This document shows positions 1-64,000 of a stretch of DNA of 64,000 nt, in pieces (within the stretch, counting starts at the first letter, position 1; each line of letters starts with the position of its first letter). The DNA is taken from contig DGNO01000005.1 in assembly GCA_002389665.1 (NCBI GenBank), positions 21,258 to 85,257 of the forward strand, given 5' to 3'. The notes under the pieces are model-generated. The model was not told the origin of the DNA. It ran no database searches and saw only the letters and a program-made list of their open reading frames with translations. The DNA is from Rhodobiaceae bacterium UBA4490. Its GTDB lineage: Bacteria > Pseudomonadota > Alphaproteobacteria > Parvibaculales > Parvibaculaceae. The position numbers and the translations under genes are program-made.

Positions 1-474
1 GACCCGACCGTCAGCGCCGGCACGCGGTATTTCAATGCTACGGATGAAAGCGCCTTTCTGGTGTCGCTCTCCATTCCGCTCACCGTGTTCGATCAGAACC
101 GGGGAAACATCGATGCCGCCGCCAGCCGGATCAGCCGGGCGGATCTGAGCGCGCGGATTTCTCAGACCGAACTCGGTCAAGAACTGCAAACCGCCTATCA
201 GGCCTATACCAGCCGATGCGGTGAGGCGGAACGGCTGCACCGCTCGGTGGTGCCCGCCGCCGAACGAACCTCCCGGACCATTCGTGATGGCTATGTAAGG
301 GGACGTTTCGGCGTGCTCGATCTTCTGGGGGTAACACAAACGGAAATTGAAAGCGAGATGCAGGCAGTGGAAGCCGTGCTTGCTTGCCGCAATGCCGCCG
401 CTGAAATTGCCGGGCTAACGGGCCTTGATCTTCTAAACACCGGCGCGGCAACCCGCCGCCAAGCCGGGGAGTAA
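1..474 (+). CDS. Outer-membrane efflux protein (TolC/CzcC family), C-terminal part
   Basis: The reading frame is open from the first base, so this is the last 157 residues of a gene that begins before the window. The mix of short beta-like segments and long amphipathic helices with many Ala, Glu and Arg residues fits the second repeat of the TolC/OEP family. These proteins form the trimeric outer-membrane exit duct of RND pumps. The stop codon overlaps the ATG of the adaptor gene (474), and the pump gene follows, so it is the CzcC-type member of a CzcCBA operon. Family assignment rests on this context and on helix character; the N-terminal half cannot be seen. Confidence 0.8.
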   Translation, partial: DPTVSAGTRYFNATDESAFLVSLSIPLTVFDQNRGNIDAAASRISRADLSARISQTELGQELQTAYQAYTSRCGEAERLHRSVVPAAERTSRTIRDGYVRGRFGVLDLLGVTQTEIESEMQAVEAVLACRNAAAEIAGLTGLDLLNTGAATRRQAGE

Positions 475-1439
475 TGGACATGAAAAGTATCGTTGCAAAG
501 CAGATATCTCTTTTCCTGGGGGGGCTGCTCCTTCTCGCCGTCCCTGCAAACGCGAGCGGGCCAAATGAGGAGAGCGCTCATCGTGAAGGTGAGGAGAACG
601 GGCATGATGAACATGAAGAAGGGAAAATTCATCTCTCCGAAGACCAGCTCGAAACAGCGGATATCGGCATCAAAACGGCTCAAGCCGGAACAATCACCCC
701 CTCACTGAATGTGTTCGGCCTCATCCGGCCCAATCAGGAGAAACTGGTTCACATCGTGCCGCGCTTTTCGGGTGTCGTACTGGATGTGAAAAAACGGCTC
801 GGCGAAAAGGTCGAAGAAGGCGATGCCCTTGCCGTGATGGAAAGTAACGAAAGCCTGCGCGCTTATACTTTGCGCGCGCCAAGCAGCGGGCAGATCGTGC
901 AATGGAATGTTGCGCCGGGCCAATATGCGGGAACGAGCGACACCTTGATGGTGATTGCCGATCTTAGCTCCGTCTGGCTCGATCTTCAGGTTCACACGCA
1001 TGATGCCGGTCTCATTGGTGAAGGCCAGACCGTCGTTTTTGAAGGCGGCTCGAATGACAAGCCTGTTACCTCGGAGATCAGCTACGTCTCACCTATTGCC
1101 GCGCAAGACACGCAAAGTCTGCTCGCGCGGGCTGTGGTGCCCAATGCCGAAGGCCGTCTGAAACCGGGCCTCTATGTCACCGCCAAGGTGAGCTTGCAGC
1201 CTGTCGAGGCTTCCGTCGTGATTGCCCGCAGTGCCGTCCAATACGAGGGGGCTTACCCCATCATATATGTGCCTGCCGGGGAGGGAGAGTTCGAGGAGCG
1301 CCGGATCACAATCGGCCGCACGGATGACACTCATGCCGAAATTCTCGGCGGCCTGGCATCCGGCGAGGCTTATGTGGCGGAAAACGCATTCATCCTTAAA
1401 GCCGAGGCGGGAAAAAATGCCGCCTCCCATGCGCACTAA
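474..1439 (+). CDS. RND efflux periplasmic adaptor (CzcB/CusB-like)
   Basis: Membrane-fusion protein of 321 aa that links the inner-membrane RND pump to the outer-membrane duct. An N-terminal signal peptide is followed by a His/Glu/Asp-rich stretch (about residues 34-52, with several His near HDEHEE) that looks like a periplasmic metal-binding tail. Then come the barrel-sandwich/lipoyl hybrid halves (around VPRFSGVVLDV and APSSGQIVQWNVAPG) and beta-barrel segments. The ATG at 474 overlaps the upstream stop; an in-frame ATG at 480 is also possible. It lies 11 bp before the pump gene. The His-rich tail and the pump type argue for divalent-metal export (Co/Zn/Cd) rather than drugs; the exact metal is not visible. 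Confidence 0.88.
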   Translation: MDMKSIVAKQISLFLGGLLLLAVPANASGPNEESAHREGEENGHDEHEEGKIHLSEDQLETADIGIKTAQAGTITPSLNVFGLIRPNQEKLVHIVPRFSGVVLDVKKRLGEKVEEGDALAVMESNESLRAYTLRAPSSGQIVQWNVAPGQYAGTSDTLMVIADLSSVWLDLQVHTHDAGLIGEGQTVVFEGGSNDKPVTSEISYVSPIAAQDTQSLLARAVVPNAEGRLKPGLYVTAKVSLQPVEASVVIARSAVQYEGAYPIIYVPAGEGEFEERRITIGRTDDTHAEILGGLASGEAYVAENAFILKAEAGKNAASHAH

Positions 1440-1450
1440 GGGAGGCACAC

Positions 1451-4400
1451 ATGATTTCCCGTATTGTCTCCTTCTGCGTCACGCATCGCTGGCTGGTCCT
1501 GTTGACCGCAGCATTTGTCGCCGCCTTCGGTATTTACAACTTCACTCGCCTGCCCATCGATGCCGTGCCGGACATTACGAATGTCCAGGTGCAGATAAAT
1601 TCCGCGGCACCCGGTTACTCGCCGGTAGAAGTGGAGCAGCGCGTCACCTTCCCGCTTGAAACCGCCATGGGCGGGCTTCCCGGACTGGATTACACAAGGT
1701 CTCTTTCCCGCTATGGCCTTTCACAGATTACCGTCGTCTTCGAAGATGGAACGGACATTTACCGCGCGCGCCAATTGATAGGCGAGCGTATTCAGGCCGT
1801 ATCGGGCGAACTTCCTGCCGATGTGGAAACTTCCATGGGGCCGATCTCCACCGGCCTGGGCGAAATCTACATGTACACGGTAGAGGCTGAGCCTGATGCC
1901 CTCACGGAAGAGGGCGTGCCTTATACCCTGTCCGATCTTCGGGCGCTGCATGACTGGGTGATGCGCCCGCAATTGCGCACTGTGGACGGCGTTGTCGAAG
2001 TCAATGCGATTGGCGGGTATGAACGTCAGCTTCATGTCGTCCCGGATCCTTACAAGCTCACCTCTTACAATCTCAGTTTCCATGACGTGGTGCATGCGCT
2101 CGAACAGAATAATGTCAATGTCGGCGCAGGCTATATCGAGCGCAGCGGCGAACAATATCTCATCCGTGTCCCGGGGCAGGCAGAAAAGGCGGAAGAGTTT
2201 GCCGAAATCCTGCTTGGCACGCATAAGGGCCGTCCCATCTATGTGCATGATGTGGCAGACGTTACGTTCGGCAAGGAGCTGCGCACGGGCGCTGCAACGC
2301 ATAATGGTAAAGAAACCGTGCTTGGCACCGCGGTCATGCTGATCGGCGAAAACAGCCGTGACGTGGCAGCTGATGTCGGAAGCAAGCTCGGAACCATACA
2401 AAAAAGCCTTCCGCCCGGTGTGACAATCACCACGCTCTATGACCGCACATCACTGGTTCAAAAGACCATTGCCACGGTCCGCACCAATTTGGTGGAAGGC
2501 GCGATCCTCGTCATTGTTGTGCTGTTCGTACTGCTGCGCAATTTCCGCGCCGCGCTCATTACTGCAGCTGTCATTCCGCTTTCTATGCTCATCACGGTTA
2601 GCGGCATGGTGGAATACAAGATCAGCGCGAACCTGATGAGCCTCGGCGCCATAGACTTCGGATTGATTGTGGACGGCGCCGTTATCATTGTCGAAAACTG
2701 CCTGCGGCGGTTGTCGGACGAGCAGAAACGGTTCGGCCATGCGCTGAGCATGAAGGACCGCTTCGCCGTTGTAACGGACGCAACGCGCGAGGTGATGACG
2801 CCGGCGATGTTCGGTTCGTTCATTATTACGGTGGTCTATCTGCCTGTCCTCACTCTCACCGGCGTTGAAGGCAAGATGTTCACGCCCATGGCACTCACTG
2901 TCGTGATCGCACTTCTCTCAGCCATGGTGCTGGCGCTCACCTTTGTGCCGGCGGCCATTGCCATCTTCATCCGCGGTGATGTGGTGGAGAAAGAAAGTCC
3001 CGTCATGCGCTGGGCGCAAAAGGGATATGACCCGGCGCTTGACTGGGCAATGCGTCACCAGAAAGCCGTGGCGGCCGCAGCTCTCGTGCTCGTCATGATC
3101 GCTGGGTTTGGCGCAACACGCTTCGGCACGGAGTTCATCCCCCGCCTCGATGAAGGGGATGTCGCCGTCCAGGCACTGCGTGCACCGGGCACGAGCCTCA
3201 CCCAATCGGTCGAGATGCAGCAGAAAATCGAAAAGGCATTGCTAAAGTTGCCGGAAGTGCGGGAAGTCTTTGCAAGAACCGGCACGGCGGAGGTGGCGAC
3301 GGATGCCATGCCGCCCAGCATCTCCGATGGCTACGTCATGATGAAGCCGAGAGACGAATGGCCGGATCCCGGCAAGTCCAAGGAAACGCTGCTGGAAGAG
3401 ATAGACGCGATCCTGGCAACGCTGCCCGGCAATAATTATGAAATCTCCCAGCCCATCGAACTGCGCTTCAATGAGCTGATTTCCGGCGTGCGCGCTGATC
3501 TCGGCATCAAGATCTATGGCGATGACATGGACACGTTGCTGACCTCGGCCAATGAAGTCGCAGCGGTCATCCGGCAGATCGAAGGCGCCTCGGGCGTCAA
3601 TGTGGAACAGGTTTCGGGCCTGCCGGTGCTTTCCATCGAGATCAAACGGGACATGGCTGCCCGGTTCGGCCTCAATGTGGCGGACATTCAGGAGGTGGTG
3701 CGTGCTGCCATGGGCGGCGCGCGGGCAGGCACATTTTATGAGGGAGATTGGCGCACACCCGTCATCGTCCGCCTGCCCGAAGGGTTGCGGCAGGATGTCG
3801 GCAGGTTGAGGGACCTGCCCATTCCCCTGCCGCCGGAGCATCAGGATGAAACGGCGCAGCCTGTCTCCTATTCACCGTTCGACGGCGCGATGCCGCGCGT
3901 CGTGCCTCTCCAGGCTGTGGCGGATATCCGCCTCGTGCCCGGCCCCAATCAGATCAGCCGGGAAAACAGCAAACGCCGCATCACCGTGTCCGCCAATATA
4001 AGAGACAGGGACCTCGGCTCCTTTGTCGAGGAGGCGCAGGCGGCCGTCGATGCCGGGGTCAATCTGCCCCCCGGCTACTGGTTCGAATGGGGCGGACAGT
4101 TCGAGCAGCTCGTCTCGGCGGCACAGCGGCTGAGCATCGTCGTCCCGGCGGCGCTGGTGCTCATCTTTGCGCTTCTTTTTGCCAGCCTTGGTAACGCAAA
4201 GGATGCGCTGCTCGTCTTCTCAGGCGTACCCTTCGCTCTGACCGGCGGGCTGGCGGCTCTCGCCTTGCGGGGGCTGCCGCTATCCATCTCGGCAGGGGTC
4301 GGCTTTATCGCGCTTTCCGGTGTTGCCGTGCTGAACGGCCTCGTCATCATCAGCTTCATCAAGAACCTGCGCCAGCAAGGTAAAAGTCTTGATGAAGCGA

Positions 4401-4615
4401 TCTGGGAAGGCGCCGCCAAGCGGCTCCGCCCGGTGCTGATGACGGCCCTGGTCGCTTCACTCGGCTTCGTGCCCATGGCGCTTGCCACAAGCGCGGGGGC
4501 CGAGGTTCAGCGTCCACTTGCCACCGTGGTGATCGGCGGGATCATCTCCTCGACGCTGCTCACGCTTCTCGTGCTGCCGGCCATCTACCGGCTGGCTCAC
4601 GCTAGGGAGGCTTAA
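1451..4615 (+). CDS. Heavy-metal efflux RND pump (CzcA/HME1 type)
   Basis: Proton-driven inner-membrane RND transporter of 1054 aa, the normal length for CzcA/CusA. It has the expected two-fold repeat with twelve membrane helices and two large periplasmic loops. The fourth helix carries DFGLIVDGAVIIVEN with D402, D408 and E415, the acidic proton-relay residues of CzcA at the same numbers. This HME1 signature is associated with Co/Zn/Cd pumps, whereas the Cu/Ag pumps (CusA) differ here. The start is an ATG with a GGGAGG Shine-Dalgarno. It is the last gene of the operon and is followed by a strong terminator at 4633-4667. Substrate class is inferred from the helix-4 motif. Confidence 0.95.
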   Translation: MISRIVSFCVTHRWLVLLTAAFVAAFGIYNFTRLPIDAVPDITNVQVQINSAAPGYSPVEVEQRVTFPLETAMGGLPGLDYTRSLSRYGLSQITVVFEDGTDIYRARQLIGERIQAVSGELPADVETSMGPISTGLGEIYMYTVEAEPDALTEEGVPYTLSDLRALHDWVMRPQLRTVDGVVEVNAIGGYERQLHVVPDPYKLTSYNLSFHDVVHALEQNNVNVGAGYIERSGEQYLIRVPGQAEKAEEFAEILLGTHKGRPIYVHDVADVTFGKELRTGAATHNGKETVLGTAVMLIGENSRDVAADVGSKLGTIQKSLPPGVTITTLYDRTSLVQKTIATVRTNLVEGAILVIVVLFVLLRNFRAALITAAVIPLSMLITVSGMVEYKISANLMSLGAIDFGLIVDGAVIIVENCLRRLSDEQKRFGHALSMKDRFAVVTDATREVMTPAMFGSFIITVVYLPVLTLTGVEGKMFTPMALTVVIALLSAMVLALTFVPAAIAIFIRGDVVEKESPVMRWAQKGYDPALDWAMRHQKAVAAAALVLVMIAGFGATRFGTEFIPRLDEGDVAVQALRAPGTSLTQSVEMQQKIEKALLKLPEVREVFARTGTAEVATDAMPPSISDGYVMMKPRDEWPDPGKSKETLLEEIDAILATLPGNNYEISQPIELRFNELISGVRADLGIKIYGDDMDTLLTSANEVAAVIRQIEGASGVNVEQVSGLPVLSIEIKRDMAARFGLNVADIQEVVRAAMGGARAGTFYEGDWRTPVIVRLPEGLRQDVGRLRDLPIPLPPEHQDETAQPVSYSPFDGAMPRVVPLQAVADIRLVPGPNQISRENSKRRITVSANIRDRDLGSFVEEAQAAVDAGVNLPPGYWFEWGGQFEQLVSAAQRLSIVVPAALVLIFALLFASLGNAKDALLVFSGVPFALTGGLAALALRGLPLSISAGVGFIALSGVAVLNGLVIISFIKNLRQQGKSLDEAIWEGAAKRLRPVLMTALVASLGFVPMALATSAGAEVQRPLATVVIGGIISSTLLTLLVLPAIYRLAHAREA

Positions 4616-4632
4616 ATAGCGTGAATAGAAAG

Positions 4633-4667
4633 GCCCGGCAGGACGCAATGCGTTGCCGGGCTTTTTT
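4633..4667 (+). terminator. Rho-independent terminator of the efflux operon
   Basis: Arms GCCCGGCA (4633-4640) and TGCCGGGC (4654-4661) enclose a second stem ACGCA/TGCGT, with only a GG bulge between the two stems. Six T residues follow at 4662-4667. It lies 18 bp past the pump stop codon and insulates the next operon. Confidence 0.92.
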
Positions 4668-4754
4668 GGTCGCGCGGTGCTATGCCGCAGTGCAAACCGC
4701 GAATTAACCATCTCTTTTCCCGGCTTTTTAACCGGCTGCGCTCCAGCATAAAGA

Positions 4755-4784
4755 AGCGCCGCAAGAGGCTTCGGCCGAGGCGCT
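4755..4784 (+). other. Structured leader hairpin before the TackOD1/GT2/HlyD operon
   Basis: Outer arms AGCGCC (4755-4760) and GGCGCT (4779-4784) enclose an inner GGC-TTCG-GCC tetraloop hairpin (4767-4776). An asymmetric internal loop (GCAAGA opposite GA) separates the two. No T-run follows, so it is not a terminator. It ends about 21 nt before the first start codon. Two TTAACC half-sites lie upstream at 4704-4709 and 4728-4733. Function unknown. Confidence 0.45.
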
Positions 4785-4805
4785 GCGTATATGTGCCGGG
4801 AGTAA

Positions 4806-6206
4806 GTGCAAGTGAACGAATTTGCAAAGATCGAGCGTCAGGAAGGCACAAACAGTGCGCCGGAAAGCCTGCATCCTTTTTCCGGCACGGCGCCCCGCTT
4901 TTTCGTTTTCGGGCCGGCACCGCACGGCTTTGATCGGGAGCAATTGCAAGCCTCCCTCCATGCGCCATACGACGCCATTATTCTGAACCGGCCTGTCGGT
5001 GCTGCGGAGTTCGAGGATGCTGTGGCTGCTGCCGCCGACCCCGCGCTGCCCGTGGCGGACCTGGCGGGCAACACCCACCTGCGCCGGGATTTTACCGGCG
5101 ATGCGCTTGATCCAGGCTGCTTTGACGCTGTCCTCAAGCATTTCTCGCCGATCTGGAAGCGTCTTGCTGCCTTTCCCTACCGCTCGCCGGATATGGGGGC
5201 GGAGGAAATGCTCATCCTGCGCCTTGCTTATTCGCGCGCGGAGCCCATTTCCGCGGTGCTCGATCCGGCCGCACACGGTCTTGTGCGCTATCCTCTCCTG
5301 GGCGCGCGAGCGGACCTGCGCGGTGAGCTGGAAAACCTTACCGAATACGGCCTGCTCCGCCGCAGTCATTTCATGCGCACTCATGGCTGCCGTAAATGCG
5401 ACAGCGCCCGCCTTCATGCCTACGAAGCCTGTCCTTCCTGCGGCAGCAGCGACTTGCAGGACGAGGCGATCGTCCACCACTACCGCTGCGGCGCGCAGGA
5501 AGCTGAATCCCATTTTACAAGCGGCCACCGGCTGATCTGCCCGAAATGTCATGACGAGCTGCGTCATTATGGTGTGGATTACGACAAGCCCGGCCATGTC
5601 GTTTCCTGCCGGGCATGCGGGGCGGCGAACAGCGAGCCGGACCCCGTCTTTATCTGCCTCGACTGCGCCGCTGTGACCGCCGGCTCAGATCTCAGTCAGA
5701 AGAACTGGTACCATTATGAGTTGACGGAAGAAGGATTGCAGGCGCTGCAAACCAACCACCTGCCGCTCCTCGACATTGCCGCTTATGTGAACGGGCGTAC
5801 CCGCGTTTTCCACCAACGTGACTTTTTGCTGCTGGTGAGTGAAGGCATGCGCGTCATGCGCCGTTTCGAGCGCCCGTTTGCGCTCGGCCGCATCGCCATT
5901 TCCAATCTGGAAGAGCTGCGCGAAACCCGCTCGGTGACAGAGGTCAGTCTCGCCTTCCGTCAGGCGGTCGATGCGATTCTCGACAGCATGCATGACTGCG
6001 ATTTCGTCGGGGCAGACGGCACCGCCGCGATCCTGATCGGCTTTCCCGAAACCACCGCTGCTCAGGCTGAGATCGCGCTCGCCCGCTTGCGCGCCAAGGT
6101 GGCCGAAGCGGTGCCGCTTTCCTTCGCGATCGAAACGAGCGCGGATGAAGGCGAGAGCATTCTGGATTTTCTCATCCAGAAGGAAAACGAGCTTGCCGAT
6201 GAGTGA
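4806..6206 (+). CDS. TackOD1-type zinc-ribbon protein with degenerate GGDEF domain
   Basis: Soluble protein of 466 aa from GTG 4806 (GTG 4812 is also possible). Residues about 195-287 hold a chain of Cys pairs (CRKC, CPSC, RCG, CPKC, CRAC, CLDC) that matches the TackOD1 metal-binding output domain as I know it. Residues about 330-450 have the size and helix/strand order of a GGDEF domain (FALGRIAISNLEELRE, then AAILIGFPET), but the catalytic GGDEF loop reads VGADGTAA. It should therefore not make c-di-GMP. The next gene starts inside its last codons (8-nt overlap), giving translational coupling to a glycosyltransferase. I infer a regulatory or scaffold role for polysaccharide synthesis. The ligand is unknown. 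Confidence 0.72.
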   Translation: MQVNEFAKIERQEGTNSAPESLHPFSGTAPRFFVFGPAPHGFDREQLQASLHAPYDAIILNRPVGAAEFEDAVAAAADPALPVADLAGNTHLRRDFTGDALDPGCFDAVLKHFSPIWKRLAAFPYRSPDMGAEEMLILRLAYSRAEPISAVLDPAAHGLVRYPLLGARADLRGELENLTEYGLLRRSHFMRTHGCRKCDSARLHAYEACPSCGSSDLQDEAIVHHYRCGAQEAESHFTSGHRLICPKCHDELRHYGVDYDKPGHVVSCRACGAANSEPDPVFICLDCAAVTAGSDLSQKNWYHYELTEEGLQALQTNHLPLLDIAAYVNGRTRVFHQRDFLLLVSEGMRVMRRFERPFALGRIAISNLEELRETRSVTEVSLAFRQAVDAILDSMHDCDFVGADGTAAILIGFPETTAAQAEIALARLRAKVAEAVPLSFAIETSADEGESILDFLIQKENELADE

Positions 6207-7473
6207 TGCGGTTTTCTTCATAAGTTCGCTGGATACGCTCAGCCTGATAGAGCTCTTCTGGTTCGCGGTGCTTTTCGAAGTGCCCCGCTACGGGCTCGGC
6301 GCACTGGTCATCATCCTGGCGAGTATGAGTGCGCGGCCGCCGGAAGAGCCCTGTGCGCGTGACGGCCTTTCCCTCAGCATTCTGCTCGCCGGGCATAACG
6401 AAGCGGCGAGCCTGCGCCGCTGCATCGAGGCACTGGGCGAGCAAACATTGGCGCGAAAAAAGGACGTCGATTGGCAGATCGTGGTCGTCGATGACGGTTC
6501 GACGGACAACATGTCCGATATTGCCCGCGCGCTCCAGCGGGAAGGGCGCGTCGACGAGGTTTTGAAACTGTCCCAGCGCGGCGGCAAAAGCGCAGCGGTC
6601 AATCTCGCTCTTTCCGTGTGTACCGGCGACATCATTGTTATCTCCGATATTGATACGACGCTCGACCGGGATGCTTTGGAGCGGCTGCTTCCATATTTCG
6701 ACGATCGGCGCACCGGCGCGGTGGGCGGCACGCTGGAGGTGCGCAATGCCGGCGCAAGCCTTGTGACCCGGCATCAGGCGATCGAATATGCGCTCTCTAT
6801 CGGGCTTGGCCGCCGGATTTCGGATATTCTCGGCACGCTTTCTATCGTCTCGGGCGCCTTCGGCGCTTTCCGTCGCAGCGCGGTGGAGACGGTGGGCGGC
6901 CAGGATGTGGAAGTGGGCGAGGATGCGGACCTTACCATGAAGCTGCGCCGGGCGGGCTGGCGGGTGAAATTCGCACCCGATGCCCGCGCGCTCACCAATG
7001 TGCCAGAAACGATCATCGATCTGATTGCCCAGCGCCTGCGCTGGGACCGGGGGCTCATCACCATTTGGTCGCGCAAGTTCCGGGGCGAGCTCAATCCGGC
7101 CTCATCCTCCTTTAGGCTTTCGAATGTCGTGGCGCTTGCCGACATTCTTTTCTTCCAGATCGTGTTGACGTTGGTTTTCCCGGCTTATCTTGTTTGGCTT
7201 TGGCTCAGCCTCGGGGCGATGGCGCTGCCCGTCTTTGCCGCGACGCTGATCGGCTACGCGCTGATGGACGCACTGCTTTTCATGGGTGCGGCCTTGGCGG
7301 GCATTGGCGGGGCGGGCCGGCTCATCGTCTACCTGCCCTTCTATTCGCTGATGCAGGTCACGGTAATGCGTGCCGTCCGGTTATTCTCGATCATCCAGGA
7401 GCTGGTGTTCCGTTCTTCCTACCGCGACCCTTATGTGCCGGGCCGCGTCATGGACCAGGTGGAGAGAGTGTGA
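6199..7473 (+). CDS. Membrane glycosyltransferase family 2 (processive polysaccharide synthase type)
   Basis: 424 aa. One N-terminal membrane helix (about 12-35) precedes a GT2 catalytic domain with VVVDDGSTD (D98, D99), the DxD-type ISDID (D150, D152), the EDADLTMKL acid and the QRLRW motif (Q278-W282). That last motif is typical of processive synthases such as BcsA, hyaluronan and chitin synthases. Three or so membrane helices follow (about 305-390). No PilZ domain is present. The ATG at 6199 overlaps the upstream stop (ATGAGTGA), and its own stop overlaps the ATG of the HlyD gene. The pairing with an HlyD-like partner recalls the BgsA/BgsB mixed-linkage glucan synthase of Sinorhizobium. 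The sugar substrate is not predictable. Confidence 0.88.
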   Translation: MSDAVFFISSLDTLSLIELFWFAVLFEVPRYGLGALVIILASMSARPPEEPCARDGLSLSILLAGHNEAASLRRCIEALGEQTLARKKDVDWQIVVVDDGSTDNMSDIARALQREGRVDEVLKLSQRGGKSAAVNLALSVCTGDIIVISDIDTTLDRDALERLLPYFDDRRTGAVGGTLEVRNAGASLVTRHQAIEYALSIGLGRRISDILGTLSIVSGAFGAFRRSAVETVGGQDVEVGEDADLTMKLRRAGWRVKFAPDARALTNVPETIIDLIAQRLRWDRGLITIWSRKFRGELNPASSSFRLSNVVALADILFFQIVLTLVFPAYLVWLWLSLGAMALPVFAATLIGYALMDALLFMGAALAGIGGAGRLIVYLPFYSLMQVTVMRAVRLFSIIQELVFRSSYRDPYVPGRVMDQVERV

Positions 7474-8516
7474 TGAGGCGTTTGAAACGGCGCAAAGAAG
7501 CCGCCCCTCTGGAAAATCAACCGCGTGCGCGGCGTCAGACGGTCGTCAAATGGGTGTATCTGACAAGCATTGCTCTGCTCTTCGTCTGGCTTGCAGATAC
7601 ATTCGTCGGCGATCTCTTTTTCCTGCGCAGCGGCGGCATCGTGATCGGCGAGCAGGCGGTGGTGGCGACGGAGTTTCCCGTCACCGTGCGCGATGTGCAT
7701 GTACGCAGCGGTGATGAAGTCAAAGCGGGCAGTGTGGTGGTGATCGCTTCCTCGCAGGCGGTGACGGAAAGTATCGCGCGTCTCACCGCTCAGCTTGGCA
7801 ATCTGGAAGCACAGCGCGCCGAGCTTTCCGTGCGCGGCCAGAGCGTGGAAGCGCTGATTGCCATGGCAAGCGAGCGCAGCGATATTGCCGCCGGCGCGCG
7901 CAAGGAAATCGAAAAGCTCTGGAAGCAGGGCTATCTGCCGCTCGACAAACGGACCGCCGCCGCCGAAAGCGAGTTTCGCGGGCGCCAGGATCTGGAAGGT
8001 CTTCTCGCTGAACGCCAGATCGTGCTCGCGGAAATGGATAGCCTGACGGCGGCGCTCTCAGATGCGAAGGCTGCCATCGAAGAACTGAAAGCGCTCTATG
8101 ACGGCGGGCGCTTCCGCGCACCGATCGACGGCATTGTTTCCGAGGTCGCCGTTCACAAAGGTGCGGTGGCGAATGTCGGGGAGCCGATGGCGCAGATTTA
8201 CAGCCAGAGCCGCTATGTCCTCGCCTATGTGCCGACCGGCGCGCTTTATTCCGTTGCTGCCGGTGACGATGTGCATCTTCTGACCGGCCTCGATAGTTAT
8301 GAGGGCGTGGTCAGCAGCATCGAGCCCTATGCCGCCGCGCTGCCGAGCGAGTTCCAGCGCGCCTTCACGCCCGTTGAGCGCCAACAGGTGATCCGCATTA
8401 GCTTCAAAGAAGACAAGGCGCCGCCGCCGCTTTTCACCAAGGTCGAAGTGCATGGCGCAACCTGCATCAGGATGATGCTTGGCAATGCCTGGCGGCAGGT
8501 TTGGTCACTATTCTAG
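7473..8516 (+). CDS. HlyD-family membrane-anchored periplasmic adaptor
   Basis: 347 aa. A basic cytoplasmic tail and one membrane helix (about 24-44) lead to a periplasmic part with split lipoyl halves (TVRDVHVRSGDEVKAG and RFRAPIDGIVSEV) around a coiled coil (about 100-205). This is the HlyD/EmrA architecture; Alg44 and BgsB carry comparable modules in polysaccharide secretion. The ATG overlaps the stop of the glycosyltransferase gene (TGATG at 7471-7475), so the two products are probably made in fixed ratio. I infer that it guides the growing polymer across the periplasm. No outer-membrane partner is seen nearby. An upstream in-frame extension to 7194 is only a shadow of the glycosyltransferase frame. 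Confidence 0.85.
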   Translation: MRRLKRRKEAAPLENQPRARRQTVVKWVYLTSIALLFVWLADTFVGDLFFLRSGGIVIGEQAVVATEFPVTVRDVHVRSGDEVKAGSVVVIASSQAVTESIARLTAQLGNLEAQRAELSVRGQSVEALIAMASERSDIAAGARKEIEKLWKQGYLPLDKRTAAAESEFRGRQDLEGLLAERQIVLAEMDSLTAALSDAKAAIEELKALYDGGRFRAPIDGIVSEVAVHKGAVANVGEPMAQIYSQSRYVLAYVPTGALYSVAAGDDVHLLTGLDSYEGVVSSIEPYAAALPSEFQRAFTPVERQQVIRISFKEDKAPPPLFTKVEVHGATCIRMMLGNAWRQVWSLF

Positions 8517-8657
8517 CACTCTGAAGTAAGAGCTGCCCGGCCACTCCCTCTCCTTGACGCTGCGTTCCCCTGCGGCGCTTACGCGTTTGTCTGAAGTGCT
8601 TGGGAGAACCGCCTTTCCTGTGCCAAAATCCGCGCCAGGAGTGGAGGAGAGAGCATC

Positions 8658-9593
8658 ATGGACAAACTGAAAACCTATCTTGGCTGGACGGTGGACTTCA
8701 CGGTGCCGGCAGGCGCGCCCGCTTATTGCGAGCCGGATTCGGTGCGCTGGAAAGTTTTCAAAAACCCGGTGACGAGCGTCATTGCGGGGGTCTGTGCCGT
8801 GCTTCTGGAATTTGCCGATGACCGCATTCGCTCGGGCGTCTGGGATCATTCGGTTTTCCCGACCGACCCCATCGGGCGCGGCCAGCGTACGGGGACGGCG
8901 GCCATGGTCGGTATATACGGGCCGCAGGCTGCCGCCCAGCGCGTTATCCGCGGCATCACCAATATGCATGCCAAGGTGGAAGGGACGACGCCGAACGGGC
9001 GTGCCTATAAGGCCCTCGACACGGAGCTTTTGAATTGGGTGAGCGCCACGGCGACCTATGGCTGGTTCACCGCTTATGACCGTTTTGCCAAGAAGTTGAG
9101 CAAGGAAGACGAGCGGCGCTTTTTCTCCGAGGGCGAAGAGGTGTCGAAACTTTATGGCGTCACCTATTCGCCTAAGAGTCTCGATGATTTTTACGCGATG
9201 ATGAACCATCTGGAAGGCGATTTCGAACCCCATCCCATCAATGGCGAGTTTCTGGACATCATGCGCTCGGGCCGGGCGGCGCGCGGCCTGCCGGTCTGGA
9301 TCCAGCGGGCGCTGGCCCATGCCGCCATCGACATTCTGCCGCCTTCCGTGCGCCAGGTGCTCGGGCTCGGCAAGGAATACGATCTGACCTTCTTCGAGCG
9401 TGCGGCAGTGAAAGCGGCGGCTTGGGCGGCGGAAACCATTCCGGCGAAAAACAGCCCGCCGGCTGAAGCTTGCGAGCGGCTCGGCCTGCCGCGCGATTTT
9501 CTCTGGAAATCCGAAGCGGCGCAGGCCCGGCTCCTGAAGGACTGGCGTGCGGCCCGGACGCCGTCCGGTGAAACGGCGGCGGCGGTGAGCTGA
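8658..9593 (+). CDS. Oxygenase MpaB / DUF2236 family protein
   Basis: 311 aa, soluble and mostly helical, starting at an ATG with a GGAGGAGAG site. It has DUF2236 features: an N-terminal DSVRWKVFKNP, the segment LLEFADDRIRSGVWDHSVF, then RTGTAAMVGIYGP and INGEFLDIMRSG. In this family (MpaB, Lcp latex-clearing protein) a haem b cofactor supports oxygenation of lipids or polyisoprenoids. I infer a haem oxygenase of unknown substrate. It is convergent with the TetR gene at 9597, 3 bp away. A detoxification or lipid-oxidation role is plausible but not shown. Confidence 0.75.
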   Translation: MDKLKTYLGWTVDFTVPAGAPAYCEPDSVRWKVFKNPVTSVIAGVCAVLLEFADDRIRSGVWDHSVFPTDPIGRGQRTGTAAMVGIYGPQAAAQRVIRGITNMHAKVEGTTPNGRAYKALDTELLNWVSATATYGWFTAYDRFAKKLSKEDERRFFSEGEEVSKLYGVTYSPKSLDDFYAMMNHLEGDFEPHPINGEFLDIMRSGRAARGLPVWIQRALAHAAIDILPPSVRQVLGLGKEYDLTFFERAAVKAAAWAAETIPAKNSPPAEACERLGLPRDFLWKSEAAQARLLKDWRAARTPSGETAAAVS

Positions 9594-9596
9594 GGA

Positions 9597-10223
9597 TTAC
9601 CGCCTGCTTGCCGCGGCAATGGCGATCTCCGTATCGCGCACCAGCTCGTCCGCCAGTTCTTTGACGGAAATCTTGTGGATTTTGGGCGGGAGAATACCTT
9701 CCTCCGCCAGCATGACGATGCCGTGGAGCGAGGTCCAGAATTTCAGGGCAAAGCGGCGGCGCGCCATTTCATCGAGCGCCGGATCGATGGCGGCGAGAAT
9801 AAGATCGAAGCCTTCATCCGCCGCCCGGTAAAGCTCGCTCGTTGCCGGTGAGCGCCCGAGAATATGTGAGGCATACATCAGCCTGTAGAGCGCCTTACGC
9901 GTCAGCCCGAGCTCAAGATACGTATGGGCGATGAGCGCAAGCGGACTCTTTTTCGTGCGCCGGCGCAGTTTCTGGCGCAGCTTTTCTCCCATCTCGCGGA
10001 AGGCCTTGGTGGCAACCGCTGCCAGCAACTCTTCCCTGTCTTTGAAATGCCGGTAGGGGGCGGCTTGCGAAACACCGAGCCTTTTGGCAAGCGCGCTGAA
10101 GGTGACGGCGTCCACCCCCTCGCGCTCCGTCATCGCAAATCCCGCCTCGACCAGTGCCTCCCGTAAGTCGCCATGGTGATAGCGGTGAGGTTTTTTCCGG
10201 GCTGGGGTGCTGCTTTGGGGCAT
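9597..10223 (-). CDS. TetR/AcrR-family transcriptional regulator
   Basis: 208 aa. The N-terminal helix-turn-helix (about residues 20-65) shows the TetR pattern: HGDLREALVEAGFAM, then FSALAKRLGVSQAAPYRHFKDREELLAAVA. The C-terminal ligand domain resembles the TetR_C_33/WHG type. It is transcribed away from the VOC gene at 10340. The shared 116-bp gap holds a TGTAA-N4-TTACA palindrome (10261-10274), so it probably represses itself and the VOC/SnoaL pair. The inducer is unknown. Confidence 0.9.
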   Translation of the reverse strand: MPQSSTPARKKPHRYHHGDLREALVEAGFAMTEREGVDAVTFSALAKRLGVSQAAPYRHFKDREELLAAVATKAFREMGEKLRQKLRRRTKKSPLALIAHTYLELGLTRKALYRLMYASHILGRSPATSELYRAADEGFDLILAAIDPALDEMARRRFALKFWTSLHGIVMLAEEGILPPKIHKISVKELADELVRDTEIAIAAASRR

Positions 10224-10260
10224 GGTGCGGTTCGCTGTGACGGGTGGGATCGGCTTTCAA

Positions 10261-10274
10261 TGTAAAGACTTACA
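10261..10274. promoter_or_regulatory. Candidate TetR operator with adjacent -35 element
   Basis: A perfect inverted repeat TGTAA-AGAC-TTACA lies in the divergent gap between the TetR gene and the VOC gene. A TTGACT (-35-like) follows at 10284-10289 on the + strand. A second imperfect TGTAAT...ATAACA repeat lies at 10310-10326, just before the VOC start. The position suits a repressor that blocks both promoters. Confidence 0.5.
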
Positions 10275-10339
10275 ACATTCGCCTTGACTGGGAAATGCCA
10301 TCATGAAATGTAATAAAGTATAACATGGGGAGGAGCGTT

Positions 10340-10867
10340 ATGAGCCGGTTCTTCGGGCCCATACGCCAGAACGGATATGTGGTGCGCGACATCCGTGCGG
10401 TGATGGACCATTGGATCAATGTCATGGGTGTCGGTCCCTGGTTCTATGTGGACCGGGTGAAGACGGACTATTTCCGCTACAAGGGGCAGGATTCGGCGGT
10501 GGAAATGAGCATCGCGCTGGCCAATGCGGGCGACCTGCAGATCGAGCTTATTCAGCAGCGCAATGATGCGCCCTCCATGTACAAGGATTTTCTGGATGCG
10601 GGCCTGGAAGGTCTGCAGCATGTCGCTTTCTGGAGCATGTCTTATCAGGCGCTTTATGAGGACTGCCTCGCGCGCGGCCTGAAAGTCGGCCATGAAGGGC
10701 AGATCGGCGGGCCGCAGGGACGCTTTTGTTATTTTGAGAATGCAGGCCATCCCGGCGCGGTAATTGAGATTTCTGACATTAGCGGCGCCAAGGGTGCTTT
10801 CTTTGAGCATATCCGCAAAGCAGCTGTGGATTGGGATGGCACGGATCCCATCCGCACAGTTGGATGA
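10340..10867 (+). CDS. VOC/glyoxalase superfamily protein
   Basis: 175 aa. The start at ATG 10340 is preferred because GGGGAGGAG lies 5-13 nt upstream; the ATG at 10325 sits on that site. The sequence fits a Glyoxalase_4 fold: RQNGYVVRDIRAVMDHW, GVGPWFY, LQIELIQQRND, EGLQHVAFW and HPGAVIEIS. The His/Glu residues in these positions are the usual metal ligands. Relatives include methylmalonyl-CoA epimerase and uncharacterised lactoylglutathione-lyase-like enzymes. It is followed closely by a SnoaL-like gene and is probably controlled by the TetR protein encoded divergently. The substrate is unknown. Confidence 0.82.
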   Translation: MSRFFGPIRQNGYVVRDIRAVMDHWINVMGVGPWFYVDRVKTDYFRYKGQDSAVEMSIALANAGDLQIELIQQRNDAPSMYKDFLDAGLEGLQHVAFWSMSYQALYEDCLARGLKVGHEGQIGGPQGRFCYFENAGHPGAVIEISDISGAKGAFFEHIRKAAVDWDGTDPIRTVG

Positions 10868-10885
10868 GAAATGAGGACTGAACCA

Positions 10886-11317
10886 ATGAGCGATCTTGCC
10901 GAGCGGCGCCTTAAAACGGTGCGCGATCATATGGCGCTGGAATGCGTGGGCGACTGGGACGGCGTCATCGCCACCTTCGCGCATCCGCGCTATGAAATGT
11001 ATGGCTCCGGTGTGGTTTTTGATGGCGAGGAAGAAGTGCGCCATTACTTCGCTGCGTCCCGCACCCCCTTTCCCGACCAGTCGAACGAGATTATCGCGCT
11101 TGCCCATGGGGGCGACACGGTACTTGTTGAGTTCTGGCTGATGGGCACGCATCTCGGCCCGCTCAAACTGGCGGGACGGACCGCCCAGCCGACGGGCAAG
11201 GCCTTCCGTGTGCGTATGGCCGCCTCCTTCGAGTTCGCGCCGGGCAGCGATAAGATCATTTGTGAGCGGCCCTATTTCGATCAGCTCGCCGTGCCGCGCG
11301 CGCTCGGCCTCATGTAG
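10886..11317 (+). CDS. SnoaL/NTF2-like protein
   Basis: 143 aa from ATG 10886; ATG 10871, 3 bp after the VOC stop, would add five residues. It is a compact alpha+beta protein with the pattern of polyketide-cyclase SnoaL-like proteins: HMALECVGDWDGVIATFAHP, then a YEMYGSG strand, EVRHYFAASRTPFPD, and long strands ending in ISCERPYFDQ-like character. NTF2-fold proteins are cyclases, isomerases or ligand binders. It forms a two-gene unit with the VOC gene and probably acts on the same small molecule. No catalytic residues can be assigned with confidence. Confidence 0.75.
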   Translation: MSDLAERRLKTVRDHMALECVGDWDGVIATFAHPRYEMYGSGVVFDGEEEVRHYFAASRTPFPDQSNEIIALAHGGDTVLVEFWLMGTHLGPLKLAGRTAQPTGKAFRVRMAASFEFAPGSDKIICERPYFDQLAVPRALGLM

Positions 11318-11324
11318 TGCACCC

Positions 11325-11645
11325 TCAAGGACCGTGCGGCGGGGCGAAATAGGCATCGAGCCAATGGACAAGGCCCCAAAGCGGCTCCTGCAGGAAAAAC
11401 GCGATCATCAATCCGATGAGGGCCCAGAGCGCCACGCCGCCTGCCACACCGGCAAACCCGGAAGGCCGGCTCTCCGCAAGCCGGTAAAGAAGAAACAGGG
11501 TGAGCCCCATGGTGATCACCCCGAAAAGCTCTTCTTCCACCGGCAGGCCGATCCACTCGGCGCCGAGCGCCCCGGCGACCAGCGCGAGGAAGAGAAGCGG
11601 CAGCGCCAAAAAGCAAAGCGCAGAATCTTTCAGGAAAGTGTTCAT
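11325..11645 (-). CDS. Small integral membrane protein, unknown function
   Basis: 106 aa with three clear hydrophobic helices (about residues 8-28, 38-55 and 66-86) and a short polar C-terminus ending AYFAPPHGP. No catalytic or transport motif is recognised. It is convergent with the SnoaL-like gene (7 bp apart) and stands alone on its strand. An acidic EEE cluster lies between helices one and two. Real-gene support is moderate: codon use matches the neighbours, and no better frame covers the stretch. Confidence 0.6.
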   Translation of the reverse strand: MNTFLKDSALCFLALPLLFLALVAGALGAEWIGLPVEEELFGVITMGLTLFLLYRLAESRPSGFAGVAGGVALWALIGLMIAFFLQEPLWGLVHWLDAYFAPPHGP

Positions 11646-12077
11646 GGGGCCCCGTCCGGCAAATGTGCGGCGCTTATTTTAGCCGCCAGGCGGGGGCGGC
11701 CTACCTGCACACATGTGCTAGCGACGGGTGCTGGGGTCTTAGGGCATATGCAAAATGCAACGAAAAATCCGCAGGGGCCTGCCGGTCCGGCCCCTCGCAG
11801 GCTTTGTTAACTTCCCATTAACCCTCTATTCCTTAGCCTTGGTAAACGCGGTGTTTTGATCGGCGCGGGCCATGTGTTATTCTCACGGCCTGCCCGCTTA
11901 AGGCACGGCGGTTCCACGCGCTGCTTTAAATTTTGTGGAAACGTGAAAATTCGAGGGTCTCCGGGAACCAGAGGACGCATTCAGCGTTTGATTTGGGATT
12001 GAGTAACCCGGGTATTCAAAGACATCTCTTCTGCATCGGCAGAAGGGTCACGTGAGTTACCCCATGGAGTGGTCATC
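11646..12077. other. Non-coding 432-bp upstream region of the REC-Fis regulator gene
   Basis: No gene is seen. It holds a GGGGCC/GGCCCC hairpin (about 11773-11797), a TTAA-N7-TTAA box (11807-11821), a CTTCTGC-ATCG-GCAGAAG hairpin (12028-12045) and two near-identical TGAGTWACCC repeats (12000-12009 and 12053-12062). The second repeat ends 15 nt before the regulator start. The region looks like a regulated promoter with a long leader. Confidence 0.55.
11807..11821. promoter_or_regulatory. CtrA-type box TTAA-N7-TTAA
   Basis: TTAA-CTTCCCA-TTAA, followed by CC, fits the consensus of the alphaproteobacterial cell-cycle regulator CtrA. It lies about 257 bp upstream of the REC-Fis regulator gene at 12078. 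Such boxes also arise by chance, so binding is only a proposal. Confidence 0.4.
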
Positions 12078-12668
12078 ATGACACTGACTTCCACTAGGGG
12101 GGCAAAGACAGGGGGCGTATTGATCGTCGGGGATGATTCCTCGGTTTTCGGTACATTGACGGCCTGGCTCGATAGCCAGGATATTTCTTCACAAACGGTT
12201 GGCTGGAACGGTTTGCAAGGCCGCCAGATGCTGGCACAGGCCTATGACCTGATCGTCGTGGATCTGCGCACGCCCACGCCCGATTGGCTGATGCGGCTCG
12301 GGCGTGTCGAGCCTGAAGCGACCGTCTTGATGGTGAATTGCGAGACCGATCAGGTCTCGACCGGCGGCCATCCGCCCGAGGCATTTCAATATGTGGCCAT
12401 GCCGTGCAGCCGGGCGCGCTTTCTTTCCGTTATGGAGCATTCGTTGCATCTCCGGCGCATTGCGCAGGAGATGAACGAAGCGCAAGTCTGCCTGGACGGG
12501 CGCCCGCTTTGGGAGCTCGAGCGCGAGGTGGTGGAAAAGACCATCCGCCAATGTTCCGGCTCTATCCCTTCTGCGGCGCGGCGTTTGGGGGTCAGCCCTT
12601 CGACGCTCTACCGCAAGCGGGAATCCTGGGCGCGCAAGCTGCGCCCGCAGCGCAAAGTGGCTTACTGA
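12078..12668 (+). CDS. REC-like / Fis-type HTH regulator (atypical response regulator)
   Basis: 196 aa from ATG 12078, with GGAG 8 nt upstream. The N-terminal part (about 12-125) is a receiver-like fold: VLIVGDDSS gives the acidic pocket, and LIVVDLRTP supplies the phospho-acceptor-like Asp. The usual conserved Lys of the KP motif is replaced (VAMPCSR), so normal phosphorylation switching is doubtful. The C-terminus (about 145-190) is a Fis-type HTH (IPSAARRLGVSPSTLYRKRE), as in PrrA/ActR or NtrC tails, without an AAA+ domain. It is convergent with the DUF819 gene, overlapping it by 7 bp. A CtrA box and a structured leader precede it. No partner kinase is adjacent. Confidence 0.75.
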   Translation: MTLTSTRGAKTGGVLIVGDDSSVFGTLTAWLDSQDISSQTVGWNGLQGRQMLAQAYDLIVVDLRTPTPDWLMRLGRVEPEATVLMVNCETDQVSTGGHPPEAFQYVAMPCSRARFLSVMEHSLHLRRIAQEMNEAQVCLDGRPLWELEREVVEKTIRQCSGSIPSAARRLGVSPSTLYRKRESWARKLRPQRKVAY

Positions 12669-13846
12669 AGCCAGCCGGAAAGCGCGACACCGATGAAGGT
12701 GGCAATGGCATAGCCCAAAACGCCCAGCATCACGGCGGGTGTTACCAGGGCATGCCAGCGCTGGCCGGCAGCTTGCGCCGCTGCCGTTGCCGGGCCAAGC
12801 GCCACGGCATTGGAAACGAGCATGGCTTCGGCCAGATCGATCTTGAAAAGCTTGGCGGCGGCAAGCACGACCGCCAGATGCACGCTCGCCATAATGCCCA
12901 CAAAGGCAAAGACGGGCAGCGCGGTTTCGATCATCAGCACCACATTGGCACCCGCGCCCATCACCCCGAAAAAGACATACATAAAGAACATGCCGAGATC
13001 GAAATCGCCGTGCAGCTTTTCGATCTGCTGGGGAAAGAGATTGGCGACGGCAAGCGCATAAAGCGTCAAGAAGAGCACGCCGTAGCGGGAGAAATCTGCA
13101 AGCCAGCCGATTCCCGCCGCCGCGCCCCAGCCGCCGATAAGAGCTGCCGTCTCATATCCCAGAAAACAGCAGACCGCTGAAATGGCAAGCAGCAGCGCAA
13201 GCTTGCTCACCTGCACGGGCGGGAGGGCACCTTTGCGTTCGGCCTCTTCTTCCGCGCTTTCCTCTGCTGCCGCCGCCTCGACGATGGGCGAGGGGATGAA
13301 ACGGCGGATGGCGCCGCGGCCCGGAATGAGCACGAGCAGCACCAGAAAAAGCGTGCCGCCCACATTGTCCGCTGCCGCCATCGCCGAAAGCAACGTGCCG
13401 TCTTCCATGCCGAGCGCCTGGCTGGTCGCGGCGAAGTTCATCGAGCCGCCGATCCAGCTTGCCCCGATGGTGGAAACGATATCGGCCGAGGAAGGGCCAA
13501 GATCGACCAGCGCATGGCCGGCAAGAACGCCTGCGACCGTGCCGAACGCGGCAATGACGAAGGTCAGCAGCATCGGGCCGGCAACGGGGAAAAGCTCGCG
13601 TAAGTTAGCGCGCATCAGCAAAAGCGGAATGGCGAGCGAGACCGCATAGGTCCAGACGACATCATAGAACGGCGAGGCAAAAGGAACGATGCGCAGGTTG
13701 GAAAGAACGATCCCGGCCAGAATGACGAGAATGACGCCAGAGAGAAACTTGCCGAGCCTTGTATGCTCGGACCAGAAGCCGAATGCGGCCAGCGCCACGA
13801 AGACCATGATGAGGCCGAAAATGTTTTCTGCGCCGATGAGCGGCAT
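12662..13846 (-). CDS. DUF819 family integral membrane protein
   Basis: 394 aa with about ten membrane helices arranged as an inverted repeat. The motifs TIGASWIGGSMNFAATSQALG and ADNVGGTLFLVLLVLIPG-type segments match the DUF819 (YjcL-like) family, thought to be related to sodium-coupled or CPA/BASS-fold transporters. A charged loop (about residues 195-215, Ala/Glu-rich) divides the halves. Transport substrate is unknown. It is transcribed alone, and its 3' end overlaps the convergent REC-Fis gene by 7 bp. Confidence 0.82.
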   Translation of the reverse strand: MPLIGAENIFGLIMVFVALAAFGFWSEHTRLGKFLSGVILVILAGIVLSNLRIVPFASPFYDVVWTYAVSLAIPLLLMRANLRELFPVAGPMLLTFVIAAFGTVAGVLAGHALVDLGPSSADIVSTIGASWIGGSMNFAATSQALGMEDGTLLSAMAAADNVGGTLFLVLLVLIPGRGAIRRFIPSPIVEAAAAEESAEEEAERKGALPPVQVSKLALLLAISAVCCFLGYETAALIGGWGAAAGIGWLADFSRYGVLFLTLYALAVANLFPQQIEKLHGDFDLGMFFMYVFFGVMGAGANVVLMIETALPVFAFVGIMASVHLAVVLAAAKLFKIDLAEAMLVSNAVALGPATAAAQAAGQRWHALVTPAVMLGVLGYAIATFIGVALSGWLQ

Positions 13847-13924
13847 AGGCTCCCTCCCCGAATCTTTCCCGCGATCCGGTTAATCTGGAAGGAGAGCCCC
13901 TCACCTGCAAGGCTTAAGTGCCGC

Positions 13925-14986
13925 TTAGAGCGCCCAGCCCAGCGTGATCGAGCCGAATTGGTCCGGTTTGTCCTGCCCGTGAAACTCGCGGGTGCGGTAA
14001 AGATGGGTGAAGCTGATGCGCGTGCGCCCGATCACCGTGACGAGGCCGAGCTTGGCATCGGCAACGAAATGCTTCTTGTTGACGCTATGGCTGTCGCGGA
14101 ACGTATTGCCGTCGAGGAAAATGTCCCGGGCAACGGCGCGCCCTTCAAGACCGGCAAAGACATACCAGTCGAAAGAGCTGTCGGCATGGAACCATTCAGA
14201 GCCGCCGATACCGGGATAGATGCGCGGGGGGCCGAAATCATCCGGCAGTGAGGGGCCGAGCCGCAATGTGCCGCCAAGCCCGCCATAGGTCTGCACATTG
14301 CCGACCGATAAGACACCGTAAGGAATGAAATCGGTTTCAAAACCCAGCACCTCCGGCGTTGCGAAAATATCGCTCCGCCAGGCCCGCTCCAGCGTCAGAT
14401 TGACACCGAGCTCGTTGCGCAGCTGATTGTCCCAGCCTTCCGCTTCATCCGCGCCGATCAGCACATGCCAATTGTTCTGCACTTCCTCGCCGAGCGCGGC
14501 GGGGCCCACGACACCGACATCGAGCTTCCACTGATCCTGGATGGCAAGATTGGAGTCGGACTTATAAACCGACTGCAGCGAGAAAGTGAGATGCAGCCAG
14601 GCGGCATAGGGCCGGTCATCGGCCACCAGGGCGCGTGTGTCCGTATCGTCCGGCGTAAAAATCACATGGCCGAGCGCCACACCGGCGCGATGGTGGCTTG
14701 TGTAAAGATTGGAAGAGCGGCCGGGAATGGGCAGCTCAGTCAAAGGGCCCATCCAGCCGGGAAATTGCCGGGGCTCGGAAAGCCAGGAGGCTTGCAGGCC
14801 GTTCGTATAATGCCTGTCCGTATTGGCAAAATTGGCGAAAAGATCGTTCTCGACTTGCAGCGTCACAAAGCCGTTGTCCTGCGGCATTTCATGACCCGCT
14901 GGCGGCTGCGCCAGGGCAGGAGAGGCGGCGAGGGCAAAAGCGCATCCCATTACCCAGTTGCGACAGGCGGTAATTTTTTTCTTCAT
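13925..14986 (-). CDS. Lipid A deacylase LpxR family protein
   Basis: 353 aa from the ATG at 14984-14986, with GGGGGA just upstream; the frame is open further to 15238 but lacks a signal there. A signal peptide (MKKKITACRNW... cleaved after ALAQ) precedes an outer-membrane barrel. The segment VENDLFANFANTDRHYTNG holds the Asn/Asp and DRHYTNG residues that characterise LpxR/DUF2219, in which a calcium-dependent active site removes the 3'-acyloxyacyl group of lipid A. The protein ends in a barrel-like strand with hydrophobic residues. It is divergent from the acyl-CoA synthetase gene. The family call is good; activity on this host's lipid A is inferred. Confidence 0.85.
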   Translation of the reverse strand: MKKKITACRNWVMGCAFALAASPALAQPPAGHEMPQDNGFVTLQVENDLFANFANTDRHYTNGLQASWLSEPRQFPGWMGPLTELPIPGRSSNLYTSHHRAGVALGHVIFTPDDTDTRALVADDRPYAAWLHLTFSLQSVYKSDSNLAIQDQWKLDVGVVGPAALGEEVQNNWHVLIGADEAEGWDNQLRNELGVNLTLERAWRSDIFATPEVLGFETDFIPYGVLSVGNVQTYGGLGGTLRLGPSLPDDFGPPRIYPGIGGSEWFHADSSFDWYVFAGLEGRAVARDIFLDGNTFRDSHSVNKKHFVADAKLGLVTVIGRTRISFTHLYRTREFHGQDKPDQFGSITLGWAL

Positions 14987-15173
14987 GATTTCCCCCGCAA
15001 GAAGCAATGCCGGCAGATAAGACGCATGGCTGAACAACGCGAATGTCTTGACCTGGTTCCCTGATTGACGGTCCAATATTGCCCAATTGCGGTGACAATA
15101 CGGCAAATAAAATGCGCCGCTGCGATCTGCGCCGGAAAAACGCGGCCAGGGACGCGATCTGGGGAGGAAGCGA

Positions 15174-16766
15174 ATGGCAAAGAGCGGCAGTGAACAAGAA
15201 AGCGCGCTGACACCGGAAGAAGCGGCGGCAAGCGGCATGGTGCTTGCGCTTCACGCGCAGCTTGCGCCGGAGCGGATGGCCGTTGCAAGCGCGGCGGGCA
15301 CGCGCAGTTTCGGTGAGCTGAATGCGAGAGCCAACCAGCTTGTGCGGGCGCTGAGAGCGCGCGGTGTGGCGCCGGGTGCGGGTGTTGCGCTTTTATGTTC
15401 CAACCGGCCCGAATTCGTGGAGACCATGGCGGCCTGCCAGCGCGGCGGCTATCGCATCACGCCGATCAACTGGCACCTGACGGGAAAAGAGGTGGGCTAC
15501 ATCGTCGATAATTGCGAGGCCGAAGCCTTTCTTGCCGATACCCGTTTTAGCGCGAATGCAATCGAGGCGGCAGCGCTTGCTCCCGGCGCCAAGGTGAAGC
15601 TCGCCATCGGCGGCGCGATCGATGGTTTCGAGCCTTACGAGGCAGCGGTGGAGGGGCAAGCGCCGGAAAACCTCTCCGATCCCCAGCTGGGCTCGCAAAT
15701 GCTCTATACTTCGGGCACGACCGGTCACCCGAAAGGGGTTTACCGGCGCACACCGCCCGGTCCTTCGCCGCTGCTTGAAAAACTGCGCGAGACGGCGGCG
15801 TTCAAGCCGGGCGAGGATGCGGCGCTTGTCACCGGCCCGCTTTATCACGCAGCGCCCCTGGCGCTTAATCTTCTCTTTCCTCTTGCAAGCGGTGTCGGCA
15901 CCGTCCTCATGGACAAATGGGATGCGGAAGAAACATTGGCGCTTATCGAAAAGCACCGCATCACCCACACCCATGTCGTGCCCACTATGATGCACCGCAT
16001 GGCAGGGCTGCCGCGCGCCGTACGGGAGAAATACGATCTTTCGTCCTTGCGCTGGATGCTGCATGGGGCAGCGCCTTGCCCTGTCCATGTGAAGGAAGAA
16101 ACGATTGCCTGGCTCGGCCCCGTGGTTTTTGAATATTACGCGGCAACGGAAGGCGGCGGCGTTTTCATCGGGCCGGAAGAATGGCTCGAAAAGAAAGGAA
16201 GCGTCGGGCGCGCGCTGCCGGGCGTCACCGTCTCCATTCAGGATGAAGAGGGCAGGGAACTGCCCGTGGGTGAAACCGGCACCGTCTATTTCAAGGCGCC
16301 GGATGTGGGCCGCTTCGAATATTTCAAAGCGCCGGAGAAAACCGAAGGCGCGTACCGCGGCCACTACTTCACCATGGGTGATATGGGCTATATCGACGAG
16401 GATGGGTTCATCTTCCTCACCGGGCGCAGCGCCGAGCTCATTATTTCCGGCGGCGTCAATATTTATCCCGCAGAGATCGATCAGGAGCTTTTGCAACACC
16501 CCGCCGTCGCCGATGTCGCGACCATCGGCGTGCCCAACGAGGAATGGGGCGAGGAGGTCAAGGCGGTTGTGCAGGTGAAGGAAGGCATTCATGCGAGCCC
16601 TGAACTGGCGCAGGAACTGCTTACCTTCGCCGCCAGCCGCCTGCCCGGTTTCAAGCGCCCGCGCAGCATCGACTTCGCCGAGGATCTGCCGCGCTTGCCG
16701 ACGGGCAAGATCGTCCGCCGCCAGGTGCGCGCGCCTTATTGGCCCGAAGGGGGAAAGTCCATCTAA
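15174..16766 (+). CDS. Acyl-CoA synthetase (AMP-binding, FadD-like)
   Basis: 530 aa, ATG with a GGGAGGAAG site. It is a complete ANL-superfamily enzyme: P-loop LYTSGTTGHPKGV (about residues 178-190), YYAATEGGG (A5), YFTMGDMGYIDEDGF with the GD motif (A7), TGRSAELIISGGVNIYPAEID hinge region (A8), and the C-terminal catalytic Lys in PTGKIVRR (A10). It activates a carboxylic acid to acyl-AMP and then acyl-CoA. The close convergent acyl-CoA dehydrogenase gene (10 bp away) suggests a shared fatty-acid or sterol-side-chain degradation role. Chain-length preference cannot be read from the sequence. Confidence 0.93.
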   Translation: MAKSGSEQESALTPEEAAASGMVLALHAQLAPERMAVASAAGTRSFGELNARANQLVRALRARGVAPGAGVALLCSNRPEFVETMAACQRGGYRITPINWHLTGKEVGYIVDNCEAEAFLADTRFSANAIEAAALAPGAKVKLAIGGAIDGFEPYEAAVEGQAPENLSDPQLGSQMLYTSGTTGHPKGVYRRTPPGPSPLLEKLRETAAFKPGEDAALVTGPLYHAAPLALNLLFPLASGVGTVLMDKWDAEETLALIEKHRITHTHVVPTMMHRMAGLPRAVREKYDLSSLRWMLHGAAPCPVHVKEETIAWLGPVVFEYYAATEGGGVFIGPEEWLEKKGSVGRALPGVTVSIQDEEGRELPVGETGTVYFKAPDVGRFEYFKAPEKTEGAYRGHYFTMGDMGYIDEDGFIFLTGRSAELIISGGVNIYPAEIDQELLQHPAVADVATIGVPNEEWGEEVKAVVQVKEGIHASPELAQELLTFAASRLPGFKRPRSIDFAEDLPRLPTGKIVRRQVRAPYWPEGGKSI

Positions 16767-16776
16767 CGGCCCCGCG

Positions 16777-17976
16777 TTACAGCCCCAGCACCGCTTTGGC
16801 CAGCACACCGCGCTGAATTTCGTTCGAGCCGCCATAGATCGTCGTGGCCCGCCCGAAGGCGTAATTGGAAAAGACCGTCACGGCGTGATCCGGCCCCACC
16901 GGTGCCTGCGAAACAAGACCGAGCAATTGATCCCGGTGGAAGGGCTGCGCATAAAAGGCGACAAGCTCCACGGCAAGCGTTTGCAGTTTCTGCGCAAGCT
17001 CCGAGCCGATGACTTTCAGAATCGAGGTTTCCGCGCCAAGCGTCTTTCCTGCGGCGGCTTCCGCCAGCTTGCGCAGGTTCGTGAATTCAAGGCTTGAAAG
17101 CTCGATCTCAAGTTCGGCGAGGCGGCGGCAAAAACCCTCGTCCTCGATCAGCGTCTTTCCGTCGCCGTCCCGTTCCTCGCCCGCCATTTTCTTCAGCTGG
17201 GCAATGCGGCGTTTGGATTCGGGCACGCCGGCAATTCCCGTACGCTCGTTCGCCAGCAGGAACTTCGCATAGGTCCAGCCTTTGTTTTCTTCGCCGACGA
17301 GGTTTTCCACCGGCACTTTCACGTCCGAGAAGAACACTTCATTGAGATGGTGCAGCCCATCGATCGTCACGATCGGGCGCACCTCGATGCCGGGGCTTTT
17401 CATATCGATCAGCAAAAAGGAAATACCTTCCTGCTGTTTGACGTTCTCATCGGTGCGCACCAGGCAGAAAATCCAGTCCGCTTCATGGGCGTATGACGTC
17501 CAGATCTTCTGGCCGTTGACGATGTAATGATCGCCCTCGCGCACGGCTTTCGTTTTCAACGAGGCAAGATCGGAGCCTGCGCCCGGTTCCGAATAGCCCT
17601 GGCACCACCACACATCGCCGGAAAGGATGCCGGGCAGGTGCCGGGCTTTCTGCGCATCATTGCCGAATGTGTAGATGACGGGGCCGACCATGGTCAGGCC
17701 GAAAGCCATGAGGCGCGGGGCGTTCGCCCGCGCGCATTCTTCCTGGAAGATATGTTTTTGTGTGACGTCCCAGCCCGTGCCGCCATGTTCTTCCGGCCAG
17801 CTAGGCGCCACCCAGCCTTTTTCATAAAGCGCGCGGTGCCATTTTTTCAGAAGCGGTTTTTCGATGCTCACCCCGACGGTCGGCGCATTGGCAATCTCCT
17901 CGGGCAGCGCTTCTTCGATAAAACGGCGTACCTCGGCGCGGAACTGCTGCGCGGCCTCGCTTTCCTTCAACTGCAT
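16777..17976 (-). CDS. Acyl-CoA dehydrogenase (FadE-like)
   Basis: 399 aa from the ATG at 17974-17976, which has AGGAGGGG upstream; the longer open frame to 19134 overlaps the histidine kinase gene and is rejected. The flavoenzyme motifs are present: FGNDAQKARHLPGILSGD, WCQGYSEPGAGSDLASL (FAD/substrate loop), NGQKIWTSYAHEADW, and the C-terminal IYGGSNEIQRGVLAKAVLGL. It carries out alpha,beta-dehydrogenation of acyl-CoA and passes electrons to ETF. The motif set resembles FadE17/FadE26-type enzymes used on branched or sterol-derived acyl chains, but that subclass is a guess. It is tail-to-tail with the acyl-CoA synthetase gene. Confidence 0.93.
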   Translation of the reverse strand: MQLKESEAAQQFRAEVRRFIEEALPEEIANAPTVGVSIEKPLLKKWHRALYEKGWVAPSWPEEHGGTGWDVTQKHIFQEECARANAPRLMAFGLTMVGPVIYTFGNDAQKARHLPGILSGDVWWCQGYSEPGAGSDLASLKTKAVREGDHYIVNGQKIWTSYAHEADWIFCLVRTDENVKQQEGISFLLIDMKSPGIEVRPIVTIDGLHHLNEVFFSDVKVPVENLVGEENKGWTYAKFLLANERTGIAGVPESKRRIAQLKKMAGEERDGDGKTLIEDEGFCRRLAELEIELSSLEFTNLRKLAEAAAGKTLGAETSILKVIGSELAQKLQTLAVELVAFYAQPFHRDQLLGLVSQAPVGPDHAVTVFSNYAFGRATTIYGGSNEIQRGVLAKAVLGL

Positions 17977-18042
17977 GGGCGTCCCCTCCTTGCTTCTTTT
18001 ACCCATTATTAACCCAGAAATCTTCCGTCTGCCCAGCGCGGG

Positions 18043-20493
18043 ATGAGGACAAGGGTTTGGAAAGCAAGCTTTCCTAGAGTGGGGCTCTATGCGCGGAACA
18101 GGGGATATGTCTTGCAGCGGCCGGCCGGAATTTTGAAGAAAATCAGCAATTTGATGCACGTGCCGGCGCGCGCCGCCACGGCGCTGCATTCGTCCGTTCT
18201 GGCCGTGTCGGTCAGCCTGACCATGCTGGCCTTGCTGCTTGCCGCGCTTTGGTGGAACCAGCTGCGCAATGAAGAAACTATTCGCCAGCATACGGGCCAG
18301 ATGCTCACCGCCTCCGGCAATATGAATGCCCGCACCGTCGATGCCTGGTTTGAGCGCCAGCGTGGCACGGTGCAAGGCTGGGCCCGGCTCGATGTGGTGG
18401 AAGGGCGCATCCGGAAAATGCTCACCGCGCCGCCCGCCGAGCGTGCAAAGCTTGAAAGCGAGCTGCGCGAATTGCTGGACGCGTTTTTGCCGCGCACGGG
18501 TTATACGGGCTATGCCTTTCTCGATGCCGAAGGGGGCGTTCTTCTCGCCTCCAACAATGAATGCGGCGCCCGCCTTTCCCGTATTCCCGCCGAAAGCCGG
18601 GAGCGGGTGCTGACCGGCAAGCCCGTGGTCGGTTTTCCCCGGTCGGGGCTTGCGCGGGTGGAGGGGCAAAAGTCCGCGCTCTTCTCCGCTGCGCCTATTT
18701 TGGGTCAAAGCGGTAAAACTATCGGTCTTCTGGCGCTTGCCATCGATCCGGCAGGTGATTTCACGCGCATGCTCCGCAACAGCCATTTCGGCGATAGCGG
18801 GGAAACTTATGCCGTCAATGCGCAAGGGATTATCGTCAGTGAAAGCCGTTTCGGCGCGCAGATCGGGCGGCGGGCAACGGCCGGCAAGCCGGTCAAGAGC
18901 AATGCCGCCGCCCTGCCGCTCAGCGCCCTCGCCGGGCGCATGGTAAGTGAGCGCCGGAACAGCGAAGAATTTACGCCCTATACCGATTACCGGGGGGTGG
19001 CAGTGATCGGGGTGGCCCGTTGGCTGGAGGAATCCGGCGTTGGTATTCTGACCGAGGTCGATGCCAAGGAGGCCTATAAGGCGATTGACTACACCCGCTG
19101 GCAGGCCGTGCTGCAAAGCGTGGTTCTCATTCAATTATACTGCATCCTGGCTGCGGTGATCTGGGGCGCGCGGCGCTTGATCGCACTGCGCGAGGAAAAG
19201 GCGCGTCAGTCCGAAAGCCGGATGAAAGATGCGATCGACGCCATGCCCGCCCCATTGCTGCTCTATGATGATGGGGACTGCCTGCTGGCCTTCAACAAGG
19301 CAGCGGAAATAGCGTTCGAACCGATCCCCGATTATCTGCGCCTCGGTAAGCCGCTTCAGGAAATGGTCTGGGAATCCTTTTCCACTGGCCGCCTCAGCGC
19401 GGGCGAGGGGCTCGATGCCGCCGCCTCCTATATCAAGGTTCAGGACTTTATCATGGGCCGGTTGGAGCAGGGCGGCGCCGTCGATCTTACCGCCTCGGAC
19501 GGGCGGAACTTCGAGGTTCAGCGGGTCGCAACGCAAGGCGGCACGGCCTTCATCTTCTTCGATGTGACGGACCGGATGCGCACGCAGGAGGAAATCCGCT
19601 CCATCAACACCGCGCTTGAAAAGCGGGTGCAGGAACGCACCTTGAAGCTGGAACGGGCGAATGAAGAACTGCAGGAGGCGAACGAAGAACTGCAGGACGC
19701 TCAGGCGCGCCTGGTGCAGCACGAGACCATGGCCTCGCTCGGCAGCATGGTGGCCGGCATCGCCCATGAGATCAACACGCCGCTCGGCGTCTGCGTGACG
19801 GCGGCCTCTCATTTCCGAGAAAGCGTGAACAAGCTTTACGGCCTTTTCGATGAAGGCATCATGACGCGCTCGGATTTCGCGAAGTTCCAGGAGCTCTCGC
19901 TGCGGACGATGGAAATTCTGGAGCGCAACCTTCACCGCGCTTCCCAGCTTGTGCGATCCTTTAAATCCGTTTCCGCCGATCAGATCCATGAAGAAATCCG
20001 CACCATCGATCTCGGCACGTATGTCGAGGAGGTGGCAACGACCCTCGAGCCCATGATGAAGAAGGGCGGCCACACGCTCAAAGTTTCGATCGAGGAAAGC
20101 GCGGAGCTTGAAACCTATCCCGGCGTCATCGCGCAGATCATTTCCAATCTGGTCGCCAATGCCGTTACCCATGGGTTCGATGAACGCGGCGGCCTTATCC
20201 GCATGTCTTTGAAAAATGGCGGGATTAATTCTCTGCGTCTCACGGTGGAAGATTCCGGCAAAGGCATTCCTCCCGACGTCGAAAAACGCATGTTCGAGCC
20301 TTTCTTCACCACCAAGCGCAAATCGGGCGGTACGGGGCTCGGCCTCAGCACGGTCTTCAATCTGGTGGTCAAGCAGCTCGGCGGGCGCATCGATTTCCGC
20401 CGTTCGGAACTGGGCGGCGCGCGGTTCGATATTTCCGTGCCGCTCGGCGCGCCGGGCGCGGTGGAAATTCACGGGCTTGAAGACAGTGCGTAA
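18043..20493 (+). CDS. Membrane sensor histidine kinase (CACHE-PAS-HisKA-HATPase)
   Basis: 816 aa if ATG 18043 is used; TTG 18112 (AGGGGA upstream) or ATG 18154 would remove 23-37 residues before the first membrane helix. A periplasmic CACHE-like sensor lies between helices at about 53-73 and 362-382. Then come a PAS-like domain, a long coiled coil (about 525-565), HisKA with GIAHEINTPLG (phospho-acceptor His about 575) and HATPase with NLVANAVTHG, DSGKGIPPD, EPFFTTK and GTGLGLS. All catalytic boxes are intact. No response regulator gene is adjacent, so it is an orphan kinase. CACHE domains sense small molecules such as amino acids or carboxylates. It is divergent from the acyl-CoA dehydrogenase gene. 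Confidence 0.9.
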   Translation: MRTRVWKASFPRVGLYARNRGYVLQRPAGILKKISNLMHVPARAATALHSSVLAVSVSLTMLALLLAALWWNQLRNEETIRQHTGQMLTASGNMNARTVDAWFERQRGTVQGWARLDVVEGRIRKMLTAPPAERAKLESELRELLDAFLPRTGYTGYAFLDAEGGVLLASNNECGARLSRIPAESRERVLTGKPVVGFPRSGLARVEGQKSALFSAAPILGQSGKTIGLLALAIDPAGDFTRMLRNSHFGDSGETYAVNAQGIIVSESRFGAQIGRRATAGKPVKSNAAALPLSALAGRMVSERRNSEEFTPYTDYRGVAVIGVARWLEESGVGILTEVDAKEAYKAIDYTRWQAVLQSVVLIQLYCILAAVIWGARRLIALREEKARQSESRMKDAIDAMPAPLLLYDDGDCLLAFNKAAEIAFEPIPDYLRLGKPLQEMVWESFSTGRLSAGEGLDAAASYIKVQDFIMGRLEQGGAVDLTASDGRNFEVQRVATQGGTAFIFFDVTDRMRTQEEIRSINTALEKRVQERTLKLERANEELQEANEELQDAQARLVQHETMASLGSMVAGIAHEINTPLGVCVTAASHFRESVNKLYGLFDEGIMTRSDFAKFQELSLRTMEILERNLHRASQLVRSFKSVSADQIHEEIRTIDLGTYVEEVATTLEPMMKKGGHTLKVSIEESAELETYPGVIAQIISNLVANAVTHGFDERGGLIRMSLKNGGINSLRLTVEDSGKGIPPDVEKRMFEPFFTTKRKSGGTGLGLSTVFNLVVKQLGGRIDFRRSELGGARFDISVPLGAPGAVEIHGLEDSA

Positions 20494-20502
20494 CCGGGCC
20501 GT

Positions 20503-21399
20503 TCAAGGGGATGCCCTGACGAGCCGGAAGCCGGTATAGCTGTTTCTGAAATCCGGCGGATCGCCCTGCCGGGCGGCAAGGCGCACGGGGCCCGGTATGT
20601 CCGTCCAGGAACCGCCGCGCCGCGTCCTGAGCCTGCAATCGGCTTCGGTATCCGCAAGGCTTTCCCGCCAGCAATCGCCCGTCCACTCCCAGACATTGCC
20701 CTGCATGTCGTAAAGCCCGAACCCGTTCGGGCGGAACGCGCCGGCGGGTGAGGTGTAGAGGTATCCATCAGTGCAGCGCTCGGCGACTTTCGCGGTTTTG
20801 TTCTTGGCGGTGAGGTCGTTGACATTGGCGTAAAGGCAAGCGCGGGCAGGATCATCCCCCCAGCTATTGAGGCCTTCCGCGCCGCCGCGCGCGGCATATT
20901 CCCATTCCGCCTCGCTCGGCAGGCGGTACCGCGCGCCCGTTTCCCGCCCGAGCCAGGCAGCATAAGCCTCCGCGTCTTCCGCCGAGACGCAGACGGCGGG
21001 ATGGCTGTCTTCTTGCGCAAAGCCCGGTGCCCGCCAGTTCGCCGCCGTATCCATGCGCCAGCCTTCTTCCGTCAGCGTCCAGCAGCCGGGCGCGGGAGCA
21101 TAGCCGCTCTCCCTGATAAAGACGGCATAAGCGCCGCGCGTCACCGGTATTTTGGCAAGCGCGAATGTTTCCACTTGGATCTCGCGCTGCGGGAACTCGC
21201 TTGGATCGGCGGCAGGATCGGCCGCCTCCGCGCCCATCAGAAAGCGCCCGGCTGGAAGTTCGGAAAAAGCGAAGGGTTCCGCCGCAAGTGCAGGCCCGGC
21301 GCTGAGGCAACCCAAGAAGAGCACACTTAGAAAGCGTGCCCGCCAGAGGATCGTTTCTCGCAAAAGCAGCGGTAAAAAATATGACATTATTTGTGTCAT
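20503..21399 (-). CDS. SUMF1/FGE-sulfatase-type domain protein, exported
   Basis: 298 aa with an N-terminal signal peptide (hydrophobic run ending GPALAAE, about residues 20-40); GAGG lies 8 nt before the ATG at 21399. The body matches the formylglycine-generating-enzyme fold: LPAGRFLMG, PVTRGAYAVF, RLPSEAEWEYAARGG, NVWEWTGD, RRGGSWTD and YTGFRLV. The copper-binding Cys pair of true FGE, expected in the last 40 residues, is missing (the segment reads RLAARQGDPPDFRNSYTGF). It is therefore unlikely to make formylglycine and may be a lectin-like or other SUMF1 relative. It is convergent with the histidine kinase gene, 9 bp apart, and divergent from the GST gene. Confidence 0.83.
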   Translation of the reverse strand: MTQIMSYFLPLLLRETILWRARFLSVLFLGCLSAGPALAAEPFAFSELPAGRFLMGAEAADPAADPSEFPQREIQVETFALAKIPVTRGAYAVFIRESGYAPAPGCWTLTEEGWRMDTAANWRAPGFAQEDSHPAVCVSAEDAEAYAAWLGRETGARYRLPSEAEWEYAARGGAEGLNSWGDDPARACLYANVNDLTAKNKTAKVAERCTDGYLYTSPAGAFRPNGFGLYDMQGNVWEWTGDCWRESLADTEADCRLRTRRGGSWTDIPGPVRLAARQGDPPDFRNSYTGFRLVRASP

Positions 21400-21475
21400 T
21401 ATGCTTGCCTCGCTCCTCCTTCCGGTGTTGAGTCGGAGAAATCATAAAGCCGGAATAAAGGGAGGGGATAACTCC

Positions 21476-22489
21476 ATGAGCTTTGAGGGATACCGTATCA
21501 TTGGCGGGCTGGGCTCGCCTTATTCCATGAAAATGCGCGCCATTTTCCGCTACCGGCGCATTCCTCACGTCTGGATCCAGCAAACCCCCGAAACGCGGGA
21601 AGAGACCGCAGGCATCCGCCCGCCCGTCATTCCCATCATCCAATATCCGGATGGCAGCTATCACAATGATTCAACGCCCATGATCTACGATCTGGAAGCG
21701 CGCCATGCGGGCCGCTCCGTCGTGCCGGAGGAAGAGGGCCAGGCCTTTCTCGCCCATCTGCTGGAAGACATGGCCGATGAATGGGCGACGAAAATGATGT
21801 TCCATTACCGCTGGTTCCGCGAGCGCGACCAGCGCCAGATGAGCGAATGGCTCGCTTACGATTCGCTGATGGGTAAGGGGCTCGACGGGATACGCGAATT
21901 CGCGGCTCTCTTCCGCGACCGTCAGGTAGGCCGCATGGCGCTTGTCGGCTGCACCGAAGCGAACCGGCCTTTGATCGAGGCGACTTGCACGGAAATTTTC
22001 TCTCTGCTCGATGCCCATGTCACCGAGGAGGCTTTCCTCTTTGGCGGGCGGCCGTCGCTTGCCGATTTCAGCTTCATGGGCCAGTTCTCCCAGCTCGCCG
22101 TCGATCCCACCCCGTGCGAGAAGATGCGGGCCGAGGCGCCTTATCTCTTCCGCTGGCTGATGCAGATGGACGATCTGAGCGGCTTTGAAGGCGGGCCCTG
22201 GCGCTCGCCGGAAAAACGCCTCTCTCATGCGGTGCTCGAATTGCTGCGCATGGCAGGCAGCGTTTATTTCCCCTTCTTGGAAGCCAATGCCAAGGCGGCG
22301 GAAGCGGGCGAGGAAACCTTCCGCTTCGAGGCGCTGGGCATGGGCTATGAGCAGGGCACGTTCCGCTATCAGGTCAAATGCCTGAGCGAGCTGCGCCGGC
22401 GCTATGCGGGCCTCAGCGAAGGTGCCCGTAAGCGCCTCGAGCCGGTGCTGGAGGAAACGGGCTGCCTTGCCCCGCTTACCCGCGCCTGA
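21476..22489 (+). CDS. Glutathione S-transferase family protein
   Basis: 337 aa from ATG 21476 with GGGAGGGG upstream. The thioredoxin-fold N-terminus shows LGSPYSMKMRAIFRYRRIPH (Ser/Tyr in the G-site position), a cis-Pro segment (VIPIIQYPDG) and NDSTPMIYDLEARH (the Glu/Asp-Ser glutathione contact). The helical domain has the FLFGGRPSLADFSFMGQ signature (the N-capping box). The length exceeds a normal GST (about 200-230 aa) by about 100 residues at the C-terminus, with a helical tail around 240-330. It probably conjugates or isomerises a lipid-like electrophile. It is followed by a nitronate monooxygenase gene 126 bp downstream. Confidence 0.85.
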   Translation: MSFEGYRIIGGLGSPYSMKMRAIFRYRRIPHVWIQQTPETREETAGIRPPVIPIIQYPDGSYHNDSTPMIYDLEARHAGRSVVPEEEGQAFLAHLLEDMADEWATKMMFHYRWFRERDQRQMSEWLAYDSLMGKGLDGIREFAALFRDRQVGRMALVGCTEANRPLIEATCTEIFSLLDAHVTEEAFLFGGRPSLADFSFMGQFSQLAVDPTPCEKMRAEAPYLFRWLMQMDDLSGFEGGPWRSPEKRLSHAVLELLRMAGSVYFPFLEANAKAAEAGEETFRFEALGMGYEQGTFRYQVKCLSELRRRYAGLSEGARKRLEPVLEETGCLAPLTRA

Positions 22490-22615
22490 ACCGCTGTTCA
22501 GCCCGAAGAGACGCGCCATGAACACACGGCTGTGAGTATTTGAGCCTTGCCGGGGCCTTCCCCGCGGGCTTAACTCCCGCCATCGCTATTCAAAAAAGAA
22601 AAGGGGAGGGTTCAG

Positions 22616-23554
22616 ATGAACCGTGTTCTTGCGCATCTGGGAACGAAATATCCGATCATTCAGGCGCCGATGGGCTGGATCGCCCGCTCGCAGCTTGCCT
22701 CCGCCGTTTGCGAGGCGGGCGCGCTCGGGGTGATCGAAACCTCGTCCGGTGAGACGGAGGTCTGCAAGGCCGAGATCGAGAAAATGAAAGAGCTGACGGA
22801 CAAGCCCTTCGGCGTCAATCTGCCCATCCTCTTTCTCAAAGACCGCGCGATGCTGGACTATGTCTGCAATTCCGGCATCAAATTCGTCACGACTTCCGCG
22901 GGCAGCCCGGCAAAATTCGTCGGCCCGCTGAAGGAAGCCGGTATCACCGTCTATCACGCGGTGCCGACGGTGGAAGCGGCGGTGAAATGCGCCGAGGCCG
23001 GTGTCGACGGGCTCGTTGTGGAAGGGGCCGAAGGCGGGGGCTTCAAGAACCCGGAAGAAGTCTCGACGCTTGTCCTTTTGCAGGCGGTGCGCCGCGCCGT
23101 CGATCTGCCGCTAGTCGCCGCCGGCGGCATCTGCGACGGCAAGGGCATGGCGGCGGCCTTCGCGCTGGGTGCAGAAGCGGTGCAAATGGGCACGCGGTTC
23201 GTCAGCGCGGCGGAAAGCCCGGTGCATGAGAACTACAAGAACGCCATCGTCGATGCGGCAACGACCGGCACTTACGTGCTGAACAAAAAGGCAAGCCCCT
23301 GCATCCGCGCGCTCAAAACCGAAAAGACCGCAAAGATCTACGAAGAAGGGCTGATGCCGCCCGATACGTTCGCGCGCATTCTCGATCTTTATTTCGGCGG
23401 GGATATGGAGGCAAGCGTCGGCCTTGCCGGGCAGACCTCCGGGCTCATCGATAGTGTCAAGCCCGCCCGCCAGATCATCGAGGAAACGGTGTCGGAGTTT
23501 TTCGAAATCACCGGCCGTCTCGGCCAGTGCGCTTCGGCCAAAACCTTCGGCTAG
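22616..23554 (+). CDS. Nitronate monooxygenase / NAD(P)H-dependent flavin oxidoreductase
   Basis: 312 aa, FMN-dependent TIM barrel, starting at an ATG with GGGGAGGG upstream. Features: YPIIQAPMGWIARSQLASAV at the N-terminus, PFGVNLPI, VTTSAGSPAKF, VEGAEGGGF, then VAAGGICDGKGMAAAFALGAEAVQMGTRF, the phosphate-binding part of the 2-nitropropane dioxygenase family. Members oxidise propionate-3-nitronate or act as enoyl-reductase-like (FabK) or quinone oxidoreductases. The family is clear but the substrate is not. It ends 3 bp from the convergent TetR stop. Confidence 0.9.
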   Translation: MNRVLAHLGTKYPIIQAPMGWIARSQLASAVCEAGALGVIETSSGETEVCKAEIEKMKELTDKPFGVNLPILFLKDRAMLDYVCNSGIKFVTTSAGSPAKFVGPLKEAGITVYHAVPTVEAAVKCAEAGVDGLVVEGAEGGGFKNPEEVSTLVLLQAVRRAVDLPLVAAGGICDGKGMAAAFALGAEAVQMGTRFVSAAESPVHENYKNAIVDAATTGTYVLNKKASPCIRALKTEKTAKIYEEGLMPPDTFARILDLYFGGDMEASVGLAGQTSGLIDSVKPARQIIEETVSEFFEITGRLGQCASAKTFG

Positions 23555-24246
23555 GCCGCACCGCTCCGCAGACCGGCAAGCACTGCGCGCACCGCTTGGT
23601 GTTTGACGGTCTGCGCATCGCCCCAGGGATATTCGGGAATGGTGATGAGGTTGAGCGCCACGCCCTGGAGCATGCAGAAAAGCACGTTCTGAATTTCGGC
23701 GGCGGGCCGTGCGGGCAGGCGGCCTGCTTTCTGGTCTTCCTCGATCAGCGTGCGCAAAATGTCGAAGCCGCGCAGCGCCTGTGACGTTTCAACGAAATAG
23801 CGGTCGCCCTCGCCCTGCAATTTATCCTCGATCAGAAAGATCGCGCGGTAATCATCCGCATGGGCAAGCCAGAAATCGACAAAGCCGAGAGACACCGCCT
23901 CAAGCTTTTCCTCCGGTGCCGCGCCGCCCGCGCAAGCGGCCAGATGCGCGCCCAGCGCCTGGAAAGTTTCTTCCCAGATGTGGCGCAGGAGTGCCCGCTT
24001 ACTTGCAAAGAGCGTGTAAAGCGCGGCGGGTGAGCAGCCGGCCAGTTCGGCGATCTTGCGCATGGAAACGCCGCCATAGCCTTCACGGGCAAAAAGCCCG
24101 CGCGCCGCCGCGATTACCCGCTGCCGGTCAGCGGCCAGCGCGTCGCTCGGGCGCTTCGGGCGCCCCCTCCCTGGTTTCGCTTGGCCTGACTTTGCTCGGC
24201 CTGGCTTGACCTGCCCTTGCGCTTTCTTGGCCTCGGTTGCCGCCAC
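23551..24246 (-). CDS. TetR/AcrR-family regulator with a basic Lys/Gly-rich N-terminal tail
   Basis: 231 aa from a proposed GTG at 24244-24246, with AAGGAAA upstream; the frame is open to 24471 but would then overlap the divergent amine oxidase gene. A 35-residue repeat-like tail rich in KPGRAK/SGQAK blocks precedes a TetR HTH (IAELAGCSPAALYTLFASKRALL). Such Lys/Pro/Ala tails often add non-specific DNA or RNA affinity. The C-terminal half is of the WHG type (ligand binding, dimerisation). The gap to the amine oxidase gene contains an AACGCGTT-centred palindrome, the likely operator. Confidence 0.85.
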   Translation of the reverse strand: MAATEAKKAQGQVKPGRAKSGQAKPGRGRPKRPSDALAADRQRVIAAARGLFAREGYGGVSMRKIAELAGCSPAALYTLFASKRALLRHIWEETFQALGAHLAACAGGAAPEEKLEAVSLGFVDFWLAHADDYRAIFLIEDKLQGEGDRYFVETSQALRGFDILRTLIEEDQKAGRLPARPAAEIQNVLFCMLQGVALNLITIPEYPWGDAQTVKHQAVRAVLAGLRSGAA

Positions 24247-24267
24247 GTCAGATTTTCCTTGATTTAA

Positions 24268-24281
24268 ATAAACGCGTTCAT
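24268..24281. promoter_or_regulatory. Candidate TetR operator (AACGCGTT palindrome)
   Basis: ATAAACGCGTTCAT is a 14-bp imperfect palindrome (one mismatched pair) centred on the perfect AACGCGTT. It lies between the TetR start (24246) and the amine oxidase start (24329). This is the classic place and size for a TetR-type autoregulatory operator. Confidence 0.5.
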
Positions 24282-24328
24282 AAAAATACCGGCAACGAGA
24301 TCCGAACGCAAAGAAAAAGGATGCCGGC

Positions 24329-25690
24329 ATGAGCGTGGAAAGCGGCGCGAAAGTGGATGTCATTATCGTGGGTGCCGGCCTTGCCGGGCTGAAAGCGGCA
24401 AGGGAGCTGCAGGCCGCCAGCAAGTCCTTCGTTATTTTGGAAGCGCGCGAGCGGGTGGGCGGTCGTTCCAAGCCCGGTGAGATTGCCGGCCAGCCGATCG
24501 ACCTCGGCGGCCAATGGGTTGGCCCTCAGCAAAAGCTGCTTTTGAAAGAAGCCGCCGAACTCGGCGTCGAGACCTATCCGCAATATGTCAAAGGCAAGAG
24601 CCTTGTGGGCATGGACGGCAAGGTGGAGGCTTATGCAGGCTCCGTCCCCAAACTGCCGCTCTTTGCGCTGCTCGAACTTGCGCGCATCGAAAAGCGCTGG
24701 GGCAGGGAGGCGGCTGCCCTGCCGCCCGGCGCACCTTGGGAAGCGCCGCGGGCCCATGAATGGGACAGCCAGACGCTCGAAACCTGGATCCGCAAAAACA
24801 TCCGCACCCACGGCGCCCAGGAATTCGCCCGCATCGTGGCGCGGGCCGTCTTCTGCGCCGAGCCCAATCAGCTTTCCTATCTTTTCTTCCTGGAATATCT
24901 GCGCCAGGGCCATGGGCTGGAGGTGCTGATCGGCACGGAAGGCGGCGCCCAGGAAGCCAAGTTCCGCGGCGGCGCCTGGCAGGTGCCGAAGCGCATGGCC
25001 GACCGGCTTGAGGACCGCATCGTTTATGAGGCGCCCGTGCGCGCCATCGAGCAGGATGAAAGCAGCATTAAGGCCCATACGGATAAAGGCAGCTTCGAGG
25101 CGGCCTTCCTCATTATGGCAGCGCCTCCCGTTCTGGCCGGGCGCATTCAGTACAACGCCCCGCTGCCCGCCAAGCGCGACGCGCTTCTTCAGCGCATGCC
25201 CATGGGCTCGGTCATCAAGATTCATGTCGCCTATGAAAAGCCCTTCTGGCGCGCGCGCGGCCTTAGCGGGTCGGTTGCCAGCAACGACCGTATGTTCAAT
25301 GTCGTCTTCGACCAGAGCCCGGAGGATGAAAGCCTCGGCATTCTTGTCGGCTTCATGGACGGGAATCATGCGGTGGAAATGAGCCAGCGGGGCGACAATG
25401 CCCGCCGCGAGCAGGCGATTACGGACCTCGTGCATTATTTCGGCAAGGAGGCGGGCGATCCCATTGCCTATATCGACCAGGACTGGACGGCGGAAGAATG
25501 GAGCCGGGGCTGCTATGTCGCCCATATGGCGCCGGGCGTCATGACCGTCTTCGGCGACATCATCCGCGAGCCTGCCGGGCGCATCCATTGGGCGGGCACG
25601 GAAACGGCGACCGAATGGGCGGGCTATCTCGACGGCGCGCTGCAATCCGGCATCCGGGCAGCGGGCGAGGTAAAGGCAAGGCTGGGTTAA
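24329..25690 (+). CDS. FAD-dependent amine oxidase (flavin monoamine oxidase family)
   Basis: 453 aa. The Rossmann fold DVIIVGAGLAGLKAARELQ and the LEARERVGGRSKPG stretch give the FAD-binding start, and LGGQWVGPQQ is the MAO-type second motif. The C-terminal IHWAGTETATEWAGYLDGAL is the FAD-contacting end of the family, with a conserved Trp/Glu. It oxidises amines to imines/aldehydes with hydrogen peroxide; substrates range from polyamines and tyramine to putrescine. SpeD-speE, 425 bp downstream, makes a polyamine link attractive, but the adjacent TetR gene implies a separate inducer. Start choice has AAAGGA at good spacing. Confidence 0.88.
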   Translation: MSVESGAKVDVIIVGAGLAGLKAARELQAASKSFVILEARERVGGRSKPGEIAGQPIDLGGQWVGPQQKLLLKEAAELGVETYPQYVKGKSLVGMDGKVEAYAGSVPKLPLFALLELARIEKRWGREAAALPPGAPWEAPRAHEWDSQTLETWIRKNIRTHGAQEFARIVARAVFCAEPNQLSYLFFLEYLRQGHGLEVLIGTEGGAQEAKFRGGAWQVPKRMADRLEDRIVYEAPVRAIEQDESSIKAHTDKGSFEAAFLIMAAPPVLAGRIQYNAPLPAKRDALLQRMPMGSVIKIHVAYEKPFWRARGLSGSVASNDRMFNVVFDQSPEDESLGILVGFMDGNHAVEMSQRGDNARREQAITDLVHYFGKEAGDPIAYIDQDWTAEEWSRGCYVAHMAPGVMTVFGDIIREPAGRIHWAGTETATEWAGYLDGALQSGIRAAGEVKARLG

Positions 25691-25771
25691 CCGTCGCCCG
25701 TCGCCAAGTGTTGCCGACCGGCATTCACGGCAAAAACTTGCCCCGCAGGCCCCTCATTTGCAGAACGGCAA

Positions 25772-25799
25772 TTGACACAGGTTGCGCGGGGTCTTAAAC
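25772..25799 (+). promoter_or_regulatory. Candidate sigma70 promoter of speDE
   Basis: A perfect TTGACA (25772-25777) is followed, after 16 nt, by TTAAAC (25794-25799). Transcription from about 25806 would give a 5' leader of about 310 nt before speD. No better promoter-like pair is visible nearer the gene. Confidence 0.45.
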
Positions 25800-25912
25800 G
25801 TCCCCTCGAACGCAATCGCACGTGCCCCTTGCCGCTATCGGTTACGTAACGACGTACGCGTCTCACTCAGCAATTTCTGGTTCCGCACAGGCGGGCTGGG
25901 TTCCGAGGGAGA

Positions 25913-25945
25913 ATGCATATGCTTTATTTGAACGGTAGGGGCTAA
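25913..25945 (+). CDS. Candidate upstream leader peptide of speDE
   Basis: The frame has two ATGs (25913 and 25919) and ends at TAA 25943-25945. From the second ATG the product is MLYLNGRG (8 aa); from the first, MHMLYLNGRG. A GAGGGA Shine-Dalgarno (25906-25911) has a good 7-nt spacing to the second ATG. The last codons and the stop lie inside the left arms of the hairpins at 25935-25975, the geometry seen where translation of a leader controls RNA folding. It is too short for any homology test here, and translation is inferred only. Confidence 0.4.
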   Translation: MHMLYLNGRG

Positions 25946-25975
25946 CGCCCCCGATTACGCCGCTAAAGCCCCTAC
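25935..25975 (+). promoter_or_regulatory. Two mutually exclusive hairpins in the speDE leader
   Basis: GTAGGGGCT (25935-25943) pairs perfectly with AGCCCCTAC (25967-25975), 9 bp. The same left strand can instead form the short GGGGC-TAAC-GCCCC hairpin (25938-25951). The two cannot coexist. The stop codon of the upstream frame lies at 25943-25945, so a ribosome there would block both left arms. The Rfam speF leader of alphaproteobacteria should be compared. Confidence 0.55.
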
Positions 25976-26115
25976 ACCTTTATGGAAAAGGGCGCACGTG
26001 ACGCGGAGCGCACGCGAACGGCAAGCAAATCACCTTAATCGTGAATTTACGGCGGTCCCGACCGTGGTCCTTTGGCCCGGCGGCCCCGCGTCATCTACTG
26101 GTTGTGGAGAAGCCC

Positions 26116-26616
26116 ATGTCTTTGAACAATGGCCTCTTCCAATTGGGGATCGACTTGCAGCGTGGCTCAAGCAACACCCAAGCGGAAGTAATCGAATTCA
26201 AACCCTCTGTCGCCGAAGCCCCGCTTCAGGATGACGAGCGCAAGGATTTTTTCATCGAGCGCGACGGCGAACGTTTTGCCGGCACGCATCTGATCATCGA
26301 GCTCGTGGGTGCGAAGTTCCTCGACAGCCTCGAAAAGATCGAAGCGGCGATGCGCGAATGCGTGGAGCGGGCAGGGGCGACGCTGCTGCACATCCACCTG
26401 CATCATTTCACGCCGAATGGCGGCGTCTCCGGCGTGGCGGTGCTGGCCGAAAGCCATATCTCCATTCACACTTGGCCGGAAGCGGACTATGCCGCGCTGG
26501 ACGTTTTCATGTGCGGCGATGCCCGCCCGCATGAATGTGTCGAGGTGCTGCGCACGCATTTCACCCCCTCCGATGTGGTGGTGGATGAACTGCGCCGCGG
26601 CAAGGGCCTGGTCTGA
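26116..26616 (+). CDS. speD: S-adenosylmethionine decarboxylase proenzyme (bacterial type)
   Basis: 166 aa from ATG 26116; the open frame extends upstream to 26041 without a good start. It decarboxylates S-adenosylmethionine to supply aminopropyl groups for spermidine. The pyruvoyl-forming motif LAESHISIHTWPE is present: self-cleavage occurs at the Glu-Ser bond and yields the pyruvoyl cofactor. The Cys in VFMCGDARP is the conserved acid/base residue. An N-terminal extension of about 50 residues (to FIERDGERFAG) precedes the usual SpeH-type core. It is 15 bp before speE, so the two form an operon. The unusual leader upstream probably controls both. Confidence 0.95.
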   Translation: MSLNNGLFQLGIDLQRGSSNTQAEVIEFKPSVAEAPLQDDERKDFFIERDGERFAGTHLIIELVGAKFLDSLEKIEAAMRECVERAGATLLHIHLHHFTPNGGVSGVAVLAESHISIHTWPEADYAALDVFMCGDARPHECVEVLRTHFTPSDVVVDELRRGKGLV

Positions 26617-26631
26617 GCCGGAGGGCGCTTC

Positions 26632-27486
26632 ATGAGCGATGAACGCTGGGTTACCGAAAATCTGCATGATGGGGTGCGCACGGGCTTTCGCGCCGACAAG
26701 GTGCTTTATGAAGAAGGCACCGGCCACCAGCATCTGGTGATTTTCGAGAACGCGAAGTTTGGCCGGATGATGTCGCTCGACGGCATCACCCAGGTCACCG
26801 AGCGGGACGAGTTCGTCTATCATGAAATGATGAGCCATGTGCCGATCCTGGCCCATGGCGCGGCCCGCAAGGTGCTGATCATCGGCGGCGGCGATGGCGG
26901 CGTTCTGCGTGAGGTTCTGCGGCACAAGGGCGTCGAAAAAGTCACGATGGTGGAAATCGACCGCTCCGTGGTCGATATGTGCACCGAGCACCTGCCGATG
27001 ATTTCGGCGGGCGCGTTCGATGATCCGCGCACCAATCTCGTCATTGCGGACGGGGCGGCTTTCGCGGCAAACCCAGATGATCGCTATGACGTCATGATCG
27101 TGGATTCGACCGATCCGGTCGGCCCCGGCGCGGTGCTTTTCAGCCCTCAGTTTTACGCCAATGCCAAGAACTGCCTGAGCGAAGGCGGCGTCATCGTCAC
27201 GCAGAACGGTGTTCCCTTCGTGCAGGGCGATGAGCTGCAAGGCACGATGGGCGCGTTTAAAAAGCTCTTCCGCTCCTATGGCTGCTACCTCGCCACCATC
27301 CCGACTTACGTTCTGGGCTCCATGGCACTCGGCTGGGGAAGCGATAATTCCGAGCTATTGAACGTGCCGCTTGAAGTTCTTGAGGAACGGTTTGCCGCAC
27401 TTGAGGGTGAGACGAAATATTACGCGCCGGATGTGCATAAGGCGGCCTTTGCTTTGCCGCCCTATGTGAAGAAATTCGTCGTTTGA
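26632..27486 (+). CDS. speE: Spermidine synthase
   Basis: 284 aa, full family length. Transfers the aminopropyl group from decarboxylated S-adenosylmethionine to putrescine. Conserved elements: an N-terminal beta-strand domain (RWVTENLHDGVRTGF), DEFVYHEMMSHVP, the nucleotide-binding IIGGGDGGVLREVLRH, MVEIDRSVVDMC, and the active-site DSTDPVGPGAVLFS with catalytic Asp. SpeD upstream makes its co-substrate. The gene is in the second position of the speD-speE operon and convergent with the RraA-like gene (7 bp apart). Confidence 0.96.
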   Translation: MSDERWVTENLHDGVRTGFRADKVLYEEGTGHQHLVIFENAKFGRMMSLDGITQVTERDEFVYHEMMSHVPILAHGAARKVLIIGGGDGGVLREVLRHKGVEKVTMVEIDRSVVDMCTEHLPMISAGAFDDPRTNLVIADGAAFAANPDDRYDVMIVDSTDPVGPGAVLFSPQFYANAKNCLSEGGVIVTQNGVPFVQGDELQGTMGAFKKLFRSYGCYLATIPTYVLGSMALGWGSDNSELLNVPLEVLEERFAALEGETKYYAPDVHKAAFALPPYVKKFVV

Positions 27487-27493
27487 TATTTGC

Positions 27494-27997
27494 TCAAGCC
27501 GGCAGGGAAAGTTCCTTGGCGGCGACGATGATCCCGTCCCGGTCCGCGTAAAGATAATCGCCGGGGGAAATCGTCACGCCCGCAAATGTTACCGGCACAT
27601 CGAAATCCCCAAGCCCGCGCTTGACGCTTTTCTTCGGGTGGGCAGCCAAGGCTTTAACGCCGACGGCTTCCGCTTCAAGCTCGCCCCGGTCGCGCACGCA
27701 GCCATTGACCACAACGCCCGCCCAGCCGTTCTTTGCGGCAAGCTGGGCAAGATTGCCGCCGAAAAGGGCGCAGCGTTTGGAGCCGCCCCCGTCTACCACG
27801 AGCACCCGGCCCGCGCCTTCGCTTTCCACGGCCTCGCGCACTTTCGTGTTGTCCTCGAAGGTGGCGAGCGTCACCACCGGTCCGTGAAAGGCGTGTTTGC
27901 CGCCAAAATCGAAAAAGACCGGATCCAGATGGCGCAGCCCTGCATCCGGGGCATCGGCATAGGCATCGGAAAGATCCGTAGTTGCAAAGTCAGTCAT
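27494..27997 (-). CDS. rraA: RraA-like protein (HMG/CHA aldolase family; ribonuclease activity regulator)
   Basis: 167 aa. Features of the RraA/4-hydroxy-4-methyl-2-oxoglutarate aldolase fold: TTDLSDAY at the N-terminus, [35 protein letters not shown] (phosphate-like loop), then [14 protein letters not shown] with the Arg-Asp metal/ligand pair. The short length fits the RraA branch, which binds RNase E in enterobacteria; aldolase activity cannot be excluded, as the Arg-Asp pair is retained. It is a single gene, divergent from the monooxygenase gene at 28281. Confidence 0.87.
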
Positions 27998-28280
27998 GCG
28001 CAGGCCTCGTTCTGTGCTTATCGCTCAAGAAATTTTCCCGATAGATAGCAGCCATGCCCGTCTTTGTCCCGCCAAAGACGAGGGGAGAGGCCAAGAAGCG
28101 GTGGATGACGCGGCGTCCGTGGGGCAGGGTGTCGCGCTTTAACCCCGTTCTAGGGTGACATGCCGCGCCCTCTCCATCTTGGCCGTGAAACGCGTTAAAC
28201 TGGGTTCAGGGAATTGGAACCGTTTGGGGAGAGACGGCGCCAGGCCGCCGCCCAAAGCCCCAAGCAGAGGAGGAGTTGGA

Positions 28281-29804
28281 ATGGCTATGACCGACGCCCG
28301 TGAAAAGCAGCGCTCCGTCGCCATTATCGGCGCGGGCATGTCCGGCATTTGTACGGCGATCAAGCTGAAGGAAGCCGGGATCACCGATTTCACGATCTAT
28401 GAGAAAGCCTCCGAGATCGGCGGCACCTGGCGCGAGAACACCTATCCCGGCTGTTCCTGCGACGTGCCGCTGCACATGTATCAATTCTCTTTCGACATGC
28501 GCCCCGACTGGGAGCGCAAATTCGTCTTTTCCGCCGACATCAAGGCTTACCTTGAAAGCGTCGTCGACAAATACGGACTGCGGAACCATATCCGCTTCAA
28601 TTCCGAGATTGAGTCCTGCCGGTTCGATGAGCGCTCCGGGCGCTGGCATATTGGCTGCACCGACGGCAGCGCGCATGAAGCCGATGTCGTTGCGGCGGGC
28701 ACCGGCCAATTGCACCGCCCGCGCTGGCCGGGCATCAAAGGCGAGAAGAGTTTTGAAGGCGCGCATTGGCATTCGGCCGAGTGGAATCACGAGTACGATC
28801 TGAAAGGTAAACGCGTCGCCGTGATCGGCAATGGCGCCAGCGCCATTCAATTCGTACCGGAAGTCGCGAAAGAGGCAGGCGAGGTGACGATCTTCCAGCG
28901 TTCGGCAAGCTGGGTGCTGCCCCGCCCGCAGCGCGAGTTCTATGGCTGGGAGCGCGCGCTCTACAAAGCCTTCCCCTGGCTCATCAATGTGCAGCGCTGG
29001 AAGATTTACTGGTTCGGCGAGCTGCTCTTCCGCGCCTTCCACACCTCCGGCGACAAGATCAAGGACATGGCCATCGAGGAGATGGAGCTTTACGTCTCCG
29101 ACCCGGAAAAGAAGGCCAAGCTGACGCCGGATTATGAGCCGGGCTGCAAGCGCGTGCTCTTTGCCAATGACTGGTGGCCGGCCATGGGTAAAGATCACGT
29201 CCATGTCGTCACCGAAGGGATCGAGGAAATCTGCCCCACAGGCGTCAAAACGAAAGACGGCGCGCTACATGAATTCGATGCGATCATTTACGGCACCGGT
29301 TTCGACACGACGAATTTCCTAGGCCCCATGGACGTGACGGGGCTTGCCGGGCGCGAGCTGAAGAAAGAATGGAAAGACGGCGCGGAAGCTCATTACGGGA
29401 TGACGGTGACGGGCTTTCCGAATTTCTTCCTGCTTTACGGGCCGAACACCAATCTCGGCCATAACTCGATTATCTTCATGATCGAGTGCCAGGCGAACTA
29501 CATCCGTCAATGCGTGGAGAAACTTGGCAAAGACGACCTTCTTTATATGGATGTGAAGCCGGAAGCTCAGGCGCGCTGGAACGAGAAGGTGCAAAGCGAC
29601 AATGCCAATTCCGTTTTCGCGAGCGGCTGCACGAGCTGGTACAAGACGGATGCGGGCAAAGTGACCAATAACTGGGCGAATTACACGTTCAAATATTGGT
29701 GGTGGACGCGCCGGCCTGATTTTGCCGACTTCACGCTGCGCGGACGGCCGGGCAAAGAGGAAGGCGGGCGCGAACCCGCGGGCCGCCCCGTCGCCGCCCA
29801 ATAG
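28281..29804 (+). CDS. Flavin-containing Baeyer-Villiger-type monooxygenase
   Basis: 507 aa from ATG 28281 with AGGAGG upstream; earlier in-frame ATGs lack a site. FAD-binding GAGMSGICTAIKLKEAG and EKASEIGGTWRENTYPGCSCD are typical of cyclohexanone/phenylacetone monooxygenase relatives. The BVMO fingerprint FEGAHWHSAEW (F-x-G-x3-H-x3-W) is present, followed by the NADPH Rossmann stretch VIGNGASAIQFVPEV. It inserts oxygen next to a carbonyl, giving esters or lactones. Neighbours do not fix the substrate. A clean terminator follows at 29829-29855. Confidence 0.92.
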   Translation: MAMTDAREKQRSVAIIGAGMSGICTAIKLKEAGITDFTIYEKASEIGGTWRENTYPGCSCDVPLHMYQFSFDMRPDWERKFVFSADIKAYLESVVDKYGLRNHIRFNSEIESCRFDERSGRWHIGCTDGSAHEADVVAAGTGQLHRPRWPGIKGEKSFEGAHWHSAEWNHEYDLKGKRVAVIGNGASAIQFVPEVAKEAGEVTIFQRSASWVLPRPQREFYGWERALYKAFPWLINVQRWKIYWFGELLFRAFHTSGDKIKDMAIEEMELYVSDPEKKAKLTPDYEPGCKRVLFANDWWPAMGKDHVHVVTEGIEEICPTGVKTKDGALHEFDAIIYGTGFDTTNFLGPMDVTGLAGRELKKEWKDGAEAHYGMTVTGFPNFFLLYGPNTNLGHNSIIFMIECQANYIRQCVEKLGKDDLLYMDVKPEAQARWNEKVQSDNANSVFASGCTSWYKTDAGKVTNNWANYTFKYWWWTRRPDFADFTLRGRPGKEEGGREPAGRPVAAQ

Positions 29805-29828
29805 GTTTGACCGGATAGGCAAAAGAAA

Positions 29829-29855
29829 GCGGCCCCGCAGGAGGGGCCGCTTTTT
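29829..29855 (+). terminator. Terminator of the BVMO gene (possibly bidirectional)
   Basis: GCGGCCCC (29829-29836) pairs with GGGGCCGC (29843-29850) around a 6-nt loop, followed by five T. An A-rich stretch on the other side lets it also serve the convergent autotransporter gene that ends at 29868. Confidence 0.9.
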
Positions 29856-29867
29856 GTTGCGTGTTTG

Positions 29868-31937
29868 TTAGAGGCAGGGCGCCACACCGTTTTGCAGCAC
29901 CGTGCCATCCACGAAGCTGAACGTGCCGCTGAAGCCGCCGCTGGATACGTCGCAAATGTCGGCGGCGATCACTGCCCCATCGTTTACATTGCCGGTGCTG
30001 CCGGTGAAGACGTTACCCGGCCCTTCAAAGTCGAAGAGATCGTCGCCCACGGTGCCGGAAATTATTGTGCCGGAAATGCTGAGCGCGTTGTTCGCGCCGA
30101 TATCGAAGGCATCGTCCCCGATATCGCGCATACGGGTGTCTGCCATTGTGAAGCTGTTGCCGTCATCCATGTAGATGCCGTCGGTTGGTGTCGTGCTGAA
30201 GTCTGCCCTTGAGAGCGCAACGCTGTTGCCGTTCTCCATATAGACAAACCCGAACCCTGCTTCTCTCACGGTAAGGCCGGTGAAACCGACCTGGTTGTCA
30301 TCGACAAGCGCGATGGCAGGCCCGCCCGTGCGGGCAAGGGTGACGTTCCGGCCGCTGATGGTGTTGTTGTCAAAGGCATCGATGCCCGGCCCGAAGAACG
30401 TATCGTCGATGAACACATTCTCCAGTACGAGATGATTGCCCGTGTCGATCTCAATGCCCGACAAAGTCACGCCGGTCATCGATGTGTTGCGGACCGTGAT
30501 CTTGTTGTCATTGACCGCCAAAATGCCGATGAAGTCGTTCCGCAGGACCGAGAGCCCGTCGATGCTCACCTCATTGCCATCCGTCATAACAACGCCCGGC
30601 CCGCCAAGGTCTAGCGCGGCAATGTCGGTCAGATGCAGATTGCGCTGGTCGCTGTCGATCACGATACCCGCGCCCGCCGCGCCCATGTCGCCGTCGAGCG
30701 TCATGCCCGAGACATGCAGATTGCTGCCCCCGTCAAGCGTGAGCACATCGCCGCAAAAACAGCCGCTCGTCATTAATGTGGGGCGACTGCCGGGCAGGGT
30801 GAAGGTGGTGACGGCGCCGCTTTGTGCCCCGCGTACCATCAGCGCCGTGCCGCCGCCGGCCAGCGTCTGATTGCTGGCGGTCACGGTATTCGTGCCCACC
30901 AGCGCGCCTGCGCCCCCATCGACAATGAGCAGCGTGTTCGCGCCGGCATTGGCTGAGGCCGTGGTCAAGTCGCCGCTGCCATCGACCGTTGCCACGCTGT
31001 TGAGGGCGACGCCGCTACGCGCGTCGAGCACCGCTTCGCGTTTCGTGCCAGCGGTCACGATATCGGTGTCCCGTTCGATGGCTTCCATCATTCGCCGTTC
31101 CTGTGGGTCAAGCGATGAAGTGGAAGAGCCGAAAAGCGGAATGCGCAGGCGCACCCCCGCCTCGATCTGGCCGTCCCGGTAATCGTCATGCTGGATTTCG
31201 GTCTCGAAGGTAAGGCGCATGCCCGGCACCTCCTCGACGAAATCCATCAGCCGCCATTCGGCGCGCAGGCGTGGCCCGGCAAGGGCGCGGTCGATCTTGT
31301 CATCGTTGAAATAAAACCCGCCCGCATAAAGGCGCAGCTCATGGTGTTCCGTGTCACCCAGAAAAGTCTCAATCGGTACGCGCCAGCCCGCTTCCCCGTC
31401 GAACCCGGCAAGCGCGACTTCCTGCCCGCCGGTGATGAAAATCTGTGAGCCGCTGAGTTCCACGCGGGCAAGCCCGTTCGCGGTTTTGTCATCGGAGAGC
31501 GGGACATAGCCGTTGAGGCGGAAATCATAATCGGCCGACAGCGCTTCGATACCGAAACTTGCCTGCGAAAACTGATTGCCGAATTCGCTGCGGCGGATGT
31601 CGTATCCGGCCCAGGCACCGAGGTTCCAGCCATGTTCCGTCATTTGCCGGTAACCGAGCGCAAAATTGCCTTCCTTGACGCTTTCGGTGAAAAGCTTGCC
31701 TTTGATGTCGGCAAAAACGAGGCGCGTGCCGTCCTGATAAAGCGGGGCAAAGCCGCTGACCTCGCCGCGGTCTCGTTCGGAAGAAAGGAAGCCCGCCGCT
31801 TCGAGCCAGGGGGACCATTTGTTCGGAGACGGAGCATCGCTCGCCATGGCGGGTGCTGCAGGCAGCATGAACCCTGCACATAGCAAGATCGCAGATTTTA
31901 CGGATATGGCGCGGTAAACGCCCCCGGTTGCGCTCAT
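29868..31937 (-). CDS. Inverse autotransporter (intimin/invasin-type barrel) with beta-helix passenger
   Basis: 689 aa. A signal peptide (to about residue 32, APAMAS) is followed by an inverse-autotransporter barrel (about 40-275: repeated strands with alternating aromatic residues, and FGNQFSQASFGIEALSADYDFRLNGYVPL), which ends in the ERRMMEAIERDTDIVT linker. The passenger (about 300-689) is a right-handed parallel beta-helix: roughly nine coils of 22-24 residues with a recurring D/N-G/N-N turn (DGN, NDN, TGN, DNN, DDN, NGN). It lacks the LysM seen in intimins. Cys pairs occur near CFC and at the C-terminus. It is probably a surface adhesin or polysaccharide-binding protein exposed by its own barrel. 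It is transcribed alone. Confidence 0.8.
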   Translation of the reverse strand: MSATGGVYRAISVKSAILLCAGFMLPAAPAMASDAPSPNKWSPWLEAAGFLSSERDRGEVSGFAPLYQDGTRLVFADIKGKLFTESVKEGNFALGYRQMTEHGWNLGAWAGYDIRRSEFGNQFSQASFGIEALSADYDFRLNGYVPLSDDKTANGLARVELSGSQIFITGGQEVALAGFDGEAGWRVPIETFLGDTEHHELRLYAGGFYFNDDKIDRALAGPRLRAEWRLMDFVEEVPGMRLTFETEIQHDDYRDGQIEAGVRLRIPLFGSSTSSLDPQERRMMEAIERDTDIVTAGTKREAVLDARSGVALNSVATVDGSGDLTTASANAGANTLLIVDGGAGALVGTNTVTASNQTLAGGGTALMVRGAQSGAVTTFTLPGSRPTLMTSGCFCGDVLTLDGGSNLHVSGMTLDGDMGAAGAGIVIDSDQRNLHLTDIAALDLGGPGVVMTDGNEVSIDGLSVLRNDFIGILAVNDNKITVRNTSMTGVTLSGIEIDTGNHLVLENVFIDDTFFGPGIDAFDNNTISGRNVTLARTGGPAIALVDDNQVGFTGLTVREAGFGFVYMENGNSVALSRADFSTTPTDGIYMDDGNSFTMADTRMRDIGDDAFDIGANNALSISGTIISGTVGDDLFDFEGPGNVFTGSTGNVNDGAVIAADICDVSSGGFSGTFSFVDGTVLQNGVAPCL

Positions 31938-32162
31938 GGCTCAAGCCCCCCAGCCTGTCTGTCAGCTTGGGCAAGATAGCGGCAGGGCGCGCATGTTTCA
32001 CCAAAAAAGGCTCCCTTTTCATCCTGCGGATTTCTGCGCGTGCGGCGAACAAGAGGATTCCCGGTGCGTTTACCAAAAGAATGCCGGAGTTCCGGCGCTT
32101 TTGGGGCATGGGGGCGGATATGCGGGGAGGCTTCCCGCTTAGAACACGTCCTGGAGGATGGA

Positions 32163-32360
32163 ATGAAAGCTCTTTTGAACTGGCGCATGGGCGCCGCCGT
32201 TCTTGCTCTGACAGTCGTAGCAGGCTGCGGCAGCACCCAGACGACAACGGCCACGACAGGTGAGCAGCTGACCGATCTCAATCAGGCGCTCGAAAGCGGC
32301 GCCATCACCTGGGAAGAATATAGCGAGCAGAAGGAAGCGATCCTCGACAAGAATGACTGA
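32163..32360 (+). CDS. Small SHOCT-like lipoprotein
   Basis: 65 aa from ATG 32163, with GGAGG upstream. A signal peptide ends in the lipobox VVAGC (Cys about 21), so the mature lipoprotein is about 45 residues. The tail LNQALESGAITWEEYSEQKEAIL has the SHOCT pattern (short helix, Gly, acid-rich helix with E-x-K). SHOCT modules are found at the ends of many unrelated proteins and may bind nucleic acid or protein. It is divergent from the autotransporter gene (225 bp gap) and convergent with the serine hydrolase. Role unknown. Confidence 0.72.
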   Translation: MKALLNWRMGAAVLALTVVAGCGSTQTTTATTGEQLTDLNQALESGAITWEEYSEQKEAILDKND

Positions 32361-32423
32361 CCGCAGGATCAGGCGGGCGAATTCGCGGCGAGTCGGGCAG
32401 CCTGATCTTGCGGTGCCGCCGGC

Positions 32424-33575
32424 CTAACGCGCCAACGCGCCGTAAGCAGCGTCCAGAAGACCCATTGCGCGCGGATCGCCCGCCAGATCCGTTCCCATCT
32501 GGTTCATGACATAAGCGATGCCTACGCCGGCCTCCGGATCGCAAAGCGCGAAGGAGCCGCCCCAGCCCGAATGACCGATAGTGGCCTCATTCGGGCCGTA
32601 GAGCAGGCCGCCCAGATTGCGCAATACCCCCGCGCCCCAACTGCCGGGCATCCCAAGTACCAGGTCTTCGTTGAAAATCTGCTCTGCGGAGAGCTTGGCT
32701 AGTGTCTCCTGGCCGATGAGGTGCGTGCCGGCCAATATGCCGCCGCCAGCAACGGCACCGAAGAGTTTTGCCAGCGCACTGGCAGAGCCGCGCCCGCCGG
32801 CAGAAGAAAGTTCCGCTGCCCGCCATTGCCGCTCATTGGGCGCTGTTGCGGAGGGAGCGGGGTTGGCGAAGGTAAGCTTCTGAACTTCGTTGAGGTTTGC
32901 CGCATCAAGTGGCTGCGCATTCTCCGCAGGGATCATTTCCGCAATGCGGCTTTCTTCGCTTTCGGGCAAACCGATAAAGAAATCGATTTCCCAGGGTGTT
33001 GCAATTTCCTCCCGGAAGAAGGTGCCGATGCTTTTGCCGGTAACGCGCTTGACGAGTTCGCCTGTAATGAAAGCATAGGTGAGTGCGTGGTAACCTGAGC
33101 GCGTGCCCGGCTCCCAAAGTGGCTCGGCGGCAGCCATGCGCGCGGCCATGTCGTCATGGTCGTAGAGATTTTCGATGGTGAGCGTTTCGCGCAGCGTGGA
33201 AAGGCCGGCCTGATGTGAAACTGCCTGACCGACGGTGACTTTGCCCTTGCCGTGCGCGCCGAATTCCGGCCAGTACTTCACCACCGGATCGTCATAGGAA
33301 AGGGCGCCGCGCTCAACCAGGAGAGCAAGACAGAGCGCCGCCACCCCTTTCGTGGTCGACCACACATTGGGCAGCGTGCCGCGCTGCCAGGGGTTGCTCC
33401 GTGCCGCGTCCGCCCAGCCGCCCCAGATATCGACAAGATATTGCCCGTCTTTCCAGATGGCGAAAGAGGCGCCTATCTCTCCGGCTTCGGCGAAATTTGC
33501 CGCAAAGGCATCGCGGACTTTTTCAAAGCCGGGCGCAACCGCGCCTTGAACGTCGATCATTGCCGTATCGTCCAT
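32424..33575 (-). CDS. Serine hydrolase, class C beta-lactamase/esterase EstB type
   Basis: 383 aa, no signal peptide, so cytoplasmic. The nucleophile motif STTK (S-x-x-K) is in the stretch NVWSTTKGVAALCLALLVERG, and the Tyr-containing YHALTYAFITGEL is the second (Y-x-x) motif. A C-terminal GHSGWGGSFALCDPEAGVGIAYVMNQMG replaces the KTG box, typical of EstB-type carboxylesterases that resemble beta-lactamases but hydrolyse esters. It is the gene next to the aceA terminator, on the same strand but not clearly in the operon. Substrate unknown. Confidence 0.86.
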   Translation of the reverse strand: MDDTAMIDVQGAVAPGFEKVRDAFAANFAEAGEIGASFAIWKDGQYLVDIWGGWADAARSNPWQRGTLPNVWSTTKGVAALCLALLVERGALSYDDPVVKYWPEFGAHGKGKVTVGQAVSHQAGLSTLRETLTIENLYDHDDMAARMAAAEPLWEPGTRSGYHALTYAFITGELVKRVTGKSIGTFFREEIATPWEIDFFIGLPESEESRIAEMIPAENAQPLDAANLNEVQKLTFANPAPSATAPNERQWRAAELSSAGGRGSASALAKLFGAVAGGGILAGTHLIGQETLAKLSAEQIFNEDLVLGMPGSWGAGVLRNLGGLLYGPNEATIGHSGWGGSFALCDPEAGVGIAYVMNQMGTDLAGDPRAMGLLDAAYGALAR

Positions 33576-33640
33576 GTCATCCCCTCCCCGTGTGTTTTGT
33601 TGGTTTCAGCCTAGCAGGTGAGAGTTGGCATGGGGCAAAG

Positions 33641-33671
33641 AAAAACCCCGGCGGTTGCCCGCCGGGGTTTT
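33641..33671 (-). terminator. Terminator of the aceB-aceA operon
   Basis: Arms CCCCGGCGG (33646-33654) and CCGCCGGGG (33659-33667) give a 9-bp GC stem with a TTGC loop. On the minus strand it is followed by TTTTT (33641-33645), 25 nt beyond the aceA stop codon. A T-run on the other side makes it formally bidirectional. Confidence 0.9.
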
Positions 33672-33695
33672 CCGTTTCTGCGAGAAACGGGCTGC

Positions 33696-34991
33696 TTATT
33701 CGGCAGCGCCTTTCTTGAACTGGGCAGCTTCCGTCGAGTCGCCGAGGGCGGTCGTGGAAGATTCGCCGCCGCCTGCCGCGATGGAGACGAGGTCGAAGTA
33801 ACCCGTGCCAACTTCGCGCTGGTGGCGGGTTGCCGTGTAGCCTGCATCTTCGGCAGCGAACTCGGCCTGCTGCAGTTCGGAGTAGGCGCCCATGCCGCGA
33901 TCCCGGTAACCGGAAGCGAGCTGGAACATGCCGTAGTTGAGCTGGTGGAAACCGGCCAGCGTCACGAACTGGTACTTGTAGCCCATGGCTGCGATTTCGC
34001 GCTGGAACTTCTCGATCGTGTCTTTGTCGAGGTTCGCTTCCCAGTTGAAGGACGGCGAGCAGTTATAGGCCAGCATCTGGTCCGGGTATTCCTTCTTCAC
34101 CGCTTCGGCGAAGCGCTTGGCGTCGTCGAGGTTCGGCTTGGAAGTTTCCCACCACAGAAGGTCGGCGTAAGGCGCGAAGGCCAGGCCGCGTTTGATGCAG
34201 TGGTCGACACCCGTGCCCGGCTTCAGACGGTAGAAACCTTCAACCGTGCGGCCGGCGTCGAAATCGATGAACTCGTGGTCGCGCTCGTCGATGTCGGAGG
34301 TGATGAGGTTGGCCGATTCAGCGTCCGTACGGGCCATGATCAGCGTGGGCGTGCCCATCACGTCGGCGCCGAGGCGGGCGGCGTTCAGGTTACGCTCATG
34401 GGCGCGGGTCGGGATCAGCACTTTACCGCCGAGGTGGCCGCACTTCTTCTCGGAAGCCAGCTGGTCTTCGTAGTGCACACCGGCTGCGCCTGCTTCGATG
34501 TAAGCTTTCATGATTTCGAAGCAGTTGAGCGGGCCGCCGAAACCGGCTTCGGCGTCGGCAACAATCGGCAGGAACCAGTCGCGCTTGGCGCCGCCTTCGG
34601 AATGTTCGATCTCATCGGCGCGCTTCAGCGTGCGGTTGATCTTCTTGGCCAGTTCCGGGCCGGAGTTGGCCGGGTAAAGCGACTGGTCCGGGTAGGTGGT
34701 GCCGGCGGTGTTCGCATCGGCAGCGACCTGCCAGCCCGACAGGTAGATGGCCTTCAGGCCGGCGCGGGCCATCTGCATGGCCTGGTTGCCGGAAAGCGCG
34801 CCGAGGGAGTGCACATAATCTTCGGTGTGCAGCAGGTCCCAGAGCTTGTTCGCGCCGCGGTTGGCCAGCGTGTATTCGATCGGGAAAGAACCGCGAAGTT
34901 TTTCAACGTCTTCGACGGAGTAGTTGCGCTTCACATTGTCGAAACGGCCTTTCGGGGCGCTCGGAATGATGTCGTAAAAAGTCTTGCTCAT
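33696..34991 (-). CDS. aceA: Isocitrate lyase
   Basis: 431 aa from the ATG at 34989-34991 (MSKTFYD). Cleaves isocitrate to glyoxylate and succinate, the first step of the glyoxylate bypass. Signature [14 protein letters not shown] contains the active-site Cys; also [22 protein letters not shown] (metal-binding Asp) and YNCSPSFNW. The length matches the bacterial short (prokaryotic) form. It follows aceB by 49 bp on the same strand, giving an aceB-aceA operon, and the terminator at 33641-33671 ends it. The divergent ScfR-type regulator is the likely controller. Confidence 0.97.
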
Positions 34992-35040
34992 CGTTTTACG
35001 TCCTTGGGTCAGCAGGGGAGGCCTCACTCACGAGGGCCGC

Positions 35041-36666
35041 TTATTTCTCGTTTTCAACGAGAAGCTTATATGCCGGAAGCGTGAGGAATTCCTCGCACTC
35101 TTCGGCTGTTGCCATATCGTCGAAGATTTTGATGGCTTCGTCGAAACGGCCGGATGTCCAACGCTCGTCGCCGAGCGTTTCGCGGAGCTGTTTCATTTCG
35201 TCGTCCAGCACTTCCCGGAAAAGCTCCGGGGTTACCTTGCGTCCGTCCGAAAGATCGGCTCCGTGATAGAGCCACTGCCAGATCTGCGTACGGCTGATCT
35301 CGGCCGTGGCTGCATCTTCCATGAGATTGTAGAGCGGAACGGCGCCGCGCCCGGAAAGCCAGGCTTCGATATATTGCACGCCGACGCGGCAGCATTCGCG
35401 CATGCCGCTTTCCGTACGCTCGCCCTTATGCGGCTCCAGCATTTCTTTCTGGCCGACATGCACGTCCTGGCGCTGACGGGCGAGCTGATTTTTCTCCGGC
35501 AGCTTGCCGAAAACTTCCGCGGCCACGGCAACGAGGTCCGGGTGCGCCACCCAGGTGCCGTCATGGCCGTTATTGGCTTCGCGTTCCTTGTCGGCGAGAA
35601 CTTTGGCGAAAGCGGCCTTGTTGGCCTCTTCATCGCCCTTCACCGGGATTTGGGCCGCCATGCCGCCCATCGCAAAAGCGCCGCGCTTGTGGCAGGTCTT
35701 GATGAGAAGCAGCGAATAGGCGTTGAGGAACGCATCGCCCATCACCACCTGCGAACGGTCGGGCAGAATATAGTTCGGGTTTTTGCCGAGGCGCTTGATG
35801 TAGGAGAAGATGTAATCCCAGCGCCCGCAGTTCAGGCCCACAATGTGGTCGCGCATCTCATAAAGGATTTCGTCCATCTCGAAGGCCGCCGGCAGCGTCT
35901 CGATCAGGATCGTGCAGCGCGCGGTGCCGACCGGAATGCCGAGTGCCTTTTCCGCATGGGTGAAGACGTCGTTCCAAAGGCGCGCCTCAAGATGGCTTTC
36001 CATCTTGGGCAGATAGAAGTAGGGGCCCGAGCCCGTCTTCTTCAGGTTGGCGTGATTGTGGAAGAGATACATGCCGAAATCGAACATGCCGCCGGACATC
36101 GGCCGGCCGTCGACTTCCACATGGGCTTCATCCAGATGCCAGCCGCGCGGGCGCACGATCAAGGTGGCGCGCTCGCCGAGCGGCTTGACGTCATAAGTCT
36201 TGCCGTTGGCCGGGTCGGTGAAGCCGATCGTGCCGGCCCACAGGTCCATCAGGTTGAGCTGGCCGCCGATCATGTTTTCCCAGGTCGGGGCTGCCGCGTC
36301 CTCGAAGTCGGTCATGTAGGAATTCGCGCCGGAGTTCAGCGCATTGATGACCATCTTGCGGTTGTCGACCGGGCCGGTGATTTCCACACGGCGGTCGAGC
36401 AGGTCTTCGGGGATCGGCGCGACTTTCCAGTCGCCTTCGCGGATCTCTTTCGTTTCGGGCAGGAAGTCGGGCAGCTCACCGGCGTCGAACTTCTTCTGGC
36501 GCTCGGCGCGCTTGGCCAAAAGCTCAAGCCGGCGCTCGCCGAATTTGCGCTCGAGGTCCGCGACGAATTCAATCGCTTCGGGGGTCAGAACGCGTTCGTA
36601 TTCCGGTTTGATCTCGCCGAGAATACGCACGCCTTCCACGCTGGCGCTTTTTGCTGCCTGGCTCAT
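35041..36666 (-). CDS. aceB: Malate synthase A
   Basis: 541 aa, the family length for malate synthase A. Condenses glyoxylate with acetyl-CoA to malate. Conserved: YMTDFEDAAAPTWENMIGGQ, PRGWHLDEAHVEVDG, FYLPKMESHLEARLWN, GTARCTILIETLPAAFEMDEILYEM and GLNCGRWDYIFSYIK (the Arg/Glu/Asp catalytic core). It is the promoter-proximal gene of the aceB-aceA pair. Its 190-bp promoter region is shared with the divergent ScfR regulator and contains several palindromes. Expression during growth on acetate or fatty acids is expected from this setting. Confidence 0.97.
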   Translation of the reverse strand: MSQAAKSASVEGVRILGEIKPEYERVLTPEAIEFVADLERKFGERRLELLAKRAERQKKFDAGELPDFLPETKEIREGDWKVAPIPEDLLDRRVEITGPVDNRKMVINALNSGANSYMTDFEDAAAPTWENMIGGQLNLMDLWAGTIGFTDPANGKTYDVKPLGERATLIVRPRGWHLDEAHVEVDGRPMSGGMFDFGMYLFHNHANLKKTGSGPYFYLPKMESHLEARLWNDVFTHAEKALGIPVGTARCTILIETLPAAFEMDEILYEMRDHIVGLNCGRWDYIFSYIKRLGKNPNYILPDRSQVVMGDAFLNAYSLLLIKTCHKRGAFAMGGMAAQIPVKGDEEANKAAFAKVLADKEREANNGHDGTWVAHPDLVAVAAEVFGKLPEKNQLARQRQDVHVGQKEMLEPHKGERTESGMRECCRVGVQYIEAWLSGRGAVPLYNLMEDAATAEISRTQIWQWLYHGADLSDGRKVTPELFREVLDDEMKQLRETLGDERWTSGRFDEAIKIFDDMATAEECEEFLTLPAYKLLVENEK

Positions 36667-36756
36667 GGCTTCTTGCCTCCGCTATCTGGGTGCTGTTGCG
36701 GGCGTCATACAGCCCTGACAGCTAAATGTCCAACGATTCCCGAAAACTTCTAAGTC

Positions 36757-36828
36757 CTTGAAATCATTCAAGTAAAAATCTTGACAAGATTCCAGTGAGA
36801 TTCTGGTGTAGATGTAAATCTTGTAAAG
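36757..36828. promoter_or_regulatory. Palindrome cluster in the aceB/scfR divergent promoter
   Basis: Three CTTG/CAAG elements: CTTGAA-ATCA-TTCAAG (36757-36772, perfect), ATCTTG-A-CAAGAT (36778-36790, perfect) and a near copy AAATCTTGTAAAG (36816-36828) of the start of the second (AAATCTTGACAAG, 36776-36788). The two copies are 40 bp apart, close to four helical turns. A TTGACA (36781-36786) for scfR lies inside the second element, so binding there would block it. The pattern resembles the RamB target (AAAACTTTGCAAA-like) and fits autoregulation. Confidence 0.6.
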
Positions 36829-36856
36829 AAATCTGTGCTGGAACAGGACGCGACCG

Positions 36857-38302
36857 ATGGCAGTAGACAGGAAAGTATTCGCAGGTCCGCGCGTGCGCCG
36901 CATGCGCCGGGACCGCAACCTGACCCAAGCGAAAATGGCTGAAGCGCTTGGCATTTCAGCCAGTTATCTCAATCTCATTGAGCGTAACCAACGCCCGATC
37001 TCGGCGCAAATCCTCCTGAAGCTCGCCGATGTCTTCGATATGGACGTGAAAACGCTGGCGGGTGACGAAGAGGCGCGGGCATTAACCACGCTCAAGGAAA
37101 TTTTTTCCGATGCGGTCTTCAAGGATGCGGGAATCGGCAATCAGGACCTGCAGGATGTGGCCTCGGCCAGCCCCGGCATTGTCGATGCCATCGCGCATCT
37201 TTACCGCGCCTATGAAGAAGCGGTGACGGCAAGCTCGTTTCTCGCCGAGCGCCTGGCGGACAGGGACACGGTCGAGCCCGGCGAGACGCAGGGCCTGCCG
37301 CTTGAAGAAGTGCGCGATTTCATCAATTCGCGCGGCAATCACTTTCCCCAGCTCGATGATGCCGCCGAGGCGCTTTACGTCAAAGCCGAACTTGCGAAAG
37401 ACGAGCCTTATGTCTCGATGCGCAATTATCTGCGCGATGAACACGGGGTGACGACGCGCGTCGTGCCGCATGATGTGATGTCCGGCGATCTCAGGCGCTA
37501 TGACCGGCACCGCCAGACGCTCTTTCTTTCCGAGTTGCTCGACCAGCCGGGGCGCTGCTTTCAGCTTGCCTACCAGGTGGGCTATTTCGAGCTTTCCCGC
37601 ACGATGGAAGACATCGTCACCTCGTCCGGCTTTGCCAGCGAGGAGCCGAAGCGGCTCTTGCGCATTGCGCTCGCCAATTATTTCGCCGCCGCGCTTCTCA
37701 TGCCCTATGCGGCGTTTTTCCGCACGGCGGAGGAAACGCGCTACGACATCCGCCTGCTCGGCCGCCGCTTCGGCACGAGTTTCGAGCAGGTTTGCCACCG
37801 GCTGACGACCTTGCAGCGGGCAGGGGCCCGGGGCATCCCGTTCTTTCTCATCCGCGTCGATAATGCGGGCAATGTCTCCAAGCGCTTCTCGGCGGCCGGC
37901 TTTCACTTTGCCCGTTTCGGCGGCACCTGCCCGCGCTGGAACGTACATGATGCTTTCCGCGTGCCGGGGCAGATCTATAGCCAGGTCGTGCAGATGGAAG
38001 ACGGCATCCGCTATTTCTCCATCGCCCGCACGGTCAGCCGGGCCGGATCGGGCATGGGCGTGCCGGGGGACCAATATGTGGTGGGCCTCGGCTGCGAAAT
38101 CTCTCATGCCAAAAAATTGATTTATTCTGCGGGCTATGATCTGGAAGATGAGCGCGGCGCGACGCCCATCGGCGTCAATTGCCGCCTTTGCGAGCGGATG
38201 GATTGCTCGCAGCGCGCCTTCCCCCCGCTCAAGAAGCGGCTTGAGGTGGATGAGCATGTGCGCGGAATTTCGCCTTTCGGTCACGCGGTGGACAAGGTAT
38301 GA
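36857..38302 (+). CDS. ScfR/RamB-type regulator of acetate metabolism (XRE-family)
   Basis: 481 aa. N-terminal XRE HTH (about 12-70: RRDRNLTQAKMAEALGISASYLNLIERNQ), then a central ImmA/IrrE-like region (about 150-250, with QLAYQVGYFELSRT) and a C-terminal DUF2083-type domain ending in the Cys cluster NCRLCERMDCSQRAFPP. This matches the short-chain fatty acyl regulators (ScfR) and corynebacterial RamB, which sense acyl-CoA and control glyoxylate-shunt and propionate genes. It is divergent from aceB; the palindromes in the shared gap probably serve both as its own operator and as an aceB control site. AGGA precedes the ATG. Confidence 0.88.
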   Translation: MAVDRKVFAGPRVRRMRRDRNLTQAKMAEALGISASYLNLIERNQRPISAQILLKLADVFDMDVKTLAGDEEARALTTLKEIFSDAVFKDAGIGNQDLQDVASASPGIVDAIAHLYRAYEEAVTASSFLAERLADRDTVEPGETQGLPLEEVRDFINSRGNHFPQLDDAAEALYVKAELAKDEPYVSMRNYLRDEHGVTTRVVPHDVMSGDLRRYDRHRQTLFLSELLDQPGRCFQLAYQVGYFELSRTMEDIVTSSGFASEEPKRLLRIALANYFAAALLMPYAAFFRTAEETRYDIRLLGRRFGTSFEQVCHRLTTLQRAGARGIPFFLIRVDNAGNVSKRFSAAGFHFARFGGTCPRWNVHDAFRVPGQIYSQVVQMEDGIRYFSIARTVSRAGSGMGVPGDQYVVGLGCEISHAKKLIYSAGYDLEDERGATPIGVNCRLCERMDCSQRAFPPLKKRLEVDEHVRGISPFGHAVDKV

Positions 38303-38344
38303 GGGGCGGGCTCACTTAATATCTGCTCGCAACAGGAGTAACGC

Positions 38345-39061
38345 GTGGACGCGCAGGCGCCGGGCACAATCTGGAAGGCCATAGGCATCGCCGCGGCGCT
38401 GCATGTGATCGGCTATGCGCTGTTCCTCTGGTCGCCCTTTGGCGAGGTGCCCGAACCGGCGGGTTCTGCGGGTATCCAGCTTTCCCTTGCCGATCTGAGC
38501 GCGCCGCCTGCCCCCGAAACCGCGCTGCCGCCCGAGCCCGATGTGGAGCCCGTGCCGGAAATCGCCGAGCCGGAGCCGGAAGAGCCCGTGGAAGAGGAAG
38601 TGGTAGAGGAAGTACCGCCGCCCACGCCTGACATTCCGCTGCGCAAGGCCGAGAGCCGCCCGCCCAAACCCAAAGCCGAGCCGAAACCGGCTGCCCCTGC
38701 CCAGAAGGCCGGAGGGCCGCAGGGTCAGGCCGCCCAGCAAAGCGCGCCGTCGCCCTTTCTCGGCAGTGCCGATGCCCAGGCAAGCTATGTCGCCCGCCTG
38801 CAGGCCTGGCTTGCCCGTCACAAGCGCTATCCGCGCACCGCCCGCCGGCGCGGGGTGGAAGGGGATGCGGTGCTGCGTTTCGTCGTGGACCGGGCAGGTT
38901 CGGTGCGCAGTTTCGGCCTCGATAAGGGTACGGGTTCTGGCCTTCTTGACCGGGAAGTGCGCGAAATGCTGGAGCGGGCGAGCCCCTTGCCGCCGGTGCC
39001 CGCCGATTTCGGCGCGGAAACGGTCGAAGTGGTCATCACCGTCCGCTTCAATCTCGACTGA
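38345..39061 (+). CDS. tonB: Energy transducer TonB family protein
   Basis: 238 aa from GTG 38345 (AGGAG 5 nt upstream). One N-terminal membrane helix (about 12-32), a long Pro/Glu-rich periplasmic spacer (about 50-130) and a C-terminal TonB domain (QAWLARHKRYPRTARRRGVEGDAVLRF). The spacer has alternating acidic (EPEPEEPVEEE) and basic (RPPKPKAEPKP) segments. It couples proton motive force from ExbB/ExbD to outer-membrane receptors, but neither gene is adjacent, so it depends on distant exbBD. The orphan position is common for alternative TonB proteins. It could serve a particular receptor. Confidence 0.85.
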   Translation: MDAQAPGTIWKAIGIAAALHVIGYALFLWSPFGEVPEPAGSAGIQLSLADLSAPPAPETALPPEPDVEPVPEIAEPEPEEPVEEEVVEEVPPPTPDIPLRKAESRPPKPKAEPKPAAPAQKAGGPQGQAAQQSAPSPFLGSADAQASYVARLQAWLARHKRYPRTARRRGVEGDAVLRFVVDRAGSVRSFGLDKGTGSGLLDREVREMLERASPLPPVPADFGAETVEVVITVRFNLD

Positions 39062-39220
39062 AAAATCCATTCACCGTGCCGGAACGGCACAGATTACGAC
39101 ACATTTTGTGCCGCAATTTGTCCTACCCGAAACAGCTTGTTAGCGAATTGCCGATAGGCTTTGCCCGACCGAAGACGATCAACGTCTTAGGCAACGTCTT
39201 GGGGAAGCTGAGAGGGCGTC

Positions 39221-39961
39221 GTGGCTGGCAGTAAGCGCTTTCGTATTGAGCAGAATATGGCGGGGCAGCCCATGCCCGAACCCGTGCCGGTAAAACCGGC
39301 GGATGACGGCGAGACCCGGCACCGGGAATTGCTCGATGCGATCGGCAGGCTGGAAGCCCGCCTTTCCGAACCCGGCCTGAACGCCTTCACGCAGGCCGCC
39401 CCGGTTTCCAGCGACATTCTCGATCAATATAAATCCGAGCTGAAAGAAGCCGCGAAGCTGAAAAGCCAGGTCGAACGGCTTCAGGATGCGGTGCGCGATA
39501 CGCAGGCCGAAATCAAGGCCATGCAATATGAGCAGCCGGATGTGCAGCGCCTTTCCCATGCAAGCGACGAGCTGGAAGAAGTGATCTCGCATAACGAGCT
39601 TGCCGCCGACACCATTCTCTCCGCCGCTGAGGCGATCGATGAAAGCGCGACGCGCCTTGCCGATCAGCTCAAAGGCAGCGATGCCGCCGCCGTTTATGAT
39701 ATTCGCGAGCAGTCCATCGCCATTCTTCAGGCTTGTAACTTCCACGATATCACGAGCCAGCGCATCACCAAGGTGCTGCGCTCCATCAAGAATCTGGAAG
39801 AGCGGCTGGAAAGCATTCACGGCATTTGGGGTGACGGTGCCTTTGACGATATTGCCGTGCCGGTCGAGGAAAAAGACGAATATCAGTCGCTGCTGCACGG
39901 CCCGGCCCTGCCGACCGAAGAGCATTGCAGCCAGGAAGATATCGACGCGCTTTTCGACTGA
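39221..39961 (+). CDS. cheZ: Protein phosphatase CheZ
   Basis: 246 aa from GTG 39221. CheZ removes phosphate from CheY-P to reset the flagellar motor. A long helical hairpin (about 75-205) carries ACNFHDITSQRITKVLR with D176 and Q180, corresponding to the catalytic Asp/Gln of E. coli CheZ. The C-terminus ends SQEDIDALFD, the peptide that binds CheY. Residues 1-50 are Pro-rich and divergent. No other chemotaxis gene is near; orphan cheZ genes also occur in other alphaproteobacteria. It is convergent with the PAS sensor gene, 9 bp apart. Family call is firm; motility in this strain is inferred. Confidence 0.9.
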   Translation: MAGSKRFRIEQNMAGQPMPEPVPVKPADDGETRHRELLDAIGRLEARLSEPGLNAFTQAAPVSSDILDQYKSELKEAAKLKSQVERLQDAVRDTQAEIKAMQYEQPDVQRLSHASDELEEVISHNELAADTILSAAEAIDESATRLADQLKGSDAAAVYDIREQSIAILQACNFHDITSQRITKVLRSIKNLEERLESIHGIWGDGAFDDIAVPVEEKDEYQSLLHGPALPTEEHCSQEDIDALFD

Positions 39962-39970
39962 CCTGTGTTC

Positions 39971-41512
39971 CTAGCAAAGCCGCGCGGCCGGAAAGCTCAG
40001 ATGCACCTGGGGCAGCCGGCCTGACTTGGCTTGCGCGACGGCCAGCGTGCCGCCATGCATTTCCACTACACGCCGCGTCAAGGTAAGCGCCAGCCCGTCC
40101 TGGCGCGGATGGCCGCTTGCTTCTGCCGAAAGGAAAGAGCGTTCGGGGCTGTCGATGCCGCTCTGGCTGCCTGTGCTCGCGTCTTGCAGGAGATCGGGAT
40201 GCAGCGCATCGAACTCGTCTTTCTCCGAGACATGGATGGTGAGGCCCGTTTCCTCGCGCCGCGCCTTGATGACGAGCACCGCGCCGGGCGGGGTGGAGTG
40301 GATGATTTCGCTCAGAAGGCGGAAGAAGCCCTGGCGCAGGCGCCGCGCATCGCCCTGAAACCCGGGCAGGTTTTCAGGGCAGTCGATTTCCACCTTGATG
40401 CCGGCCCGCTCGCAGGCGGCCTGCTGGCTCGTGACCGCGATATTGACGAGCTGCGCCAGATTGCAGATTTCCTCATGCAGCGTCGTATCGCCTTTTTCCG
40501 CTTCCGCGATGCCCAGAAGATCCTCGATCATTTCCAGAAGCATCGTGCCGCTTGAGTGAATGTCGGCGGCATAATCGCGGTAATTGCTGTTGCCCATCGG
40601 GCCGAAGCGCTCATCGCGCATGATCTCCGAAAACCCGATGATATGGGTGAGCGGCGTGCGCAGGTCGTGATTGACGTTGGAAAAGAACGTGCGGCTGCGC
40701 CGGGAGGCTTCCTCGCGCTGATAGCGGGAAAGGCGGATCGTGTCTTCAAGCCGGCGGCGCACGGTCACATCGGTCAGCGTGGCGATCTTGGCGGGCATCG
40801 GCCCTTCATTGGTTTCGATCACCCGTGCCTCGACAAAGCGGGTGGTGCCATCATCACCGGGCAGCGTCAGGGATTGGGGCGCGTCGCTTGCCATATCGAG
40901 CGGCAGATGGAAGGGCTGGCCTTCCAGGCTTTCCGCCTCGCGCCCGAGAAGTGCGGCGGCTTCCTCATTGGCGAATTTCACCCGCCCGTCCTGATCGATG
41001 ATCAGCATGGCTTCGGGCGATTCCTGAATGAGGGTGAAGGACTTTTCCACCGCGGCGGGGGCGCACGGGGCAGGCCGCGTCTCCTCGCGCCGCTGGCGGC
41101 GCTGATGGGCAAGCCGGGCGATCCAGAGCGCTTCGCCCGCATCGATCTTGTCGAGGCCGAGCACCTCTTCGGCGCCCGCTTCAAGTGTTTCGAGCGCGTA
41201 TTTGCGGCTGCCGTTCAAGGAGGCGGCAAAGGCGATGACGGGCGCGTCGGGCCCGAGCGTCGTGATCCGCCGGATCAGCGCGTCGATGTCACCGGGCAGG
41301 GAAAGGTCCAAAAGCACCGCGTCGATGCCCGGTTCCAGAAGCGGCCCGAGGCCCGCATCGGCGGAGATGGGCAGAATGTCGTAGTGAAAATCGGGATCTG
41401 CCTTCGAGACCGCTTCGAAAGAGGCGGTAAGCGCGCGGTCGTTCGAGAGAAGGGCGATGGTCAGCGTGCCGGGGCGGCCGCGTTCGTCGATCTTTTTCAG
41501 AGCTTCGGCCAT
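39971..41512 (-). CDS. PAS sensor kinase-like protein with degenerate ATPase domain
   Basis: 513 aa from the ATG at 41510-41512 (AGAGGAGA upstream); a longer frame to 41617 is open but lacks a site. Order: receiver-like domain (ALLSNDRALT, VLLDLSLPGD), PAS (IQESPEAMLIIDQDGRVKFANEEAAALLG), HisKA with FFSNVNHDLRTPLTHIIGFSEIM (His present), then a weak ATPase region. Within the last domain the N-box Asn is replaced (RLLSEIIHST), no DxGxG box is seen, and the G2 box reads DGLALTLTRRVV. I read it as a pseudokinase or a receiver of phosphate from other kinases. No membrane helix, so cytoplasmic. It is convergent with cheZ. Confidence 0.78.
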   Translation of the reverse strand: MAEALKKIDERGRPGTLTIALLSNDRALTASFEAVSKADPDFHYDILPISADAGLGPLLEPGIDAVLLDLSLPGDIDALIRRITTLGPDAPVIAFAASLNGSRKYALETLEAGAEEVLGLDKIDAGEALWIARLAHQRRQRREETRPAPCAPAAVEKSFTLIQESPEAMLIIDQDGRVKFANEEAAALLGREAESLEGQPFHLPLDMASDAPQSLTLPGDDGTTRFVEARVIETNEGPMPAKIATLTDVTVRRRLEDTIRLSRYQREEASRRSRTFFSNVNHDLRTPLTHIIGFSEIMRDERFGPMGNSNYRDYAADIHSSGTMLLEMIEDLLGIAEAEKGDTTLHEEICNLAQLVNIAVTSQQAACERAGIKVEIDCPENLPGFQGDARRLRQGFFRLLSEIIHSTPPGAVLVIKARREETGLTIHVSEKDEFDALHPDLLQDASTGSQSGIDSPERSFLSAEASGHPRQDGLALTLTRRVVEMHGGTLAVAQAKSGRLPQVHLSFPAARLC

Positions 41513-42116
41513 GCGGGATATCTCCTCTGACGCATGATCCCCAAAATCCCCGATGTTGAACGGCACGTGCCTCGTGTTTGTTTCCGCTGCTGTGGTGGCG
41601 GGCTGGGCGTGCCGCATGCCGTAATCCCTTTTGCCTTAACGGTTTGGGGCCCGAATCACCTCTCCGGCCCATGCCCAATTATTGATGCGCAAAGTAAACA
41701 TCCTCTTAATATTATCATTCAAATGTGGACAACTTCCGTGCCGGGATTTCTGCCCCAAGCGGGAAAAGCTCAAAGCCGGCAACCGCTTGCACTTCCAAGC
41801 TTATCTAAAACGCTCTGTAAGCTGAGGAAGTCGTCCGGTTAAAAAACGATTAAATTTTGAGGCAAATGCCCCCGGAAGTTAACGCGCGCCCCCGCCGGGC
41901 GCAGAGGCGAAAGGTTAAGAAGCACCCGCGCGTCAGGAGAAGGCCCGGTGAGAGCCAAGCGAGGACCCCCGCTTTCCCGCGCAATTCCGGCAAATTGGAA
42001 CATATCAGCAACACATGGCCGGGGTGCGGCGCGCGCCGGGGGCAGGGCCGCTTGCCGCGCCGGGGCTTCTGCGCTAGGACTGCGCGCGACCGGCAAACCC
42101 CAGCGATTTCAGGCAC
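41513..42116. other. 604-bp gap between the PAS sensor and hisS; no gene seen
   Basis: Longest gap in the window. It holds AT-rich stretches (41695-41720 and 41840-41860), a TTAA-N7-TTAA box (41839-41853), a near-DnaA-box TGTGGACAA (41725-41733) and a GC-rich run (42020-42070) close to hisS with several short hairpins. No tRNA, riboswitch or known sRNA was recognised. Confidence 0.5.
41839..41853. promoter_or_regulatory. CtrA-type box TTAA-N7-TTAA near hisS
   Basis: TTAA-AAAACGA-TTAA matches the CtrA spacing. It lies 264 bp before hisS and 327 bp before the PAS sensor start. The A-rich spacer raises the chance of a random match. Confidence 0.3.
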
Positions 42117-43616
42117 ATGGGCAAGAAGCAGAAAATATTCCGACCGAAGGCGCGGATCCCGAAGGGACTGCGCGACATTCCCGCTGCCGCCGTGCGGGCG
42201 GAAGCGGCCATGCTCGCGCGCATCCGCAAGGTTTATGAGGCGTACGGCTTCGAGCCCTTGGAAACCTCGGCCTTTGAATATGCCGACGCGCTGGGCAAAT
42301 TCCTGCCCGATGCGGACCGCCCGAATGAAGGCGTCTTCTCGCTCCAAGACGATGACGAGCAATGGCTATCGCTGCGCTATGATTTGACGGCGCCGCTCGC
42401 GCGTTATGTCGCCGAACATTATGACGGGCTGCCCAAGCCCTTCCGCCGCTATCAGACGGGCCCCGTCTGGCGGAACGAGAAACCGGGACCGGGCCGGTTC
42501 CGTCAATTCACCCAGTTCGATGCGGACACGGTGGGCGCGCCTTCCGTCGCTGCCGATGCTGAGCTGTGCATGATGGCCGCCGACTGCCTGGAAGCGCTTG
42601 GTATTCCGCGCGGCTCTTATGTGATGCGCGTCAATAACCGCAAGGTGCTGGACGGCGTCTTTGAAAATGCGGGTATTGTGGGGGAGGGAGCGGAATTCGA
42701 AGCCCGGCACCTCACCGTCATGCGCGCCATCGACAAGCTCGACCGGTTGGGCCCGGAAGGCGTGCGTCTGCTTCTCGGCAAAGGCCGCAAGGACGAGTCC
42801 GGCGACTTCACCGAAGGCGCGCATCTTTCGGATGAACAGATCGACCGCATCATGGCCTTTACGGGTGCGGGCGGCGATGACCGCGCCGCCGTTTGCGCGC
42901 GCATGGAAGAGCTGGTGGGGGACAGCGCGCGCGGGCTGGAAGGCGTGGCCGAAATGCGCCTCATCGATGAACTCTTGAATGCGGGCGGCTATGGCGCGGA
43001 CCGCGTTGCCTTCGATCCTTCCGTGGTGCGCGGCCTTGGCTATTACACAGGGCCGGTCTTCGAAGCGGAACTTACCTTCGAGGCGGAAACCGAAGAAGGG
43101 CGTATGCGCTTCGGCTCCGTCGGCGGGGGCGGGCGTTATGACGATCTCGTCGAGCGCTTCAAAGGCGTGAAAGTACCGGCGACGGGCTTTTCCATCGGCG
43201 TCAGCCGTCTTTATGCGGCGCTTGAAGCGCTGGGCAAGCTGGAAACCGAAACCGTGCTGCCCCCCGTCATCGTCCTCACCATGGATAATGACCGCCTTGC
43301 CGATTATCAGCGCATGGTCATGGAACTGCGCGCTGCGGGCATCCGCGCGGAAATGTATCTGGGCGGCTCGGGCATGCGTGCGCAGGTCAAGTATGCCGAT
43401 AAGCGCGGCGCGCCCTGCGTCGTCATTGAAGGAGAAGATGAGCGCGCGGCCGGTGAGGTCACGATCAAGGACCTCATTCTCGGCGCGCAAAAGGCCGAAG
43501 AGATCACCGATAATACCGAATGGCGTGAAAGCGCCCATGCGCAGATTTCCGCCCCGCGCGCGGATCTCGTGAGCGCCGTGAAGGATGTGCTCGCCCGACA
43601 TACCGCCGCCCGCTGA
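42117..43616 (+). CDS. hisS: Histidyl-tRNA synthetase
   Basis: 499 aa class II synthetase. Motif 2 [28 protein letters not shown], the His-A loop [14 protein letters not shown] and the C-terminal [13 protein letters not shown] region with the anticodon-binding domain ([24 protein letters not shown]) identify it. It charges tRNA-His. The N-terminal [22 protein letters not shown] is longer than in E. coli, as usual in alphaproteobacteria. HisZ, a paralogue, follows 157 bp downstream. The start is the ATG at 42117, with a modest ribosome site. A class I-type insertion was not seen. Confidence 0.95.
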
Positions 43617-43773
43617 GCCGGCGCGATATGTGCCGGGCCCGGCGGGCTGCGCGCCTGCCCCCGTTTGGGGGCGAAACAGTCATCTTTTCCATGCTAGAAG
43701 AGGTCCGCTTTTGAAAACCTGACGCTTTCTCCTTTTTAAGGAAGCGCCACGGCCAACCGGGCGGAACGAGAAA

Positions 43774-44997
43774 ATGAGCAATTCCGATATGGACGCTGGG
43801 AGTCTGGCAAGCGCGGCTGAAAGCCGCGCGCTGGCGGACCGGCTGCAAACCCTGTTCGGCGAGGCGGGCTTTCAGCCCGTCGATCCGCCCGTGCTTCAGC
43901 CCGCCGATGTCTTTCTGGACCGCTCGGGAGAGGATATCCGCCGGCGCATGTATGTCTTTTCCGATCCGGGCGGCGCCGAGCTTTGCCTGCGTCCGGACCT
44001 GACCATCCCGACCTGCCGGCAATATCTCGAAGAATACCCGAAAGCCGACAAGCCGGTGAGACTGACCTACCGGGGCCTTGCCTTCCGCTATCAGTCGAGC
44101 GCGCCCTGGCCGATGCGCGAGTTCACGCAAGTGGGCGTCGAGCAGATCGGCGAATGCGATGCGGGTAAAAGCTGCGAGGAAGCGGACGCCGCCATTCTGG
44201 AACTGGCGCTCAGGGCGGTGGAAACTTCGGGCCTTGCCTCCTACCGCCTTGAAATGGGCGATCTGGCGCTTTTCGGCGCGCTGGTCGACGGGCTCGATAT
44301 TCCAGCCACCTGGGCGGAGCGGCTGAAGCGGCATTTCTGGCGCCCGGATTATTTCCGCGAGCTTTTACTGCGCCTTGCCGATCAAAATGCGCTGGCCGCG
44401 TCCGGGCCGGATCTGCCGGGGCTCTTTTCCGCCCTTGGCGCGCTGGACGGGGTGCAGGCCAAAGCGCTCATCGAGGAAGTGCTGACCCTTGCCGGGATTT
44501 CGCCGGTTGGCGGACGCTCGACGCGCGAGATTGCCGAGCGCTTGCTGGAACAGGCAGCGGATGCAGGTGCCCAGGCACTGCCCAAGGATATTGTGGAACT
44601 CATTGACGGTTTCCTTGCCATTTCGGGCACGCCCAATGAGGCGCTTACCAAAATCCGTGAGCTGACGAAAGCGGCCGGTCTTTCCGGCGGCTCGCTCGGC
44701 AAGGCCATGACGCGGCTCGAGCGGCGCTTCGAGCGGCTGGAAGCGGCGGCGCCCGATTTCTCCAAAGCCCATTTCGCCACGAGCTTCGGGCGCAACATGG
44801 AATATTACACGGGCTTCGTTTTCGAATTCCGCACCCAGCTTGCCGGCAAGACCGTGAATGTCGCCGGCGGCGGGCGCTATGACACGCTGCTCGAAACGCT
44901 GGGCGCGCCTGGGCCGGTGCCCGCCATCGGCTGCGCCATCGGGGTGGAGCGGCTTGCCCGCGCGGCAGCCGAAAACGCGAAAGGAGCGGGGCGATGA
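43774..44997 (+). CDS. hisZ: ATP phosphoribosyltransferase regulatory subunit
   Basis: 407 aa. HisRS-like fold without tRNA charging: [45 protein letters not shown], and [31 protein letters not shown]. HisZ forms a complex with short-type HisG and provides catalytic assistance and histidine feedback inhibition. Its stop overlaps the ATG of hisG (ATGA at 44994-44997), so the pair is co-translated. The presence of HisZ implies the HisG form that relies on it. Confidence 0.95.
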
Positions 44998-45977
44998 GCG
45001 AGAAACTGATTATCGGCCTGCCTTCCAAGGGGCGGCTGCAGGAAAACGCCAATGCGTTTTTCGCCAGCGCCGGGCTGAAAGTGAAGCAGAAGGACGGGCG
45101 CGGTTATACCGGCGTTCTGAAAGGCGTCGGCAATGTCGATATCGCCTTTCTCTCGGCCTCTGAAATTGCGGGCAATCTGGAAAGCGGCGCCATCCACTTT
45201 GGCGTGACGGGCGAAGATCTCATCCGCGAGAAAATCGTGAACCCGGAAGAAAAGGTGGAGCTTTTGCTGCCGCTCGGCTTCGGTCACGCCGACGTGGTGG
45301 TGGCGGTGCCGCAAAGCTGGATCGATGTGCGCGCCATGGCCGATCTCGACGATGTGGCGCGCGGCTTTCACATCCGCCATAAGCGCCGTCTGCGCGTTGC
45401 CACGAAATATCTCACCCTGACGCGGCTCTTCTTTGCCGAGCACGGGATTTCCGATTACCGCATCGTGGAAAGCCTCGGGGCGACGGAAGGCGCGCCGGCG
45501 GCAGGCTCCGCCGAGGCGATTGTCGATATCACCTCGACGGGCGCAACGCTGGCGGCCAATAATCTGAAAGTGCTCGATGACGGGGTGATGCTGAAAAGCC
45601 AGGCGAACCTCGTTGCCTCGCTCACCGCCACCTGGTGCGACACGGCGCTGCAGGCGGCAACTCATGTGCTCGACATGATCACGGCGCGCACCGAGGCGCA
45701 GCGGATGAAAGAAATCCGCTTCGCCGCGCCCGCGCTCGATCAGACATTGGTGGATGAGCTGCTTGCCCGCTTCGACGTGCGCGTGCCGCTGGAAGCGCGG
45801 GCCGCTTTGCCGGGCAGCGGCGAGCTTGCCGCCTATTGCCCTTCGGCAAAGCTTTATGATGTTGTCAGCTATCTGCGCGAGAACGGCATCACCACCGTTA
45901 CGGCGCGGGACGTGGATTATCTTTTCGAGCCGGAAAACGCGCTGCTGGCGCGGCTCAAGGCCCGGCTCGGGAAATAG
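44994..45977 (+). CDS. hisG: ATP phosphoribosyltransferase
   Basis: 327 aa, first enzyme of histidine synthesis: ATP + PRPP to phosphoribosyl-ATP. Motifs: [55 protein letters not shown], and the PRPP loop [18 protein letters not shown]. Short HisG proteins are about 210-230 aa; this one has about 100 extra C-terminal residues (from [15 protein letters not shown]), although a HisZ is encoded next to it. The tail is not clearly the regulatory domain of long HisG. It is the last gene of the his group, with a repeat-rich gap after it. Confidence 0.95.
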
Positions 45978-45988
45978 CGTCTTTACAA

Positions 45989-46030
45989 AAGTTACAGAGT
46001 TTCTGTTCCTTTACAGAAGTTCTGTAACTT
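45989..46030. repeat. TTACAGA inverted-repeat cluster between hisG and the TauE/SafE gene
   Basis: AAGTTACAGA (45989-45998) pairs with TCTGTAACTT (46021-46030), a perfect 10-bp repeat. A second perfect one, TTACAGA-AGT-TCTGTAA (46011-46027), and a third ACAGA-GTT-TCTGT (45994-46006) overlap it. No T-run fits a terminator. An operator for the downstream exporter gene (46114) or an RNA switch are both possible. Confidence 0.5.
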
Positions 46031-46113
46031 CTCTCACTTTAATAAGCTATTGCCTCTATTGATTTTTCTCCGCTGCGCGCGCAAATTTGCGCCGCCTTGT
46101 AAAGGAGGAAAGC

Positions 46114-46878
46114 ATGAGCGCGCTGCTTGTTATCGCACTGGGCCTGGTCGTCGTGGCGACCGCCATCCTGTCGGGCATATTCGGCATGGCGGGCGGCATC
46201 GTGCTGATGGGCTTCCTCGTTTCCGTCCTGCCCGTGGGCGCGGCGATGATGCTGCACGGGGTGACCCAGGCCGCTTCCAATGGCTACCGCGCCTGGCTGA
46301 ACCGGGCCCATATCCGCTGGGAAATCTTGAGCCTTTATGGCGCGGGCGCAGCAGTAGCGCTTGCCGGGCTCACCGCGCTTTCCTTCGTGCCGGATAGGGA
46401 GATCGTCTTTCTGGCGCTCGGCGCCGTGCCTTTCATCGCCGCCGCATTGCCCGAGCGTCTTGCCCTCGACATCACGAAAAGGGGCATGGCGGCCGCGGCG
46501 GGGTTTATCATTACCTTGATCAATCTTGTGGCCGGGGTGGCGGGTCCGCTTCTCGATGTGTTTTTTGTGCGCACCAGTCTTACCCGCCATGAGGTCGTCG
46601 CCTCCAAGGCGGTGACGCAGACGGTCAGCCATTTGCTCAAACTCGTCTATTTCGGTCTTCTCGTCCGCGAGACGGTGAGGATGGAAAGTGAAGGCGGGTC
46701 CGTTCCCTGGTGGGTCTTTCTCATGGTCGTGCCCCTTGCCATGCTGGGGACGACGCTCGGCAAGAAAGTACTCGACCGGATGAGCGACACGAATTTCCGC
46801 AAATGGAGCCAATGGGTGGTGCTGACCATCGGTGCCGTCTTCATCGCGCGCGGGCTTTGGACGCTCTATGCAGCTTAG
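46114..46878 (+). CDS. TauE/SafE (TSUP) family exporter
   Basis: 254 aa from ATG 46114 with AAAGGAGG upstream. About eight membrane helices in two related halves: a first half with GIFGMAGGIVLMGFLV and GVTQAASNGYRAWLNRAH, and a second with KAVTQTVSHLLKLVYFG. This is the TSUP family, linked with export of sulfite, sulfoacetate or other organosulfur anions. Substrate is unknown; the transcript may be controlled by the TTACAGA repeats upstream. It overlaps the convergent SDR gene by 4 bp. Confidence 0.85.
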   Translation: MSALLVIALGLVVVATAILSGIFGMAGGIVLMGFLVSVLPVGAAMMLHGVTQAASNGYRAWLNRAHIRWEILSLYGAGAAVALAGLTALSFVPDREIVFLALGAVPFIAAALPERLALDITKRGMAAAAGFIITLINLVAGVAGPLLDVFFVRTSLTRHEVVASKAVTQTVSHLLKLVYFGLLVRETVRMESEGGSVPWWVFLMVVPLAMLGTTLGKKVLDRMSDTNFRKWSQWVVLTIGAVFIARGLWTLYAA

Positions 46879-47699
46879 TTACGGGCAATGCCGAGCGAGG
46901 CGAGATAGGCTTTCTGCTTTTTAAGCCCCTGTTTTTCGAGATAGCGGAAGACGGGGGCAAGCAGCGGCGGCCAGGTCATGACGAGACCGGCCATGATACC
47001 GTCGCTCACCGGCAGCCAGGTTTCAAGCTTGCCGTTTTTCAGCGCCTTCATGACGTGGCGCGCCGTTTCCTCCGGGCTGAGCGGTTTGGCATTGCCCGCG
47101 AAATTGAGCGGCGAGCCTTCCGGGTGCGCCATTTCCGCCTGCAGCATCGGCGTGTCGATCGCATTGGGATAGAGCGCGCCGACCTTGATGCCGTGAGGGG
47201 CAAGTTCGAGATGGAGCGCGGCCATGAATCCGCGCAGCCCGAATTTCGAGGCGCTGTAAGCGGCGCTGTCTTTCAGCGGAAAAAGCCCGGCAAGGGAGGC
47301 GATGGAAAAGATCTGTCCTTTGCCCCGTTTCAGCATGGCGCGGGCGGCGGCCTGGGAAAGATGCATCGGCGCGCGCAAATTGATGTCGAGATGCTTATCG
47401 AGCAGGGTACTCTCTGACGCGGCGACGGAACCGGGAAGTCCGATCCCGGCATTGTTGATCAGAAGCTCGATACCGGGCGCCGCTTCGAGCCGTGCGCAGA
47501 GCGCTTGAAGGCCCGCCGCCGCGCAAAGATCGGCGGTGATGAGCTCCGGGGCGCTCTTTAGCGCGCCTGCCGTCTTTTCCAGCGCGTCGGAGGAAATATC
47601 TGTGAGGACGAGGCCGTAGCCTGCTTTTTCAAGCGCGAGCGCAAGCGCGCGGCCTAGGCCGCCGCCTGCGCCCGTGATCAGGGCAAGAGGCCGGCTCAT
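46875..47699 (-). CDS. Short-chain dehydrogenase/reductase
   Basis: 274 aa, classical SDR. TGAGGGLGRALALAL is the cofactor-binding motif, INNAGIG the NAG motif, and the catalytic Ser (SIASLAG) and YSASK (Tyr-x3-Lys) follow. The Asp in TDIS after beta-2 suggests NAD(H) rather than NADP(H). The gene starts inside the last codons of the FMO gene (4-nt overlap), so both are coupled. Together they could oxidise an alcohol to a ketone and then insert oxygen. The C-terminal hydrophobic segment may attach it to a membrane. Confidence 0.92.
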   Translation of the reverse strand: MSRPLALITGAGGGLGRALALALEKAGYGLVLTDISSDALEKTAGALKSAPELITADLCAAAGLQALCARLEAAPGIELLINNAGIGLPGSVAASESTLLDKHLDINLRAPMHLSQAAARAMLKRGKGQIFSIASLAGLFPLKDSAAYSASKFGLRGFMAALHLELAPHGIKVGALYPNAIDTPMLQAEMAHPEGSPLNFAGNAKPLSPEETARHVMKALKNGKLETWLPVSDGIMAGLVMTWPPLLAPVFRYLEKQGLKKQKAYLASLGIARN

Positions 47700-49036
47700 G
47701 CCGCCGCCTTCGCCCGCAGGCTTTCATAATGGCCGTCCGGAATATCCGGCCAGTGCATGGTCTTGCGCAGGCCTTTCATCGCCTTCTGGTAAGCGTCGAT
47801 ATTGACGTAAGTCGCATGGCGGTCGGAGCCGACATATTTCACGCCGCCGGAAAGATCGGGCCGCAATGTCGTGAGCGCCTTTTCCCAGCGCGCGGTTTCC
47901 TTGCCGCCTTGGGCCTCCGCCAGGATCGCCCGCGCGATGAGATCAGCCATATTGTCGAAAAGCTTGTAGGCCCCGCCATTCGTTTCCATGAAGCCGATGG
48001 CAAAAAGCTGCGGGTTCTCGCGGGAAAAAAGGTTCATGAAAAGATCGGGCCGTCCGCCTTTCCAGGAAAATTCTTTTTCTTCCACATAAGGAATGTTCCA
48101 GCGGTAGCCCGTCGCGCAAAGGATGAGATCCACGGTCTCGCGGCTGCCATCCTTGAAGACGACGTCGGGGCCGTCGAGCCGCGCGATATCGCCCTTGGCT
48201 TTGATATCGCCGTGGGAGAGATAATGGAGGAGCTGCGTGTTGACGATGGGGTGGCTTGCAAAAACCTTGTGATCGGGCGCGGGCAGGCCGAGCCGCGTCA
48301 GATCGCCATTGAGGAGCCGCAACATCGCGCCGAAGATGATCTGCGTCAGCCACATGGGCATATGCGGGCCTTCATGGGCAAAGACATCCGCCGGCTTGCC
48401 GAAAATATGCTTGGGAATGAAGTGATAGCCGCGCCGCAGGCTTATGAAGGCGGCGTCTGCCGATTGCGCGGCATCGCAGGCAATGTCGCAGCCGGAATTG
48501 CCCGCGCCGATGACGAGCACGCGCTTGCCTTTGAACTCGTCCGGCGAGCGGAACGTGTTGGCATGGCGGATCTCGCCGTCGAAGCTGCCTTCGAACTGAG
48601 GCAGGCTCGGATGCCAATTCGTGCCGTTCGCGCAGATGAGCCAGCGGTAGCGGCGCTTTTCACCAGTGCCGAGCGTCACCGTCCAGCCGCCATCTTCAAA
48701 GCGCGTTTCCTTTACTTCCGTGTTGAACGTGATGTCGCCGTAAAGGCCGAACTCGCGGGCAAAGGCGCGCATGTAAGAAAGGATCTGCCGGCCTGACGGG
48801 TAATCGGGATAATCGGCGGGCATCGGGAAACCCAGGTAGTGAGACTGGGTTTTGGAGGAAATGAAATGCGCCGAATCGTACATGGGCGAGCCCGGATTAT
48901 CCGCATCCCAGATGCCGCCCACATCGGCGTGCCGCTCGAAGCAGTCGAAATCGATGCCCAGCAATTTGAACGTGCGTGCCAGCGCCAGCCCGCCGGGCCC
49001 CGCGCCCACGATGCAGGCTTTGTCGTTTACCGTCAT
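47696..49036 (-). CDS. Flavin-dependent monooxygenase (FMO type)
   Basis: 446 aa from the ATG at 49034-49036 (MTVNDKACIVG, GGGAG upstream). FAD motif IVGAGPGGLALARTF, then the FMO fingerprint FDGEIRHANTF (F-x-G-x3-H-x3-F) and the NADPH-binding VLVIGAGNSGCDIACDAA. It oxygenates nucleophilic N or S atoms, or ketones. It is co-transcribed with the SDR gene and divergent from a TetR gene at 49130; the 93-bp gap holds a TGAGG/CCTCA palindrome. An inducible two-enzyme oxidation module is the likely reading. Confidence 0.9.
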   Translation of the reverse strand: MTVNDKACIVGAGPGGLALARTFKLLGIDFDCFERHADVGGIWDADNPGSPMYDSAHFISSKTQSHYLGFPMPADYPDYPSGRQILSYMRAFAREFGLYGDITFNTEVKETRFEDGGWTVTLGTGEKRRYRWLICANGTNWHPSLPQFEGSFDGEIRHANTFRSPDEFKGKRVLVIGAGNSGCDIACDAAQSADAAFISLRRGYHFIPKHIFGKPADVFAHEGPHMPMWLTQIIFGAMLRLLNGDLTRLGLPAPDHKVFASHPIVNTQLLHYLSHGDIKAKGDIARLDGPDVVFKDGSRETVDLILCATGYRWNIPYVEEKEFSWKGGRPDLFMNLFSRENPQLFAIGFMETNGGAYKLFDNMADLIARAILAEAQGGKETARWEKALTTLRPDLSGGVKYVGSDRHATYVNIDAYQKAMKGLRKTMHWPDIPDGHYESLRAKAAA

Positions 49037-49053
49037 TCCTCTCTCCCGTAACA

Positions 49054-49066
49054 TGAGGATTCCTCA
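49054..49066. promoter_or_regulatory. Candidate operator TGAGG-ATT-CCTCA
   Basis: A perfect 5-bp inverted repeat with a 3-nt centre in the divergent gap between the FMO and TetR genes. A further CCTCAT half-site lies at 49088-49093. Likely bound by the TetR protein of the module. Confidence 0.4.
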
Positions 49067-49129
49067 GATTTGAATAATTTGATAAACCCTCATATTTTCC
49101 GGCGCAAGCAAAAATTGGAAACCCGCCCC

Positions 49130-49747
49130 ATGACCGACAGCGCTCTTCGCAAAAAACCGGCTCAGGCCCGCTCCCGCGCCCGCTATGAGGCCATTCTTGC
49201 CGCCGCCAAGGCGCTGATCGCGGAAAAGGGCTCGGACACGGTGAAAATGAGCGAGGTGGCGGAGCGGGCGGGCGTGCCTATCGGCTCCGTCTATCAGTTC
49301 TTCCCCGACAAGGGCGCCATCATCCAGACGCTGGCCGAAGACTATATGGAGCAAGTGCGCGCGGGCCTGCGCGAGGAGGTGAAATCAATCACCGACAAGG
49401 AAAGCGCAGGCGCGCTCATCGCCCGGCTGATGGATAGCTATTATGCCTTCTTTTTGATGGAGCCCGTCGCGCGGGATATCTGGTGCGGCACCCAGGCCGA
49501 CAAGCGCATGCAGGATATCGATATCGAGGATAGCCGCCTCAATGGCGAGATTTTCTTTGCCGCTTTAAAGCCGCTTGCCCCGCGTGCCGCCTGGAAGGGG
49601 CTCAAGACCGATTGCTTTTTGATGATGCAGCTCACAGGCGCCGCCGTCCGCCTTGCGGTCGCGCTGGACCGCAAGGAGGGCGACAGGATCATCGATGCCT
49701 ATAAGGGCATGCTGCTTTCCAAGCTCATGCAGAACTTGGGAAGCTGA
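49130..49747 (+). CDS. TetR-family regulator
   Basis: 205 aa from ATG 49130 (MTDSALRKKPAQARS), preferred over 49070, which lies inside the shared promoter region. The HTH reads MSEVAERAGVPIGSVYQFFPDKGAIIQ, typical of TetR. The C-terminal domain has a Cys/Trp stretch (DIWCGTQADKRM) and resembles the TetR_C_17-like set. It is divergent from the FMO-SDR operon and is its probable repressor. The stop is 5 bp before the convergent glyA end. Confidence 0.88.
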   Translation: MTDSALRKKPAQARSRARYEAILAAAKALIAEKGSDTVKMSEVAERAGVPIGSVYQFFPDKGAIIQTLAEDYMEQVRAGLREEVKSITDKESAGALIARLMDSYYAFFLMEPVARDIWCGTQADKRMQDIDIEDSRLNGEIFFAALKPLAPRAAWKGLKTDCFLMMQLTGAAVRLAVALDRKEGDRIIDAYKGMLLSKLMQNLGS

Positions 49748-49752
49748 ACCGC

Positions 49753-51087
49753 TTAAAGCCCCGGCACGGGAAAGCGCGCGCAAAGCGCCTCGGCTTCTGC
49801 GGCAAGGGCGGGCAGGATTTCCTCGCGTTTCCCTGCGTCGGCGCTAAGGGCGGTTGCAATCATCGCGGCGATACTTTCCATCTCGCTTTTCCCCATGCCC
49901 CGCGCGGTGGGCGCGGGCGTGCCGAGGCGGATGCCGGAAGGGCGCATGGGCGGGCGCGGATCGTCGGGGATCACCTGCTTGTTCGTCGTCAGGCCGATCT
50001 CATCGAGAAGGCGCTGCGCCTCATCGCCGCTCATCCCGAAGCTTGCCTCGGTGTCGATGACCATGAGGTGGTTTTCCGTGCCACCGGTCACGAGTTTGAT
50101 CTGCCGGGCGGCAAGAGCATTGGCGAGCGCCTTGGCATTTTCCAGCACCTGGCGGGCATAGGCTTTGAAGGCGCCCTCGCCCACAAGCTTCAGCGTCGTC
50201 GCGGTAGCCGCCACCTGGTTCATGTGCGGCCCACCCTGAAGGCCGGGAAAGACCGAGGCATCGAGCTTCTTGGCATGGGCTTTTTGCGTCAGGATCAGCC
50301 CGCCGCGCGGCCCCCGCATCGATTTATGCGTGGTCGTCGTCATGAAGTCGAAACCGGCTTCCATGGGGTTGTTGAGCAACCCCGCCGCGATGAAGCCTGC
50401 CGTATGGCTGACATCGGCCATGGTCAGCGCGCCCACCTCATCGGCGATCTCCTTGAAGGCGCGGTAATCGATGTCGCGCGGATAGGAAGAATGCCCGCAA
50501 ACGATCATTTTGGGCCGGGTGCGCAAGGCTGCCTCCCGCACCGCGCCGAAATCGATATGGCCCTCGCCATCCGTCTTGTAGCGGGTGAAATCGAAAAGCT
50601 TGCCCATATGGCTGACCGGCGCGCCATGCGTCAGGTGCCCGCCATGGGAAAGGTCCATGGCAAGGATCGGATCGCCTGCCTCCAGAAAACCGAGATAAAC
50701 GGCCTGGTTCATGGGCGAGCCGGATAGGGGCTGCACATTGGCGTGTTCCGCGCCGAAAAGCGCCTTCGCCCGCTCCCTCGCCAGTTCTTCGACAATGTCG
50801 GTATTTTCCTGCCCGCCATAATAGCGCCGGCCCGGATAGCCTTCCGAATATTTGTTGGTGAAGACAGAGCCGAGCAGCGCCAGCACTTCCGGAAAGGCAT
50901 AGTTCTCCGACGGGATAAGTTCGAGCCCGCGCCGTTGGCGTTCTTCCTCGCGCAAAAGCGCGGCGGCGATATCGGGGTCGGATTGCGCAAGACCCTCCCG
51001 CAGCGCGTTCATGTCGGCCGCACTTTGCGTTTCCTCGGGGAAACGGGCGGTGGGGGCGGAAGAAGAAAAAGAAGGGGTGATCGTCAT
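49753..51087 (-). CDS. glyA: Serine hydroxymethyltransferase
   Basis: 444 aa. Interconverts serine and glycine and makes methylene-tetrahydrofolate. Conserved: ELIPSENYAFPEVL, NKYSEGYPGRRYYGGQENTD, VQPLSGSPMNQAVYLGFL, and the PLP-lysine motif as TTTTHKSMRGPRGG, where most relatives have THKTLRGPRGG. It starts with a 25-residue N-terminal extension (ATG at 51085-51087, AGGAG upstream); a second in-frame ATG at residue 26 is also possible. Expression is controlled by the ZTP riboswitch upstream. The divergence around the lysine suggests a second-type SHMT, and a canonical copy may exist elsewhere. Confidence 0.94.
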   Translation of the reverse strand: MTITPSFSSSAPTARFPEETQSAADMNALREGLAQSDPDIAAALLREEERQRRGLELIPSENYAFPEVLALLGSVFTNKYSEGYPGRRYYGGQENTDIVEELARERAKALFGAEHANVQPLSGSPMNQAVYLGFLEAGDPILAMDLSHGGHLTHGAPVSHMGKLFDFTRYKTDGEGHIDFGAVREAALRTRPKMIVCGHSSYPRDIDYRAFKEIADEVGALTMADVSHTAGFIAAGLLNNPMEAGFDFMTTTTHKSMRGPRGGLILTQKAHAKKLDASVFPGLQGGPHMNQVAATATTLKLVGEGAFKAYARQVLENAKALANALAARQIKLVTGGTENHLMVIDTEASFGMSGDEAQRLLDEIGLTTNKQVIPDDPRPPMRPSGIRLGTPAPTARGMGKSEMESIAAMIATALSADAGKREEILPALAAEAEALCARFPVPGL

Positions 51088-51103
51088 GAGGCAAGCTCCT
51101 GTT

Positions 51104-51250
51104 CAAAACAAAACCCGGCCAGCTTTTTCAAAGCTGCCCAGGCGAACGGCTTGGCCCTATGGCCCGATATGGTTCCGCGCTCCCTCGTGGTTCCCCACGC
51201 CCCTGCAAGACGATTGCCGGGTTTTCGCCAGTCACGCGGAATGCGACCGG
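51104..51250 (-). promoter_or_regulatory. ZTP (pfl) riboswitch upstream of glyA
   Basis: On the minus strand the conserved ZTP/pfl elements occur in order: GCGTGACTGGCG (5' part, near 51224-51236), GGGAACCACGAGGGAGCG (near 51180-51197) and CCGTTCGCCTGGGCA (51135-51149). The ligand is the folate-stress signal ZMP/ZTP (AICAR), and glyA is a usual target. A short AGCTTT/AAAGCT hairpin (51121-51135) follows, then a GGGTTTTGTTTTG tract. AAAACCCGGC just inside the aptamer (51216-51225) can also pair with GCCGGGTTTT (51110-51119), so the expression platform could be terminator-like. Confidence 0.85.
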
Positions 51251-51409
51251 TTTGATCACCATAAGAGATAGGGCGGGGCAAGAGGGCCGTCAACCCGCCT
51301 TTTCTGCCCCCCTCTCACCGGTCACGCCGTGCACGGAACATGGGAGCCCGTCTCTCGTTCGTTACCCGAGTGAGTAAAACGCGTGAAACCAACCAAGAAG
51401 GAGGAAGAC

Positions 51410-51820
51410 ATGCGTATCAAATCTCTGACAGCCACGCTGGCCGCCTCCGCCTTTGCTCTGGCCGCAGGCGCCGCACAGGCCGAGGATATGGAAACCCGCG
51501 CCTCCTGGAGCCCGAAGGACCAGGAAGGCCTTTATGAAAAACACATGGAACTGACGCGCTTGGCGAACAGCAAATGCGAAGACCTTGGCGGGTCCGCCTC
51601 CGCCAAGGCGCAGACGGATGACCTGCTTGCCGACCGCCGCGATGCCTGCGTGCGCCAGACGCTCGACAGCATGGCCGTGCAGACCGGCAATACCGGCGTC
51701 GTGCTCGTCCACATGGCGCTGCCCGCGGACGTGCGCTACAACGAAAGCCGCACGGAAGCCTGGAAAAAACGGGCGATGGAAGGCACGCTCGTGACCATCC
51801 GCGAGGAAAGCGAAAGCTAA
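51410..51820 (+). CDS. Small secreted UrcA-like protein
   Basis: 136 aa from ATG 51410 (GGAGG upstream). A signal peptide ends at AAQA-ED (about residue 25). The mature part has the SWSPKDQEGLYEKHMELTR helix, two conserved-type Cys (KCED and ACVRQTLDSM) that could form a disulfide, and a strand-rich end. This resembles the UrcA family of periplasmic proteins, of unknown function. A terminator follows at 51850-51882. It is divergent from glyA, and the first 60 bp of its upstream region lie beyond the riboswitch start. Confidence 0.65.
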   Translation: MRIKSLTATLAASAFALAAGAAQAEDMETRASWSPKDQEGLYEKHMELTRLANSKCEDLGGSASAKAQTDDLLADRRDACVRQTLDSMAVQTGNTGVVLVHMALPADVRYNESRTEAWKKRAMEGTLVTIREESES

Positions 51821-51849
51821 GCGCGCTTGAGCCGCGCATATAAAAGAAG

Positions 51850-51882
51850 GACCGGCCTTCCGCATTGGGAGGCCGGTCTTTT
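51850..51882 (+). terminator. Terminator of the UrcA-like gene
   Basis: GACCGGCCTTCC (51850-51861) pairs with GGGAGGCCGGTC (51867-51878) with one wobble pair, then TTTT at 51879-51882. It is 30 bp beyond the stop codon. Confidence 0.9.
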
Positions 51883-51962
51883 CACGTCTCTTTGGTGGTT
51901 TCAATCGCCCCGATTCTCATTAAGCTGCCGGGCGGCTTTAGGCAAAGGCGAGTGGCAAGGTG

Positions 51963-53006
51963 ATGGCAGTCAGGTCGGCGTTCGAAATGGGCGGGGTAGA
52001 TGTAGCGCCGGGCACCCGGCAGACCGTGCAACTGCCGCTCGGCGTCCTGTCTAATCACACGCCCATGACGCTGCCTGTTCAGGTCGTGCATGGCAGGCGG
52101 GAGGGCCCGGTGCTTTTCGTCAGCGCGGCGGTGCACGGGGATGAGATTATCGGCGTCGAAATCGTCCGCCGGCTTTTGCGCCAGCCCGCCTTGAAGCAGC
52201 TGCGCGGCACGCTCATCGCTGTTCCCATCGTCAATGCTTTCGGCTTCATCAACCATTCGCGCTATCTGCCGGATCGGCGCGATCTCAACCGCTGTTTCCC
52301 CGGCAGCGGCGACGGCTCCTTTGCCGGGCGCCTGGCGCATCTTTTCCTGAGCGAAGTGGTGGCGCGCGCCGATCTCGGCATAGATCTGCATTCGGCCGCC
52401 ATTCACCGCACGAACCTGCCGCAGATCCGCGTTTCTCCCTCGAAGCCGGAAACCATGGACCTCGCGCTGGCCTTCGGCGCGCCGGTCGTCATCACCTCGA
52501 AACTCCGCGACGGATCCTTGCGCGAGGCGGCAAAGGAAAAAGGCGTCGATGTGCTTCTCTATGAAGCGGGGGAGGGGCTGCGCTTCGATGAAATGGCGAT
52601 CCGCACCGGTGTTGCGGGCATTTTGCGCATCATGCACGGCCTCGGCATGGTGGCGCGCCGGGCCATTGCGCCGGCCCGTGTCACCTCCATCCTCTCCGCC
52701 AAAAGCAGCTGGCTGCGCGCGCCTGAGGGCGGCATTCTGCGCGCTTATAAAGGCATCGGCGCCATGGCGGAAAAGGGTGAGGTCGTCGGCGTCATTTCCG
52801 ATCCTTTCGGGGAAACGGATATAGAGATCGAAGCGGGCGAGCCCGGCCTTGTCATCGGCCGCACCAATCTGCCCATCGTCAATCAGGGCGATGCGCTCTT
52901 TCACATTGCCCGGGTGCGCAAGCCCGACACGGCGGAGGCAAGAATCGGCGCCCTGGCCGAGCAGCTCGGCGAGGCGGCGATCTTCGATGAAGACGAGATC
53001 ATCTGA
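51963..53006 (+). CDS. Succinylglutamate desuccinylase/aspartoacylase (M14-like) family protein
   Basis: 347 aa from ATG 51963 (AAGG just upstream). Zinc-binding motif VHGDEIIGVEIVRRL (His and Glu), the DLNRCFPG motif, a conserved Arg/Asn region RYLPDRRDLNR and the third ligand DLHSA are all visible. The enzyme family releases acyl groups from N-acyl amino acids. The C-terminal third adds a beta-rich domain (AKSSWLRAPEGGILRAYKGIG). It is a single gene. The substrate may be an N-acyl amino acid or an unknown amide; cytoplasmic, as no signal peptide is seen. Confidence 0.87.
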   Translation: MAVRSAFEMGGVDVAPGTRQTVQLPLGVLSNHTPMTLPVQVVHGRREGPVLFVSAAVHGDEIIGVEIVRRLLRQPALKQLRGTLIAVPIVNAFGFINHSRYLPDRRDLNRCFPGSGDGSFAGRLAHLFLSEVVARADLGIDLHSAAIHRTNLPQIRVSPSKPETMDLALAFGAPVVITSKLRDGSLREAAKEKGVDVLLYEAGEGLRFDEMAIRTGVAGILRIMHGLGMVARRAIAPARVTSILSAKSSWLRAPEGGILRAYKGIGAMAEKGEVVGVISDPFGETDIEIEAGEPGLVIGRTNLPIVNQGDALFHIARVRKPDTAEARIGALAEQLGEAAIFDEDEII

Positions 53007-53175
53007 GGGCGGATTGTCCAACGCAGACTGAAACGTCACGTTTTTGCAACAAAGGCGCGCAAAGCGTCCCTTTTGGCGCCCTCCAGGCCACGCGGACCGT
53101 TTGAATCCGGCTTATCGCCGCCTAGACTGTCCCGAACCGGCACATACCAACCTAGCCGGGTCTGGGGAGAGACAT

Positions 53176-53790
53176 ATGAAAAAGCAGCTTTTGAAAACGG
53201 CGGCGCTGTCCGCCTTGTTGGCAAGTGGCATGAGCGGCGGCGCGCTCGCCGAAGCGGCAACGCCGGGCCTTTATGTAAGCCTTGGCGCGGGCATGAACTG
53301 GCTGGACGATGCCGAAAGCGGCGGCCAAACCACCTCCTTCGATGAAGGGTTCATCATCAACGGCGCGCTCGGCTATGACAGCGGCGATATTTCGGAAATG
53401 GGTAAATACCGCCTCGAAGCGGAAATCTCTTGGAGCGAGAACGACACCGATACAGTCACTGCAGGCGGCGTGACGGGGAATGCCGGCGGCGAGGTCGAGC
53501 AATTCGGCTTCATGGTCAACGGCTATTGGGACTTCCTGCCGGGTGAACGGCTGCGTCCTTATGTCGGCATCGGCCTCGGTGTGACCGATCTCGATCAGAC
53601 CCTCACCGTGGGTGGTCTGACGGCGAGCGCGGACGGCACGGAATTCACCTATCGCGGGGCGCTGGGCGCGAGCTACGCGCTTGATGCCAATTGGGCGATA
53701 GATCTCGGCTACCGCTACACGGTCGTCAATGCCGACAATGACGACGCGGAAAACCATTCGGTGCTGACGAGCTTGCGCTACAAGTTCTAA
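53176..53790 (+). CDS. Outer-membrane beta-barrel protein (Omp25/OmpA-like)
   Basis: 204 aa from ATG 53176 with GGGAGAGA upstream. Signal peptide MKKQLLKTAALSALL... with cleavage after ALAEA (about residue 28). About eight strands in beta-hairpins follow, with LYVSLGAGMNWL at the start, GFMVNGYWDFLPGERLRPYVGIGLGVTDL in the middle, and a C-terminal strand ending in Phe (SVLTSLRYKF), the BAM-complex signal. This is the size of the Omp25/OmpA-like small barrel family. Likely structural or a small porin. A strong terminator follows. Confidence 0.85.
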   Translation: MKKQLLKTAALSALLASGMSGGALAEAATPGLYVSLGAGMNWLDDAESGGQTTSFDEGFIINGALGYDSGDISEMGKYRLEAEISWSENDTDTVTAGGVTGNAGGEVEQFGFMVNGYWDFLPGERLRPYVGIGLGVTDLDQTLTVGGLTASADGTEFTYRGALGASYALDANWAIDLGYRYTVVNADNDDAENHSVLTSLRYKF

Positions 53791-53811
53791 ACGGCACGCT
53801 TCTGTTCCGGC

Positions 53812-53843
53812 AAAAAGGGCGCGGAAAACTCCGCGCCCTTTTT
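53812..53843. terminator. Bidirectional terminator between barrel gene and lipoprotein gene
   Basis: GGGCGCGGA (53817-53825) pairs with TCCGCGCCC (53830-53838), with five A before and five T after. It serves the barrel gene (+) and the convergent lipoprotein gene (-), whose stop is at 53845. Confidence 0.93.
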
Positions 53844-53844
53844 G

Positions 53845-54426
53845 TTATTCGACTACTTGAATAAGTTTGGTTTCAAGCTTGGAAACGAGATCAGGAGCGT
53901 GTTGTTCGAGCGCCGATTTGGCTGCTGGAGTCCGGTCGATGATTTCGTATTTGACCCTGTCGTTCCGCCCGGTTACAGCGCTCCCGCCCAATCCTGAAAC
54001 CAGGATGCGGCCCGCGTGAATAACGTCCCCGGCTTTCACATCGAGAGGTGAAAGAGGAATACCTGTGGCCGGGTCGTAAGGCTTGACCGGGAGAAGTTCG
54101 CGCGGTTGAGCGAGGATGTCGCGGGAGACGATAATAAATTTGTACCGGCCGGGCGGGAGCCTGACGAAAAACTCTTTGTCGGCGGCCTTCTCGGGAAAGA
54201 TGTAATAGTGATTGGCGGTGGAACTTTCGTTTTGAAGATAGATTTTCACCAAATCGAGATCAGCTCCGTCCTTGGCGAAGGCGCTCATCAGAATGACGGC
54301 TTCGCGCGTTGGATCGATTTGTCCAGTAGGCTCTTTGATGGGATGTTTAGGGGCGCTGCTGCCGCATGCTGCCAAGAATGCAAGTAGTGCAAAAGCGAAG
54401 CCCGTCTTGAGAAGGCTTAAAGGCAT
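53845..54426 (-). CDS. Lipoprotein of unknown function
   Basis: 193 aa. The signal peptide ends in a lipobox, FLAACGSS (Cys about residue 21). The mature protein shows beta-strand-rich stretches (VRLPPGRYKFIIVSRD, then YDPATGIPLSPLDVKAGDVIHAGRILVSG) suggestive of a beta-sandwich, like the DUF2846-type or PEGA-like proteins seen in other bacteria. No catalytic residues are recognised. Its promoter is in an AT-rich stretch (54427-54470), unlike the rest of the window. The gene is convergent with the barrel gene. Confidence 0.7.
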   Translation of the reverse strand: MPLSLLKTGFAFALLAFLAACGSSAPKHPIKEPTGQIDPTREAVILMSAFAKDGADLDLVKIYLQNESSTANHYYIFPEKAADKEFFVRLPPGRYKFIIVSRDILAQPRELLPVKPYDPATGIPLSPLDVKAGDVIHAGRILVSGLGGSAVTGRNDRVKYEIIDRTPAAKSALEQHAPDLVSKLETKLIQVVE

Positions 54427-54495
54427 TTGATCGTCTCTCTTATATAAAACAAACCATTCATTATATTAATTCGAGCCTTTAAGGGTGCAAGCAAA

Positions 54496-54527
54496 GAAAA
54501 ACCCGGCCCTCTTGCGAAGGCCGGGTT
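54496..54527 (-). terminator. groESL terminator
   Basis: On the minus strand, AACCCGGCC pairs with GGCCGGGTT (54519-54527 with 54500-54508), then a T-rich tail (minus strand, 54493-54501). It lies about 45 nt beyond the groEL stop. Confidence 0.88.
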
Positions 54528-54572
54528 CTTTGTTCCGTGAGCTTTAGGCTCAGGGAGCATGACGGGGCATGA

Positions 54573-56243
<1,671 letters not shown>

Positions 56244-56297
56244 TCAAGGTCTAGTCTTGAGCGTTATCCTTAAAAGCGGTGCGCGGCAGGCGGCATG

Positions 56298-56329
56298 AAA
56301 AAAGCCGTCCTGCGAAAGCAGCACAGCTT
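56298..56329 (-). terminator. Terminator-like hairpin between groES and groEL
   Basis: Minus-strand arms AAGCTGTGCTGC and GCAGGACGGCTT (56302-56313 with 56318-56329) pair at ten to eleven of twelve positions with a TTTC loop, and TTTTTT follows (56298-56303). It starts one nucleotide after the groES stop. It could attenuate groEL relative to groES, or stabilise the groES 3' end. Such a hairpin in this place is unusual. Confidence 0.6.
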
Positions 56330-56330
56330 C

Positions 56331-56618
56331 TTATTCGATGATGCCGAGAATGTCGGATTCCTTCATGATCAGCAGGTCTTCGCCGCCGACCTTCACTTCC
56401 GTGCCGGACCATTTGCCGAAGAGCACCTTGTCGCCCTTTTTGACGTCAAGTTTCACGGTCTTGCCGGATTCGTCTTTGGCGCCCGGGCCAACGGCCACGA
56501 CTTCGCCCTGGGACGGCTTTTCCTGAGCCGTTTCAGGAATGATGATGCCGCCAGAGGTCTTGGTGTCCTCTTCAACCCGGCGAACGAGCACGCGATCGTG
56601 CAAAGGACGGAACTTCAT
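56331..56618 (-). CDS. groES: Co-chaperonin GroES
   Basis: 95 aa, standard length. It caps GroEL. Conserved: [11 protein letters not shown] at the N-terminus, the mobile loop [22 protein letters not shown] and the C-terminal [17 protein letters not shown]. The ATG at 56616-56618 has GGGAG upstream. Transcription comes from a TTGACA/TATTTG promoter followed by a CIRCE element, so it is under HrcA control. First gene of the operon with groEL. Confidence 0.98.
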
Positions 56619-56677
56619 CTGAATGTCTCCCTTGAACCCCGTCTAAGAGATTGGAATTCATGAATTTTTCAAGATTG

Positions 56678-56704
56678 TTAGCACTCCCCTCATGTGAGTG
56701 CTAA
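56678..56704. promoter_or_regulatory. CIRCE element (HrcA operator)
   Basis: A perfect TTAGCACTC-N9-GAGTGCTAA in the groES leader, the canonical HrcA target. Heat-shock derepression of groESL by HrcA is expected. An hrcA gene is not in the window. Confidence 0.97.
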
Positions 56705-56718
56705 CAAAGGTCGCCGCA

Positions 56719-56747
56719 CAAATAGGGACATGCCCGGTCCCTGTCAA
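56719..56747 (-). promoter_or_regulatory. groESL promoter
   Basis: On the minus strand, TTGACA (56742-56747), 17 nt, then TATTTG (56719-56724). CIRCE starts 15 nt further on, so HrcA would bind at or just after the start point. Confidence 0.75.
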
Positions 56748-56777
56748 GAGAGCCCGGAGAGCGGCAGGGTGATTCTT

Positions 56778-57533
56778 TTATGACGCTTGCGGGACCGGCG
56801 GGTGCCGGGGGTTCGGGGACCCTGCGGCAGGCTCCGAAAAAGCGAGGACGGGCGCGCCTTCGTTCTGCCGGGCAAGATGGTCGCAAAGCGCGCCGGTGAA
56901 AAGGGCAAGGCCCAGCATTTCGAGGGTTTCTTCGCATATCGCGAGGAGCGCGACGAGCGGTGCTTCTTCTCCCCGGGCGGTGATGACATAACCGGAAGCC
57001 ATTTCAAGCCCGAGCGCCCCGCCGACAAAAAGCGCGCCCGAGGCGATAAAAAGCGCCGCGCTGCGCCGGGGCAGGGAAAGAAGGAAGGGCACCATGGCAA
57101 GGCCGAAGCCGCCCACAAGCACGAGGGCGGGCAGCACCCAGGCCCAGTAGAAGATGCCGCTCAGCCCGAACGCCCCGCGCAGGGGCTCAATAAACACCTC
57201 ATGGATGCCCGTTGCCTCATCGAGCGAGAGATAGGCAAAGGCCGCAGCCAGCGCGAGCCAGGAGCGGGTATGCCCGCGGCCTTGGCTTTCGGCCTGGCGG
57301 GCGGCCTGGCGGGCGGTAAGAAAAAGCAGACCGGCCGAAGCCATCATCATGAGCGAGGAATACCAGGCGCCGAAATTCATCTCCGAGTCGAGATTGAGGT
57401 GGCGCAGGTCTTTCAGCGCGGTGTCATAGCCGATCGCGCCGAGCGCGGCTTCGCGTGCCAGGGCAAGCCCGGCCAGTACCGCCGCGCCGGTAAAAAGCAG
57501 CCGCCACACGGCCCGCGCATTTATCCTCAGCAT
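56778..57533 (-). CDS. Integral membrane protein of unknown function
   Basis: 251 aa with about six or seven membrane helices (about 10-30, 58-78, 90-105, 128-155, 160-185, 200-225). Two conserved-looking motifs lie at or near helix ends: YLSLDEATGIHE and AICEETLEMLG, with acidic and His residues that could bind a metal or ligand. Family relatives are uncharacterised. It is separated from the groES promoter by about 30 bp and is not co-transcribed with it. It is divergent from the aat-like gene at 57626 (92 bp). Confidence 0.7.
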   Translation of the reverse strand: MLRINARAVWRLLFTGAAVLAGLALAREAALGAIGYDTALKDLRHLNLDSEMNFGAWYSSLMMMASAGLLFLTARQAARQAESQGRGHTRSWLALAAAFAYLSLDEATGIHEVFIEPLRGAFGLSGIFYWAWVLPALVLVGGFGLAMVPFLLSLPRRSAALFIASGALFVGGALGLEMASGYVITARGEEAPLVALLAICEETLEMLGLALFTGALCDHLARQNEGAPVLAFSEPAAGSPNPRHPPVPQAS

Positions 57534-57625
57534 CCGTCATCCCCGTTTGAGCAAATCATCTGGTCCCGCCCTTGCAAGACTTGGCTCAATTATCGGCCTG
57601 CAACCAAAGAGGGGGATAAGTGGTC

Positions 57626-58561
57626 ATGATTACGGGAGATTTCAGGCAAATACGCACGGGCGCCTTGCGGCGGCTCGGGCGTGAATTGTCCCAAAGCGGG
57701 AAGCTGGGGCGCGGCAAAAGCCTTGCCCTGTTTCAAAACGGGCTAAGAAAGCTTCTCGTTCTTTTGCTGTCGATGCGCGATGACGGCCCGCTCGGGCTGT
57801 TGGGGTTCGCGCGCATGGGGGTGGAAAAAGCACTGATGGCGCCGCAGGGCTTTTTCCAGCGCCGCCCGGAAAACGCTTATGCGCATCCCGACGGGCTGGT
57901 GGATCTCGGCGGCTCGATGAATGCGGCCCGCCTGATCGGGGCTTATGCGCAAGGGGTCTATCCCTGGAACCATGCAAGCCCGCTCAAATGGTGGTCGCCG
58001 TCGAAACGCGCCGTGCTGTTCTTCGGCGATCTGCGCATCGAAAAGAACCTGCGCCGCCTTCTGCGTCAAAAGCGTTACAGCGTCACCTTCGACGTGGATT
58101 TTGAAAGCGTGATGCGCGGCTGCGCCCGCCCGCGCCAAGGCCATCTGCCTATTACCTGGATCGGCGAGGAGACGGTGCGGGCTTACCGGCGGCTCTTCGC
58201 GCTCGGCCGCGCCCATTCCGTCGAGGTCTGGGACCGGGACGGCACCCTGGTCGGCGGCCTTTACGGCGTGGTGCAAGGCGGCGTCTTCGTCATCGAATCG
58301 CAATTCACCGAAATGCGCGACGCTTCCAAAGTCGGCTTCGTCACCCTGATGCGCCATTTGAAGGACTGGGGCTTCGTTGCCGCCGACGGCAAGGTGATGA
58401 CGGGTCATCTGAAGAATTTCGGCATGAACGAGATTTCCCGCTCCGCCTATCTTGGGCTTTTGCATGCAAGCCGCGAGCATCAGGTGCCGCAGATCTGGCT
58501 TGCCGATCCGGCACTCGATCCGGCGGAATGGAAACCGGAAGACGATTATCTGACGGTTTAA
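57626..58561 (+). CDS. aat: Leucyl/phenylalanyl-tRNA-protein transferase homologue (atypical)
   Basis: 311 aa from ATG 57626 (GTG 57620 is possible). The core YAQGVYPWNHASPLKWWSPSKRAVLFF, the TWIGEETVRAY segment, VEVWDRDGTLVGGLYGVVQGG, ESQFTEMRDASK (E224) and the R-S-A-Y end are those of Aat, which adds Leu/Phe to N-terminal Lys/Arg for N-degron decay. Two oddities: about 90 extra N-terminal residues (normal Aat starts near the LL-AYxxG motif), and the DCQ motif of E. coli Aat reads DGK (D254, K256). Canonical function is likely but reduced or altered activity is possible. It is followed by a terminator at 58581-58610. Confidence 0.78.
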   Translation: MITGDFRQIRTGALRRLGRELSQSGKLGRGKSLALFQNGLRKLLVLLLSMRDDGPLGLLGFARMGVEKALMAPQGFFQRRPENAYAHPDGLVDLGGSMNAARLIGAYAQGVYPWNHASPLKWWSPSKRAVLFFGDLRIEKNLRRLLRQKRYSVTFDVDFESVMRGCARPRQGHLPITWIGEETVRAYRRLFALGRAHSVEVWDRDGTLVGGLYGVVQGGVFVIESQFTEMRDASKVGFVTLMRHLKDWGFVAADGKVMTGHLKNFGMNEISRSAYLGLLHASREHQVPQIWLADPALDPAEWKPEDDYLTV

Positions 58562-58580
58562 GACCCTCCCTCTTTGGCAA

Positions 58581-58610
58581 ACGCCCCGGCCCATCCGCCG
58601 GGGCGTTTTT
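58581..58610 (+). terminator. Terminator of the aat-like gene
   Basis: ACGCCCCGGC (58581-58590) pairs with GCCGGGGCGT (58597-58606) around a CCATCC loop, followed by T's (58606-58610). Confidence 0.92.
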
Positions 58611-58665
58611 CGTTTCCGGCCCGAGCGTCTATAGTCCCGGCCAAGAAAACGGGAAGGGGAGAGAG

Positions 58666-59799
58666 ATGACAGGCTCATTCGTCAATGAAGCGCTGATCGG
58701 CAAGAAAGAGGGGGCAAGGGAGCTGGCAACCCCGGCGCTCGTCATCGACCTGCCGGCCTTCGAGCGCAATCTCCAAACCATGGCCGAGCATTGCGCGCGC
58801 GCCGGCCTTACGCTCCGCCCCCATGCCAAGACCCATAAATGCGCCGAGATCGCCCGCCGCCAGATCGCGGCAGGGGCGGTGGGCATTTGCTGCGCGAAAC
58901 TCGGCGAGGCTGAGGTCATGGCTAAGGCAGGTATCGAGAACATTCTCCTGACCTCGCCGGTCGTTCTGCCGCGCGCGGTGGAAAGGCTCATGGCGCTGAA
59001 TGCCCGCATTCCCGATCTTCATGTCGTGATCGATAGCGAGGAAAACGCCCGCACGCTTGAAGCGGCGGCGGAAAAGGCGGGCCGCCCGCTCAACGTGCTC
59101 GTCGATCTTGATATCGGGCTGCACCGCACGGGCATCGCCCCGGAAGCAGCCCCCGCGCTTGCCCGTTTCGCCGATGGCGCTAAGCACCTGCGCTTTAAAG
59201 GGCTGCAGGCCTATGGCGGCCACCTCATGCATATTGAAGAGTTTGCCGAGCGGCGCGAAAAGTCCTTGGCCGCCATGAGCGTGATGAAAAGCGTGAAAGA
59301 CGCGCTGGAGAAACAAGGTATCGCCTGCCCCATCATGACCGGCGGCGGCACCGGCACGTTCGACATCGACCCGGAGGCAAATGTCCTCACCGAGCTGCAG
59401 GGTGGTTCCTACATCTTCATGGACAAGCAATATAACGACGTGGAAGGGGCGAACGGCAACGTGCCTTTTGAGACCGCGCTTTACGTGCAGATGTCCGTCA
59501 TCTCCAACAACACCCCGCGCCTTGCGACAACGGATGCGGGCTTCAAATCTTTCGCCACCGACGCCGAGCCGCCCCTCCTGCGCTCCGGCGCGCCTGAGGG
59601 GGCGAGCTATTTTTTCTTCGGGGACGAGCAGGGCGGCATCCTTCTGCCGAAGGGCGAGAGCCTGCCGCTTGGCGCGGCGCTGACCGCCGTCACCCCCCAC
59701 TGCGACCCGACCGTCAATCTTTATGACGCCTATCACGTCGTGGAAGAAGGCGTCCTCACCGCCATCTGGCCCATCGAAGCGCGCGGGAGAAGTGCTTGA
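58666..59799 (+). CDS. D-threonine aldolase/DSD-type PLP enzyme
   Basis: 377 aa from ATG 58666 (GGGGAG upstream); an upstream extension is rejected because it overlaps the terminator. Alanine-racemase-like barrel with the PLP-lysine RPHAKTHKC, then GICCAKLGEAEVMAKAGI, VDLDIGLHRTGI and TGGGTGTFDIDPEA (phosphate-binding loop). The C-terminal HCDPTVNLYD has the metal-binding His and Asp typical of D-serine dehydratase / D-threonine aldolase relatives. It splits D-hydroxy-amino acids or eliminates water from D-serine. Substrate is not fixed. It is convergent with the ydcF gene. Confidence 0.87.
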   Translation: MTGSFVNEALIGKKEGARELATPALVIDLPAFERNLQTMAEHCARAGLTLRPHAKTHKCAEIARRQIAAGAVGICCAKLGEAEVMAKAGIENILLTSPVVLPRAVERLMALNARIPDLHVVIDSEENARTLEAAAEKAGRPLNVLVDLDIGLHRTGIAPEAAPALARFADGAKHLRFKGLQAYGGHLMHIEEFAERREKSLAAMSVMKSVKDALEKQGIACPIMTGGGTGTFDIDPEANVLTELQGGSYIFMDKQYNDVEGANGNVPFETALYVQMSVISNNTPRLATTDAGFKSFATDAEPPLLRSGAPEGASYFFFGDEQGGILLPKGESLPLGAALTAVTPHCDPTVNLYDAYHVVEEGVLTAIWPIEARGRSA

Positions 59800-59808
59800 C
59801 GCCCGCGC

Positions 59809-60615
59809 TCAAGGTGCCGGGAAGAGGGCGTCCGTTTTGCCGGTGAGGTAATAGGCGGTAAGGCCGAGCCATTCCTTGACGGCGAAGTCGGTAAAGGCGA
59901 TGCCGTCGGACGAAAAATAGAAGAAGGAGAAGGCATGCTCGCCGCCGGTTTGATAATCCACGGGGTAGGGCAGAACGTCGAACCCTGCCGCGCGGAAGGC
60001 GCCGAGTGCGCGGGGCATGTGATAGGCGGAGGTGACAAGGAGCCAGGGCGCGGCATCACCTGCGCCGAGCCCGGCGGCCATCGCCTTGGCATTCACCGCG
60101 TTCTCATGGGTGTTGCGCGAGTTCTTTTCGAGGAGGAGCCTTTCCGGCGCAACGCCGATCCCGGTCAAAATCTCCGCCATGATTTCCGCTTCCGAGGCGA
60201 TGGCCTCATCGCCCGGCAAGAGCGCGTTGTTGCCGCCGGAAAGAAGAAGCGGGATACCGGGATAGCGTTCGGCAAGCTGGTGCGCGGCCAGCAGCCGTTC
60301 GCCGCCAGAAAGAATGGCAGGCTCGCCGCGCGCTGCGCTCACTTCCATATGAACCGCGCCGCCAAGCACGATGATGCCGGCGGGCGCGCCCGTTATTTCC
60401 GCCCGCGAGATGCGGTCTTCGAGCCCCGCCATTAGAACCCGGCCAAGCGGCGAAAAGGAAATCACGAAAAACCCGCAGAGCCCCGCGGCGAGACAAGCGC
60501 GCCCCAGCTGCCGGAACCTGGTGAGCGACAGCGCAAAGCCGCCCGCGCTTAAAAACAGAAAAGCGGCGGAAGGCTGCAAAAAGAACCAGACGATCTTGGA
60601 CAGCGCGAAAAACAT
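59809..60615 (-). CDS. YdcF/ElyC-type DUF218 membrane protein
   Basis: 268 aa. Two N-terminal membrane helices (about 8-28 and 40-60) precede a DUF218 domain: IIVLGGAVHMEVSAA, LLLSGGNNALLPGDEAI, LLLEKNSRNTHENAVNA and the LLVTSAYHMPRALGAFRAAGF stretch. This matches the ElyC/SanA/YdcF group, in which E. coli ElyC affects envelope biogenesis. It is convergent with the DSD-like gene and divergent from nothing close; its start is 55 bp from the Gfo/Idh gene stop. Confidence 0.88.
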   Translation of the reverse strand: MFFALSKIVWFFLQPSAAFLFLSAGGFALSLTRFRQLGRACLAAGLCGFFVISFSPLGRVLMAGLEDRISRAEITGAPAGIIVLGGAVHMEVSAARGEPAILSGGERLLAAHQLAERYPGIPLLLSGGNNALLPGDEAIASEAEIMAEILTGIGVAPERLLLEKNSRNTHENAVNAKAMAAGLGAGDAAPWLLVTSAYHMPRALGAFRAAGFDVLPYPVDYQTGGEHAFSFFYFSSDGIAFTDFAVKEWLGLTAYYLTGKTDALFPAP

Positions 60616-60669
60616 GAAGCTCCTTTAAGCGGTCTTTGCGCAGAATACCGCCAAGCCCTCGCTAAACTC

Positions 60670-61845
60670 TTAAGCGCGGCCAAGCGCCGCGTGAAGCCGC
60701 TGCCAGAGCGGGGCGCAATCGACGATTTTGCCCTCCCGCATCGCCTGGTCCGCGGCCATAACGGTAAGCCCCGCCACCATCGCGTCATAGACCTGCACGG
60801 GAAAGGGCGCGCCCTCCAGAAGATGGGCAGCAAGGTCCTTGCCCATTTGCGGGTCCGAGCCGTAATGCTCATGAAGATTGCCGCCTACGGTCTCTTCCTC
60901 GCGCGGGCGGCGCCCGAAGGCTTCTGAATAGGTGAGCGTGTTCGTAACAAGATCGGCTTCGAGCGCGCCTTTCGTGCCCGCGAAATACCAGCGCCGCTGC
61001 AGGATGCCTGCATGGGTGTTGGTGTGGAAGGCAAGCTGCACGCCGTTTTCATAATGGATGAGCGCGGTTTGATGATCCACGGCATCGCCCTTTGAGCCGA
61101 AGACTTCGCTTGCCCCGTTCCAGCCGCCGGGCCAAAGCGAATAAGCGGCCTCGCCGCCCGGGTATTTTTCTTGCTTAAGCGCTTCATGCTCGGGCGTGAA
61201 AATGCGCCTTCCGCCGAAACTTGCAACCCGCGCGGGCAGCGCCCCGGCGAACAGCCGGTAAAGATCGAAATCATGACAGCATTTATCGAGCAGATAAGAG
61301 CCGCCATGGGCGCTGTCCCGCCGCCAGTCCCGCATCAAAAAGCCGCCATGTTCGGGATGAAGATGCTCGTTGCCTTCAAAGCTGATTAGCGTGCCGAGCT
61401 TTCCTTCGTCGAAATGGCGGCGCACTTCGCGCACAAGCGGAGAGGAGCGCAGCACAAGGCCGACCAGCACCGACGCCTCGCCATGATCGCGCAGGAGTTC
61501 GGCAAGCTCGAAGGTTTCTTCCGCCGTACGCACCACGGGCTTTTCGGTGAAGACCCGCACGCCTGCCTCAAGCCCCGCCTTGATATGGGCAAGGTGAAGG
61601 TGATTGGGCGAGCCGACCATCAGAAGGTCGGGCTTGGTTCCGGCGATGAGCGCCTCGACGCTGTCGAAGGGCGCGCCCGCCTCAATCCCGTGCTGCTCGA
61701 GCGAGGCAAGGCCTGCAGGCGCTGGGTCGGCATAACCGGCGATCTTCATGGAAGGGGCCGCGGCCAGCACATGGCGCAGCACGGTGGCGATGCGGTGGCC
61801 GAGCCCGGCCACGGCGATGCGGAATTCTTTTTGGGTTTTGCTCAT
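60670..61845 (-). CDS. Gfo/Idh/MocA-family oxidoreductase
   Basis: 391 aa. NAD(P)-binding RIAVAGLGHRIATVLRHVL at the N-terminus (a Rossmann fold with a G-x-G-x2 variant), the DLLMVGSPNHLHLAHIKAGL stretch, TEKPVV (conserved Lys-Pro) and a C-terminal sugar-binding half with KCCHDFDLYRLF (Asp-x-x-His type active site). Relatives oxidise sugars, inositols or nucleotide sugars. It is divergent from the phosphofructokinase gene at 61933 (87-bp gap). Substrate unknown. Confidence 0.87.
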   Translation of the reverse strand: MSKTQKEFRIAVAGLGHRIATVLRHVLAAAPSMKIAGYADPAPAGLASLEQHGIEAGAPFDSVEALIAGTKPDLLMVGSPNHLHLAHIKAGLEAGVRVFTEKPVVRTAEETFELAELLRDHGEASVLVGLVLRSSPLVREVRRHFDEGKLGTLISFEGNEHLHPEHGGFLMRDWRRDSAHGGSYLLDKCCHDFDLYRLFAGALPARVASFGGRRIFTPEHEALKQEKYPGGEAAYSLWPGGWNGASEVFGSKGDAVDHQTALIHYENGVQLAFHTNTHAGILQRRWYFAGTKGALEADLVTNTLTYSEAFGRRPREEETVGGNLHEHYGSDPQMGKDLAAHLLEGAPFPVQVYDAMVAGLTVMAADQAMREGKIVDCAPLWQRLHAALGRA

Positions 61846-61932
61846 GAGTGATGCGGGCGGGTCATAGTCTTGCAGATTATTTGTTCTATGCTTTCATGAA
61901 GCATATCAGAGCAGCTTCAGGTGGAGTAGCGC

Positions 61933-63087
61933 ATGCGGATCGGAATTTTAACGGGCGGCGGCGATGTGCCGGGCCTCAATCCATGCATCAAGGCGGTAAC
62001 GCGGCGGGCGGCGGAGCTCGGCTGGGAGGTCGTCGGCTTCCGGCGCGGCTGGGCGGGACCCTTGAATGTGGACCCGGATGATCCGGAAAGCCTGGAAAAA
62101 TGGACCCTGCCGCTCACCCCCAACGCGGTGCGCACGATCGACCGGACGGGCGGCACGATCCTGCACACCTCCCGCACCAAGCCGAGCAAGGTGAAACCTG
62201 CGGATCTGCCCGAACGCTTGCAGGGAAAGCTGCAGCCCGGCAAAGACGGCACGGTGGATTGCACGGCGCCCATTCTGGCGGCGCTGGAAAAAATGAAAAT
62301 CGATGTGCTTATCCCGATCGGCGGCGATGACACGCTCTCTTACGGCGCGCGCCTCCACCAGGAAGGCATGAAGGTCATGTCCATCCCGAAGACGATGGAT
62401 AATGACGTTTACGGCACCGATTATTGCATCGGGTTTTCGACGGCGGTCTCCCGCTCGGTCGAGCATATTCATGCGCTGCGCACCTCCACGGGCAGTCATG
62501 AACGCATTGCGGTGATCGAGCTCTTCGGGCGCAATTCCGGCGAGACCGCGCTCATTGCAGGCTATCTTGCCGATGTCGACCGCGTGCTCATCGCCGAAGA
62601 GCCGTTCGATGTGCAGCATTTAAGCGAGCTTGCGGCGAAAGACCGGGCGGACAATCCCGCCAATTATTCCATGGTCGTCGTTTCCGAAGGCGCGCAGATG
62701 CAGGGCGGGGAGATCATGGAGCGGGGCGAGGCGGATGCTTACGGGCACCGCAAGCTCGGAGGTATCGGCCAGGTGCTGGGCGAGGAGATCAAGCAGCGCA
62801 CCGGCATCAACATCATCTCCCAGTCGCTGGGCTATATGATGCGGGCAGGCGCGCCGGACGCGCTCGATGTCATGGTCGCCAAAAGCTACGGCACTATGGC
62901 CGTGCAGCTGATCGAAGAAGGCAAGTCCGGGCTGATGATGGCGCTGCGCGACGGCAATTACACCGCTATGCCCGGCGACACCTGCATCAAGGGCGAGCGG
63001 CGGGTGGATGTCGCCGCTTTTTATGACAAGGAAAATTACCGCCCGCGCATCACCCGCGTCTCGGGCCTGCCCATGTTCCTTTATTGA
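61933..63087 (+). CDS. pfp: 6-phosphofructokinase, PPi-dependent type
   Basis: 384 aa from ATG 61933 (GGTGGAG upstream). Phosphorylates fructose 6-phosphate to the 1,6-bisphosphate. Conserved: [30 protein letters not shown] (D132, D133), [17 protein letters not shown] (K153), and [20 protein letters not shown]. In the PFK family Gly at the position of D133 and Gly at that of K153 mark ATP users, while Asp and Lys mark pyrophosphate users; this protein has Asp and Lys. PPi use is inferred from these two residues. It is divergent from the Gfo/Idh gene and convergent with a META-domain gene. Confidence 0.9.
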
Positions 63088-63093
63088 GGCGCT

Positions 63094-63549
63094 TTACCGG
63101 TCCTGATAGGGGCCTTGCGAGGCCGGGGCGGGCGGCGCTGCTTTAAAGCGGATGGCGGGCTCGCCTTCGGCATCTTTGAAAAGCAGGATGCCGTCTTCCG
63201 TTTCCCAGGTCTTGGTTGCGGCAAGAGCGGCAATGACCGCTTGTTCTTGTGCCATAAAAGGCTCGGGGCAGGCCATCTTGGTCATGGGGCCGGGATCGAG
63301 CTGCACATTGGCGCCGTCGAAACGTGCCTTCCCGCTCAGCGAATTACAGCCCGCATTGCCGCCATAGCGCCCGCTTTCGGTGAAGGTGAACGCGGCCTCG
63401 CTTTCCTCGCTCACCGGTTTGCCGTTCACATCCGTCACCAGCCATTTCTTCTCGTAAAGCGCGGCAGGGTCTGCACTGTTTTCAGGGGACGCGGAAGGCT
63501 CGCAGGCGGCGAGCATGAAAAGGGCGGCAAAAAGCGGGGCGTATTTCAT
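63094..63549 (-). CDS. META-domain lipoprotein (HslJ-like)
   Basis: 151 aa from the ATG at 63547-63549 (MKYAPLFAAL); a longer frame to 63573 is less likely. Lipobox LAAC (Cys about 16). The mature part has the META-domain pattern GGNAGCNSLSGKARFDG, a strand VQLDPGPMTKMACPEPF and a helix AQEQAVIAAL. The two Cys of the domain (GCN and ACP) may form a disulfide. HslJ in E. coli is linked with novobiocin resistance; the function here is unknown. It is convergent with the phosphofructokinase gene, 6 bp apart. Confidence 0.82.
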   Translation of the reverse strand: MKYAPLFAALFMLAACEPSASPENSADPAALYEKKWLVTDVNGKPVSEESEAAFTFTESGRYGGNAGCNSLSGKARFDGANVQLDPGPMTKMACPEPFMAQEQAVIAALAATKTWETEDGILLFKDAEGEPAIRFKAAPPAPASQGPYQDR

Positions 63550-63628
63550 ATCGGGTCTTTCCGTCAGGGGCATCGGGCGTTTGAGCGCAAACGTTCAAGG
63601 CGCGCTTTTGTTCCCTTCGGCAATGATA

Positions 63629-64000
63629 TCAAGCGGAAAGCAGACGCTCCACGGCGCGCGCTTTCAGCACAAGTTTGCCCTCATCATTCGTAAACGTGGC
63701 TTCCACATAAGCCTGGCTCTTGCTCATGTTGAGGACGCGGCCCTCGCAGCGGATCGTGCCTTTCGTGACCGGGCGGAAGAAATGCATCTGCAAATCCGAA
63801 GTGGTGAAATTCTGGTCGTCCGCAAGCTGCGTCATCAGCGCGAAGGAGCAGGTCTGATCGGCAAGCGTTGCCAGATACCCGCCGAACACCGCCACGGGGT
63901 TCATATAGTCGGGATTGACGTCCCATTCATAAACGATATGCCCGTCGCCCACTTCCGTCAGCCGGCCCGCATAAAGATTGAGCGCTGCGACATGGGGCGG
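63629..64000 (-). CDS. Thioesterase (hotdog fold), N-terminus cut by the window edge
   Basis: The frame stays open to the last base, so this is the C-terminal 123 residues of a gene that starts beyond the window. The sequence VAVFGGYLATLADQTCSFALMTQL, with DQTCSFA near the helix start, and TTSDLQMHFFRPVTKGTIRCEGRVL, then the closing strand, match the PaaI/4HBT hotdog family that hydrolyses acyl-CoA. It would cleave aromatic or medium-chain thioesters. The neighbouring META lipoprotein is not functionally linked. Confidence 0.82.
   Translation of the reverse strand, partial: PPHVAALNLYAGRLTEVGDGHIVYEWDVNPDYMNPVAVFGGYLATLADQTCSFALMTQLADDQNFTTSDLQMHFFRPVTKGTIRCEGRVLNMSKSQAYVEATFTNDEGKLVLKARAVERLLSA

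Follow-up and report, generated by a model that had tools for sequence, protein, structure and literature searches.

Leaders of polyamine genes

Short open reading frames (ORFs) that encode sensor peptides precede polyamine enzyme genes in E. coli (speFL) and in mammals (the AMD1 uORF). The speF leader, Rfam family RF00518, has been described upstream of COG0019 genes, and at the 5' end of its extended form is a paired stem that carries a large insertion (Corbino et al. 2005, PMC1273637). In Bartonella and S. meliloti the speF leader is immediately preceded by the ar45 RNA; as of 2020, the function of the speF leader was unclear and ar45 was uncharacterised (PMC7717549). The odc1 (uORF-25-1) motif, an alphaproteobacterial ODC leader with a sequestered RBS and a short uORF, has been proposed as a possible riboswitch (Brewer et al. 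2021, PMC8632094). No account of a leader of the ar45/speF kind at speD or hss turned up in a search of open-licence papers, though such a search cannot prove that none exists.

The region analysed here is rather likely to be a cis-acting leader RNA of that kind, one that gates a Shine-Dalgarno (SD) sequence and is newly linked to speD and hss. The support is computational: homology of a 5' domain, association with genes, a stem that covers the SD (P5), a hairpin behind the start codon (P6) and a conserved small ORF.

The speD locus

The window is a stretch of 64,000 nucleotides from Rhodobiaceae bacterium UBA4490 (contig DGNO01000005.1), whose assembly has 6 contigs and 3.45 Mb. The features below lie on the + strand. 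S-adenosylmethionine decarboxylase is encoded by speD at 26116..26616 (TIGR03330, 129.5 bits against a cut-off of 75.65), and the protein is 99% identical over 166 residues to that of Tepidicaulis marinus (L001). The next ORF, 26632..27486, is putatively speE, spermidine synthase, and it has matches just downstream of speD in related loci.

A promoter-like TTGACA-N17-TAAACG is predicted at 25772..25800 (TTGACA 25772-25777, TAAACG 25795-25800, spacer 17 nt). By eye, relatives have TTGACA at a comparable distance; a sigma-70 consensus scan of 25300-28500 listed no site, this pair included. The predicted transcription start, about 25807-25808, is the 5' edge of the conserved domain and lies about 308 nt before the speD ATG (26116). 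A preliminary description of the region had proposed a TTGACA promoter with a leader of about 310 nt and a frame of 8-10 codons with its own SD, GAGGGA (25905-25910). Both are present, and the frame is kept in all 25 leaders aligned below. That description did not mention the conserved domain at the 5' side, the stem that sequesters the SD or the class-wide family of such leaders before ODC, hss and speD.

The stability of the whole 319-nt leader is not unusual (z 0.79; 77 of 100 shuffles are as stable or more so); its signal is conservation, not bulk stability. No intrinsic terminator is listed on the + strand between the promoter and speD. Elsewhere in the window, on the - strand, a ZMP/ZTP riboswitch occupies 51129-51245 (53.2 bits, cut-off 39).

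Conservation among speD leaders

Among 80 named speD loci, 24 have the conserved domain within 3 mismatches; their record titles are Tepidicaulis, Parvibaculum, Parvibaculaceae, Rhodobiaceae and unplaced Hyphomicrobiales or Alphaproteobacteria. Fifty-five loci, some incomplete (Kiloniella, Hyphomicrobium and others), have no match within 3 mismatches, and the contig of one Parvibaculum locus (L008) ends before the domain could be judged. R1, a covariance model built from 26 sequences with the RF00518-type loci L082-L085 excluded, found nothing convincing in the 56 remaining named loci (best E 0.28).

The window and its 24 relatives give an alignment of 25 leaders, some of them near-identical, all of which keep the 5' domain, the SD site, an 8-codon ORF with ATG and in-frame TAA or TGA, and a stop-codon hairpin, GGGGC-URAY-GCCCC. 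The order from 5' to 3' is invariant AACGCAATCGCACGTGCC, TAACGRCGTACGCGTCTC, a variable hairpin, the SD (CGAGGGAGA in 22 leaders, CTGGGGAGA in 2 and CTGAGGAGA in 1), ATATG or TTATG, and GGGGCTRAYGCCCC. In a second genus the leader is present at speD in 7 of 7 loci.

A motif close to the speD SD, CATCTACTGGTTGTGGAG at 26092..26109, is found within 4 mismatches in 74 of the 80 named loci. This CATCTACTGGTTGGGGAG-like motif occurs also in loci without the leader, no Rfam family accounts for it in the loci scanned, and on these comparisons it is a separate conserved speD element, apart from the leader.

A 5' domain homologous to ar45

The conserved domain occupies 25808..25862. Its helices are P1 (25810-25813/25858-25861), P2 (25816-25818/25850-25852), P3 (25823-25825/25846-25848) and a variable P4, and its conserved sequences are CGCACGTGCC and AACGRC. 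R1 scores it at 74.7 bits, and the ODC leader of the same genome at 59.5. Rfam, with the ar45 model RF02347 included, has no match at the window domain, and in the same genome RF02347 gives only matches of E 0.6-9, at other places. In a cmscan of ODC loci, RF02347 falls directly upstream of RF00518 in L082 and L084, where it has the same TCGCACGTGCC...AGCAACGACG core as the speD leaders. R1 in turn has a match directly before RF00518 in each of the four loci L082-L085 (E 0.001-0.05, in 91 kb); the Rfam ar45 scan covered L082 and L084, and L083 and L085 miss the E 0.1 threshold in a larger R1 search. The shared core and the P1-P3 layout recur throughout an alignment of speD, ODC and ar45 copies, by which bases 25808-25862 are homologous to Rfam ar45. 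The speF leader, named in the preliminary description as the obvious comparison, is therefore an apt one, since ar45 stands directly upstream of Rfam speF elsewhere, though a search with RF00518 itself yielded no match in the window at E up to 10.

In a wide set of 86 distinct rows, 9 of 17 domain pairs change on both sides (0 of 500 shuffles), in an alignment that was fitted to the model and so is biased towards it; with the first 26 sequences alone, the covariation score is equalled or exceeded in 290 of 500 shuffles. The minimum free energy (MFE) fold of the full leader contains P5 but not P1, so the fold of the domain rests on comparison and not on energy.

A predicted stem that hides the Shine-Dalgarno sequence

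The SD of the small ORF, GAGGGAG (25905..25911), lies in the 3' strand of P5 (25861..25912), in which the anti-SD strand UCUCACUC (25861-25868) pairs with GAGGGAGA (25905-25912) with one A-G mismatch, both in a fold begun at 25861 and in the full-leader MFE. The fold begun at 25861 has -17.8 kcal/mol, with 4 of 8 SD bases only 30-59% paired; when it is begun two bases later (25863), the window pairs differently. A possible extension of P5 (25858..25916), GCGU 25858-25861 with AUGC 25913-25916, appears in the full-leader MFE and excludes P1. All 25 leaders have [AT]TGC before TATG, and the bases of the extension are invariant and hence carry no covariation signal either way.

In 91 of 98 leaders, which are distinct and not independent, the MFE pairs four or more of the 11 nt that follow the domain with the SD region; the AUG was assigned by SD strength, not by pairing, here as in the ORF and hairpin comparisons below. 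A redundancy cut at 75% identity, applied for the control comparisons only, left 61 leaders, of which 56 have at least 4 such pairs; the mean is 7.49 of 11 nt. When strands were swapped among leaders (30 trials), the mean was 6.42 and the maximum 6.90, with at least 4 pairs in 43-54 of 61; shuffled strands (30 trials) gave a mean of 5.23 and a maximum of 6.07, with at least 4 pairs in 36-51 of 61. Shuffling all but the SD end left a mean of 3.68 pairs and an energy of -14.8 kcal/mol, compared with -18.0 for the real leaders. The shuffles used here, and for P6 and the 9-bp helix below, were mononucleotide shuffles. Since the real pairing lies above every swap and shuffle control, it is specific, though composition supplies much of it (about 6.4 pairs even after swaps).

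The four RF00518-type leaders L082-L085 fold likewise, each with its SD, GAAGAGG, in an equivalent long stem. They also have a conserved CUUGCC after this SD, reminiscent of the UUG starts described for odc1 (PMC8632094).

The small open reading frame

Behind P5 is the 8-codon ORF MLYLNGRG-stop (25919..25945), which could also start at 25913 and would then have 10 codons. The peptides of the speD leaders (MLYLNGRG, MSGSSLRG, MPDYSLRG, MAGSRPRG, MPTSSLRG) change at residues 2-6, and only RG-stop is fixed. The second genus has speD ORFs of 7-8 codons in 7 of 7 loci, started by ATG (MPFMRRQT, MPFPRRT, MPFPRRI) or GTG (PFCRRT, PFCRQT). Among 104 leaders with an assigned AUG, the AUG opens an ORF of 60 codons or fewer in 70 and a longer one in 34, mostly the ODC frame itself.

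Such ORFs invite comparison with sensor peptides. The preliminary description likened the frame to speFL and AMD1 and looked to conservation of MLYLNGRG as a check; the corresponding mechanism would be a ribosome arrested on the stop codon by nascent MLYLNGRG and a polyamine, with control of speD as the result. The fixed length in 25 of 25 leaders and the short ORFs of the second genus speak for it, as do four longer uORFs before ODC, behind the same element (L178, L179, L184 and L199, from three families), which share GR(K/E)NPLSS near the end. These four differ at synonymous third positions and so look translated and selected as peptides. Within the speD leaders, the fixed RG-stop overlaps the P6 stem; because nothing else of the peptide is conserved, sensing by the speD peptide was rejected as a candidate, and we regard the arrest mechanism as unlikely for this leader.

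Several other uORFs in ODC leaders have SSM or SSI a few residues from their C-terminus; these, and the uORFs ending in GR(K/E)NPLSS, are possible arrest peptides. Related 14-codon uORFs (MFGHMLAPPPRIER, MNGHAPAPHPRTNR and similar) are found in L202, L208, L210, L212, L222, L223 and L228, where five lead into homospermidine synthase and two meet the contig end.

Distribution and gene association

R1 matches 32 of 40 genomes of the family, 23 with two copies and 9 with one; the 8 genomes without a match include 6 of 7 of one genus and 2 of 2 of another. The source genome has two copies, at speD and at ODC, and the second copies examined precede ODC in 20 of 20 cases. In a further family, 5 of 5 weak matches are at ODC. 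Across the class, 74 of 385 alphaproteobacterial genomes match at E <=0.1 (64 at E <=0.001). A phylum set of 398 genomes, its non-class share unstated, has 14 matching genomes, namely the source and 13 of the same class.

From 92 listed places in the class, 68 copies were examined (L202-L242 partly hand-picked, second copies first). The downstream gene is readable in 65: 57 are of the ODC family, accepted on a forward tblastn match within 2.5 kb, 5 are homospermidine synthase, 1 is speD and 2 are other, so that polyamine biosynthesis genes follow in 63 of 65. Three of the 68 loci lie at contig ends (L202, L210, L215), and L203 has no gene assignment. The ODC-family genes are of two kinds, about 52-64% and about 31-37% identical to the ODC of the source genome; L181, of the second kind, matches solved lysine/ornithine decarboxylases. 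L222 matches solved Hss at 6e-172, and the other four hss loci are 75-81% identical to it. A diverged copy stands before speD-speE in L240. In L201 (1608-2489) the AUG of the element opens a class-I glutamine amidotransferase ORF, the sole identified non-polyamine gene in the 68 loci.

This association bears on whether the domain acts in cis. It might instead be the 5' part of a stable, Hfq-bound trans RNA, with a secondary role as a leader and with P5 a constitutive hairpin for weak translation. ar45 is reported to be expressed independently of speF in Bartonella and S. meliloti and to co-precipitate with Hfq in S. meliloti (PMC7717549), RNA has been detected at the RF00518/C45 locus of S. 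meliloti (PMC2873474), and TTTT occurs within 10 nt after P1 in 47 of 68 class copies. A U-run after P1 is absent in the window and in L001, and the examined copies stand almost only before polyamine genes and keep the SD stem, neither of which a trans RNA needs. A primary role in trans is thus improbable.

The stop-codon hairpin and the 3' part of the leader

The P6 hairpin, GGGGC-UAAC-GCCCC (25938..25951), pairs GGGGC 25938-25942 with GCCCC 25947-25951 and holds the stop codon UAA in its loop; the first paired base is at +20 from the A of AUG. A distance of 14-20 nt past the start of AUG is about that of the leading edge of an initiating ribosome. The best hairpin begins within it in 28 of 60 non-redundant leaders (60 of the 61 were taken), compared with a mean of 9.0 and a maximum of 17 in 200 shuffled trials, and the stems have many different sequences. 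In the other 32, the hss group among them, the best hairpin lies elsewhere.

One strand of P6 has an alternative partner in the window, as noted in the preliminary description, in which the position of a ribosome on the small ORF selects either the 5-bp hairpin or a 9-bp helix, GTAGGGGCT (25935-25943) with AGCCCCTAC (25967-25975), spanning 25935..25975. Both helices are indeed possible in the window, the energies being -17.0 kcal/mol for the hairpin with the 9-bp helix versus -9.1, and the full-leader MFE takes the 9-bp helix, a length equalled in 6 of 200 window shuffles. Of the two, the 5-bp hairpin is the conserved one; the 9-bp helix occurs in Tepidicaulis only (the window and L001) and was rejected as a conserved device. 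It has no counterpart in the remaining 20 of the 22 leaders compared, whose best partners for the 5' arm of P6 are 5-8 bp long and mostly no better than shuffles (the best are marginal: L015 19/200, L018 28/200). In 16 Parvibaculum-type leaders P7, GCCGAG/CTCGGC, follows instead, with two pairs changed on both sides and a covariation score reached by 1 of 500 shuffles. A choice between the two helices as the regulatory step is accordingly very improbable.

A P7/P8 multistem region lies 3' of the small ORF in the Parvibaculum-type leaders (L002-L061) and was not recognised in Tepidicaulis. RNAalifold of the speD-proximal part pairs the 5' strand of P7 with the speD SD, with weak support and not in the window. 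The free 3' arm of P6 was also considered as a partner of the speD SD (CCCCGG/UUGGGG) and rejected: inspected by eye, this pairing is broken in the window and several relatives, and the SD motif is kept in loci without the leader.

Proposed mechanism

The cis-acting leader preferred here would work as follows. A conserved domain of about 55 nt forms where the transcript is predicted to begin, and P5 behind it covers the SD of the next ORF. P5 would open in response to a signal at the domain, probably a polyamine, a related metabolite or a protein that reports it; the ribosome would then start at the AUG, and P6 would lie near its leading edge. The likely switch point, to judge from the fold, is the 3' strand of P1, which either closes the domain or extends P5. 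In many ODC leaders, that of the source genome included, the gated ORF is the enzyme itself. Here it has 8 codons and ends inside P6, so that the gate would determine how frequently ribosomes melt P6 and finish translation about 170 nt short of speD; expression of speD-speE could then be altered through refolding, access of Rho or mRNA stability. The signal, the direction of control and the coupling to speD are what we infer. By its gene association, the leader probably helps control polyamine production.

More tentatively, the ar45-like domain may be the aptamer of an unrecognised class of riboswitch whose signal is the state of the polyamine pathway, sensed for example as homospermidine, spermidine or decarboxylated SAM. 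It would control access to the neighbouring SD in odc, hss and speD leaders throughout Alphaproteobacteria as the 3' strand of P1 moves between the domain and the SD-hiding stem; at speD a minimal ORF that ends in a hairpin would act as a relay. The computed structure shares with riboswitches a conserved domain and an expression platform predicted to gate an SD. On the A. tumefaciens speF RNA six metabolites failed as ligands, a set that does not include homospermidine, norspermidine, SAM or decarboxylated SAM (Corbino et al., PMC1273637). If the proposal is true, the switch in speD leaders controls a ribosome, not the gene.

That the conservation reflects merely close kinship and composition is hardly credible: the named speD leaders do come from close relatives, the whole-leader fold is ordinary and covariation in the first 26 sequences does not exceed shuffles, but the domain is tied to polyamine genes class-wide, an association that strongly disfavours this explanation, and in the wide set it shows two-sided changes of its base pairs.

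Comparison with known systems

Together, ar45 and speF are an already known but functionally orphan kind of leader. As far as the literature searched shows, the associations with speD and hss are new, and so are the reading as a single module, the stem over the SD that the subtypes share and the very short ORF before speD. Such a module, made up of the domain, this stem, a start codon and often a hairpin, at ODC, homospermidine synthase and speD would make two orphan motifs into one regulon, and this reading gives a clear prediction about the signal. The source genome offers two copies side by side, one that would act directly on ODC and the other on speD via a tiny ORF.

Like speFL and the AMD1 uORF, the leader has a short ORF before a polyamine enzyme gene; unlike theirs, the speD-leader peptide is not conserved. 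With ar45 (RF02347) it shares the core CGCACGTGCC, AACGAC and a closing P1; ar45 stands directly before the speF leader of ODC genes, whereas the window domain fronts speD, has no U-run after P1 and is not matched by the RF02347 model. The RF00518 speF leader is likewise a polyamine-gene leader with an ar45-like domain at its 5' side and its SD in an equivalent long stem, and the source genome has a polyamine gene behind an ar45-like domain at both speD and ODC. It differs in that its covariance model does not match the window and in that L082, L084 and L085 have no AUG-started small ORF at the same place. The odc1 motif also has a sequestered RBS and a short uORF, but it is described with two UUG starts 2 nt apart, a conserved peptide of 11 aa and a pseudoknot, whereas the window ORF starts with AUG and has 8 codons; the available description of odc1 gives no ar45-like domain, and the comparison is one of description, not homology (PMC8632094). 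In the metA SAM-II riboswitch of S. meliloti, as described, an RNA domain similarly gates an SD while the protein starts further downstream; there the start lies 74 nt downstream, in frame with the first AUG, and the aptamer is a different one (PMC9373788).
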